Shown here: piece by piece, positions 1-40,194 of the stretch
Layout: every line of letters begins with the position of its first letter
How positions within the stretch are numbered: the first letter of the stretch is position 1
Assembly: GCA_021162805.1 (NCBI GenBank)
Contig: JAGGXZ010000230.1
Coordinates: forward strand, 1-40,194
Origin: Candidatus Poribacteria bacterium
GTDB taxonomy: Bacteria > Poribacteria > WGA-4E > B28-G17
Length of the DNA stretch: 40,194 bases
Reading direction: 5' to 3'
Position numbers and translations under genes: made by a program
The notes under the pieces: model-generated
The model's input: only the letters and a program-made list of their open reading frames with translations
Database searches by the model: none
Told to the model about the DNA's origin: nothing

Positions 1-14
1 TAGGTCGTTATTAT

Positions 15-95
15 CCACCCTCCCCCAACCCCTCCCATCTAGGGAGGGGAGCTTTAAGTTCCTCCCCCTCGATGGGGGAGGCTAGGTGGGGGTGA
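15..95. repeat. Palindromic intergenic repeat made of two head-to-head hairpins
   Basis: Two perfect C-rich/G-rich hairpins lie back to back: 29-36 pairs with 42-49 (8 bp, 5-nt loop) and 61-68 pairs with 74-81 (8 bp, 5-nt loop). The outer flanks (15-28 and 82-95) are roughly inverted copies of each other. This two-hairpin design is typical of REP or MITE-like intergenic elements. It lies just upstream of the promoter at 134-162 and could also end transcription entering from the left. Only one copy is seen in this window. Confidence 0.6.
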
Positions 96-133
96 ACTCA
101 AATCACCTACAGATTTTTCATACACCCTGCGGG

Positions 134-162
134 TTGACATCCTTTGACGCTGGTGATAGAAT
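134..162 (+). promoter_or_regulatory. Sigma70-like promoter with extended -10
   Basis: A consensus -35 (TTGACA, 134-139) and TAGAAT (157-162) are 17 bp apart, and TGA before the -10 makes an extended -10. It lies about 50 bp upstream of the propeller gene starting at 211 and is the obvious promoter for it. Confidence 0.75.
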
Positions 163-210
163 GAGCGACAAGGCGCTCAGATAAATAACGCTTTTAGGAG
201 GACTCGTTCG

Positions 211-2895
211 ATGGGAAGGTATCATTCAGCGCCGTTGGTCGGTCTGATGCTCATGGTGTTATGCGCCCACGGCTTAGCTGAGTGGCATTCTTTGGGACCT
301 GGTGGGGGTGGATGGCTGTGGTCGCTCGCCGTAGCACCTGATGAGAAGGGCACCATCTATCTCGGATGTGATGTGGGCGGGATATACCGCAGCGATGATT
401 TCGGCCGGTCGTGGAGGATCATCAACGCGGGGCTTGGCAATACCTATGTGTCCGCCATCGCTGTGGATCCCTCCAACCCTTCGGTGGTATATGCGGGCAC
501 CCATGGCGGGGTGTATAAGAGCACTGACAAGGGCGAACACTGGACCCTCAAGCGCAACGGCTTCCCGCCTATCGAAACCTGGGGGATAACCGCCCCCATC
601 GCCGCCCTCGCGGTCGATCCCTCCGATGAGAGACATATCCTAGCCGGCATAGGCGAGCCGCGCAGGAGAACGCTTCCCAAAACCGCCAAGACCGCCGGTA
701 TTTTTGTATCATATGATGACGCGGAAAGCTGGCATCACATAGATAGACCCGCCGAACTGGCTTCCGCTCAGGTGTATTCGATCGTGTTCTCCCCCGATCG
801 CCCCAAGCTTATCCTCGCGGCGACAACCGCGGGTGTGTTCCGAAGCGATGATGGCGGTCGCTCGTGGGAATCCTCCTCCCTCGGTTTGCCGGATTGCCCC
901 GTTATGGAGATCGCCGCCGACGCTCAGCCGGGCCTTTTTTACGTCACCTTTTATGACGACGAAGCTAAAACCGGCGGAGTGGCGAAGAGCACCGATTGGG
1001 GGCACACATGGAAGGTGATCCGCAGCGCTGAAGGGCGTGATTTTCAGTATTGGCGCATCGTGACCGATCCCCGAACTCCGGGCATAGTATATGCCTCCGT
1101 CCGCCGGGGAAAGGGCATTTTCAAAAGCACCGACGGCGGCAAAAGGTGGAGGAGAATCACCCGCGACGACAACGTCCGTTCGGCCTGGTTCTACAGGGGC
1201 TTTACCTGCACGGCATTGGCCATCGATCCCCTCCGACCTGAGCGGCTTTATTACGCCAACGATATGGAGATCTACGGGACGACCGATGGGGGTGAGACCT
1301 GGGAGCAACTGTGCACGGATCTCGTCAGACCTCCCTCTCCGAGGGAGCCGGCGCTCTGGCGAGGACGAGGTGTTGAGACGACATGTTCGAGCTCGGCGGC
1401 GGTGGCGCGCGGATATCCTCAACTGCTCTACTTCGGCTACTGGGATACAGGCCTGTGGCGAAGCACCGACGGCGGACGGACATGGGCGTGGGTCACCCAA
1501 TGGATGGGTTACGGAAAAGCCGCTGCGGTGGTGATAGACCCGGAGCGGCCATGGCGCGCATGGATGTCGTTCGGTCGAAACTACGGCCCTCATCGTATCT
1601 GGCGGACGGACGACTACGGACGCGACTGGCATCTCGTCGGATACGAGGACACCGGCTTGCCCACGGGAGCTATATTTTGCATCGTGCTGGACCCCACCAG
1701 CCCGCCGGATCGACGTGTCCTCTACGTTCCCGTAGTGGGGAATGGCATCTACAAATCGGAGGATGGCGGGTTGAGCTGGCGGCGGGTGGATGTGAATCTG
1801 GGCGAGAACCTCGCCTTCACCAATATGGCCCTGGACCCCTCCGATCCCCGCCGGCTATGGTTGGGCGTGCGGTATTCGCGTAAGGGTAGCAAGTTGGTGC
1901 CCGGCGGGGTGTTCTTAAGCGAGGACGGCGGCGTTCACTGGCGTAGGATCGCCGATATCCCCGAGCGCCCCCGAGTGTTCCCGGCGCCCTCTGATCCCCG
2001 GATCGTCTATGTGGCCGAGCGTGATTACTCCAGTGTCGGTCGCGGCGGCGTTTATAAGAGCGCGGACGGAGGGAAAAGCTGGCGAATGCCGGTCGAGCGA
2101 CTTGACGCCGGAATAGGGAATCTCGCCCGCACTTATATCGCCGCCATCGCTGTAAATCCACACGACGCCGATGTGGTTTACGCCGCCTCGGTGGACGAGG
2201 GATACGACATCTCGTGCGGCAAGGGCGTGTTCGTCAGCCGCGATGGAGGCAACGCGTGGAAAGCCATGAACGAGGGATTGACGAAGCTCAACGTGCATAA
2301 CCTCATCGTGGACCCTAACGATCCCAGGCGGCTTTACGCGGGCACGGGAGGTAACGGGTTTTTCCGTTGGGGGCCGGCGCCACCGGTGAAACCCCTGCCC
2401 GACCCACCCCCTCAGCCTCCCATCAGGCCGGACATAGAGTGTAACACCGCAACCGGCTGGAACACCAACGCGGAGATCAAGGAGATCACCGGATTTACCG
2501 AACAGCTATGGTGGGGGCGCGGTTATATCCTCATCCGCATCGACGGCGAACCACATACACTCCTCGTTCGGAAAGAATTGCCGCTCCCTCTGGATATCTC
2601 CTCCGCGAAGCTCGTGGCGATTCGCATGCGAGGTTGTAATGCAGATGGGACGGCGCTGGTGATAGCTCGGATCAGCCTATATGACCTCCATGGCAAGCGG
2701 CTTGTATACGAGAAAGATATTCGATTGCCGACCACATGGACGCTTGCCGAGCTTCCGCTGCGTGATTGGGCTGCTGATAAAGCCTTCAACTTTAAAGCCG
2801 TTAAGAGCGTGGAATTTCACATCTGGGCGCCATATGCCCAGGCGAAACCCTGTGAACTGGCGATCGGTTACATAGCGTTCAGGGATGTTCGATAA
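211..2895 (+). CDS. Secreted BNR/Asp-box beta-propeller protein, GH74/sortilin-like
   Basis: An 894-residue exported protein. Residues 1-23 form a signal peptide ending near HGLA. The body (about 27-720) carries about twelve Asp-box motifs (YRSDDFGRSW at about 59-68, then YKSTDKGEHW, FRSDDGGRSW, WRSTDGGRTW, YKSADGGKSW and others). Each is followed by a 'DP..P..vYAg' strand, the pattern of GH74 xyloglucanases and VPS10/sortilin tandem seven-bladed propellers. The opening GPGGGGWLWSLAVAP also resembles GH74. A proline-rich linker (about 722-739) leads to a C-terminal beta-rich domain of about 155 residues that looks like a carbohydrate-binding jelly roll. I cannot assign the GH74 catalytic aspartates with confidence, so it may be a binding protein rather than an enzyme. 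The start is fixed by AGGAGG at 196-201. It converges on the next gene with 8 bp between the stops. Confidence 0.85.
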   Translation: MGRYHSAPLVGLMLMVLCAHGLAEWHSLGPGGGGWLWSLAVAPDEKGTIYLGCDVGGIYRSDDFGRSWRIINAGLGNTYVSAIAVDPSNPSVVYAGTHGGVYKSTDKGEHWTLKRNGFPPIETWGITAPIAALAVDPSDERHILAGIGEPRRRTLPKTAKTAGIFVSYDDAESWHHIDRPAELASAQVYSIVFSPDRPKLILAATTAGVFRSDDGGRSWESSSLGLPDCPVMEIAADAQPGLFYVTFYDDEAKTGGVAKSTDWGHTWKVIRSAEGRDFQYWRIVTDPRTPGIVYASVRRGKGIFKSTDGGKRWRRITRDDNVRSAWFYRGFTCTALAIDPLRPERLYYANDMEIYGTTDGGETWEQLCTDLVRPPSPREPALWRGRGVETTCSSSAAVARGYPQLLYFGYWDTGLWRSTDGGRTWAWVTQWMGYGKAAAVVIDPERPWRAWMSFGRNYGPHRIWRTDDYGRDWHLVGYEDTGLPTGAIFCIVLDPTSPPDRRVLYVPVVGNGIYKSEDGGLSWRRVDVNLGENLAFTNMALDPSDPRRLWLGVRYSRKGSKLVPGGVFLSEDGGVHWRRIADIPERPRVFPAPSDPRIVYVAERDYSSVGRGGVYKSADGGKSWRMPVERLDAGIGNLARTYIAAIAVNPHDADVVYAASVDEGYDISCGKGVFVSRDGGNAWKAMNEGLTKLNVHNLIVDPNDPRRLYAGTGGNGFFRWGPAPPVKPLPDPPPQPPIRPDIECNTATGWNTNAEIKEITGFTEQLWWGRGYILIRIDGEPHTLLVRKELPLPLDISSAKLVAIRMRGCNADGTALVIARISLYDLHGKRLVYEKDIRLPTTWTLAELPLRDWAADKAFNFKAVKSVEFHIWAPYAQAKPCELAIGYIAFRDVR

Positions 2896-2903
2896 ACCTC
2901 TCT

Positions 2904-3989
2904 TCATGGCGAGCTGGCCGAGCGCCTGAGAATCAGCGTGGCTTTCATCAGGTTGAACTGATCACCCCGGTCGCATATGTGCCACATCGTTCTGCCGTCC
3001 TCGCTCATCCATTTGGCCGGGAACATGTGCATCCAGGCCGGTCGGTTCGGCGAGGCGCCCTTCGGGTCAGGGGTGTATGTCCACTCGGGCAGATCCTTCC
3101 CATAGGCGGCTGTGGTCCAAGGCCCCCAAGGCTCCGGAGCGTCGAAAATCCCCCATTCACCCGAATCGCCGTTGTGGCGGACACAAAGCAGATACCGCTT
3201 CAAAACCGGATGATAAACGCATGTCACGCCCCACTCCGTGCCGTTCGGATCGACAAATACCGGCTTCTGTTTCGTGATATATTTCGTCCATTTTGGGTTT
3301 CCCCTCTCGTCGAGTCCGGCGAAGAACTCACAGGCGTTTCGATCGGCGAGCTTATCCTTCGGAACCCTGAACAGCGCGAGACCATCTCTCCAGGGTTTGT
3401 CGCTGTAGCCGTAGATGTAGTTGTCACGAGCGCCTCGGTAAGCCCTGCCAAACTGGATTATCCCCGGCGAGGCAAAGGCAGCTCCTGGTTCATTAAACAC
3501 TTGCCCCAGATCCCTCCAGCTCATACCGAGATCCCTCGATACCCACAGGTGGTTGTTGGTCCAGACATCCTGCTCGACGACGTAGATATAGATGGCGTCA
3601 TCTATGGCGATTATACCGCTGCTCACCTTGCCGAGGATAGGGCGTTGTTTCGATAAGGGGTTCAGCCCTCCCCATACGTTGACGGCGCGCCAGTTTGGAG
3701 GCATCCCCTCTATCCTGGCTATCCCGAGGCTCGACCGCCCCAGGGAGTTTGTCCCGCCGAACCCCCCGCCATCGCCCCAGGCTACGTATATGTTATCGTC
3801 GGCTGCCCAGGTGTATCCGAACTGATCGCTCCCCGGAGCGGCTTTGACCCATGTATCGTTGTGAAAGACGATCCTCTTTATCACTGGGCTGGGCGGGTAA
3901 GGAGGGCGATCGGACCCCACGACGCTCAACCCGGCGGACGACAGCATGAAGACCGCCCAGCATAGAACCGTCTTGCCTTTTATCATCAT
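2904..3989 (-). CDS. Secreted DUF4185-like propeller protein
   Basis: A 361-residue exported protein. I place the start at the ATG at 3989 (MMIKGKTVLC), preceded by GAGGG, because the 13 residues before it in frame would spoil the signal peptide. After the signal peptide come repeated strands such as 'GYTWAADDNIYVAWGDGGGF', 'LWVSRDLGMSW' and 'NYIYGYSDKPWRDGLALFRV'. These resemble DUF4185 and related five-bladed glycosidase-like propellers. The end (DGRTMWHICD) matches the last blade of that family. Substrate unknown; possibly polysaccharide binding or hydrolysis. It faces the BNR protein tail to tail, so the two are separate transcripts. Confidence 0.65.
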   Translation of the reverse strand: MMIKGKTVLCWAVFMLSSAGLSVVGSDRPPYPPSPVIKRIVFHNDTWVKAAPGSDQFGYTWAADDNIYVAWGDGGGFGGTNSLGRSSLGIARIEGMPPNWRAVNVWGGLNPLSKQRPILGKVSSGIIAIDDAIYIYVVEQDVWTNNHLWVSRDLGMSWRDLGQVFNEPGAAFASPGIIQFGRAYRGARDNYIYGYSDKPWRDGLALFRVPKDKLADRNACEFFAGLDERGNPKWTKYITKQKPVFVDPNGTEWGVTCVYHPVLKRYLLCVRHNGDSGEWGIFDAPEPWGPWTTAAYGKDLPEWTYTPDPKGASPNRPAWMHMFPAKWMSEDGRTMWHICDRGDQFNLMKATLILRRSASSP

Positions 3990-4128
3990 CTTACCCTCAC
4001 TTAACCTCGTTGGTATTGCCAAATCCATCGGCTGAAACGCCGGAAATAAGCTGGGAAGAGGTAATGAAACTTTCCCCCTCCTAAGAACCCTTATATCTAC
4101 TGGGTTCCAACACTAGCCAGTTACACAG

Positions 4129-4157
4129 AAATTACAACATCGCGGGGGAGTTGTCAA
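4129..4157 (-). promoter_or_regulatory. Sigma70-like promoter for the DUF4185-like gene
   Basis: On the minus strand TTGACA (4157-4152) and TAATTT (4134-4129) are 17 bp apart, about 140 bp upstream of the start at 3989. The -35 lies at the edge of the MttB fragment on the other strand, so part of this promoter may have been made by that junction. Confidence 0.6.
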
Positions 4158-4306
4158 GCGGCACAGACGGGGCTCACCGCCATGCCCGTCGCCGGCGTCA
4201 CAGCCCCGGTCACGTTTGAGGGGTTCATAGTGATCGCCAGTGCCGAACACGTCGCCACCTGGATCGCCGCTCGCGCTTTGAATCCGGAGGTACAGTTAGC
4301 CGGATC
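4155..4306 (+). pseudogene. Internal fragment of an MttB-family (trimethylamine/betaine) methyltransferase gene
   Basis: Reading CAA at 4155 in frame gives QAAQTGLTAMPVAG, then VTAPVTFEGFIVIASAEHVA and WIAARALNP. This matches the conserved MttB core ('PMAGATAPVTLAGALV..NAE'). MttB-family enzymes are corrinoid-dependent methyltransferases of nearly 500 residues. Only about 50 residues remain, with no start and no stop of their own, and the frame runs into sequence antisense to the neighbouring pectate lyase remnant. This is an inactive, both-ends-truncated piece. Family match is from memory of the motif. Confidence 0.6.
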
Positions 4307-4313
4307 GGAGAAA

Positions 4314-4894
4314 TCAACGCTCAGACAAGCGAGATACGGAGCTCGAGGCGGCCTCGAGATAATCGCAGAGCAGACGTATATTTCTGATGAAGACCCGCAT
4401 CTCGATATATCCTTTCCTAACCCACCGCCCCTTATCGTCCAGGGAGGAAATCACCCTACGGACGCGAGGTGCGAGCGATCTGCGTCGCCTCTCCATCTCC
4501 TTCGGCGAGGGCCGTCTGGTCTGTAATACGTCCATCCTCCGGACTCCAACTGTCCCCAGGCGAGAGCGTCTCCAGCCTCTTTGGCCGCCTCCAGATATCT
4601 CTTATCCCCCGTCACCTCATATGCTCTCAGGAAGATCATACCGACGGAGGGCGTGCCCGGCGGTTGAACCCAGATCTGGGTCTGGCTCGCCTTTCCCTCG
4701 CCCCACCGTTCTTTCAGATCCTCCGAATACTTCCACAGGTACCCTCCATGTGTGGAGATGGATCGAAGGAACTCCGTCGCTCTCTCAAGCGCTTTCAAAG
4801 CCTCTCCGGCGAAGGGGTCGGTGTACCGGATTTCACCGGCTGTCCCGAAAGCGACGATCATCAAAAGGGTCCCTAGCAAAGCGAGTCCTCTCAT
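4314..4894 (-). pseudogene. Broken pectate lyase gene (PL10/PelA type) with internal deletion and frameshift
   Basis: The N-terminal part (start ATG 4894, signal peptide MRGLALLGTLLMIVAFGTAG) reads through GEALKALERATEFLRS to GQLESGGWTYYRPDG, the characteristic N-terminal half of PL10 pectate lyases. That frame then ends in arginine-rich sequence at 4451. A different frame (4314-4520) gives VISSLDDKGRWVRKGYIEMR and FIRNIRLLCDYLE, which fits the C-terminus of the same family. About 200 residues between the two pieces are missing. The gene therefore lost its catalytic middle by deletion, with a frame change at the junction near 4510-4530. A second, intact pectate lyase of another family lies at 18615. 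Confidence 0.65.
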
Positions 4895-5004
4895 TTTATC
4901 CGTCCCGTTCACAGCTTCACGAAATCCTGTGGAATGCTCCGCCGCTTGTGGCAGAGAGCTTCACCGTACCCAACCTACACAGAAGCAGCCGCACCCTCAT
5001 AAAC

Positions 5005-5235
5005 TCAGTCCATGGGATGCTCGATGAGCAAAACGGGGCGAACGATGCCGCCTAAGAACAGCTCAGTTACCCGTGAATGATCCACCCGCACGGCTGCCAC
5101 GTTATCATCCTCTCGAACCAGATCGGTTATCTCCACCTCAAAGGGCACGCGAGGCTTCGGCTGTTCCCCGATCTTTCGCCCGTTGAGGTAAACCTCAGCC
5201 GCCCCATCTATCTCGGCGAAGAAAAGGAAGAGCCT
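5005..5235 (-). pseudogene. C-terminal fragment of a GH2-type sugar-binding domain protein
   Basis: Read on the minus strand with no start codon, 5235 to 5005 gives RLFLFFAEIDGAAEVYLNGR, then PFEVEITDLVREDDNVAAVR and a stop. This is the jelly-roll signature of glycoside hydrolase family 2 N-terminal or related sugar-binding domains ('aeVwlNGk.vG.h.gg..pFefDiTdll..G.N.lavrV'). Here it ends at VLLIEHPMD. Upstream in frame there is a stop (TAG) after eight unrelated codons. It overlaps the end of the next fragment by the junction only. It is an inactive remnant. Confidence 0.55.
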
Positions 5236-5246
5236 CGAAGGTCGTC

Positions 5247-6560
5247 TCAGCTGCCCCTTCCGGATCGCCGGCTATTCCTCATCAAGTAATCCTCGATCGC
5301 TCGTATCTCCCCGTCCGAAAGCTCCTCCTCGTAATACATAACTTCGGCTATATGGCCGGTGAAATGACAGCCCGAACTCCGTTCCTCCCCGTCATGGAAC
5401 CGGGTCCCGCCGTAAACCCCGCCTATGCTAGCCCAATAACCGTATCCCCAAAGCCGGGCGACCCCGGTTTTTCGACCCAGCTCCCTCCCGTTGAGAAACC
5501 CTTTCAACCTGTTTCCAAAACGGTTGTAAGTCAGCATAGCGCAGTAGAGGGAGTTCGGGACGACCGGCCCGCTGAGGTAAGCGGGTTCCCATCCCGCCCT
5601 CACGTTGAACCCGCCGATATACACTCTTCCGCCCTGAACGTAGATGTTCAACCCCAAAAATCTGTCGCCCTGCTTGAAAAGCACCTGTCTTCTCCTCACG
5701 TCCTCCCCCGTCCTAAACAGGATTACTATTGTCCTCTCGTTGATCCATCCCCCGGCGCTGATTCGGGGCCAACGGCTCCGCAGCTCGTCGTCCTCCCCGT
5801 CGAACGCTAAAGCGGGCTTACCGTTTATGGCTTTGGGGACCCACAGGGGGGCTTTCATATCGGACGGCTGATAGAACCTATGTCCGTTACCGGATTGATC
5901 GAGCCAGACCGTCACCTCACCGCTGGGTCCTCTGCGCAGGTCGGCGTCCGCCTTGAGCCACAGTATCAAACCTCGGGTCGGCAATGAGCGCATAGAGGGG
6001 TTCCCCTCCGGGTTGACGATCACCCTCACCGTATCGCTCGACGAGTATTTCCCGTCGCTCCCCGTCAAACGCAGGAGGTAAACCCCGGGCACCTCGAAGA
6101 TCGCCGTCGTATCCAGAGCGTTCCCCTCGGAGAAAACGACCCTCCCCGGCCCACTAATCACGCTCCATACCACCGACACCTCCAACGGTGGGTCGGGCAA
6201 TCCGTCATCGGTGAGGGTGCCGTTCAATCGAACGGACGTGACGGGGAAGGTGGCGTATCTGTCGGCTCCGGCGTCGATCGCCGGAGGCTCGTCCCCATCG
6301 TCGTGGATGGTGTAGATGTGTTTCATTTTATCGCCCAGCCTAGCGTTTTCGGGATCGTACAGCGAGATCTCCACCGTCTCGTCCCCTTCCTCTATCTCGT
6401 CGTAGATCACATCCATCCATATCCGCTTCAGAGTCTCGCCCGGATCGAATCTCAACCGTCCTCCCTTCAACAAATAGTCCTCCCCTTCGCTCGCCGTGCC
6501 GCCCGTCGCCCTGTATCCCACCGCCACCCTCCTCTCGGAGGGCTCGCTCAGCACCACCAC
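5247..6560 (-). pseudogene. 5'-truncated Calx-beta / PKD-like / ConA-like lectin protein gene
   Basis: The open frame encodes 437 residues in three extracellular domains: a Calx-beta repeat missing its first strands (1-75, GYRATGGTASEGEDYLL, EGDETVEISLYD), a PKD/REJ-like Ig fold (about 85-190, DAGADRYATFPVTSVRLNG) and a concanavalin-A-like lectin domain (about 200-430, RGLILWLKADADL to GHIAEVMYYEEELSDGEIRA). The only possible start is a GTG inside the Calx-beta core, with no Shine-Dalgarno and no signal peptide. The frame ahead of it is closed by TAG. Another frame (6660 to about 6580) starts with ATGA overlapping the LamG stop and reads MIKGERRIAFKIK to GRLKIGKVSF, then loses the Calx-beta frame. 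I read this as a frameshifted or deleted gene whose main part survives. Expression of the remaining part cannot be excluded. Confidence 0.6.
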
Positions 6561-6656
6561 GAAGAAGGCGGAAGGATACTTTCCCTATCTTCAACCTCCC
6601 AGCGCTCATAATCCCTGCCCCTTTGATTTTGAAGGCGATCCGCCTTTCCCCCTTGA

Positions 6657-7394
6657 TCATCTGATCTTTACTGAAGCCCAGATGATCGGCAATTTGCCCT
6701 TAGCCCTCACGGGAGTCGGACCTTTCATAGCCTCCTTTATCTCATCAGCCGAAAGGGCGCGATTGTATATGCGAACCTCATCGATCACTCCAGGGAAGAA
6801 ATCCGTCGGCCTACCGTAATCATCCGCACCTATCCACAGCTCAAGGTCGGACGGCGCTATCGGCTGGCCTATCTCCTTCTTGCCCTCAAGCCCGCCGTTT
6901 ATGTAGACCCGAAGCGTCTTACCGTCGAACGTCCCGGCGAAGTGATACCACTCTCCTATCTTCCACTCCTTCCTCTTGGATTCGACGAAGTCGTTGTTCG
7001 GTTTGACCAGCAACTCGATGGCGTTCGGGTCGCCGAAGTCGAACATGACGAAATATGAGTTGTTCTTCGACATCATCCGACGTCTTGTCAGCGACTCGCT
7101 CGGCTTGAACCACGCCATGATGCTCAGGGCATCCGTCAGATCGAGCGAATTGTCGTCCGGCACGGCCACGTAACCGCTTTCGCCGTCGAACTTCAATGCC
7201 GATCCGTATACCCCGTCAACCCATTCGACCTTACCGACGAACTTGCCGTCGTTGCCGTTTCCGGAGGCGTCCTTCACGGTTTTGCCTCCGCCCTCATCGA
7301 ACGGCCAATATCCGACAAGACCTTCCCCCACCCCGGCATATGATGAAAGCCAGGGCACCAGAAGACAGAGCGTGAAAAGGATGACTCTTCGCAT
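6657..7394 (-). CDS. Secreted LamG-domain protein with C-terminal KL-x-W motif
   Basis: A 245-residue protein. The start has a strong GAGGAGGGGG Shine-Dalgarno. A signal peptide (MRRVILFTLCLLVPWLSSYA) is followed by one LamG/ConA-like jelly roll (about 24-222). Typical landmarks are GLVGYWPFDEGGGKTVKDAS, LSIMAWFKP, WYHFAGTFDGKTLRVYING and GVIDEVRIYNRALSADEI. The last 20 residues (TPVRAKGKLPIIWASVKIR) lie outside the fold. They resemble the end of the unrelated secreted protein at 30381 (TPVEPQDKLATTWGEIKR), so they may be a sorting or anchoring tag. LamG domains usually bind glycans. The gene is 154 bp downstream of the FGE-domain gene on the same strand. Confidence 0.85.
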   Translation of the reverse strand: MRRVILFTLCLLVPWLSSYAGVGEGLVGYWPFDEGGGKTVKDASGNGNDGKFVGKVEWVDGVYGSALKFDGESGYVAVPDDNSLDLTDALSIMAWFKPSESLTRRRMMSKNNSYFVMFDFGDPNAIELLVKPNNDFVESKRKEWKIGEWYHFAGTFDGKTLRVYINGGLEGKKEIGQPIAPSDLELWIGADDYGRPTDFFPGVIDEVRIYNRALSADEIKEAMKGPTPVRAKGKLPIIWASVKIR

Positions 7395-7548
7395 ATTCCC
7401 CCTCCTCGTATAATTATTTCGATCATATTCTCTTAGAGCGTAGCATATCTCCCCCTCGTCAAGCAGAAAAATCAGCCATCCTCCACCGCCGGAGCGATGA
7501 ACATCCAGGTATACAATCCCTTCCTCGCCTCAGAGGCGACCTTAGGTT

Positions 7549-8454
7549 CTAAGGGGCCTTCCTCACGCAGCGGAACCCTATGGTATCGCGTGCGAAGCAG
7601 GCGTCCTGAAATCCAGGCTCCTCACCCACCCGATAGGATGAACGGCAGGCATCGGCGCTCGAGCTCCATGATCCGCCCCGCAGAACGTACCTCTCCCCAT
7701 CGGCCGGGCCTCGGGGGTTTCTCTCGGGGCTGCTCCTGTAGTAGTTCTCGCCGTATATGTCGTTACACCACTCGGCCACGTTCCCGTACATGTCGTAAAG
7801 CCCCCAGGGATTGGGTTTCTTCCGCCCCACAGGGTGCGTCCTGCCGAGCGAGTTCTCGGCATACCAGGCGTATTCCCTCAGCCTGCGGGCGTCGTTGCCG
7901 AAGAAGTAATTCGTATCGGTTCTGGCCCGACAGGCGTACTCCCACTCCGCCTCCGTCGGGAGCCGATATCCGTTTGCCTGAAAGTTACACTCGCCCGTCT
8001 CCTCATCGTAGCACGGCTCAAGCCCCTCCGCCCGCGATCGGGCGTTGCAATACAGAGCCGCCATCGCCCAGCTTATCTGCTCCACAGGTCTATCGGGGCC
8101 TTTGAAATGGGATGGGTTGCCGAGCATCAGCTTGGCGTATTGCTCCTGGGTCACCTCATATCTGTCCATCAGAAAGGAGTCAACCCACACCCTATGGACG
8201 GGCGACTCGTTTGACCTTCCTCGATCGCTTCCCATCTCAAACCATCCGCCGGGGATCAGTACCATTTCCACGCCGCTTTTCGTTCTGATGATCTTGGGCG
8301 TTTTGGCTGTCCTCCCGGAGCCTCCGCTCCTCCCGCAGGATGCCCCAAACAGGGCGATGAGGAGCAAAAGCAGGATCACCGCTATCGTTTCAGCGGCGCC
8401 CAATCCGGCTCCTTGTTGCATCTGCCGGCGGAGTTCCTCTATCCTCTCCCTCAA
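7549..8454 (-). CDS. Membrane-anchored FGE-sulfatase-domain (SUMF1-like) protein
   Basis: About 301 residues. I prefer the TTG start at 8454 (LRERIEELRR), 7 nt after GGGAAGG, over the GTG at 8460, because the gene at 23719 starts the same way. A hydrophobic stretch (about 20-37, TIAVILLLLLIALFGASC) acts as a membrane anchor or an imperfect lipobox. The rest is an FGE-sulfatase domain: MVLIPGGWFEMGS, DRYEVTQEQYAKL, YRLPTEAEWEYACRA, WGLYDMYGNVAEWCND, RYVLRGGSWSSSADACRSSY and IGFRCVR. In true formylglycine-generating enzymes two cysteines follow GGS. Here the first position is Ser and only one Cys is in place, so copper-dependent FGE activity is doubtful. Many members of this fold are binding or regulatory proteins. 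The first 27 codons are a mosaic of sequences found near 21833-21887 and 23693-23721. Confidence 0.8.
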   Translation of the reverse strand: MRERIEELRRQMQQGAGLGAAETIAVILLLLLIALFGASCGRSGGSGRTAKTPKIIRTKSGVEMVLIPGGWFEMGSDRGRSNESPVHRVWVDSFLMDRYEVTQEQYAKLMLGNPSHFKGPDRPVEQISWAMAALYCNARSRAEGLEPCYDEETGECNFQANGYRLPTEAEWEYACRARTDTNYFFGNDARRLREYAWYAENSLGRTHPVGRKKPNPWGLYDMYGNVAEWCNDIYGENYYRSSPERNPRGPADGERYVLRGGSWSSSADACRSSYRVGEEPGFQDACFARDTIGFRCVRKAP

Positions 8455-8526
8455 CGTCACACCTTCCCTTTTTCATCTCATGAAGACCGAGATACGGCCC
8501 TACACCGTTTCGATTGATCCTTACGA

Positions 8527-8555
8527 ATTATACCTTCCTTACAGAGCTAAGACAA
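8527..8555 (-). promoter_or_regulatory. Promoter for the FGE-domain gene
   Basis: Minus-strand TTGTCT (8555-8550) and a perfect TATAAT (8532-8527) are 17 bp apart, about 70 bp upstream of the start at 8454. It probably also serves the LamG gene at 7394. Confidence 0.65.
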
Positions 8556-8560
8556 GGAGT

Positions 8561-8596
8561 AGGGGCTAGGCATTCAGAGAAGAATACCTAGCCCCT
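8561..8596. terminator. Inverted repeat between divergent genes
   Basis: A perfect 10-bp stem, AGGGGCTAGG (8561-8570) with CCTAGCCCCT (8587-8596), has a 16-nt loop. It stands between the divergent promoters of the FGE gene and the TolB-LamG operon. It lacks a clear U-tract, so it could be an insulator hairpin, a binding site for a dimeric regulator or a weak terminator. Confidence 0.4.
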
Positions 8597-8644
8597 TATT
8601 TAACAGAGATTTAACAACCTTGAAATAACCTCTAAAACCTCTCA

Positions 8645-8653
8645 TGTTAAAAT
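8645..8653 (+). promoter_or_regulatory. Extended -10 element for the TolB-LamG/acetylation operon
   Basis: TGTTAAAAT (8645-8653) matches the TGnTARAAT extended -10 seen at other promoters in this window and lies 45 bp before the start at 8698. No good -35 stands at 16-18 bp, so this promoter may be weak or activator-dependent. Confidence 0.4.
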
Positions 8654-8697
8654 GTCCTCGACAGATAAACACATCAAGTTGAGGACAGGGGACTAAG

Positions 8698-10320
8698 ATG
8701 AGACGTATCAAGGGGCTTGAGGTAACAACATCGATCTTCCTCATCTTAATCTCGGCGCTGATGGGGTTTGCGAAGCCAAACCTACCGGATGTCAACGGGT
8801 TCATAGTCTGGACGTCCAACCGGGATGGTGATTGGGAGATCTTTCGGATGAACCTGGACGGGACCGATAGGAAGCAGCTGACGCGCAATAACTCTCCCGA
8901 TACGACGGCGAAGATCTCGCCGGATGGGAGGATGATAGCGTGGACGAGGGAGCGGCGAGGAAGAAGGGAAGTCTGGGTGATGAACGCCGACGGATCGAAT
9001 CAGCACAAGGTGGTCTCGAACGCCAGCATGGGTGTATGGCTATCGAGGAGCGAGATTGTCATCTTCCGAGGGAGAAACGAGGTTGAGACTTACGTCCATG
9101 ATCTGAAGAGCGGATCGGAGAGGAGGACCTGGCCTCCTAAAGGGGCTAGGCTGAGGCCCCGCGAGGTTCGAGGCGCAACGCCCTCACCGAACGGGAGATA
9201 TTTCGTGGGCTGGTCTCCCAACCCCCGAGGAACGTGGATTTTCAGCTCTGACGGTAGGTTCCAGAAACACATACATGGGGGCTGCGAGGGTCATTTCGCC
9301 CCCGACGGTTCCTTCGTCTACTGGGTGATGTCACCGGGCACGTTCGGCAAGGCCTCGCTAAAGGGCGAGATATCCGGCGAGCTTTACAAGGTTGATCAAA
9401 ACAAGATGTGGTATGGGCATACTTATTTCCCCCAGCTCTCATCTGATATGCGCTACCTCGTCTACGGCGCTTGTCCCAACAATCAACACGATCATAACAC
9501 CTCGGACTACGAAATCTTCCTGATGAGGATGAAAGGGCTGAAACCCGCCTGGAGTTGGCCGCTTCGGCTGACGTATCACCCCAAAACGGATAGATGGCCG
9601 GACATATTCATACAAGGAGGTAAGAGGCGGTCGAGGGAGCGGGTGAGATCGGGACTGATCGCCCTATACGCCTTCACTGAGGGTAAGGGGACGGTCGTTC
9701 ACGACATCAGCGGGGTTAACCCGCCTTTGAACCTTCGGATAAAGGACCCAAAAGCCATCAGATGGATCAAGGGTGATAACGGCGTGGAGTTTGTCAAATC
9801 GAGTATGATCATAAGCGAAGGCGGAGCGGAAAAGCTGCTCAGGAAACTCAGATCGACAGGGAAGCTCTCGATCGAAGTCTGGGTTCAACCGGCGAATCTG
9901 CGACAAACCGGCCCTTCACGTATAGTGTCCATGTCGAAGGACCCGCTTAACCGGAATTTCACGCTCGGCCAGATAAAGTCGGATATAGCCTATAGGCTGA
10001 GAACGACGAAAACCAATCCGAACGGCATACCAGAATTGGATACGACGAGTCGGGTTCTTGACGGGGGAGTGGTGCATCTTGTCGCAACCTATGACGGCAG
10101 GGTGAAGCATCTTTATGTAAACGGGGTGAGACATCCCGAATCTCAGAGGATGAGCGGCGATTTCCGAAAGTGGAACTCCTTTCCGCTCATCATAGGAAAC
10201 GAAGCAACGGGCGATAGAACCTGGCTGGGGAAGGTCTTTCTGGTGGCGATCTACGACCGCCCGCTCAGACCAGATGAGGTGATGAGGAATTACAGGGCAG
10301 GATGGAGGATCGAAAGATGA
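8698..10320 (+). CDS. Secreted TolB-like propeller fused to a LamG domain
   Basis: A 540-residue exported protein, started by ATG after AGGGG. Residues 1-25 are a signal peptide. Residues about 35-300 are PD40/TolB-type propeller repeats (SNRDGDWEIFRMNLDGTDR, AKISPDGRMIAWT, VWVMNADGSNQHKV, SSDMRYLVYGA). Residues about 318-538 are a LamG/ConA-like lectin domain (SGLIALYAFTEGKGTVVHDI, LSIEVWVQP, HLVATYDGRVKHLYVNGV, VFLVAIYDRPLRPDEVMRNY). The stop overlaps the next start (ATGA at 10317-10320), so it heads the acetylation operon. The lectin-propeller combination suggests it binds the exported polymer or cell-surface glycan. That role is inferred from context. Confidence 0.8.
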   Translation: MRRIKGLEVTTSIFLILISALMGFAKPNLPDVNGFIVWTSNRDGDWEIFRMNLDGTDRKQLTRNNSPDTTAKISPDGRMIAWTRERRGRREVWVMNADGSNQHKVVSNASMGVWLSRSEIVIFRGRNEVETYVHDLKSGSERRTWPPKGARLRPREVRGATPSPNGRYFVGWSPNPRGTWIFSSDGRFQKHIHGGCEGHFAPDGSFVYWVMSPGTFGKASLKGEISGELYKVDQNKMWYGHTYFPQLSSDMRYLVYGACPNNQHDHNTSDYEIFLMRMKGLKPAWSWPLRLTYHPKTDRWPDIFIQGGKRRSRERVRSGLIALYAFTEGKGTVVHDISGVNPPLNLRIKDPKAIRWIKGDNGVEFVKSSMIISEGGAEKLLRKLRSTGKLSIEVWVQPANLRQTGPSRIVSMSKDPLNRNFTLGQIKSDIAYRLRTTKTNPNGIPELDTTSRVLDGGVVHLVATYDGRVKHLYVNGVRHPESQRMSGDFRKWNSFPLIIGNEATGDRTWLGKVFLVAIYDRPLRPDEVMRNYRAGWRIER

Positions 10321-12242
10321 GGCGAGTTCCCCTGACGCTCTTGATACTGCTAGCCCTATCCTCCCTAGCCTTATCCGGGGGTTTAATCTCAGACAAGGTG
10401 GCGATAGGAAGGTTCAACAGATCGTATAACCGGTTGAGCTCCAGGGTCATGATGAGATTCATCGAAAAACCCACGCTTGCAGCCCTCGACTACGCGGCAT
10501 ATCATGCAAACGTGATGTTAAATCAGCCGGAGCCCGAGGACTTCGTTCGGCCCCCGGAACCTCTATCGCTCGAGGAACTCAGCTTTGGCGGCGCACTCTC
10601 TCCGCCCTCGCTGAGGGACAGGATAGAGCAGACGCCTCTCACCAGGGAGGAAATCTCCTCACCGATGGCTTGGTCGCCGATGATGGATTACCTGGCCGAG
10701 TGGAATTACGACGAGTCCTTGGAGCTCATGATGGTCGGTGCAAAGGTTAGCGGTGAGAAATGGGGAAATCCAAGGCTTTCCATTCCCCCTCAGAGTATCA
10801 CCACCGCCTACCTTCACGGCCCGAAAGGCAAGGAGGAGATCTGGGTCAAGGTGGAGTTCAAACCGTGGGTGAAATTCCTCAAAGGCGTCGACGATGAGGA
10901 TAAGGACGGATTCCCGGAGATATACGGCAGGATAGATCCAAGGAGATACTCACGCAGATTAATCGCCAGGCTTAAAGGCCATTACCTCTCCAAGCTGTTA
11001 AGCGCCTCGGAGGTAGAGGATTACTTCCACGAACTTTCGTCCAATTGGTATGAGAAGTACAACACGGATATGCTGGATGTGAACCTCAACCGTCCGTGGC
11101 CTAACCTTCAAACTGAACCGGAGATCGTTAAGGAGCTCGGAGGTATAATCGTTCGAAACCCCACGGCCATAATCAAGGGCAGACCCTTCGGTAGGCCGAT
11201 ATATAACCTCTTCGTCGTCGATCCGCCCGATGAAAACATGAAGGCTAACATCGAAAGATGGAAGTCGGAGCTGCAAAGATGGGGGGATGGGAGCTGGGAA
11301 AGATGGCGGGGGAAGATCTCGGGTTTTCAAAAGGATATCCGCGATATACTTTCCAAGTTGCCGAAGGGAGCCAAAGGGATAGAGGGCAGAAACGGGTTCC
11401 TCTTCTTCCGCGGATCGCTCGAATATATCCTCAGCGGCGATCTTCGAAAACAGCGTAACGATCCCTTCCCCGCCATAGTTGATTACAAAAACAGGCTCGG
11501 GAAAAAGGGGATAGACATGTTGTTCGTGATCGTTCCGGCGAAGCCGGAGTTGTACCCCGAAAAGCTCTCCGATCATGCCCCCGACAGGAATGGGCCGTAT
11601 GTCACCCCCTACACCAGGAAGTTCCTCCTTGAGCTCGCCGAGGCAGGGGTAGAGACGATCGATCTGCTGCCCGCCTTCATGCGGGAGAGGGACCAAGGGG
11701 ATGAGCCGATCTACATGAAGCTCGACACGCATTGGTCCAACAGAGCCATCCGAATCGCCGCCCATCTTATAGCTGAAAGGATCAAACGTTATCCCTGGTT
11801 TAAGGAGGTGTGCAGATCTCCGATAAGATACAGAACCAGAGAGGTGGAGGTGGTCAGATTAGGAGATATAAGGGGGATGCTTCCCGAGGAGGAGAGGATC
11901 AAATATCCGCCGATGAGGCTCAAGGCACAGCAGGTCTTAAATCCTGATGGGAGCCCGTACAGGGATGATAAATCCTCTCCGATAGTGATCCTGGGGGATA
12001 GCTTCTGCGGCGTATTTCACTTCGAAGACTGCAAACATGCTGGGATCTCGGCCCATATCGCCAAGGAGATCGGCATGCCCGTCGATCTGATTATGGCATA
12101 CGGCAGCGGCCCCAGGATACGTAAGCTCTTCGCCCGAAGGGGCAAGGATGCCATCCGAAGTAAGAGATTGGTAATCTGGATGACGGCGGCGAGAGATCTG
12201 TATAACTATTGGGCGCCGTGGGAGATCGTGCCGGTGCCATGA
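10317..12242 (+). CDS. AlgX/AlgJ-like SGNH-fold protein, polysaccharide O-acetylation
   Basis: About 641 residues. The start ATG at 10317 overlaps the previous stop and has GGAGG 8 nt upstream. The ORF could be extended five codons to 10302, but that start has no ribosome site. A signal peptide (MRRVPLTLLILLALSSLALS) is followed by a long N-terminal region of unknown fold (about 30-350), then the AlgX/AlgJ-type SGNH domain: GRNGFLFFRGSLEYI (about 356), LFVIVPAKPELYPEKLS, DTHWSN (about 468, Asp-His pair) and VILGDSFCG (about 559, nucleophile Ser). In alginate systems AlgJ and AlgX transfer acetyl groups to the polymer in the periplasm, supplied by the MBOAT protein AlgI. The adjacent AlgI-like gene supports the same job here. 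The extra 330-residue N-terminal part is unusual for the family. Confidence 0.75.
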   Translation: MRRVPLTLLILLALSSLALSGGLISDKVAIGRFNRSYNRLSSRVMMRFIEKPTLAALDYAAYHANVMLNQPEPEDFVRPPEPLSLEELSFGGALSPPSLRDRIEQTPLTREEISSPMAWSPMMDYLAEWNYDESLELMMVGAKVSGEKWGNPRLSIPPQSITTAYLHGPKGKEEIWVKVEFKPWVKFLKGVDDEDKDGFPEIYGRIDPRRYSRRLIARLKGHYLSKLLSASEVEDYFHELSSNWYEKYNTDMLDVNLNRPWPNLQTEPEIVKELGGIIVRNPTAIIKGRPFGRPIYNLFVVDPPDENMKANIERWKSELQRWGDGSWERWRGKISGFQKDIRDILSKLPKGAKGIEGRNGFLFFRGSLEYILSGDLRKQRNDPFPAIVDYKNRLGKKGIDMLFVIVPAKPELYPEKLSDHAPDRNGPYVTPYTRKFLLELAEAGVETIDLLPAFMRERDQGDEPIYMKLDTHWSNRAIRIAAHLIAERIKRYPWFKEVCRSPIRYRTREVEVVRLGDIRGMLPEEERIKYPPMRLKAQQVLNPDGSPYRDDKSSPIVILGDSFCGVFHFEDCKHAGISAHIAKEIGMPVDLIMAYGSGPRIRKLFARRGKDAIRSKRLVIWMTAARDLYNYWAPWEIVPVP

Positions 12243-12259
12243 GGAGGTAAAGTCGGGAG

Positions 12260-13681
12260 ATGGTATTCGCATCGCACATATTCATCTTCTACTTCCTCCC
12301 CACGGCGTTGCTCCTATATTATCTCGTCCCCAGGAAATCGAAACACCTGATTTTGACGATCGTCAGCTACATCTTCTACGGGTGGGCTAACCCCTGGTAT
12401 ATCCTGCTCATCCTAGCATCAACGGCGGTGGACTACCTATGCGGGTTGATGATAGCCGGCAGGATCACCCTCTTTCCCTCCTCATCCCACACTCAACGCA
12501 GGTTGGCCGTCTTCATCTCGGTGGTGACCAACCTTTCGCTTCTCGGCTTTTTCAAGTACTTCGCCTTTGCCCAATCCAATCTGAACGCGATCCTTCAGGC
12601 CTTCGGAAGGGAGGCATTTGAGGTGCTCAGGATCACCCTGCCCGTCGGGATCTCCTTCTACACGTTTCAGTCGATGAGCTACACGATAGATCTCTATCGA
12701 GGTCATGCGCGACCGGCGAACTCTTTCGTGGATTTCGCCTGTTACGTCTCGATGTTTCCCCAGCTTGTCGCCGGCCCGATCGTCCGATATAGCGATATAG
12801 CCGATCAGCTCATCCACAGAACCTGCACGCTTGAGAAGTTCTCGCGCGGGATGATCTTCTTCATCCTGGGCTTCGCCAAAAAGGTGCTTCTGGCCAATCC
12901 GATGGGGGAAGTGGCGGATGCCTCGTTCAACGCCGGATCGCTGACATGGTATGATGCTTGGATAGGGGTTATAGCATACGCCTTTCAGATCTACTTCGAC
13001 TTCAGCGGATACTCGGATATGGCGATAGGACTGGGATTGATGCTTGGATTCCAGTTCTCCAAGAACTTCGACTCTCCGTATCACGCCGAGAGCATCACGA
13101 GCTTCTGGCGTCGCTGGCACATATCGTTATCCTCATGGCTTCGGGACTACCTCTATATCCCTTTAGGGGGCAACCGTAAGGGCCGAAAGCGGACATACTT
13201 CAACCTCATGACCGTCATGCTGCTGGGAGGGTTATGGCACGGGGCTCAGTGGAAATTCGTCATATGGGGCGGAATCCACGGATGTATGCTGGCCTTCGAG
13301 AGGATGCTCGGCAAGGAAAGCCCTTACCGGTTTCTCCCAAGAGCCTTTCGGGTGATGATCACCTTCACGATAATTCTGATCACGTGGGTGTTCTTCAGGG
13401 CCGATAGCTTAAGGGAGGCCCTCAGGTATCTGGGCTATATGTTCGGGCTGAAGGGAGCATGGCATACCTCCCTTCTGCTCGGATCGATCATCTATACGCC
13501 CTATCACCTGATCATCATGTTCACCTGCGCGGCCGTCACCTGGTTCGGGAAACAGTCATGGGATTTCGCCCAAAGTGGAATCACTCCGCTGAAGCTGACG
13601 ATGTTGATACCGCTTTTCATCCTAACCTTGGCGACGCTTTTCACTCAGGGTTTCAATCCGTTTCTCTACTTCCAGTTCTAA
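12260..13681 (+). CDS. AlgI-like membrane-bound O-acyltransferase (MBOAT)
   Basis: A 473-residue polytopic inner-membrane protein, the usual length for AlgI/DltB-type MBOATs. It opens in the family manner (MVFASHIFIFYFLPTALLLYYLV). It carries the MBOAT landmarks PVGISFYTFQSMSYTIDLYRG, FPQLVAGPIVRYSDI, FDFSGYSDMAIG, FWRRWHISLSSWLRDYLYIP and LLGGLWHGAQWKFVIWGGIH. The last holds the catalytic His (about residue 327). It moves acetyl groups across the inner membrane to periplasmic SGNH acetyltransferases. It is 17 bp after one AlgX-like gene and 17 bp before another, with GAGGAGG upstream. Confidence 0.9.
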   Translation: MVFASHIFIFYFLPTALLLYYLVPRKSKHLILTIVSYIFYGWANPWYILLILASTAVDYLCGLMIAGRITLFPSSSHTQRRLAVFISVVTNLSLLGFFKYFAFAQSNLNAILQAFGREAFEVLRITLPVGISFYTFQSMSYTIDLYRGHARPANSFVDFACYVSMFPQLVAGPIVRYSDIADQLIHRTCTLEKFSRGMIFFILGFAKKVLLANPMGEVADASFNAGSLTWYDAWIGVIAYAFQIYFDFSGYSDMAIGLGLMLGFQFSKNFDSPYHAESITSFWRRWHISLSSWLRDYLYIPLGGNRKGRKRTYFNLMTVMLLGGLWHGAQWKFVIWGGIHGCMLAFERMLGKESPYRFLPRAFRVMITFTIILITWVFFRADSLREALRYLGYMFGLKGAWHTSLLLGSIIYTPYHLIIMFTCAAVTWFGKQSWDFAQSGITPLKLTMLIPLFILTLATLFTQGFNPFLYFQF

Positions 13682-13698
13682 TCAGGGGGTTTCAAGGG

Positions 13699-15207
13699 AT
13701 GAGGGGAAATCTTAAAACCGAACGGGATAAGAGGGGTTTAATGCTTCTATCGTTGATCCTGTTCCTACTCCCCCTGTTTTCCGTCCCCATCATCCAATTG
13801 ATATATGAGAAAGCCAAAGGCAGGCCGGTTCAGGAGTTGGATCTCTTCAAACGTCTTCCCACAGCCTCATATCTGAGGGAGTATCAGGACAGGCTTAAGG
13901 ATCAATCTGTGGTGGCGAGGTTCACCAGGAGAAGATACCAGTGGCTGTTGACCGATCTGCTCAGACGTGGAAACAGCAAGGTCATCGTCGGCCGGGACGG
14001 ATGGCTCTTTTACCGTCCGGCCGTGGATTACATAGTCCGTCCCGAGCTGCGTCCCGAAGTTTTAACGGCCATCCTTACCTTCCATAGATCCCTGAAGGCT
14101 CATGGAATCGATCTGATCCTGGTTCCCGTTCCCGTCAAAGCGACCATCTATCCGGAGCACCTCTCCAAGAGATACGATCCAAATTGGGGGCCAGCCATGA
14201 ACCGACATGTCGGGGAACTCTTCGATCGGCTTCGTGCCTCGGGGGTGAAGGTGTTCGACCTAACCCACCTTCTATGGGAGAGGAGATGGAAAGGGGATAG
14301 TCTCCTCTATCTCCCACAGGATACCCATTGGTCGCCCTCCGGTATGAGTATAGTCGCCAAAGCCCTTGCAGAGGAGATCAAGAGGGAGGGATGGCTTGAT
14401 GGAGTAGAGAGGACGCGGTTTTACACGGAATCCGTCAGCCTGAAACGACACGGCGATCTCTATGATATGCTCCAACTGCCCTATGAAAGCAGAAGGTTGA
14501 GGCCGACCGAAATTCGTATCGAGAGGGTTCTTCACGGCGCGGGCGATCCTGTCCTCCCAGATCCCTCCTCGCCGATAATCCTCCTCGGCGATAGCTTCAC
14601 GAACGTCTACTCTCAGGCGAAGATGGGATGGGGAGATCACGCCGGCTTTTCAGAACATCTGTCGTTTGAGATGGGCATACGGCTCGATGTGATCGCCATA
14701 AACGGCGGAGGATCAACGGCATGTAGGGAAGCGTTGATCAGGAGACAAAGCGCTTTGTCCGGCAAAAGACTTGTCATATGGCAGTTCACAACCAGAGACC
14801 TCGCCGATCCGGAGAGCGAATGGAAGGTGTTGGAGGTTCCTCCGCCTTCCATCCCCATCGCAAGGGCTGACGGAGATGAACTGACGGTGGTCGGTGAGAC
14901 AACCCTCGTCTCCTTCGTCCCAGATCCCATGCAGGTTCCATATACCGAGTGTCTCACGTATGTCAAATATAAAGTTCTATCGGTCGAGGACGGGGTTTAT
15001 GATGGCAAAGAGCTCCTGGCGGTGTTTTGGGGGATGAGGGATTCCAAGCTCATGCCGGCGGCAAGGTTCAAGGTGGGCGAAAGGCATCGGCTTATCCTCG
15101 AGCCGTTAAGCGAGCATCCGGAGTTAAACCACATCATGCGGGCGGACGATACGGACGCTTACGATCTCACCCCGTTCTGGGCAGTGAAGTTCACCCGCCT
15201 CAAATAG
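13699..15207 (+). CDS. Second AlgX/AlgJ-like SGNH-fold protein
   Basis: A 502-residue protein. I place the start at the ATG at 13699, after AGGGGG. The open frame reaches further upstream, but that part overlaps the MBOAT gene out of frame. One N-terminal transmembrane anchor (about 14-33, LMLLSLILFLLPLFSVPII) is followed by the SGNH domain: GRDGWLFYRPAVDYIV (about 97), LILVPVPVKATIYPEHLS, QDTHWSPSGM (about 207) and IILLGDSFTNVYS (about 297). A C-terminal domain of about 120 residues (from DELTVVGETTLVSF) is probably a beta-rich carbohydrate-binding module, as in AlgX. It is a paralogue of the protein at 10317. Having two suggests a division of labour such as donor relay and polymer transfer, as proposed for AlgJ and AlgX. 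Confidence 0.8.
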   Translation: MRGNLKTERDKRGLMLLSLILFLLPLFSVPIIQLIYEKAKGRPVQELDLFKRLPTASYLREYQDRLKDQSVVARFTRRRYQWLLTDLLRRGNSKVIVGRDGWLFYRPAVDYIVRPELRPEVLTAILTFHRSLKAHGIDLILVPVPVKATIYPEHLSKRYDPNWGPAMNRHVGELFDRLRASGVKVFDLTHLLWERRWKGDSLLYLPQDTHWSPSGMSIVAKALAEEIKREGWLDGVERTRFYTESVSLKRHGDLYDMLQLPYESRRLRPTEIRIERVLHGAGDPVLPDPSSPIILLGDSFTNVYSQAKMGWGDHAGFSEHLSFEMGIRLDVIAINGGGSTACREALIRRQSALSGKRLVIWQFTTRDLADPESEWKVLEVPPPSIPIARADGDELTVVGETTLVSFVPDPMQVPYTECLTYVKYKVLSVEDGVYDGKELLAVFWGMRDSKLMPAARFKVGERHRLILEPLSEHPELNHIMRADDTDAYDLTPFWAVKFTRLK

Positions 15208-15312
15208 GAGACGTAAGAAAGCCGGCCGCTGAGCAGCCATGAACATAAACGTTCTATGTTCGCCGCCGAGGTTTGCGGCTGTCAGGCGAAGTGCGGGACG
15301 ACATCGGGTAAT

Positions 15313-16953
15313 CTACTCGGCAGGCTCCTGTCGAGTGACGATCGGCACGTATCCCACCTCCAGCCCCGGCGGAGGAGTCACGATGAGCGCAGGGTCAATG
15401 CTTGCCAATCTGCCGACCTCCGGTGGCGGCAGGTAGTCTCGCTCCTTTCGCCAGAGCCGATGGATCATCTCGACGCGCGCTTGTAGCTCCTCCCGTTCCT
15501 CGTCGGTCAGGTCGGCGTTCAACAGAGCCGGTTGATCGGCGAAGCGATACCAGTAATAGGTCACGAGGCTTCCATCGCCCAGGCGGACCTGAAACGGTCC
15601 TGCGACCGGCCCGGGTTTCTTCCAACAGCTGTCCGGCTCCTCAGGCGTCACATAAGCCTCCGGCGGAGGCTCTGCGGGTGGTCGGAATTCGTATTTCGTT
15701 AACCCTGTCTCCGGTGGAACTTGATCGGGAAGGACAGGCACCCATCTCGCCTTGTCACCCTCCTTCACCAGATGGTAGTACTCCGGAAGCCTGACGAGCC
15801 GACAGCTTCCGTAGCTTCTCGTCGTCACGAGCTGCCGATTCCACCTGAAGCCGAACGTGACAGGATCGGATGCCACAGGGGTCGCAAAGGAGCTCCAATC
15901 GACAGGCGCTCGTTCCTCCTCAGGCATGTCCGGGGTGTGGATCCGCCATGTGGCCCAACCGTTTCCGGGGAAGGTGTGGACACGAGCAGCTCGGATGTTG
16001 ATTCGATCGACAGGCGAGCCTCCCTGAAACCACCTCTCCACAGCGTTCCAAAGCGCATCTTTGCTGTACGAGATGACCTTATGCACGAGGGTCCCCACAC
16101 CATCCGGTCCTACTGGGAAGTCCGTCGGAGCTATACGGGCATAAGTTTCGCCTCTGGAATCGGAAGCGATCACAGCGGGGATATACTGTGTCTCCATCTG
16201 CAGCGCCCTGTTGGGGTCTGAAGGTCGGCTGTCGAGGAACATGCCCGCCAGGGTAGGATCATCGAGTGATGGTTTTGACCAGAAGTAAGGAAGGAAGAAG
16301 GCCACCGGCCCTTTGAAGTTGGCCGTGTTGAGGAAGAGGGTCCAGCAGTGATTGCCGGTCGGCACATCCTTGCCGGCGGTTCCGGATTTGGGTCGGGTCA
16401 GCGGCAGAGGCAGGTATCCGTATCCGAACAGCTCTCCACAGGCGCCCTGTTTCAGGTTTAAGCCATCCGGCGGCCACAGGAGCCATGGGCTCAGCTGTGC
16501 AACCCCGTACTTGCCCAGCGGCCGACTCCAATCCCTGCCTTTCCCCGCCCCCGGCCCGTTGGCCCATGCGGAAAAGTTCAGGGCGACGCCGCCCATGATG
16601 AACTTGGGCGTGATGGTGGCGAAGCGTGTATCCCTCCACCACCCCAGACCGCCTTCGATGTCAGAATAGAGCTCCCTTGAGGGAGGTTTCTCATACTGGG
16701 CGAACATCCAGGTGCTGACCAGGCCGCTCTGGAAGCGATGGCCCGGATACTCCTCCAGCAGCGGCCAGGCGGCCACATACATGGAGAAACCGCCGTTATA
16801 GCTCGGTTCAACCCGTTCGTTAGGTATAATCAGATAGCCCGCAAGCACCGCCTCCCGGATCTCCCCGGCGTGGGTCTCCGGAGATGAAGGCAGGGCAAAG
16901 GCCATAACAGCGGTGCTGAGCAGCCATGAACATGTTTTACTGCTGAACATCAT
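15313..16953 (-). CDS. Large secreted protein of unknown function
   Basis: A 546-residue protein that I cannot assign to a family. The start is one of two adjacent ATGs after GGAGGG. A signal peptide (about 1-29, ending SSPETHAG) precedes a soluble chain. The chain is rich in aromatic and Pro residues (YNGGFSMYVAAWPLLEEYPG, FALNFSAWANGPGAGKGRDW-type stretches, GYGYLPLPLTRPKSG, VAFFLPYFWSKPSLDD). There are few Cys and no internal membrane segment. The pattern recalls proteins that build long surface or polysaccharide-active structures, but no catalytic motif is visible. It is a single gene with its own promoter (16982-17010) and converges on the acetylation operon. A 19-bp piece of its 5' end recurs exactly at 15228-15246, just past its stop. 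Confidence 0.75.
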   Translation of the reverse strand: MMFSSKTCSWLLSTAVMAFALPSSPETHAGEIREAVLAGYLIIPNERVEPSYNGGFSMYVAAWPLLEEYPGHRFQSGLVSTWMFAQYEKPPSRELYSDIEGGLGWWRDTRFATITPKFIMGGVALNFSAWANGPGAGKGRDWSRPLGKYGVAQLSPWLLWPPDGLNLKQGACGELFGYGYLPLPLTRPKSGTAGKDVPTGNHCWTLFLNTANFKGPVAFFLPYFWSKPSLDDPTLAGMFLDSRPSDPNRALQMETQYIPAVIASDSRGETYARIAPTDFPVGPDGVGTLVHKVISYSKDALWNAVERWFQGGSPVDRINIRAARVHTFPGNGWATWRIHTPDMPEEERAPVDWSSFATPVASDPVTFGFRWNRQLVTTRSYGSCRLVRLPEYYHLVKEGDKARWVPVLPDQVPPETGLTKYEFRPPAEPPPEAYVTPEEPDSCWKKPGPVAGPFQVRLGDGSLVTYYWYRFADQPALLNADLTDEEREELQARVEMIHRLWRKERDYLPPPEVGRLASIDPALIVTPPPGLEVGYVPIVTRQEPAE

Positions 16954-16981
16954 AAACCCTCCACGGAGGAGATATATGTGG

Positions 16982-17010
16982 AATCTAGCACATCCTTACC
17001 CCTTCGTCAA
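16982..17010 (-). promoter_or_regulatory. Sigma70-like promoter for the 546-residue secreted protein gene
   Basis: Minus-strand TTGACG (17010-17005) and TAGATT (16987-16982) are 17 bp apart, with TGC before the -10. They lie about 30 bp upstream of the start at 16953. Confidence 0.65.
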
Positions 17011-17036
17011 GAGGTTTGGGGAGAGAGAGATGGCCG

Positions 17037-17089
17037 GATAGGCAAGCCTATCTTCCTGAAGGCTGTGAGCTCCAAAGCTCCCGCAGCCT
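17037..17089. repeat. Two adjacent inverted repeats
   Basis: GATAGGC (17037-17043) pairs with GCCTATC (17046-17052) around two bases. AGGCTG/GAGCT (17060-17071) pairs with AGCTC/CAGCCT (17076-17089). Together they make two hairpins in the gap between the secreted-protein gene and the toxin-antitoxin pair. They may be the end of transcription of the toxin-antitoxin pair or a repetitive unit. Confidence 0.4.
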
Positions 17090-17149
17090 GTAGTATACAG
17101 GGCGGCGGGCGTGGCGATCCGAGGTGATCGCGCCCATGGTGTTGATCCC
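17048..17149 (-). pseudogene. Possible C-terminal remnant of a glycosidase gene
   Basis: Reading 17149 to 17048 on the minus strand gives GINTMGAITSDRHARRP, then VYYRLRELWSS and a stop. The 'D+..+RP.YY.LRELW' pattern is common at the C-termini of GH2 and related glycosidases. There is no start codon in frame that would make a gene. The match is short and could be chance. The rest of 16954-17212 shows only the hairpins and the attC-like half-site. Confidence 0.25.
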
Positions 17150-17171
17150 CGAGCGTGCACCTCGTCGAGCA

Positions 17172-17195
17172 GTCGGCAGCAGCGAGTGGTTAGGC
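17172..17195 (-). other. attC-like half-site after the toxin gene
   Basis: On the minus strand GCCTAAC (17195-17189) fits the integron R'' box RYYYAAC. It is followed after 9 nt by CTGCCGAC, like an L'' box. It starts 18 nt past the toxin stop, where an attC would be expected in a gene cassette. No matching L'/R' half (GTTRRRY) is found within the next 150 nt, so the site is incomplete or a chance match. Confidence 0.3.
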
Positions 17196-17212
17196 ACCAT
17201 TATGTTCCCTGA

Positions 17213-17476
17213 TCACGAGAAGAAACGCTCATAATCATCGTGGTGACCAATCCAAAACCACGTAACCGTATCTCCCTCAAGGAGGCCAACCGCACGATAA
17301 CCTCGTGTTATCCGCACAGACCAGATGTTTCCCTCACGGTTGACGCACTTGAAATGCAAAGAGGGATGAAAGGGATTCTGCGCCCACAACCGAAAGGCCC
17401 TCCTGGCCTTACGTTTAACCCCCTCGTCAAGGGAAGCATAAGCCTCCCAGAATGAAGGCAATGTAGCCGATTTCAT
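17213..17476 (-). CDS. RelE/ParE-superfamily toxin
   Basis: An 87-residue protein of the size of RelE/ParE toxins. The N-terminal helices (PSFWEAYASLDEGVKRKARRA) are followed by beta strands with FHPSLHFKCVNREGNIWSVR, ITRGYRAVGLLEGDTVTWFW and IGHHDDYERFF. This is the usual 'pSL..K...g..WsvRi...yRa...' pattern. Members cleave ribosome-bound mRNA or poison gyrase; which one applies here cannot be read from the sequence. Its start overlaps the antitoxin stop by 4 bp (ATGA, 17473-17476), so the two are translationally coupled with the antitoxin first. Confidence 0.85.
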   Translation of the reverse strand: MKSATLPSFWEAYASLDEGVKRKARRAFRLWAQNPFHPSLHFKCVNREGNIWSVRITRGYRAVGLLEGDTVTWFWIGHHDDYERFFS

Positions 17477-17703
17477 AGCCGCTCAAAGTCCATAGGTTCT
17501 GCTTTGCCGGCGGCGATTTCCTCTTTGGCACGACGGGCCGCCGCAATGAGTTTATCTTGGGTGCGCTTGAATAGCTTATCCCATTGGAGCTCATCCTGCA
17601 GGTCCAAGATATACTCTCGTAGATGTTCCACTACACGTTCTTGCATTTCCTCGGGCAAAGATTCTAACATTTTCTCTACTGTCACAATTGCCGTAGAAGG
17701 CAT
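17473..17703 (-). CDS. Antitoxin partner of the RelE/ParE-type toxin
   Basis: A 76-residue, largely helical protein (SLPEEMQERVVEHLREYILD) with an extended charged tail (RAKEEIAAGKAEPMDFERL) that should wrap around the toxin. No clear DNA-binding fold is seen beyond the short N-terminal part (MPSTAIVTVEKML). The start has GGAGG 8 nt upstream. Its promoter is at 17751-17779. Small antitoxins of this form are frequent next to RelE-like toxins. Confidence 0.8.
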   Translation of the reverse strand: MPSTAIVTVEKMLESLPEEMQERVVEHLREYILDLQDELQWDKLFKRTQDKLIAAARRAKEEIAAGKAEPMDFERL

Positions 17704-17750
17704 TCTTCATTCCTCCACATAAATGTATTTAATCCAACTGACTATACTTA

Positions 17751-17779
17751 ATTGTACCTGCAAGAGACTAGGTAGGCAA
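17751..17779 (-). promoter_or_regulatory. Promoter for the toxin-antitoxin pair
   Basis: Minus-strand TTGCCT (17779-17774) and TACAAT (17756-17751) are 17 bp apart, about 50 bp upstream of the antitoxin start. It would give the pair its own transcript. Confidence 0.55.
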
Positions 17780-17781
17780 GT

Positions 17782-17908
17782 GCCTGACGACCAAGATCAC
17801 CGTGCGGACCAGGGGGAGTGGGCTTGGAAGAACAGAAAACCTTCGTTGACCGAAAGAACGTCCAAGTGCCACAGCGGTAGCCCGCTCCGGTGCATCGCCT
17901 CGTTAGGT
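17782..17908 (-). other. Candidate integron attC-like site after the small lipoprotein gene
   Basis: On the minus strand the site starts with ACCTAAC (17908-17902, fits RYYYAAC), 14 nt past the lipoprotein stop, and continues as CGAGGCGATGCACCG. It would end with CGGTGATCTTGGTCGTCAGG (17802-17783) plus C. The two ends are partial inverted copies (CCTAACGA with its counterpart near TCGTCAGG; CACCG with CGGTG), as in attC R and L boxes. The R' box would be GTCAGGC, not the canonical GTTRRRY. The length (127 nt) is within the attC range. No integrase gene is present. Confidence 0.35.
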
Positions 17909-17922
17909 GGCGAGTCACTCTC

Positions 17923-18216
17923 TCACTCCTCACTCTTTTTCAGTTCTCCCAAACTACCCAAGTGAGTGGGATCAATTTTGGAGACCATAGCAAGGTGAAA
18001 TAGTATAAAGTATTGCGAGCGCGGCGCATCGATGGTGATCTCCGTAACGGCAAAGGTCTTGTGTGTATCGAGGTCGATCAGGCAGGGACCTAGCTTGGCG
18101 TAATTCGGGTTATCCGTCCAAAGGGTTACCTCGTGCACCTCCCCGAACGCGATTTGACGGGGAAGCCGCGGTATCTGGTCTTCCCGCGTCCAACACGACA
18201 AGAGGCTTGACACCAC
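17923..18216 (-). CDS. Small predicted lipoprotein; start codon problem
   Basis: A 97-residue ORF from GTG at 18216, function unknown. In frame upstream the codons read ASVYILFFVVV before VSSLLSC, a complete lipoprotein signal with lipobox LLSC. Ten codons upstream of the GTG stands ACG (18246-18244), 6 nt after AGGGG, exactly where an ATG start would be expected. The codon before AAA-ACG is a stop (TAA). Either an ATG mutated to ACG, ACG is used as a weak start, or the gene is silenced. The mature part (FGEVHEVTLWTDNPNYAKLG, CLIDLDTHKTFAVTEITIDA) has no recognisable domain. It shares the orientation of the toxin-antitoxin pair. Confidence 0.5.
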   Translation of the reverse strand: MVSSLLSCWTREDQIPRLPRQIAFGEVHEVTLWTDNPNYAKLGPCLIDLDTHKTFAVTEITIDAPRSQYFILFHLAMVSKIDPTHLGSLGELKKSEE

Positions 18217-18303
18217 AACGAAAAAGAGAATATATACAGACGCCGTTTTTTACCCCTTTTGAGGGGACCCGTATAATCCTATAATCCTGACGGGGAAAAC
18301 GAC

Positions 18304-18333
18304 TTGAGTATACCGTCTATTATGGTGTATAAT
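18304..18333 (+). promoter_or_regulatory. Sigma70-like promoter
   Basis: TTGAGT (18304-18309) and a perfect TATAAT (18328-18333) are 18 bp apart on the plus strand. It would transcribe a roughly 280-nt leader that holds a broken small ORF and the hairpin at 18591-18608 before the pectate lyase at 18615. Confidence 0.6.
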
Positions 18334-18360
18334 GCTGTTGCTTAGGTAAACCAGGAGGGA

Positions 18361-18509
18361 GTGAAGGTGGAAGGGGGCTCATCTCCGAAAGACTTTTCGA
18401 CCAATTCGCTCAAGAGATCAGAAAACGCTCTCCGGGGGCCGAGGCGGAGGAGAGGGAGGATCTCTTCATCTTCGCCTGGCGGCGGCATGTTCGATATAGT
18501 CGGGTGTAG
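18361..18509 (+). pseudogene. Possible frameshifted small gene in the pectate lyase leader
   Basis: GTG at 18361 has GGAGGG upstream and starts MKVEGG. At the G-run around 18373 the frame that looks protein-like changes: the +2 frame reads GLISERLFDQFAQEIRKRS, then EEREDLFIFAWRRHVRYSRV and stops at 18509. The second frame has no start of its own. A one-base loss in the G-run would explain this. Family unknown and very short. The rest of 18217-18614 holds the promoter and the hairpin listed here. Confidence 0.25.
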
Positions 18510-18590
18510 CTTCGGCACAAAGGACAACCCGCATTATCCCACAAGTTTGGAGGTTGTCGCATTGTGGAGATCCCATACTCTCAGGCGACA

Positions 18591-18608
18591 CCTCCTCCGA
18601 AGAGGAGG
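18591..18608 (+). promoter_or_regulatory. Hairpin that sequesters the pectate lyase ribosome binding site
   Basis: CCTCCTC (18591-18597) pairs perfectly with GAGGAGG (18602-18608) around the tetraloop CGAA. The right arm is the Shine-Dalgarno of the pectate lyase whose ATG is at 18615. When folded, translation should be low. An upstream ribosome, a protein or heat could open it. Confidence 0.55.
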
Positions 18609-18614
18609 AGACCG

Positions 18615-19946
18615 ATGAGGACGGAAAGGACGATGATGTTCACCCTGATTTTGGGGTTAGCCGGGCTGGGATTGGTCTTGGTGGTCGCCCAGACCGTCCC
18701 CTCGAACATCCCCGCCTTCCCCGGCGCCGAGGGGTTCGGCGCATACACGCCGGGGGGAAGAGGGGGCAGGGTCATCTTCGTCACAAACCTCAACGACTCA
18801 GGCCCCGGAAGCCTGAGGGCGGCGATTGAAGCGAAAGGCCCGCGGATAGTGGTGTTCAGGATATCAGGGATAATCGAGCTTAAAAAGAAGCTCGCCATCC
18901 GAAACCCATGCATCACCATTGCCGGCCAGACCGCCCCTGGGGACGGGATCTGCTTGAAGGGGGATCACTTCTCCATCTCCACGCACGATGTGGTCATTCG
19001 ATACATCAGAGGCCGACCCGGCGATGTGAAGCGGAAGGAGATGGACGCCAGCTCGGTCGATCGGGCCGAAAACGTGATCATAGACCACTGTTCCGCAAGC
19101 TGGGGGATAGATGAGACCCTCTCTGTGACAGACTCCAAGAACGTGACGGTCCAGTGGTGTTTCATCACCGAAAACCTCTATCACTCCTATCACCACAAAG
19201 GCCCTCACGGATACGGATCCCTTATAACCGGAGGGGAAGGAGGTGTCACTTTTCATCACAACCTCTACGCCCATCACGCCAGCCGGAACCCCCGTCCGGG
19301 CGGCAAAGAAGGGATGCCAGGGATCATCCTCGATTTCCGCAACAACGTGATCTACAACTGGGGCTACAGGGCGGGGTATTCGGGCGAGACGGCCGTCAGG
19401 ATAAACTACGTCGCCAACTACCTCAAGCCCGGCCCATCCACCAAAGAGAGCGCCCGCGGCTATGCCTTCAGACCCGGAGGGCCCAAAACCCAGATCTTTC
19501 TGATGGGGAACGTCCTGGTCGGGTTTCCCGAAAAGAGCGATGACAACCGTCTGTTGATCGACCAGAGGGGAGGCGGAGGGAAGATAGTCGGGAAGCCGTT
19601 TCCCGCTCCGCCCGTGAGGACCGATCCGGCCGAGGTGGCATACAGGCGGGTGCTCGAGGAGGGAGGAGCGGTTCTGCCGAAGCGGGATGCGGTGGATAGG
19701 AGGATCGTCGAAGAGGTCAAAAAGGGCGGCGGGAGGATCATAGATTCACAGGATGAGGTGGGGGGATGGCCGCAATACAAGACCACATCCCCGCCGCCAG
19801 ATGCCGATATGGATGGGATGCCCGACGAGTGGGAGAGGGAGCACGGTCTGAACCCGCACGATCCCTCCGACGCTAACGGCGATCAAGACGGGGATGGATA
19901 CACAAACATCGAGGAGTATCTCAACGATTTGGCCCTCTATCGGTGA
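18615..19946 (+). CDS. Secreted pectate lyase (PL1-like) with C-terminal calcium-binding segment
   Basis: A 443-residue exported protein. The ATG at 18615 is preferred because the in-frame ATG at 18564 lies before the ribosome site and would add a non-signal leader. The signal peptide is about residues 1-26 (MFTLILGLAGLGLVLVVAQ). The catalytic part begins AFPGAEGFGAYTPGGRGG and VIFVTNLNDSGPGSLRAAIE, typical of PL1 right-handed beta helices. It continues with ITIAGQTAPGDGICLKG, VVIRYIRGRPGD, NVIIDHCSASWGIDETLS, VTFHHNLYAHHASRNPRP and LDFRNNVIYNWGYRAG. These enzymes cleave polygalacturonate by beta elimination with calcium. The end (about 396-439, DADMDGMPDEWEREHG and SDANGDQDGDGYTNIEEYL) is a calcium-binding, EF-hand or thrombospondin-3-like repeat. 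It is probably under hairpin control (18591-18608). Confidence 0.88.
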   Translation: MRTERTMMFTLILGLAGLGLVLVVAQTVPSNIPAFPGAEGFGAYTPGGRGGRVIFVTNLNDSGPGSLRAAIEAKGPRIVVFRISGIIELKKKLAIRNPCITIAGQTAPGDGICLKGDHFSISTHDVVIRYIRGRPGDVKRKEMDASSVDRAENVIIDHCSASWGIDETLSVTDSKNVTVQWCFITENLYHSYHHKGPHGYGSLITGGEGGVTFHHNLYAHHASRNPRPGGKEGMPGIILDFRNNVIYNWGYRAGYSGETAVRINYVANYLKPGPSTKESARGYAFRPGGPKTQIFLMGNVLVGFPEKSDDNRLLIDQRGGGGKIVGKPFPAPPVRTDPAEVAYRRVLEEGGAVLPKRDAVDRRIVEEVKKGGGRIIDSQDEVGGWPQYKTTSPPPDADMDGMPDEWEREHGLNPHDPSDANGDQDGDGYTNIEEYLNDLALYR

Positions 19947-19985
19947 GCGTAGACGTGGCTCGGTTTATGTTATGTGAAGAAAAGC

Positions 19986-20014
19986 TTGATGTTGCTCGCC
20001 TTGTGGGCTATATT
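19986..20014 (+). promoter_or_regulatory. Promoter for the M24B aminopeptidase gene
   Basis: TTGATG (19986-19991) and TATATT (20009-20014) are 17 bp apart, just 22 bp before the ATG at 20036. The leader would be very short. It would make the gene at least partly independent of the pectate lyase 90 bp upstream. Confidence 0.5.
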
Positions 20015-20035
20015 CAATATGGTGGAGGGTTGACG

Positions 20036-21331
20036 ATGTTTCCAAAGGAGGAGTTCATCTCTCGCAGGGGAAAGGCTTTCGATAGGATGGAGCCGAACGC
20101 CCTGGCGATCCTGCCAGGTAACATCCGGATGGGGGAGTTTCTCCCCTTCCGGCAGGCAAAAGAGTTCTACTACCTATGCGGCATAGAGGTCCCCAACTCC
20201 TATCTGCTGCTCGACGGAAGGGATAGAAAGACCATCCTCTACCTCCCCAAAAGGGACCCCCAGAGGGAGAGATCGGAGGGCCCCAGCCTAAGCTCGGATG
20301 ATCCTGAGCTCGTCCGCGAGCTGACGGGGGTGGACGAGATCAAAAGCCCGGAGGAGCTGCTGGGGGATATACCGGAAGACGCTGAGATCATCTACATGCC
20401 GCTGCGCCCGGAGTTCCACGTTCCGCCGGGGCCGCTGAGCGGGTGGAAGACCGGGACGGAATACCTGAGGGAGAGGGTTCAGGAAAGGGCGCCGAGGGCG
20501 GAGATCAGGGATCTCTCCCTCATAACCGCCCCTCTCAGGCTTTTGAAGAGCGATTCCGAGGTGGAGGTGATGCGGGTTGCGGGGAAGCTGGCCGCCCTGG
20601 CCGTCACGGAGGCCATGAGATGCGCAAGACCCGGGGTGATGGAGTATCAGCTCGCGGCGGTGGCGGATTACATCTTCCTGGTCAACGGCGCCAAAGGGGG
20701 CGGCTATAACCCCATCGTCGCAAGCGGCCCCAACATATGGTATGGTCATTACTCCCGAAACGATAGACGGCTTCAGGACGGGGATCTGGTGCTCATGGAC
20801 TACGCCCCCGATTACAAGGGATACACAAGCGACATAGGCAGGATGTTCCCCGCAAACGGAAGATACAGTCGGTGGCAGAGGGAGCTTTACGGATTCGTGG
20901 TCGAATATCACAAAGCTCTGCTCAAGAGGATAAGGGCGGGCGTCACCGCTGAGGAGGTGTTGGAGGGCACGGCGGAGGAGATGAGGAGGCTTGTGGAGAA
21001 GGTGAGCTTTTCCAAACCGGCCTATGAGAAGGCGGCGAGGGAGATGCTGGCCTTCAAAGGGCATCTCTCCCACAGCGTAGGGATGGAGGTTCACGATCCC
21101 GGGAATTACCGCTCCGAACCGCTCCGGCCCGGCCTCGTCTTCTCGGTCGACCCCCAGATGTGGGTTCCCGAGGAGAGGCTCTACATAAGGGTTGAGGACA
21201 CCGTCCTCATGACGGAGGGCGGCGTGGAGGTTCTAACCGGATCGGCCCCGCTTGAGCTTGAGGATGTCGAGAGGACGATGAGGGAGGAAGGGCTTTTGGA
21301 TATGCGGGGGAACTCATACGTGATCAGGTAA
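20036..21331 (+). CDS. M24B-family metallopeptidase, Xaa-Pro aminopeptidase-like
   Basis: A 431-residue cytoplasmic protein. The start is the ATG at 20036 with GGAGGG upstream; 31 further in-frame codons before it lie over the promoter. The N-terminal creatinase/AMP_N domain (about 1-165, FRQAKEFYYLCGIEVPNSYL) precedes the pita-bread M24 domain (about 180-410). Metal ligands are visible: Asp about 254 and Asp about 265 (LVLMDYAPDYKGYTSDIGR), His about 346 (GHLSHSVGMEVHD) and Glu about 386 (YIRVEDTVLMT). At the fourth position the usual Glu of 'TVEPG' is Asp (VFSVDPQMW). Such enzymes release N-terminal residues before proline. The Asp variant may shift metal binding or mark a subfamily. It is followed on the other strand by a broken gene whose end overlaps its 3' end. 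Confidence 0.85.
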   Translation: MFPKEEFISRRGKAFDRMEPNALAILPGNIRMGEFLPFRQAKEFYYLCGIEVPNSYLLLDGRDRKTILYLPKRDPQRERSEGPSLSSDDPELVRELTGVDEIKSPEELLGDIPEDAEIIYMPLRPEFHVPPGPLSGWKTGTEYLRERVQERAPRAEIRDLSLITAPLRLLKSDSEVEVMRVAGKLAALAVTEAMRCARPGVMEYQLAAVADYIFLVNGAKGGGYNPIVASGPNIWYGHYSRNDRRLQDGDLVLMDYAPDYKGYTSDIGRMFPANGRYSRWQRELYGFVVEYHKALLKRIRAGVTAEEVLEGTAEEMRRLVEKVSFSKPAYEKAAREMLAFKGHLSHSVGMEVHDPGNYRSEPLRPGLVFSVDPQMWVPEERLYIRVEDTVLMTEGGVEVLTGSAPLELEDVERTMREEGLLDMRGNSYVIR

Positions 21332-21840
21332 AACCCTTTGGTCATAGGGGTTTTGAACGGATCGACCCTGACGCCGTTGAGGTAAACGGCTCCGTTTCGG
21401 ATCTCGTCTGAGACCTTCTCGGAGATCAGCGTTTCCCCGTATCGGCCGACGCCGATCAGATCGTTCAGCTCCCTCCACGGCGCTGTGCATTCCGAGGAGA
21501 GGTCGTGTTCGCGGCGGACCATGATGATGGTCTGGAAACCGCTCACCGGTTTGTTCAGGTTCTGTATCCAGATCGTCTCCCAGCTGGCTATCCCCTTGCC
21601 ATTCTGGACGTTGGGCTGGTAGAAGACGAACCCATCGAACTTCACATCCCCGACCCTGCTCCGCCAGCCGATCACGGCCCCTCGGCGCGGGGCGGATCGT
21701 CCTCCCTCCCGTCGCCGTCCATGTCGTTGGCATCGAGCCACAGCAGGAGCCCAGCGCTTTCCACCTGATCGGGCATAAGCGGCTTCCTACCCTCCGGCGG
21801 CCGGCCGATATGGATTGCGACCGGCTCGGAAGGGATCATC
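21315..21840 (-). pseudogene. Broken ConA-like lectin-domain gene downstream of the TolB gene
   Basis: Directly after the TolB stop, one minus-strand frame reads IPSEPVAIHIGRPPEGRKP, then SAGLLLWLDANDMDGDGRED and stops at 21672. A second frame continues with VGDVKFDGFVFYQPNVQNG, SWETIWIQNLNKPVSGFQTI, IMVRREHDLSSECTAPWREL and NGAVYLNGVRVDPFKTPM. These are successive parts of a bacterial ConA-like domain of the 'GLLLWLDA(N)D' type. A frameshift near 21665-21690 separates them. The reading ends abruptly at LITYEF, where it meets the 3' end of the aminopeptidase gene on the other strand. No start codon exists. It was probably a downstream domain or a neighbour of the TolB gene. Confidence 0.6.
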
Positions 21841-21841
21841 G

Positions 21842-22918
21842 CTATCGTTTCAGCGGCGCCCAATCCGGTTCCTTGTTGCATCTGCCGTCGGTGGTGATGG
21901 CGACCCATCTGTTTTCCCTCCTCGCGTCCGCCACGCATATGTTCCACCCCTCCGCCTTTATGCCCACCATTTCAGGGGCGAACTTCAAGGTTTTCCTCAT
22001 GGGCCCCCGGCTGAAGGCGACATATCTGCCATCTGGAGACCAATCGATGTGATAGATCTTCATCGGTTTGGAGCTTTTGATGAGACCGCGCCGATTCGTG
22101 ACCTTGGGAGCGGATGAGGTCAGATCCAGATCTCCCACAGCCAGCGTCCAGTCATCCGCGCCCCAGGCTATCCTCTTCCCGTCGGGGCTTATATCCGGCC
22201 TACATCCCGGGATACCCAGGTCGAAGACCCTGGTGCCGTTGGCCTCGATGGCGAGGATGGCGTGCTTGTATCCCATCCCCGCATGCACAGTCGCCACAAA
22301 CCAATTTCCGTCGGGCGACCAGCAGATGTTGTAGAGGTGATAGAGCTTTTTGTTCGGATGTTGCACGTGTTTTCCGGTTTTCAGATCATAGATGAACAAG
22401 CCCTTCGTCGCGTAGTCGAGATAGGTGAATCGGTCAAATTCGCCCTTCAGATAGGCGATTTTACCCCCGTCAGGGCTCCAACATGGCTGTCGGGCGTTTT
22501 CGGCGACCTTGGTCCGCCCTGTCCCGTCGATGTTCATGTAATAGACGTTGCGCACCTTCGACTCCCCCTTCCCCTCATCGACCACGAAGCAGATCTTCGT
22601 GCCGTCGGGTGAGACGTGGGGATACAGCTCATCCACATCGGGCGTGTGGGTGAGGTTTATCGGGTTGGAGCCATCGGCGTTCATCATGAATATCTCCCAG
22701 TTGTTATCACGATAGGTCTCATAGACGATCTTGTAGGGGATCTCCCCCAGCTTCAACTCGGCCCGTACTCTCGCCTCCTCAGCGGCCGACGGGACCACCC
22801 GCCATATCCAGCCTATCGGTGGGATCGGCATATCTCCTCCCCAAGCGACGGGCGCTGAAAGGGGATATATCGCCAGAAGAAGGAGAAAACCGATCGTTAA
22901 CCTCCTCGATATGTCCAT
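21842..22918 (-). CDS. Secreted TolB-like (PD40) beta-propeller protein
   Basis: A 358-residue exported protein with GGGAGG 8 nt before ATG. Signal peptide about 1-27 (LTIGFLLLLAIYPLSAPVAWG). PD40 repeats follow: IVYETYRDNNWEIFMMNADG, YPHVSPDGTKICFVVD, VYYMNIDGTGRTKV, QPCWSPDGGKIAYLKG, NICWSPDGNWFVATVH, PDISPDGKRIAWG and HIDWSPDGRYVAFSRG. This makes a six- or seven-bladed propeller, probably binding a protein or glycan in the periplasm. It is a relative of the N-terminal half of the protein at 8698. It lies 24 bp after the Dus-like gene on the same strand. Its last 50 bp recur, out of frame, inside the 5' end of the FGE-domain gene (8373-8427). Confidence 0.85.
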   Translation of the reverse strand: MDISRRLTIGFLLLLAIYPLSAPVAWGGDMPIPPIGWIWRVVPSAAEEARVRAELKLGEIPYKIVYETYRDNNWEIFMMNADGSNPINLTHTPDVDELYPHVSPDGTKICFVVDEGKGESKVRNVYYMNIDGTGRTKVAENARQPCWSPDGGKIAYLKGEFDRFTYLDYATKGLFIYDLKTGKHVQHPNKKLYHLYNICWSPDGNWFVATVHAGMGYKHAILAIEANGTRVFDLGIPGCRPDISPDGKRIAWGADDWTLAVGDLDLTSSAPKVTNRRGLIKSSKPMKIYHIDWSPDGRYVAFSRGPMRKTLKFAPEMVGIKAEGWNICVADARRENRWVAITTDGRCNKEPDWAPLKR

Positions 22919-22942
22919 GGTCGAAACCTCCCGGCCATAAGC

Positions 22943-23719
22943 TTATTTTGAAGGATCATCCAGCTCCTGGACGATCTTGCTTATAAACTCAGCGTCCTTT
23001 ATGGTCGGCTCCGCGAAACCCACCATGTCGGCACCAGCCTCGAAAAGCCTCCCCACCGTCTCAGCGTCCCTCACATAACCGCTCACCAGGAGGAAGAGGG
23101 GATATCTTCTCTTTATCTCCCTGACGAACTCAATATCCGGGCTTCCGCTCCTCTCATCCCTGATGTTGAAGTGCACTCCAAGGAGATCCATATCGGAGAC
23201 CCTATCGAGAACAGGGCTGTAGTTCGGAATCACCCCCTCCCTAAACTTGACGATCACCGGCGCCTTCAACTTTGAAAAAGCCTCGAGCCACTCGAAGAGC
23301 TCGGATCTATTTTCAGGCAAAACCATGGCCCTGAGCTTCCCAAGGCGCAGATACGGCTCATATCCCCCGTGAACGTTGAGCTCTACGATATCCCCTCCGG
23401 CCTTGTAAAACCATTCGGCCGCCTCTAACCCCCACTCAAGCTTAGGTGTAGCGAGATTCAAGCAGACGTAGCTTTTTGATTCACCCCTCGCCCTTTCACA
23501 CTCTTCGGCGAAAAAGCTAACACACTCCTCCTCCGTCGGGGGCAGGACACACTCTCTCCTTCCGTAAGCCGACGGCTCCGCTAAATACGCCCCGATCTGA
23601 ACCATAGCACAGCCCTTACCCCTTTCCGAACAGAAGGAGCCGTCCGTGATCCCCATCATGGAGGAGAGAAAGAGTTTGCCATAAAGGTTTTTGCGGAGTT
23701 CCTTTATCCTTTCCCTCAA
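22943..23719 (-). CDS. Dihydrouridine synthase-like TIM-barrel protein
   Basis: A 258-residue cytoplasmic protein started by TTG at 23719, 7 nt after AAGGGGG. KLFLSSMMGITDGSFC near the N-terminus resembles the 'l.l.pMagiTd..fr' FMN-binding start of the tRNA-dihydrouridine synthase (COG0042) family. Later motifs are GGDIVELNVHGGYEPYLRLG, APVIVKFREGVI and FEAGADMVGFAEPTIKD, the FMN-phosphate-binding end of the barrel. The classic catalytic Cys in 'NxGCP' is absent; HGG stands there. This form is nearer to archaeal-type Dus-like proteins of unknown substrate. It is shorter than typical Dus (about 320 residues), lacking the C-terminal helical domain. It lies between the HDAC-like and TolB genes. 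Confidence 0.7.
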   Translation of the reverse strand: MRERIKELRKNLYGKLFLSSMMGITDGSFCSERGKGCAMVQIGAYLAEPSAYGRRECVLPPTEEECVSFFAEECERARGESKSYVCLNLATPKLEWGLEAAEWFYKAGGDIVELNVHGGYEPYLRLGKLRAMVLPENRSELFEWLEAFSKLKAPVIVKFREGVIPNYSPVLDRVSDMDLLGVHFNIRDERSGSPDIEFVREIKRRYPLFLLVSGYVRDAETVGRLFEAGADMVGFAEPTIKDAEFISKIVQELDDPSK

Positions 23720-23734
23720 GGTTATACCCCCTTG

Positions 23735-24685
23735 TCATCTCATAAGAGCCAAGATATGAGCCTCCACCGATTCGGCCAATCCCTCCAAATTATATCCCCC
23801 TTCCAGCACGGAGACAAGCCGCCCCTCGCAGCATTCTTCCGCGATCTCCTTTACGATCTTCGTGAGCTCAGCGAACCCCTCCGGCGTGACCCTCATCCCG
23901 CCGATCGGGTCGTCCTCATAAGGGTCGAATCCGGCCGATATCAGGACGAAATCCGGATCGAACTGGATCGCCTTGGGCCTCAATATCTCCTCGAAGACCC
24001 TCACATATTCTTCATCTCCGGACCCCGCTGGCAGAGGGACGTTGATGGTATAGCCTTCCCCCTTCCCAATCCCCCTCTCCTCTCTGCTCCCCGTGCCGGG
24101 GTAGAAGGGATACTGATGGGTTGAGAAGTAGAGGACGGTCGGGTCGTCATAGAAGGCGGCCTGTGTTCCGTTGCCGTGATGGACATCCCAGTCCACGATG
24201 AGCACCTTGGACAGGCCATATTTCCTCTGGATATATCTGGCTCCGATGGCGACGTTGTTGAAGAGGCAGAACCCCATCGCCCTGCTCTTCAACGCGTGAT
24301 GGCCTGGGGGACGAATGGCGCAGAAGGCGTTTTTGACTCTGCCCTCCATCACGGCGTCGATCGCCGCCAAAATGCCGCCGACGGCCAGCCGCGCCACGTC
24401 ATAGGAACGAGGACAGATGATCGTATCGGGAGAGTGCAGGAACCTCATGTTTGCCAAGCAACTCCGCTTGACCTCCTCGATGTATTGCCGTGTGTGGACG
24501 GTGGCGATCCAATCCAGGTCGGCAGGGGTAGGTTCGATGAGGATGAGCCTGGGGAGAACCCCATCCCTCTCCAGCCGTTCGACTATGGCTTTCAATCTCG
24601 CCGGGCTCTCGGGATGATATCCGCCGGTGTCATGTTGAAGATAAGATTCATGGTAGACGAAGCCGGTCTTACCGGACGCTTTCAT
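23735..24685 (-). CDS. Histone-deacetylase-superfamily (acetylpolyamine/acetoin-type) amidohydrolase
   Basis: A 316-residue cytoplasmic protein; ATG at 24685 has GGAGGAGG 7 nt upstream, and 11 further in-frame codons are unlikely to be used. It has the full class II HDAC-like zinc site: RPPGHHA (His 129-130), VDWDVHHGNGTQ (Asp 165, Asp 167, His 169, His 170), YFSTHQYPFYPGTG, LISAGFDPYEDDPIGGM (zinc Asp) and VLEGGYNL. In bacteria these enzymes deacetylate polyamines, other small molecules or proteins. The substrate here is unknown. The gene heads a close series (15 bp to the Dus-like gene, 24 bp on to TolB). Confidence 0.88.
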   Translation of the reverse strand: MKASGKTGFVYHESYLQHDTGGYHPESPARLKAIVERLERDGVLPRLILIEPTPADLDWIATVHTRQYIEEVKRSCLANMRFLHSPDTIICPRSYDVARLAVGGILAAIDAVMEGRVKNAFCAIRPPGHHALKSRAMGFCLFNNVAIGARYIQRKYGLSKVLIVDWDVHHGNGTQAAFYDDPTVLYFSTHQYPFYPGTGSREERGIGKGEGYTINVPLPAGSGDEEYVRVFEEILRPKAIQFDPDFVLISAGFDPYEDDPIGGMRVTPEGFAELTKIVKEIAEECCEGRLVSVLEGGYNLEGLAESVEAHILALMR

Positions 24686-24714
24686 TCGCTCACCTCCTCC
24701 TTGTTCTTTTCCCC

Positions 24715-24888
24715 TCAAGCGTAGCGCCCGTTCCAGACTGATCGTCCGCCGTCTATCGTCCGCTGTCCGCAGCGAAAAACGGCGGACTGCCGACTGCGGA
24801 CGCTAGCCTCAGGATCTCCACTGCCTTCTGCGATAATACAGGCGGAAAGCATAAGTACGATAAACCCTAACGACGATACTACCTTCAT
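24715..24888 (-). pseudogene. Truncated lipoprotein gene ending in a short-period repeat tract
   Basis: A 57-codon ORF whose ATG overlaps the stop of the preceding remnant (ATGA, 24888-24885). The first 17 codons are a clean lipoprotein signal (MKVVSSLGFIVLMLSAC), followed by IIAEGSGDPEA. From about 24806 the coding sequence is replaced by a tract built on GTCCGC units, giving Arg- and Ser-rich codons and then a stop. The original gene was cut by this tract. The signal peptide could still be made, but no mature protein remains. Confidence 0.5.
24744..24801. repeat. GTCCGC-based repeat tract with crossed inverted repeats
   Basis: GTCCGC units occur at 24744, 24758 and 24765, and their complements at 24782-24787 and 24796-24801. 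GTCCGCCGT (24744-24752) pairs with ACGGCGGAC (24779-24787), and GTCCGCAG (24765-24772) pairs with CTGCGGAC (24794-24801). The two pairings cross, so an RNA copy could form a pseudoknot or switch between folds. It lies at the breakpoint of the truncated lipoprotein gene. Confidence 0.55.
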
Positions 24889-25187
24889 CCCCGATCTCCA
24901 CCCTCGGCATAGCTCAGGTAATACCCTTCGGCAGACCTCAGGAATCTCCTGCCCTTAAGGATCATTTTAACCTTTTCATCTCCCAAAAGCAAACCCATCA
25001 GGGGACCGGGATTCCTGAGGAGCCTCAAAAGGAGACTCATCTTTAAGGCCACGATCCTCTTGTAAAGCGACAGATTCTCCAGAGGGCCGGAGAGTTCCTC
25101 ATAGGCGGAGACGAAACGATCGGCCAGATCAGGGCCGAATCGGTTGGAGATGCTGATCGAATGGTAGGCGTAGCTGAAGACGCATCT
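24885..25187 (-). pseudogene. C-terminal remnant, possibly of an FAD-dependent oxidoreductase
   Basis: Directly after the stop of the lytic transglycosylase gene, in the same frame, the sequence reads VFSYAYHSISISNRFGPDLA, DRFVSAYEELSGPLENL and LKGRRFLRSAEGYYLSYAEG before a stop. There is no start until an internal ATG (MSLLLRLLRNPGPLMGLLLG). The helical, basic, Leu-rich tail looks like the C-terminus of geranylgeranyl-reductase-type flavoproteins. That family guess is weak. What is clear is a protein-like frame of about 95 codons without a start, so a truncated gene. Confidence 0.45.
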
Positions 25188-26816
25188 TCAATCCCACAGC
25201 AATAGCCTTTCAACTTTCGCCATATCCGATTCGCGCTCCGTGGGATCGGATTGATAGTCGTAGTATTGCTTCATGACCTTTGCGGCAAACCTTTCGGTCT
25301 GTCTGATCGCCGGTATGTTCTTCTTCACATTGCCCGGGCCGGAGTTATAGGCGCATATCGCTAGGACGTAATTTCCCGAGTATCTATCCACCATCTGCTT
25401 CAGATATCTCATCCCCGCCTCGAGGTTCTTGCGGGGATCGAACCTCTCATCGATCCTCGGATTTCTGACGGGATGTCTTGGATTCCGGTATCTGGGCACT
25501 TTTAGGCCGAGCGATCGCGCCGTGGAGGGCATCAGTTGCATCAAGCCGGCCGCTCCTGCCGGGGAGACGGCCCTTGGGTTGAAATTGGATTCCATCTTTA
25601 TAAGCGCCATAACCAGAAGCGGATCGAGATCGTATCTCTCCACCATCTCCTCAAACTTGCTTTTCCTCCCTGGCTCTTCGTTTCCGACCTCAGGTTCGAT
25701 CTCCACGGCGGGGGGATCGATGGAGGGAGAGGCGTCCAAGGTAATGGGAGGAGACGGCATCTGGATCTTTTCGTGTTTTGAATCGAGCTTCGGTTTGACG
25801 GTTATCCGCGGCTTATCCTTTCCCTGCTCGATCGATCGCATTGATTGAGGTATCTCAGCCGCTAGATCCACATCTATCTCCGGGGCTGATAGATCCTTGA
25901 AGAACTCAATTCCCCCTTTCCTGCTCGGCGGGGCGAAATCGATCTGCACCGATAACAGATGTTGATACCTCATTTCGGGATCGGATACATAGGCGTAGTT
26001 GAGCCTTTTGCCCCCGAAATCGAGGGATATCCCGCCGGTCAGGGTGGGTCTTTCAAGTCGCTGTGAGATCTTCTCCATCATACCGCCCCTGAGCGAAATC
26101 CATCTCCATCTCAGCTCGAAGCCGGATCGGAGGATCCGCCTGTCGGGGTTCACCGCCGCACTGAATCTGAAGGATCTGTGGGGATTGAGGTTAACCCCGA
26201 AGGTAAACTGCCTGTCAAATCGTTTCAGGAGATCTCCATAAGAGTTATAGATCCTGGTCCCGTTCAGATCCCTTATGCCTATCCCGAAACTCAGCCATCG
26301 GGAAGGCCGGACATCTACGCCGAAGTCGAAACTGATCGCCCAAAGGCTCTCCGGATCGGCTGCACGGTTATAGCCCACGTTCCATCCGAAGGCCACGCCG
26401 CTTTTGAACCGCTTCGCGTAAGAGAGCAGAACCTGATTATCCCCCGTCAGAAACATGCCGAAAGGGTTAAAGGGAGAATCTATCAGAAACCTGTCTTCAT
26501 AGTTCATATCGACAATGCTGAAACCAAGCACGCCCAATCGCCCTATGGGACATGCGGCCGATAACGCCCCCTGAGATAGATCATAGACGAACTCCCTGCG
26601 TTTTATGTCGGATATCCCGGCGGGGTTCCAGAAGACACCGGTAGGGTCATCGGAAAGCGAAGCAAAGGCACCGCCCATCCCCAAGGGTCTGACGCCTATA
26701 TCGCCTCTATATTCTGAGAAGGATCGAGCATATATCGTCAAGGTGAAAAGGATCACGACGACACACAGCATCCCTCGTTTAAAATCGGACGAATCTTTTA
26801 GGATCAACCGGCTCAT
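25188..26816 (-). CDS. Outer-membrane barrel (PorV/UPF0164-like) fused to a lytic transglycosylase (SLT) domain
   Basis: A 542-residue exported protein. The ATG at 26816 follows a GAGG/GAGGG site; an internal ATG (26771) is an alternative. Residues about 16-32 are the signal core. From 36, YRGDIGVRPLGMGGAFASLS, then DDPTGVFWNPAGISDI, is the hallmark start of PorV/UPF0164/FadL-like outer-membrane barrels, followed by alternating strands to about 300. A charged, Pro-rich linker (about 305-385) leads to an SLT lytic transglycosylase domain (about 390-515): ALIKMESNFNPRAVSP (catalytic Glu about 407), AGAAGLMQLMPSTARSLGL and AICAYNSGPGNVKK. The enzyme end would face peptidoglycan from the outer membrane. 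I know no common protein with this order. It overlaps the LysM-M23 gene by 38 bp, so the two are coupled. Confidence 0.8.
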   Translation of the reverse strand: MSRLILKDSSDFKRGMLCVVVILFTLTIYARSFSEYRGDIGVRPLGMGGAFASLSDDPTGVFWNPAGISDIKRREFVYDLSQGALSAACPIGRLGVLGFSIVDMNYEDRFLIDSPFNPFGMFLTGDNQVLLSYAKRFKSGVAFGWNVGYNRAADPESLWAISFDFGVDVRPSRWLSFGIGIRDLNGTRIYNSYGDLLKRFDRQFTFGVNLNPHRSFRFSAAVNPDRRILRSGFELRWRWISLRGGMMEKISQRLERPTLTGGISLDFGGKRLNYAYVSDPEMRYQHLLSVQIDFAPPSRKGGIEFFKDLSAPEIDVDLAAEIPQSMRSIEQGKDKPRITVKPKLDSKHEKIQMPSPPITLDASPSIDPPAVEIEPEVGNEEPGRKSKFEEMVERYDLDPLLVMALIKMESNFNPRAVSPAGAAGLMQLMPSTARSLGLKVPRYRNPRHPVRNPRIDERFDPRKNLEAGMRYLKQMVDRYSGNYVLAICAYNSGPGNVKKNIPAIRQTERFAAKVMKQYYDYQSDPTERESDMAKVERLLLWD

Positions 26817-27495
26817 CTTTCACCCTCACCTCAAAATGAAGATGTGGCCCTGTGGAAAGGCCGCTATTGCCCGAAAATCCGATCCTCTCCCCGCACTTGA
26901 CCCGTTCTCCCGGACTGACGGAGATAACGGATAGGTGACCGTATAGGGTCGAGATCCCGCCTTTATGCTCGATTATCACCGTCAGACCATATCCTCCCAG
27001 CCGTCCTGCAAAGGTCACCTTTCCGGCGGCCGCTGCTCTGACGGGGGTACCGATCCTGGCCGCCAGATCAACCCCCTTGTGAAACTCGCGTCGCCTTGTT
27101 ATCGGGTGTATCCGCCACCCGAACGGCGACGTCACACGGGCGCCGCGAGGGAGAGGGCTTGTTAACCTTAATTTCCCGCCGATAGAGCGGATAACGGACG
27201 TCGGGAGATAGGAGGTTTTCACCTTTCGACCTTCAATCGCTTTCCCTCGGTCACCTGCTGAAGGATCGGGATGTGGAATAATCAACGTTTGTCCGATCAC
27301 CAGATAATCCCTTGGCGTCATATGGTTAGCCCTCATGATCTGTTGAGGCGACACGTTATATCTACGGGAAATCTCCCAAAGGGTTTCACCGAATTTCACC
27401 CTATGCTTGATGGTGACAGATGAGGCGTGGGAGAAGGTGAGGGAGAAAAACATCAGGAGAGCCATGGCGGTTGCCGATTGGAAACGAGGTTTCAT
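26779..27495 (-). CDS. LysM-M23 peptidoglycan endopeptidase
   Basis: A 238-residue exported protein with GGGAGG before the ATG. Signal peptide about 1-24, one LysM domain (about 30-74, HRVKFGETLWEISRRYNVSP and DYLVIGQTLIIP) for peptidoglycan binding, then an M23/LytM domain (about 115-235). The zinc site is complete: FHKGVDLAA (His 139, Asp 143) and GPHLHFEVR (His 218, His 220). Such enzymes cut peptide crosslinks in the wall. Its tail overlaps the barrel/transglycosylase gene, giving a paired endopeptidase and glycan-strand cutter. It could assist insertion of an envelope machine or outer-membrane attachment. Confidence 0.92.
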   Translation of the reverse strand: MKPRFQSATAMALLMFFSLTFSHASSVTIKHRVKFGETLWEISRRYNVSPQQIMRANHMTPRDYLVIGQTLIIPHPDPSAGDRGKAIEGRKVKTSYLPTSVIRSIGGKLRLTSPLPRGARVTSPFGWRIHPITRRREFHKGVDLAARIGTPVRAAAAGKVTFAGRLGGYGLTVIIEHKGGISTLYGHLSVISVSPGERVKCGERIGFSGNSGLSTGPHLHFEVRVKDEPVDPKRFVRF

Positions 27496-27554
27496 CTTGA
27501 TCCTCCCTGTCGGTCAAGCTACAACATCTTCATCGGCAGCCGCTGGAGATATGT

Positions 27555-28328
27555 TTAGCTTGAATCGATCAGCCCGCCCATTCTTCCCTCAAAGGAACGC
27601 CTTTTCTCCGATATGAAAAGATCTACGATCAGAACTACATCTGAAAGCAGCGATTTGAAGGATTTAACCATCTCCTCGATGGCCTTCTCCGAAAGCCCAA
27701 GCTCCTCAGGATCCCTATTTATCCTTGCTTTTATCAGCATCGGCGCTATGGGTTCGATCGGCAGCTCCAGCACTTTCTCCATCCCTGAGATCCAACCTCT
27801 GAAATCCTCCATCAGTTTGATCTCATATTCGATGTATCCCTCGACCGATCCCCATGCCCTTTCGATCACCTGAGAGTGAGCCTTCGGATCCTCTAATACC
27901 TCCTCCGGATGAAGGTCATTCTCGGAGCAGTATCTCGCCATCTCCATCATGTATCCTCTGTACTTCGAGGTGATCTCCTTGAGCTTCTCCAGGTGACGAC
28001 CTTCGACCCTGAACTTGATGAATCCCAAATCGAACCCTTTCCCCAGTATCATGCCGCTGAAGATATCCAGAAGGCTGATCTCCTCACCTAGAGTTTCGAT
28101 GACTTTGCCGACCATCCCCGATCTTCTGACCTCGGAGAAAAAGGCCTCGCCGGGCGCGAACCTCATATAATCGAGGAGCATCAGAAAACCGGAGACGACG
28201 TATAGGATCGAGTATCCGTTGAGCTTATCTTTCAGCAACGGGAGCATCCTGGAGAATATCTCCTCGTTCTCGGCCGATTCCGCCTTCAGGATCGCCCTTT
28301 TAACCTCTTCCAAGTTTATCTCTCCCAT
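27555..28328 (-). CDS. Protein of unknown function, helical, next to wall enzymes
   Basis: A 257-residue protein that I do not recognise. It has GAGG 8 nt before ATG and no signal peptide. It is almost wholly helical and acidic (MGEINLEEVKRAILKAESAE, EEIFSRMLPLLKDKLNGYSI), with a hydrophobic patch (LYVVSGFLMLLDYM) and another near the C-terminus (DVVLIVDLFI). It is probably a cytoplasmic or membrane-associated scaffold. It is 10 bp downstream of the DUF6785 gene and 59 bp upstream of the LysM-M23 gene, so it is likely co-transcribed with both. Confidence 0.7.
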   Translation of the reverse strand: MGEINLEEVKRAILKAESAENEEIFSRMLPLLKDKLNGYSILYVVSGFLMLLDYMRFAPGEAFFSEVRRSGMVGKVIETLGEEISLLDIFSGMILGKGFDLGFIKFRVEGRHLEKLKEITSKYRGYMMEMARYCSENDLHPEEVLEDPKAHSQVIERAWGSVEGYIEYEIKLMEDFRGWISGMEKVLELPIEPIAPMLIKARINRDPEELGLSEKAIEEMVKSFKSLLSDVVLIVDLFISEKRRSFEGRMGGLIDSS

Positions 28329-28338
28329 CTTTCAAGCC

Positions 28339-30237
28339 TCAGTATAGGAATCTATACATCGGTCTCTCGATGGTTATCCCTATGAGCGCCCAAATGCTGC
28401 CTATTATGAACTCGCCGAGGATCAGGCCCATGAAGAAGGGGATGGCCTTTCTATGTGTCTTCAGTCCGCCCTGTTTAAGGATAAACCATTTGATAATGGA
28501 GCTGACGAAGATCGAGAACCAGAAGACGTTCATGGACCAGCTGCTGGAGATGGCAAATCCCGCCGGATGGAAGGGCCACCAGAAGATTCGCATTCGCATC
28601 ATCATGAGGAACAGGGTGATGCCCAATCCGATGACCATAGCGATGGTGGCAGGTCTGTCAGGGTTTCTGGGAGTTATGAGCCAGCTTTGAAGTCTGTTAA
28701 ATGGTCTCCACGCGAACCAGGTCCTCGCCCCTTCGATATATGAGATGTGTAGATACGCCCAGAATGTGGCGATGATCCCTATCGCCATGGCTAAGATCAT
28801 CGCCACAACCAGCTTTCTGTTATCTATGTTGGTTCTCTCAGCCAGTTTAAACCCCTCCAGCATATGAGGCATCGGATGGCCCCGGTACGCCCTGTTGAAG
28901 AAGAAGTAGTACGCGAACATCGTCAGGTTCTGAGGTCCCAGACGACGGGTGCCGAATATTTTGGGCAACATCTCATCCGGGCCCGTGAAATGCAGGTCAT
29001 GTACGGGAGAACCCAGCTCCGCTCTCATCCTGGTCACAGCGGTGGAGATCATGTAGTATATGACGAAAAACGCCAATATCACCCACACGCTCATGCCGGC
29101 CAGCTTGCTGAAGGCGAAGATATATCCGAAAGCCAGGATCATCCCGACCATCGTCCATCTGTAAGGCAGGGGCTCTCTGGAATCATCCACATCGCTTGCT
29201 CCAGCGAAGATCTTCCTGATCACGTTCCATAGGTGTCTTCTGGTGGCGATTATAGCTATGATACAAAGCCCTATGTATGCCCCGAAGGATTGTTCCGTTA
29301 TAAAGGGGAACCCCGGCATACCTCTGACCCCTATAGCTGCCCCGGCTATCCTCTCAACCTTCCAGAAGATGTAGAAAAACCAGCATGAGAAGGCCAGATC
29401 CAGCGGGATGAAGAAGGCTAAACCCACGGCAAAGGGGAAAAGCGCTATCGGCGTCCACCCTATGGCGTTCCAAGGGCTTGAGGTGAAATATGGATGTATA
29501 TCGTAGAGCTTGCCTCCGAGGCTCGGGACGTTGGGATAGAGGTAGTTCAGGCCGTTTATAATGTCTATAGTTGCCGCGATCCCAAATCCCAGCCATAAGA
29601 GCTTGCTCCTCAAAGCGCCCGTAGCGCCGCCACCCCTGGTCATCTCGAGGGGCAATTGAATGATGGGATAGCTGAGCTTTTCATATTCGGTCCACTGCTT
29701 CCGAGCGAAGATGTTTATACACAACATCACAAAAGCCAGCGAGAAGAGAAAACCCGACCAGGTGAGGGTAGGGGTGACCCATGTCCTTATGTGATCCCAT
29801 CTGTAGAGGGTCGATTCGCCGCGATAGTAGTCCACGAGCTGTCTGACGTCCTTGATCGCCACCCAATCGGGGATATATCTGTGAAAAAGCTCGGCCCATT
29901 CGTTTTCGGGCGTAGCATACCAGAAGGCATGAGGGATCATCGGGATCAGAACGCGAAGCATGTCATGTCCCGCCAGGGAAGAGGCGATCGAGAGCATGAT
30001 GTAAACGGTCAATATCTCGCCCTGACTGAAAGCATATCTGGGGATCAGCTTGAGTATGGCGAAATTGAGCAGGGTCATACAGAATATGCAGAAGATGACG
30101 TTGAAATAGAGCGAGACGGTGGTGGGATATCCCTGCCCGGCTGAATCCATGATCCAATAGGCGTTGAAGGGGATCAACAATATCCCAATCAGGATCGCAC
30201 GGAGCGTCGCCCCTTTATTGGGTGGCGGCTGTTTCAC
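28339..30237 (-). CDS. DUF6785/DUF6784-type polytopic membrane protein
   Basis: A 632-residue inner-membrane protein with about a dozen or more transmembrane helices. Start GTG at 30237 with GGAGGTG. Landmarks I associate with the DUF6785 family are FSQGEILTVYIMLSIASSLA, MRAELGSPVHDLHFTGPDEM, FFFNRAYRGHPMPHMLEGFK, FWWPFHPAGFAIS and IKWFILKQGGLK near the end. Function is unknown. The repeated conserved loops and length suggest a transporter. The family is widespread in Poribacteria, Planctomycetes and relatives. It has its own extended -10 promoter (30270-30298) and is the first gene of a leftward series with wall-modifying enzymes. Confidence 0.8.
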   Translation of the reverse strand: MKQPPPNKGATLRAILIGILLIPFNAYWIMDSAGQGYPTTVSLYFNVIFCIFCMTLLNFAILKLIPRYAFSQGEILTVYIMLSIASSLAGHDMLRVLIPMIPHAFWYATPENEWAELFHRYIPDWVAIKDVRQLVDYYRGESTLYRWDHIRTWVTPTLTWSGFLFSLAFVMLCINIFARKQWTEYEKLSYPIIQLPLEMTRGGGATGALRSKLLWLGFGIAATIDIINGLNYLYPNVPSLGGKLYDIHPYFTSSPWNAIGWTPIALFPFAVGLAFFIPLDLAFSCWFFYIFWKVERIAGAAIGVRGMPGFPFITEQSFGAYIGLCIIAIIATRRHLWNVIRKIFAGASDVDDSREPLPYRWTMVGMILAFGYIFAFSKLAGMSVWVILAFFVIYYMISTAVTRMRAELGSPVHDLHFTGPDEMLPKIFGTRRLGPQNLTMFAYYFFFNRAYRGHPMPHMLEGFKLAERTNIDNRKLVVAMILAMAIGIIATFWAYLHISYIEGARTWFAWRPFNRLQSWLITPRNPDRPATIAMVIGLGITLFLMMMRMRIFWWPFHPAGFAISSSWSMNVFWFSIFVSSIIKWFILKQGGLKTHRKAIPFFMGLILGEFIIGSIWALIGITIERPMYRFLY

Positions 30238-30269
30238 GTTTCACCTCCGAACCGGTTAATCACCTCGAT

Positions 30270-30298
30270 ATTTTATCACCGACCAGGCACACGTTCAA
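30270..30298 (-). promoter_or_regulatory. Extended -10 promoter for the DUF6785 gene
   Basis: Minus-strand TTGAAC (30298-30293) and TAAAAT (30275-30270) are 17 bp apart, with TGA before the -10 (TGATAAAAT). It sits 33 bp before the start at 30237 and back to back with the promoter at 30320-30348. Confidence 0.7.
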
Positions 30299-30319
30299 GT
30301 AGAGGTAAAAAACGACTCC

Positions 30320-30348
30320 TTGCAACGGCCTTAATTTTATGATAAAAT
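30320..30348 (+). promoter_or_regulatory. Extended -10 promoter for the 284-residue secreted protein gene
   Basis: TTGCAA (30320-30325) and TAAAAT (30343-30348) are 17 bp apart with TGA before the -10, giving the same TGATAAAAT as the divergent promoter 22 bp to its left. The ATG is at 30381. Confidence 0.7.
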
Positions 30349-30380
30349 TCTATTTGTACTTTCAGCTAGGGAGGGATAGA

Positions 30381-31235
30381 ATGAAAATAACGGTAGCTTT
30401 TGTGCTTCTCTTAACCCTGGGGCTGGGGCTTTCATATGCCTCAGACATAGCCTTTTATGTTGGGCACTGGAACACAGACGGGTGGTACGACGAGTCACAA
30501 TTCAAGGATGTCGAGACGATAATCAACGAGACGGGGAAGATGTTCAAGGACATTAAGAAGTTCGATGACGATCATCTGAAGGAGTTCGAGGCATGGGCTA
30601 AGGACAACATGAACGATGGCGAATTCGATATCATCTGGCTTAACGGATGCATGCCAAGCGCCCTTTATCCTTATCCAAACAAGGAGCCCGATGGTTCCGT
30701 TGCTGAAGGTTGGCTTGACGGAGGGAATATGTTCATAAACGTCGGTGACTGGTTTGCCTATGTCTCTTATGAGTGCGGGGGAGCCAGGTGTACGCAGAAC
30801 GGCTCGCAGGGTGCTGCTAATATACTGGATCTTGGAACGGGGATTATCACCGCCGCCAATAACACCATGATGAAGGTGACTCCTACAGGCAAGAAGTATC
30901 TACCGAGCCTTGAGAGTCCCTGTAAAACCGATAGGCCTGTCGTGCTCACCGAGGTTAAAGACCCGTGGGAAGTAGCGGCGATATTTGCCTCCTTGGGCGG
31001 CTCTGATGATCCTGCTAAGGAATCCCAAGCTGATCCGGTCGTCATCCACAACAAGCAGACGAACGGTTATGTTGCTATAATAAACCAGGCTGCAGGTGGA
31101 CCTGCAGGTTGGTTGAAGGATAGAGGTAAAGTGTGTGCCGAATTCATCAAGAACTGGGTGGCTGAAGTCGTCGGCCTCACCCCCGTCGAGCCTCAGGATA
31201 AGCTCGCCACAACCTGGGGTGAAATCAAGAGATAA
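30381..31235 (+). CDS. Secreted protein of a family known mainly from Poribacteria, with KLATTWG C-terminus
   Basis: A 284-residue exported protein. The true start is the ATG at 30381 (GGAGGG upstream), giving signal peptide MKITVAFVLLLTLGLGLSYA. The mature chain starts DIAFYVGHWNTDGWYDESQ and continues FDIIWLNGCMPSALYPYPN, GGNMFINVGDWFAYVSYECG and GAANILDLGTGIITA. The layout recalls ThuA-like or glutamine-amidotransferase-like folds used on sugars, but catalytic residues are not clear. The last 18 residues (TPVEPQDKLATTWGEIKR) are set off from the fold. They share a pattern with the end of the LamG protein at 6657. Four Cys could form disulfides. It is monocistronic: its own promoter at 30320-30348 and a hairpin at 31247-31278. 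Confidence 0.75.
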   Translation: MKITVAFVLLLTLGLGLSYASDIAFYVGHWNTDGWYDESQFKDVETIINETGKMFKDIKKFDDDHLKEFEAWAKDNMNDGEFDIIWLNGCMPSALYPYPNKEPDGSVAEGWLDGGNMFINVGDWFAYVSYECGGARCTQNGSQGAANILDLGTGIITAANNTMMKVTPTGKKYLPSLESPCKTDRPVVLTEVKDPWEVAAIFASLGGSDDPAKESQADPVVIHNKQTNGYVAIINQAAGGPAGWLKDRGKVCAEFIKNWVAEVVGLTPVEPQDKLATTWGEIKR

Positions 31236-31246
31236 AAGCAAGTACC

Positions 31247-31278
31247 GGCGGGAAGGGGATGAGAATCCTCTTCCCGCC
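31247..31278 (+). terminator. Strong hairpin terminator between convergent genes
   Basis: A 14-bp stem (31247-31260 with 31265-31278, one G-U pair) with a GAGA tetraloop, 12 nt past the stop at 31235. There is no T-tract after it on the plus strand, so it may act as a folded mRNA end or as a weak bidirectional stop for the leftward operon ending at 31316. Confidence 0.6.
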
Positions 31279-31315
31279 TATGAGAGCTCACAAGGAGCTG
31301 ACCAACCGGTAGAAG

Positions 31316-32500
31316 CTAGAGGGCTCCGAACTTGTAGTTGAGGCAAAGGGCGGTTAGATCATCATCCATGTGTTTCCCTCCGGCGAAGCTCATGACCTTA
31401 TCTAGGACGAAATCGAGAAGCCTATCGGAAGGCATGGTCAATCCCTCTTTGAGGATCTGACGGAGCCTATCCAGTCCGAAGATCTCATTCGACCTATCCC
31501 TTGTTTCGAAAAGACCGTCGGTATACATGAAGATACCATCCCCGGCCCTCAGCTGAAGCGTGACATCCTGATATTTAGACTCCTGAGCGAGGCCAAGGGC
31601 GATAGAGTTCGGGGTTGTGATCATATCGATCTCGCCTTCACTTCTTCTCAGCAGGAACGGCGGAGGATGGCCGGCGTTTGAGAAGATCATCTCCCCGGAT
31701 CTGGCATCCAGACGGATATAAGCCGCTGAGGCGAACATCATGGAATAGGATTTCGGCATGACAGCGGCAAATCGGTCGTTCATCTGAGACAACAATTTTG
31801 AGGGGGCAGGATCATACCGAAGGAGGCTCGAAAGGAGCGTTCTTATGATCGCCGTCACCATCGCAGCCTGTGGTCCGTGTCCCATCACGTCGGAGATGAA
31901 AAGGCCGAGACAGGATTCTGAGACGGCCTGAAGGAAAAAGAAATCACCTCCGACGGTGAAAGTCGGCACATATCTGTAGTCGAACTCCACCCCGCAGATC
32001 TTCGGTATCTCCTGTGTCATCAGCGCCTGCTGTAGTTCCCGCGCCATAAAGAGCTCCGTCTCAAAGAGCAGGTTTCTCTCCTCCAGCCGTTTATTGGCTT
32101 CCACCAGCTCATCATGGAGCCTTTTGACGCGTAGCGAGGATCTCACCCTGGCGAGGATCTCCACCCGTTCGAAAGGCTTGGTTATAAAATCATCCGCCCC
32201 GTATTCCAGCGCCTTGGTTTTCTCCCTCCTTCCGCTCAGCGCCGTCACCATGACGATCGGAACGGCGATCGTTCTCGGATCCGACCTCAGCCTTCTGCAG
32301 ACCTCATAACCGTCCATGCCGGGCATCATCACATCTAGGAGGAGAAGGTCGGGGGGATTCTCCAGCGCCATCTCCACGGCGTCTTCTCCGCAATATGCCT
32401 CCTCCACCTCATATCCCTGTGAGGTTAAAATCCGTTTGAGCAGCCTCACGTTTCTCGGATCATCGTCCACGACGAGTATCCTCGGGACACGCTCATTCAT
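31316..32500 (-). CDS. Response regulator with PP2C/SpoIIE-type phosphatase output (RsbU-like)
   Basis: A 394-residue cytoplasmic protein. I use the ATG at 32500, which has GAGGG upstream and overlaps the stop of the DivK-like gene; the TTG at 32512 is less likely. A receiver domain (about 1-122, phospho-Asp 56 in LLLLDVMMPGMDG, KP pair in DDFITKPFE) is joined by a coiled-coil linker (RLHDELVEANKRLEERNLLF) to a PP2C-like SpoIIE phosphatase (about 180-392, TVGGDFFFLQAV, ISDVMGHGPQAAM, FSNAGHPPPFLL, IFMYTDGLFETRD, MDDDLTAL). Such proteins dephosphorylate anti-anti-sigma factors and so turn on a general stress or motility switch. Here phosphorylation probably comes from the hybrid kinase two genes upstream. 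Confidence 0.92.
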   Translation of the reverse strand: MNERVPRILVVDDDPRNVRLLKRILTSQGYEVEEAYCGEDAVEMALENPPDLLLLDVMMPGMDGYEVCRRLRSDPRTIAVPIVMVTALSGRREKTKALEYGADDFITKPFERVEILARVRSSLRVKRLHDELVEANKRLEERNLLFETELFMARELQQALMTQEIPKICGVEFDYRYVPTFTVGGDFFFLQAVSESCLGLFISDVMGHGPQAAMVTAIIRTLLSSLLRYDPAPSKLLSQMNDRFAAVMPKSYSMMFASAAYIRLDARSGEMIFSNAGHPPPFLLRRSEGEIDMITTPNSIALGLAQESKYQDVTLQLRAGDGIFMYTDGLFETRDRSNEIFGLDRLRQILKEGLTMPSDRLLDFVLDKVMSFAGGKHMDDDLTALCLNYKFGAL

Positions 32501-32867
32501 CTCCACCCTCAAGCGCTTTGGCTATAACCTTTGGCAGTTCTCTCGTATCTATGGGTTTGCTCACATAACCGTCACAGCCCGCCGAGAGTATCCGTTCCCT
32601 GTCACCTTTCATGGCATAGGCGGTCACAGCTATGATCGGTATATCGCCGAATTTATCCTTGATCTTTCTCACAAGCTCCAGCCCATCTATCCCCGGCAAT
32701 TGTATGTCCATGAGTATCAGATCGGGCCGATTCCTCCTGACGGCCTCCAACGCCTCGGCGCCGTTTTGAGCCTCTATCACCTGGTATCCATGCGATCTAA
32801 GCAGTACCTTCAAAAGCCTCCGATTTCTCGCGTTATCCTCGACGATCAATATCTTTTTTTCCTCCAT
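32493..32867 (-). CDS. Single-domain response regulator (DivK/CheY-like)
   Basis: A 124-residue receiver domain with no output part. Acidic pocket Glu10-Asp11, phospho-acceptor Asp 54 ([15 protein letters not shown]), Thr 82 and Lys 104 (YVSKPID) are all present. GAGGAG stands 8 nt before the ATG. The start lies inside the kinase gene (22-bp overlap) and the end overlaps the phosphatase gene (8 bp). It is a likely phosphate shuttle between the hybrid kinase and the phosphatase regulator, or a phosphate sink. Confidence 0.92.
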
Positions 32868-35572
32868 CCCCTTATCTCCTCGATGGCTTTCAAAAGCTCT
32901 TCCCTGACATTTTCACCTTTTCGAACTATCGATCTGACGTTGCCGGTGAGTTTTTCCCTCTCATCGGGTGAGAGATCCTTAGCGGTGCAGATAACAACCG
33001 GTATTCGGTTTAGAGCCGTCGATTCCCTCAGATTTCTCAGAACCTCGAAACCATCTATCCCCGGCATGATGAGGTCCAGGATGATCAGCCCCGGCTTTTC
33101 AGAGGAGAGCCTCTCAAGCGCCTCCCCGCCGCTGGTTGCCGGAATGACGACATATCCGGCCTCATCGAGTATCAAGCTTAGCAACCTCAGGTCTTCCTCC
33201 TGATCCTCCACGACCATAACCTTATCGGTTTGTAACTTCAATCCTTCCAGCAATTTTATGAGCTGATCTCTATCTATGGGTTTTACAAGATATCCGGCGG
33301 CACCCAGTGAGAAGCCGAGCTGATAATCATCGACGACCGATACGATTATCACCGGTATATCGGAGGTTTCGGGGTAGGACTTCAGCTCCTGAAGCACCTG
33401 CCATCCGTCTTTCATGGGGAGCATGACGTCCAGGGTTATGGCGAAGGGCTTCAACGTGCGGGCCTTCTCGATCGCCTCCACCCCGTTTTGAGCCACCTCA
33501 ACCTCATATCCCGCCTCGCTTAAATAAAGTCGAAGCAGATGTGCGGCTTGAGGATTATCCTCCGCGACGAGGATCAGATCCTCCCCTTTCCTGACCTTGG
33601 CAGAAGGGGTAACAAGGCTCTCCTCGACGTGAACGGGTTTAGGTATGGTGAAGCTGAACCTACTCCCTCTGCCGTATTCGCTTTCGACCCATATCCTGCC
33701 GCCGTGCATCTCGACCAATCTCTTGGTCAGCGCCAGGCCCAGTCCCGTTCCCTCATATTCCCTGGAGTAGGAGGAGTCGATCTGAACGAACTCCTCAAAG
33801 AGCTTCGGTATATCCTCCTCTCTGATCCCGATGCCCGTATCCTGGACGGTGAAGGTGAACTCCCTATCGTTGTGCGAGACTCGGATCGTGACGCTTCCCC
33901 CTTCGGGCGTGAACTTGACGGCGTTGGAAACCAGATTATACATGATCTGCTTGAACCTGACCTTATCGGCGTATATGGGGGGTAGATCCGGTGGGACCTC
34001 CTCCACATAGCGCAGGTTTTTCTCCCTCACGATCTCCGAGACGACTGTTCTGACGCTTTCCAACACCTCATCGATCTTGAAGGTCTCCTTTCTGAGCTCC
34101 ATCCTGCCCGCCTCGATCTTCGACAGGTCCAGGATGTCATTTATCATCCTCAGCAGGTGTTTACCGCTTTCATAGATATCGGTCACGGCATCACGCTGGT
34201 CGTCGTTGAGCTCGCCGCAGAGCCCATCCAGCAATACCTCGGAGAAACCTATAATGGCGTTAAGCGGGGTTCTCAGCTCGTGTGACATCGTCGCGAGGAA
34301 CTCGCTTTTCGCCTTATTCGCTTTTATGAGCTTGCGATTGGCGATCTCCAACTGTCTGGTTCGCCGCTGAACTCTCCTTTCGAGCGTGGCGTTGAGCTCG
34401 TTTATCTCCCTCATTTTCCTTCTCAGCTCCTCCACCATCTCGTTGAACACCTCCGCCATCTCACCTATCTCATCCTTAGCCCCGATGGGAACTGAGACGT
34501 CAAAGCGGCCTGCTGCGATCTCCTTGGCCGCCCTTCTGAGGGATCTGATCGGCCCTGCGATATACTGCTCCGATAGAAGCACACCTGTGACCGAGAAGAT
34601 CAGGATCAAACCGGCGCCGAACAGGAGGATGTAGAATATGAACTTATGCGCCGGAGCAAAGGCGAGGTTCACCTTCTGTAGCGCCAACACCTTCCAGTTT
34701 ATCGGACCGTATGAGACGGAGGCGAAACCTATGATGTTCTCCCCACCTTCCATACTGCCTCTGATCCAGCCGGGATTCGGTGAGAGCCTGTCCATTATCC
34801 CCGATTCGATATGTCTCTCAAATGGCTTCCCTCCGGCGGAATCGAGGACTATATTGCCGTCCTCATCCGCTAGGATCAATCTTATCCTTCGACCCCCTCT
34901 CAAAAGCAGGACGCTTTGGAATATCCCCGAAAGATCCACGACCCCCTTGATAACCCCGACCAGCTTACCGCCGCTTCTGACGGGCAGACACATATTGATG
35001 GAGTATACCTTGGCACTCCGATCGTAAGATATTCCTGTCAGATATACCCCCCTCCTTTTCACCGTCTCCCGCCACCACTCCTCATCGGCTTGCCAGTAAT
35101 CGGTGGTCTTGTTCGTGGAGGCCACAAGCAGCCCTTTGGAATCTGTGGCGAAGATCTCTTTGAAAATCGGATGTGATCCCATAAACAGATCGAGCATTAT
35201 GGCTAGTCGGTTGGAGAGTATCCCGTTGAGGGGCGGATCGGATTCGGTCAGAGAGGCCCACTTCGATTCAACAGATGAGATGAGATCCGAGATATCGGAT
35301 CGGCTCATACCCTCCGATCGAGAGGAGCAAAGATTGAGGAAATTCCGTGTGATGGGGAAGAGGGCGAGAGTTCTGAACACATCGGCGTTGGAGGTGATGG
35401 CGATGGAGATCCTCTCGGCGGAAAGCCTCGCTATATCCTGAAATTCGACGCCTATCTCCCTTTCGCGCTGGATGACGCCGAGGATGTAAAGGGCCGCAAC
35501 GGCCATGAGAAGGGGAATCAGACCGCCGACGACCAGGGTCGTAACCAATTTAGCCCTGATGCTGAGCCTCAT
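32846..35572 (-). CDS. Hybrid histidine kinase with dCache sensor and two receiver domains
   Basis: A 908-residue inner-membrane protein. TM1 about 9-34; a periplasmic sensor of dCache type (about 36-300, [50 protein letters not shown]); TM2 about 305-330; HAMP (about 333-385, [20 protein letters not shown]); HisKA with the phospho-His in [20 protein letters not shown]; HATPase ([48 protein letters not shown]). Two receivers follow (about 675-790 with [13 protein letters not shown] and YLVKPID; about 800-900 with [15 protein letters not shown]). In the second the usual KP pair is KG (VRKGENV). The kinase likely passes phosphate to the downstream regulators. dCache sensors usually bind small ligands such as amino acids or organic acids. 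Confidence 0.93.
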
Positions 35573-35622
35573 AAGCCATCACCTCAGAACCTCCCATCTG
35601 AGCTTAGGTCTCACCAAGTAAA

Positions 35623-37557
35623 TTAAAACTTGGCGAAGACCCTGACGAAGGTCTCCATGAAGTTCTGATCGTTCAGTTTCCCCTTCGCCCTCTGTTCGAT
35701 ATATCTGAGACCTATATGGAGGAACATATCCTTCTCATAAGCTATGAAGTTCTTCTCCAGCTCCGCCAGGATCGCCTGCCGGACGAAGTCCTTCTCCCCC
35801 GTTTCATCTATCATATCGTTGTAAAGCCACCACTGTATCCCGCCCGTGATCTTGATCGTCTTCGTGAACTGATAGACGCTCTTAATTATGAAGACGTTGC
35901 TGATATCCCTGACCCTGGTTTGTGCCAGCTCCCTCAGCCTTATCCTATGCTCGATCTTCTTGCCCTCTTTCTCCTCGGTGACGAAATAATCCTTCGGTCG
36001 CTCCTCGACCATCTTAAATCCGTTTCTGGCCATGAACTTATACTGTGGGATTATCTCCAGCGATTTCGAGGGACGGTATCTGTAACTGGTCTTGAATATT
36101 CCGACCTCATAATGGGTATCTTCGCCATCGAAATCCATGTCGTATTGGAATTTCCCCCTCAAGGTGGTGACCATCTTCTTCCTACCTGTATACTCGTAGG
36201 TTATCTTCGCCGTGTTTATCAGATCGTTTTGCATCAACAGCGGATCGTTACGCTCCATCTCCACCTCATATGATCCCCTGAACGGGAAGAACTGAATTGA
36301 GTTCTTGTCGATCATATCCTGTATCTCAGGCAGGGTTTCAAGCAGTTTCTTCTCATCCCGCGATATCGTCCCGACGTAATGCCAGGTGTCGTCCGGTATA
36401 CGATCTCTGACGTATTTGAACTCGTTTTCAATGAGGAGGGAGCCGTTTTTAAAGTTTCTGTTGTGCACGATATCCGCATAGGCCTTGGCCGCTTTCCGAT
36501 CGGTGTTGAGCTTAACCATGTATTGAAGGCCGAGATCGGCATTGGTGGAGGAGCCTCTTCTGCTGACCTTGTATTGGGTCGAAGCATCCACCCCCGTCAA
36601 CCCCACATCGAACTCGTAGTTCGGATCGTGATCGTTCTCCTCCTCATCCCGTATGCCGTTGTTGTTGGTATCCCTCTCGTCCAGGAAATCCTCATCCACG
36701 TCGAAAAGAAGTACGTCGTCCTCGTAATCGAATACGCCGTTGTCGTTCTTATCTAGGTTGCCGGGGATGATAAAGGATGGCGGATCGTTAATCGTGTTAT
36801 CGGTATATCTGTCCTGATCGTCGTTATCGCTGACAGATCTGGATGCGTCATATCTATCGCCCACCCTGAACGCCTTGAGCTGAAGGATCGAGTCGCCTAT
36901 CGTCCTGAACATCTTGAACACGGCGACCGTCGATCGAAGTCTGCCCGAAAGGGTTTTATCGGGGACGCTCTTGGGCGAGAAATCTATCTCCGATTTGATA
37001 CCGTAGTTGGCGAAGTTCGACTCCAGATCTACGCCGAACACCGGCGTCACCCTATAATACCAGGCGGCTCCTATCTTGGTGTTATTTCTCTTCCTCACCA
37101 GCCTCAGCCCTACTCCAGAGCTTCTCACGTCCTTACCGATGACCGGGTTGAGGGGGCCAGGGACCATCAACACGATCAGATCCTGCTTTTCGGATTTGAC
37201 GTCCCACCTGATGCCTGAAAGATCCACCTGGTCGAAAGTATAGGAGGTGAACGTCGTGGGCACATCCCCTAAGCTCAGTATGTTCTTGATGTTGCCCGCC
37301 GTCTCCTCTATGGTCAAGACGCTGTGGAAGCCCTTGCGGAATAATCTGTCGAAGTCGAACCGGTTCTGTTCGACATAGGTCTGCTCCTTCTCCTCGGGAA
37401 GCTCGGCCAGAAAGTTTCTTTTCTCGGTAAAATCGTATTCAACCCTTCCGGAGAGAAAGAGCTTACCGAAAAGGCTGTAAACCTCTTTGCCATAGGAGAT
37501 TCCCGACGCTAAAAGCAGCGCCAGGACAAGCAACATAGGTGTCTTCAATCGCCTCAT
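35623..37557 (-). CDS. Outer-membrane beta-barrel protein with calcium-binding Asp-rich loop
   Basis: A 644-residue exported protein. Signal peptide about 1-23 (MLLVLALLLASGISYG). Alternating short amphipathic strands (LFGKLFLSGRVEYDF, KIGAAWYYRVTPVFGVD, LGLQYMVKLNT, MVTTLRGKFQYDMDF, TSYRYRPSKSLEIIPQYKFM, IKITGGIQWWLY, MFLHIGLRYIEQ) and the terminal FVRVFAKF, ending in Phe, mark a transmembrane beta-barrel recognised by the BAM system. Residues about 265-315 hold EF-hand or thrombospondin-3-like repeats (LDKNDNGVFDYEDD, RDTNNNGIRDEEEN), which should bind calcium. The ATG overlaps the FAH stop by 4 bp. It sits just upstream of the hybrid kinase, so it may supply or monitor the ligand for the sensor. 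Confidence 0.82.
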   Translation of the reverse strand: MRRLKTPMLLVLALLLASGISYGKEVYSLFGKLFLSGRVEYDFTEKRNFLAELPEEKEQTYVEQNRFDFDRLFRKGFHSVLTIEETAGNIKNILSLGDVPTTFTSYTFDQVDLSGIRWDVKSEKQDLIVLMVPGPLNPVIGKDVRSSGVGLRLVRKRNNTKIGAAWYYRVTPVFGVDLESNFANYGIKSEIDFSPKSVPDKTLSGRLRSTVAVFKMFRTIGDSILQLKAFRVGDRYDASRSVSDNDDQDRYTDNTINDPPSFIIPGNLDKNDNGVFDYEDDVLLFDVDEDFLDERDTNNNGIRDEEENDHDPNYEFDVGLTGVDASTQYKVSRRGSSTNADLGLQYMVKLNTDRKAAKAYADIVHNRNFKNGSLLIENEFKYVRDRIPDDTWHYVGTISRDEKKLLETLPEIQDMIDKNSIQFFPFRGSYEVEMERNDPLLMQNDLINTAKITYEYTGRKKMVTTLRGKFQYDMDFDGEDTHYEVGIFKTSYRYRPSKSLEIIPQYKFMARNGFKMVEERPKDYFVTEEKEGKKIEHRIRLRELAQTRVRDISNVFIIKSVYQFTKTIKITGGIQWWLYNDMIDETGEKDFVRQAILAELEKNFIAYEKDMFLHIGLRYIEQRAKGKLNDQNFMETFVRVFAKF

Positions 37558-38492
37558 TTTCCCATCTCCGATTCAACCGGATTTACGAGTTCACCGATCC
37601 TCTCGATCTTTATTCTGATAAGATCCCCCTTTTTCAGGAAGATCCCCCGTGCCGCTCCAGTTCCCTCCGGGGTTCCGGTTGAGATCACATCTCCGGGTTC
37701 CAGAGTGAGAAGGGTTGATATGAACTGGATCAGCTCCGGCACGGTGAAGATCATGTGGTTTGTGTTTGAATCCTGCATCACTTCGCCGTTCACCGTGAGC
37801 GATATCCGGAGGGAATGAGGATCCGGTATCTCATCCTTGGTGACGATCCACGGCCCCATGGGTGCAAAGGTGTCGAACCATTTGCCGTTGAGCCAGTCGA
37901 ACCACCTATCGCCCTCTCGCGGCTCGCGCTCTTTGGGTACTTTCAGCCTTCGCTCGGAGACATCGTTCACGATCGTATAACCGAAGACGTAATCGTAGGC
38001 CTCCTCGGCGGATATAAACTTACCCCGTCTGCCGATGACGACACCCAGCTCGGCTTCCCAGTCGATCCTGTTCCCGTTTCTGGGAATTACGATCGGCTCG
38101 CCGTGACCGATAACCGTCGTTGATGGGGGCTTCATGAAGACGCGCGGCGTCACCTTTGACTTATCATAGGCCGTTCCGCCGCCCTCGCGGATATGCTCGG
38201 CGTAGTTGCCCGCCAGACATAGAAGCTTACGCGGATAGGTTATAGGCGGCTTGAGCCTCTCCGGGATCGGCAGGCTCACACGTATCCCCTTCGAGATGAT
38301 CTCCATCGTCTCCTCAAGGAGCTCCATCGACTCATCCATGTTTTCGATGAATGTCAGCGTATCGTCAAACAGAGCAGCCCTGTATGATTTGCCGCCGCCG
38401 GTGAGATATGTCGCCTTGAGATCTATCGCCTCATTCCCCAGGAGGACACAAAGCCTATTTTCCCCCTTCTCTTCTATCTGTAAAAATTTCAT
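37554..38492 (-). CDS. Fumarylacetoacetate hydrolase (FAH) family protein
   Basis: A 312-residue cytoplasmic protein with AAGGGGG before ATG. It shows the FAH fold: LLCLAGNYAEHIREGG, RVFMKPPSTTVIG, metal ligands Glu 146 and Glu 148 in DWEAELGVVIG and Asp 177 in IVNDVSERR, GPWIVTKDEIPDP, LTVNGEVMQDSNTNHMIF and GDVISTGTPEGTG. The family hydrolyses or decarboxylates 1,3-diketo acids (for example in aromatic or sugar-acid breakdown). The exact substrate is not set. The gene opens the operon with the outer-membrane protein and the two-component genes, under the promoter at 38551-38579. Confidence 0.92.
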   Translation of the reverse strand: MKFLQIEEKGENRLCVLLGNEAIDLKATYLTGGGKSYRAALFDDTLTFIENMDESMELLEETMEIISKGIRVSLPIPERLKPPITYPRKLLCLAGNYAEHIREGGGTAYDKSKVTPRVFMKPPSTTVIGHGEPIVIPRNGNRIDWEAELGVVIGRRGKFISAEEAYDYVFGYTIVNDVSERRLKVPKEREPREGDRWFDWLNGKWFDTFAPMGPWIVTKDEIPDPHSLRISLTVNGEVMQDSNTNHMIFTVPELIQFISTLLTLEPGDVISTGTPEGTGAARGIFLKKGDLIRIKIERIGELVNPVESEMGK

Positions 38493-38550
38493 CGGTATCC
38501 CCCTTCCATTCAGTTGAAAGCAGGAAATTCAATATCACGTGAACTTTGAT

Positions 38551-38579
38551 ATTTTAGCATACCTGGTAGATGAGGGCAA
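38551..38579 (-). promoter_or_regulatory. Extended -10 promoter for the FAH/OMP/two-component operon
   Basis: Minus-strand TTGCCC (38579-38574) and TAAAAT (38556-38551) are 17 bp apart, with TGC before the -10 (TGCTAAAAT). It lies about 60 bp upstream of the FAH start at 38492. Confidence 0.65.
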
Positions 38580-38582
38580 ACC

Positions 38583-38612
38583 TTGATTCCAAGTTGCCCG
38601 CCGTGGTATCAT
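38583..38612 (+). promoter_or_regulatory. Promoter of the broken flavodoxin gene
   Basis: TTGATT (38583-38588) and TATCAT (38607-38612), 18 bp apart, lie 22 bp before the ATG at 38635. It could still drive the GH5 gene at 38805. Confidence 0.45.
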
Positions 38613-38634
38613 GTAAAAAACGCGGAGGTGGAAT

Positions 38635-38788
38635 ATGGCCAGGAAAGTGCTGATAGTCTATCACTCACAGGGAGGAAACTAAAAAACACGTCGTACGCTA
38701 GCGCGCTGAACGTTGGAACGTTAAACGCTCAACGTGCTAACGTTTCAAGCTTTTACTCAATGCCGTGACCGACGGCGGAGCCAAATGA
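38635..38788 (+). pseudogene. Flavodoxin/WrbA-like gene cut after its P-loop
   Basis: A good start (GGAGG, ATG at 38635) gives MARKVLIVYHSQGGN and then TAA (38680). This is the FMN-phosphate-binding N-terminus of flavodoxin/NADPH-dependent FMN reductase-type proteins ('KvLIvYyS..GnT'). The next 60 bp are the AACGTT tract. After it the sequence reads LLLNAVTDGGAK and a stop in another frame, possibly another piece of the same gene. The gene is not functional. Confidence 0.55.
38688..38747. repeat. AACGTT-based short-period repeat tract
   Basis: AACG units start at 38709, 38717, 38724, 38731 and 38739, about every 7-8 bp, within a run rich in ACGT and CGCT words. It replaces the flavodoxin coding sequence right after codon 15. 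Its place at a breakpoint parallels the GTCCGC tract at 24744. Confidence 0.5.
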
Positions 38789-38804
38789 TTGAGGGAGGGA
38801 ACCG

Positions 38805-39812
38805 ATGGATAAGGGAGAAACCGTTCCGGTTGAACCTTCGCCTGAAAAGTTGCCCAGATGGCGAGGTTTTAATCTCTTGGAGAAGTTCAACGTCTCACGC
38901 AATGAGAGGTTTAGAGAGGAGGATTTCGCTTGGATATCCGAGCTAGGGTTTAACTTCGTCCGTCTCCCAATGGACTATCGGTGCTGGATCGATCAGTCCG
39001 ACTGGACGAAATTCAGCGAGGAGGTCCTCAAGGAGATAGATGAGGCGGTCGAGCTGGGCGGAAGATTCAAGGTTCACGTTTGTCTCAACTTCCACAGAGC
39101 CCCCGGCTATACGGTCGCGAAGCCCCCTGAGAGGTTATCCCTCTGGGAGGACGAGGAGGCTCAGAGGGTTTGTGCCCTCCACTGGGCCCGTTTCGCCGAG
39201 AGATACAGGGGCGTGCCGAATAGAATTCTGAGCTTCAACCTCTTCAACGAACCGGCGCATGTGACTCCCGAAGCGCATAGATCGGTCGTCGAGAAAATGC
39301 TTGACGCCATACGAGGAGAAGATCCCGATAGATTGGTCATATGCGACGGCAGAGATTGGGGAAACACTCCCCCCTTTGAGCTTGTAGGATTGGGGGTCGC
39401 CGCCGCCACGAGGGGATACCAGCCGATGAAGGTGACCCATTACAGGGCGGGCTGGATAGGCGGTTCAGATAGATGGGATGTGCCCACATGGCCGCTCAGG
39501 GATGGTCAAACGGTCTGGAACGGAGAAACGCTCAGACAAAGGATGATCGAACCGTGGAAGGAGCTCGAGTCGAAAGGCGTTGGGATCATGATCGGCGAAT
39601 TCGGGGCCTATAACAAAACCCCCCATGACGTGGTATTAAGCTGGATGAGGGATTGCCTGGAGCTTTGGAGAGAGGCGGGATGGGGATGGGCGATGTGGAA
39701 CTTCAGAGGAGCCTTCGGGGTGCTCGATAGCGATCGGGAGGACGTGCGATATGAGGATTGGAGGGGTCATAAGCTCGACAGGGAAATGCTCGATCTGATC
39801 CGGATGTATTAG
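38805..39812 (+). CDS. GH5-family glycoside hydrolase without signal peptide
   Basis: A 335-residue protein, GAGGGAGGG 5 nt before ATG. It has the GH5 barrel landmarks: RGFNLLEKFNV (18-30), WISELGFNFVRLPMDYRCW, KVHVCLNFHRAPGYTV, LSFNLFNEPAHV (acid/base Glu 149), VTHYRAGW and VGIMIGEFGAYNKT (nucleophile Glu 265), then WAMWNFRGAFGVLDS. GH5 enzymes cleave beta-1,4 glucans, mannans and related sugars. No signal peptide or membrane segment is present, so it probably works in the cytoplasm on imported oligosaccharides or glycosides. It follows the broken flavodoxin gene and may borrow that promoter. Confidence 0.9.
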   Translation: MDKGETVPVEPSPEKLPRWRGFNLLEKFNVSRNERFREEDFAWISELGFNFVRLPMDYRCWIDQSDWTKFSEEVLKEIDEAVELGGRFKVHVCLNFHRAPGYTVAKPPERLSLWEDEEAQRVCALHWARFAERYRGVPNRILSFNLFNEPAHVTPEAHRSVVEKMLDAIRGEDPDRLVICDGRDWGNTPPFELVGLGVAAATRGYQPMKVTHYRAGWIGGSDRWDVPTWPLRDGQTVWNGETLRQRMIEPWKELESKGVGIMIGEFGAYNKTPHDVVLSWMRDCLELWREAGWGWAMWNFRGAFGVLDSDREDVRYEDWRGHKLDREMLDLIRMY

Positions 39813-39851
39813 CTCAATACCATCTTTTATAACTCGCTCTTTGCCGGTCAT
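39812..39851 (-). pseudogene. First codons of a lost gene, possibly uroporphyrinogen-decarboxylase-like
   Basis: Behind the minus-strand promoter at 39891-39919 an ATG (39851) starts MTGKERVIKDGIE. The frame then continues only as antisense of the GH5 gene. MTGKERV is a typical opening of UroD-like corrinoid methyltransferase genes ('MTs+ERV..ai'). I read it as a promoter and start codons left behind when the rest was replaced. The match is very short. Confidence 0.25.
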
Positions 39852-39890
39852 TTTAACTTCATCCCCTAAACTTGGCAGGTTCTTCAGCCT

Positions 39891-39919
39891 ATTATAGCCC
39901 TAGGGAGAATAACCGTCAA
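39891..39919 (-). promoter_or_regulatory. Orphan strong promoter reading antisense into the GH5 gene
   Basis: Minus-strand TTGACG (39919-39914) and a perfect TATAAT (39896-39891) are 17 bp apart. The only ORF behind it runs antisense through the GH5 3' end. It could make an antisense RNA to the GH5 gene. Confidence 0.6.
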
Positions 39920-40078
39920 CATGAACCTCTATCCCGCAGATCGTCCCGTGATCTCCTCCCTTGCTAACATAATGGGGGATTTCCACGGGGTATTTTTTCA
40001 AAAGAGGTTGCAAACTCCTCGGCTGTTGGTGTATACTGATAGATACCTCATCGGTAGCTCCTTCTACAAAGGAGTCAA

Positions 40079-40194
40079 CTATAAGGAATTCACAGGGACA
40101 CCTCCATGATCAAAATAAGTTTCGTTAGAGAGCATAGCAAAGATAACCCTGATAAGCTTATGAGCCACAGCGAGAATAGCCTTCTTATAAGGGA
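40079..40194 (-). mobile_element. C-terminus of an IS110-family transposase, cut by the window edge
   Basis: Reading leftward from the window edge in frame with the TAG at 40081-40079 gives PYKKAILAVAHKLIRVIFAM, then LSNETYFDHGGVPVNSL. 'KKA(I)vAvA+KLl..If.mL' is the conserved C-terminal helix of IS110 (DEDD/IS116/IS902) transposases. The gene begins outside the window. The 39813-40078 stretch downstream holds the orphan promoter and the start-codon remnant. A small hairpin (CTCCTT with AAGGAG near 40061-40074) is near the element end. The element boundary cannot be placed from this side alone. Confidence 0.7.

Follow-up and report, generated by a model that had tools for sequence, protein, structure and literature searches.

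Domain content and gene neighbourhood of the fusion

In the window (the whole stretch of DNA analysed here, 40,194 nucleotides from a Candidatus Poribacteria bacterium), a single minus-strand gene (25188..26816 with its stop codon, 25191-26816 without it) encodes, from an ATG start, a protein of 542 amino acids joining a barrel to a lytic transglycosylase; all features of this locus given below lie on the minus strand. Immediately 5' of the ATG, the purine-rich GAGGTGAGGGTGAAAG (26817..26832) is by inspection a possible ribosome-binding site. The predicted signal peptide (residues 1-32, 26721..26816), with a hydropathy peak at residues 17-28, has no lipobox, and its cleavage was placed by inspection near ARS/F. 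It is followed by an N-terminal hatch (residues 37-74, 26595..26708), delimited by orthologue conservation and AlphaFold, and by a 14-stranded barrel (residues 75-293, 25938..26594), assigned from AlphaFold, Foldseek and a sequence profile against the PDB; plug and strands together take up residues 37-295. No significant Pfam match was found for this barrel half, which matched the NCBIfam models PorV/PorQ NF033709 (E 1.2e-11, 44.8 bits) and PorV2 NF052325 (E 5e-11), in both cases below the curated cut-off; NF033709 was also matched separately by each of the 32 orthologues (32/32). Since the NF033709 score fell below the cut-off (44.8 vs 90 bits for this PorV family), we named this part a PorV/FadL-type barrel, not PorV.

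The C-terminal SLT lytic transglycosylase domain (residues 386-505, 25302..25661) was defined by Pfam, by alignment to Slt70 and MltC, by conservation and by fold. Residues 389-502 matched Pfam PF01464 with an E value of 1e-31 (109.3 bits, curated cut-off 21.3), and the SLT family 1 signatures ES, GLMQ-like and AYN were all present. In 32 orthologues, E409, S410, G424, L425, Q427, A489 and Y490 were invariant and N491 nearly so, the catalytic Glu409 (codon 25590..25592) being placed by the orthologue alignment and aligned to Slt70. The preliminary description of this DNA, made from its letters, had proposed a complete SLT domain with its catalytic glutamate, as well as a proline-rich linker ahead of it, and both were borne out. 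The linker, rich in proline and charged residues (residues 298-385, 25662..25925), is unconserved (score 0.06, vs 0.51 for the SLT domain) and measures 18-106 residues across orthologues (90 in the source protein); such freedom in length, together with the low conservation, fits a tether.

Immediately upstream lies a gene for a LysM-M23 endopeptidase (26779..27495, 238 aa), with LysM and Peptidase_M23 domains by Pfam and the HxxxD and HxH zinc-site motifs; its end overlaps the start of the fusion gene by 38 nt (26779..26816). The M23 metal-site motifs were present in 22 of the 22 loci read, and NCBIfam matches of the M23 domain included MepM, DipM and EnvC-like models. This pairing, described earlier as translational coupling, proved widespread: a LysM-M23 gene stood directly upstream of the fusion in 64 of the 79 genomes compared, a gene for a small predicted lipoprotein (~160-180 residues) lay at most 1.1 kb upstream in 67/79, and both were upstream in 58/79. 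In several lineages, namely families f3 and f7 and genus g14, no M23 gene lay beside the fusion, so that the pair is not obligatory and the fusion can work without M23 at its locus. No match to the small upstream lipoprotein was found in the source genome. A gene of this kind (L062:11473-11997) and its orthologues carry GCGGSN..NPV followed by what appears by eye to be Ig-like sequence, and no matching family was found for it. Further neighbours in related genomes, named by inspection (TilS, hypoxanthine phosphoribosyltransferase, cytochrome c, oxidoreductases), look unrelated to the fusion. Among the neighbours (M23, lipoprotein and metabolic genes), no T9SS-like gene (SprA, C25) or gene bearing a T9SS-type C-terminal domain (CTD) was found.

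A search for the same domain order found barrel and SLT sharing an open frame in about 80 of the 83 genomes of the class, apparently as a single copy per genome. The search used profiles and counted matches sharing contig, strand and open frame, so that the figure is a tally of such matches rather than of fusions each read by eye. In the exceptions (G013, G015 and G075), contig ends or a break in the frame interrupted the fusion, and every family of the class had relatives with the same-frame fusion, single-contig assemblies included. That two genes were joined by an error of assembly or a frameshift, for which nothing speaks except the unusual domain pair, has practically no probability left in view of this recurrence, since a fusion that recurs class-wide as one frame is due neither to chance nor to artefact; a sequencing error is ruled out on the same grounds. 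In G060, from another class of the phylum, the SLT open reading frame runs off the contig end. Outside the phylum, scans of genome contigs and viral contigs gave essentially SLT-only matches, with weak queries (single-sequence or conserved-SLT peptide patterns). No description of a PorV/barrel-transglycosylase fusion was found in the literature searched, and the barrel-anchored transglycosylase is apparently undescribed, a new combination of known parts.

Lytic transglycosylases are usually soluble or lipid-held. The fusion shares its family 1 SLT domain and the ES, GLMQ and AYN signatures with the lipid-anchored MltC/MltD and the soluble Slt70, but differs from them in its predicted anchoring by an N-terminal β-barrel instead of a lipid, in having no lipobox, and in carrying no LysM in the same chain.

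Fold, relatives and conserved loops of the barrel

AlphaFold modelling with the 32 orthologues gave hatch helices at residues 45-70 and ~14 strands within residues 75-293, with the linker disordered and the SLT domain helical. When the barrel was modelled separately, with an alignment of the orthologues plus seven PorV paralogues from the source genome, pLDDT was 86.5 and pTM 0.81. The hatch contains an invariant N64-P65 flanked by near-invariant W63, A66 and G67 (32 orthologues). In a Foldseek search of the PDB, the top match was PorV from the type 9 translocon (6h3i chain F, E 1e-8, TMq 0.65), followed by a further PorV and then by FadL; BamG (9n2d chain B) scored E 2e-4 with TMq 0.48. PorV was likewise the sole significant match of the barrel sequence profile in the PDB (E 5.4e-11), in a profile somewhat biased toward PorV by the seven paralogues that it includes; the same search gave no sequence match to BamG. 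Thus, the closest solved relative of the fusion barrel is PorV, ahead of FadL and BamG, in agreement with the PorV-type barrel of the preliminary description; the refuting outcome named there, an N-terminal half that does not form a barrel, was not borne out by the model. PorV-type barrels are plugged carriers, and the pore of the T9SS is SprA. Consistently with this, we rejected an open pore on the hatch in the AlphaFold model and the PorV match, and the earlier proposal that the enzyme is mounted on an outer-membrane pore found no support.

With PorV, the fusion has in common the 14-stranded plugged barrel and a hatch with an NPA motif, but its barrel and first hairpin are shorter, it carries a wall-cutting enzyme, and its gene has neither C25/PorU nor a CTD substrate as a neighbour. 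Another FadL-family barrel that acts as a subunit, not a transporter, is BamG, from the BAM complex of Bacteroidota (PMC12611786; PDB 9n2d), but it is a weaker fold match than PorV.

Conservation was concentrated in outer loops 1 and 2 (scores 0.83 and 0.57), against 0.15-0.42 for the other outer loops and 0.12-0.19 for the inner turns, the designation of loops as outer depending on an assumed topology derived from the number of strands. Outer loop 2 (residues 105-125, 26442..26504; DRF...NP.G.F..G.NQ) was delimited by conservation and the PorV alignment. In Flavobacterium johnsoniae, three outer loops of PorV reach into the SprA pore, where the main-chain carbonyls of N87 and F115 grip a conserved CTD lysine (PMC10994853). 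By our own reading of a HMMER alignment at ~11% identity, N87 and F115 correspond to Y78 and Y106 of the fusion, where outer loops 1 and 2 begin, although the first strand/hairpin and loop are shorter than those of PorV. We regard this apparent correspondence with the CTD-contact region as a lead, not proof. Since its outer side has been kept conserved, the barrel probably also binds, besides anchoring, a partner that sets the cutting site.

Type 9-like secretion parts in the class

All 40 genomes of the class that were searched had SprA-like matches, mostly in open reading frames of ~2000-2300 aa, as did both genomes from outside it; in all but one genome these proteins scored below the TIGR04189 cut-off. 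The SprA-like open reading frame of the source genome (G000; L075:7364-13396, 2010 aa) aligns with SprA over several stretches (E 1.9e-16), scores under the TIGR04189 cut-off and narrowly over that of Pfam SprA_N (29.9 vs 27 bits), and is a candidate translocon for the CTD proteins of the class. CTDs over cut-off were present in 20/20 genomes and C25 (PorU-type) proteases in 19/20. A C25 gene followed by a PorV-type gene was seen in the source genome (L082, L213) and in G002, G010, G012, G003 and G007; the C25 gene had a CTD-like end at L082, L213, L206, L207, L208, L211 and L212, and other PorV-type genes came after genes with CTD-like ends (L083, L087, L084). The 13 genomes scanned had 7-25 PorV-family matches each. 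A GldM model search gave no match anywhere, controls included, and so ran without a working control. For Poribacteria, a single-cell study from 2014 reported CTDs but not Por secretion genes (PMC3909097); unlike in that study, divergent sequence-based candidates for SprA, C25 and PorV now exist.

A co-occurrence of the fusion with secretion genes, suggested earlier as a check, was thus found in so far as SprA-like proteins and CTDs occurred in every genome tested and C25 in nearly all; however, with these parts near-universal in the class, co-occurrence carries almost no information, and none of them adjoins the fusion.

Proposed function and alternatives

The explanation that we favour, and consider probably correct, is that the fusion is a transglycosylase tethered to the outer membrane, which works with the M23 enzyme to open peptidoglycan from the side of that membrane. 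It draws on sequence, fold prediction, gene pairing and conservation, from which we infer localisation, activity, joint action and any partner. The plugged 14-stranded PorV/FadL-type barrel would anchor its C-terminal fusion partner, the SLT domain, to the outer membrane; since the number of strands is even, both barrel ends would be periplasmic, and the SLT domain would hang below the outer membrane on its flexible linker, in a topology assumed from that strand number. Judging from its intact catalytic motifs, the SLT domain would cleave the glycan strands of peptidoglycan, while the LysM-M23 enzyme from the overlapping upstream gene would cut the peptide cross-links, so that the two would jointly open the wall locally at a site decided by the partner of the barrel. 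Against this proposal speak the conserved outer loops, for which a simple anchor would have no need, and the lineages (f3, f7 and g14) with no M23 gene beside the fusion. As proposed, a whole bacterial class would use a β-barrel anchor for a transglycosylase, alongside an endopeptidase and in many cases a small lipoprotein, which raises the testable question of how a large outer-membrane machine gains room in peptidoglycan.

What such a tethered enzyme would serve can be read in several ways. The barrel may be a mere membrane anchor in place of the lipid anchor of the MltA-D type, with the pair serving general wall turnover or daughter-cell separation, a reading that we find quite possible though somewhat short of probable: nearly every genome of the class has the fusion, apparently in one copy, its LysM-M23 partner resembles hydrolases of division and remodelling (the MepM, DipM and EnvC-like matches), and secretion genes are absent nearby, but outer loops 1 and 2 are among the most conserved parts of the barrel, which is unexpected for a mere anchor, and lipoproteins appear to be present in the class, so that a lipid anchor was available. 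Alternatively, the barrel might dock, as PorV does, on an SprA-like translocon or a C25/PorV surface complex, with SLT and M23 clearing peptidoglycan under a type 9-like secretion site. The class-wide presence of T9SS-like parts (SprA-like, C25 and CTDs) with C25-PorV neighbours, a barrel nearer PorV than FadL or BamG, and conserved outer loops that align with the PorV residues touching the CTD inside SprA all point in this direction. Against it, the fusion adjoins no T9SS-like gene, genomes with up to 25 PorV-family matches offer better SprA partners in the C25-adjacent ones, PorV has a longer first strand and loop, only one genome has an SprA-like protein that is not below the family cut-off, and GldM gave no match, though in a search without a working control. 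Moreover, the peptidoglycan link that a review gives for the Bacteroidota T9SS is PorE, a binder and not a cutter (PMC7463736). PorE of Porphyromonas gingivalis (PMC7192894) resembles the fusion as an outer-membrane protein that contacts peptidoglycan, within a type 9 system, but is a lipoprotein binding peptidoglycan via OmpA_C, neither barrel nor enzyme.

On balance, we consider this docking at a secretion site unlikely, while giving it some real weight, and a shade more doubtful still its fullest form, in which a PorV-type carrier turned enzyme mount, docked on the SprA-like translocon with M23 as partner, would serve a type 9-like system outside Bacteroidota as a subunit dedicated to wall clearing. 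Wall remodelling at the outer membrane without any role in secretion fits the data equally well as the secretion role. A FadL-like barrel that moves what its own SLT domain has cut across the outer membrane would account for the FadL-family fold and for enzyme and barrel being joined in one chain; however, muropeptides are polar whereas FadL moves hydrophobic compounds, the barrel of the model is plugged by its hatch, and the sequence is nearer PorV than the transport FadLs, which makes such muropeptide handling very improbable.

Other PorV-type barrels of the class carry the peptidoglycan-binding domains OmpA and SPOR, so that a link between this barrel and the wall occurs more than once, which speaks for the favoured explanation. 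A second PorV-type barrel fusion ends in SPOR (L216:1774-4296, L217:922-3438, L218:828-3338, L219:1591-3552, L220:1350-3578); two members also have OmpA ahead of SPOR, in the order barrel, Ig-like part, OmpA and SPOR. In the source genome, a PorV-type barrel with a long C-terminal extension lacking a Pfam match (L084:6071-8074) has, immediately upstream, the gene of a 1512-aa propeller protein whose end is CTD-like; a transglutaminase-like identity of the C-terminal part of this barrel protein was rejected, Pfam support being absent.

Elsewhere in the window, an MBOAT acyltransferase gene lies between those of two AlgX-type SGNH proteins (10302-15207, plus strand), as in polysaccharide O-acetylation clusters. 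Moreover, a plus-strand gene (30339-31235), whose protein gave no Pfam or NCBIfam match, ends in a C-terminal motif, V.P..KL[A/T/S]T.W[G/A].[I/L]K plus a few residues, that recurs in proteins of the class (L222-L251). Its DNA pattern occurred 40 times in the source genome, where the reversed control gave 0, and across 13 genomes the count per genome was 1-91 (control 0-3). All 35 copies read lay 11-16 residues ahead of a stop, and by its sequence the KL[A/T/S]TxW[G/A] motif looks like an undescribed C-terminal sorting tag.
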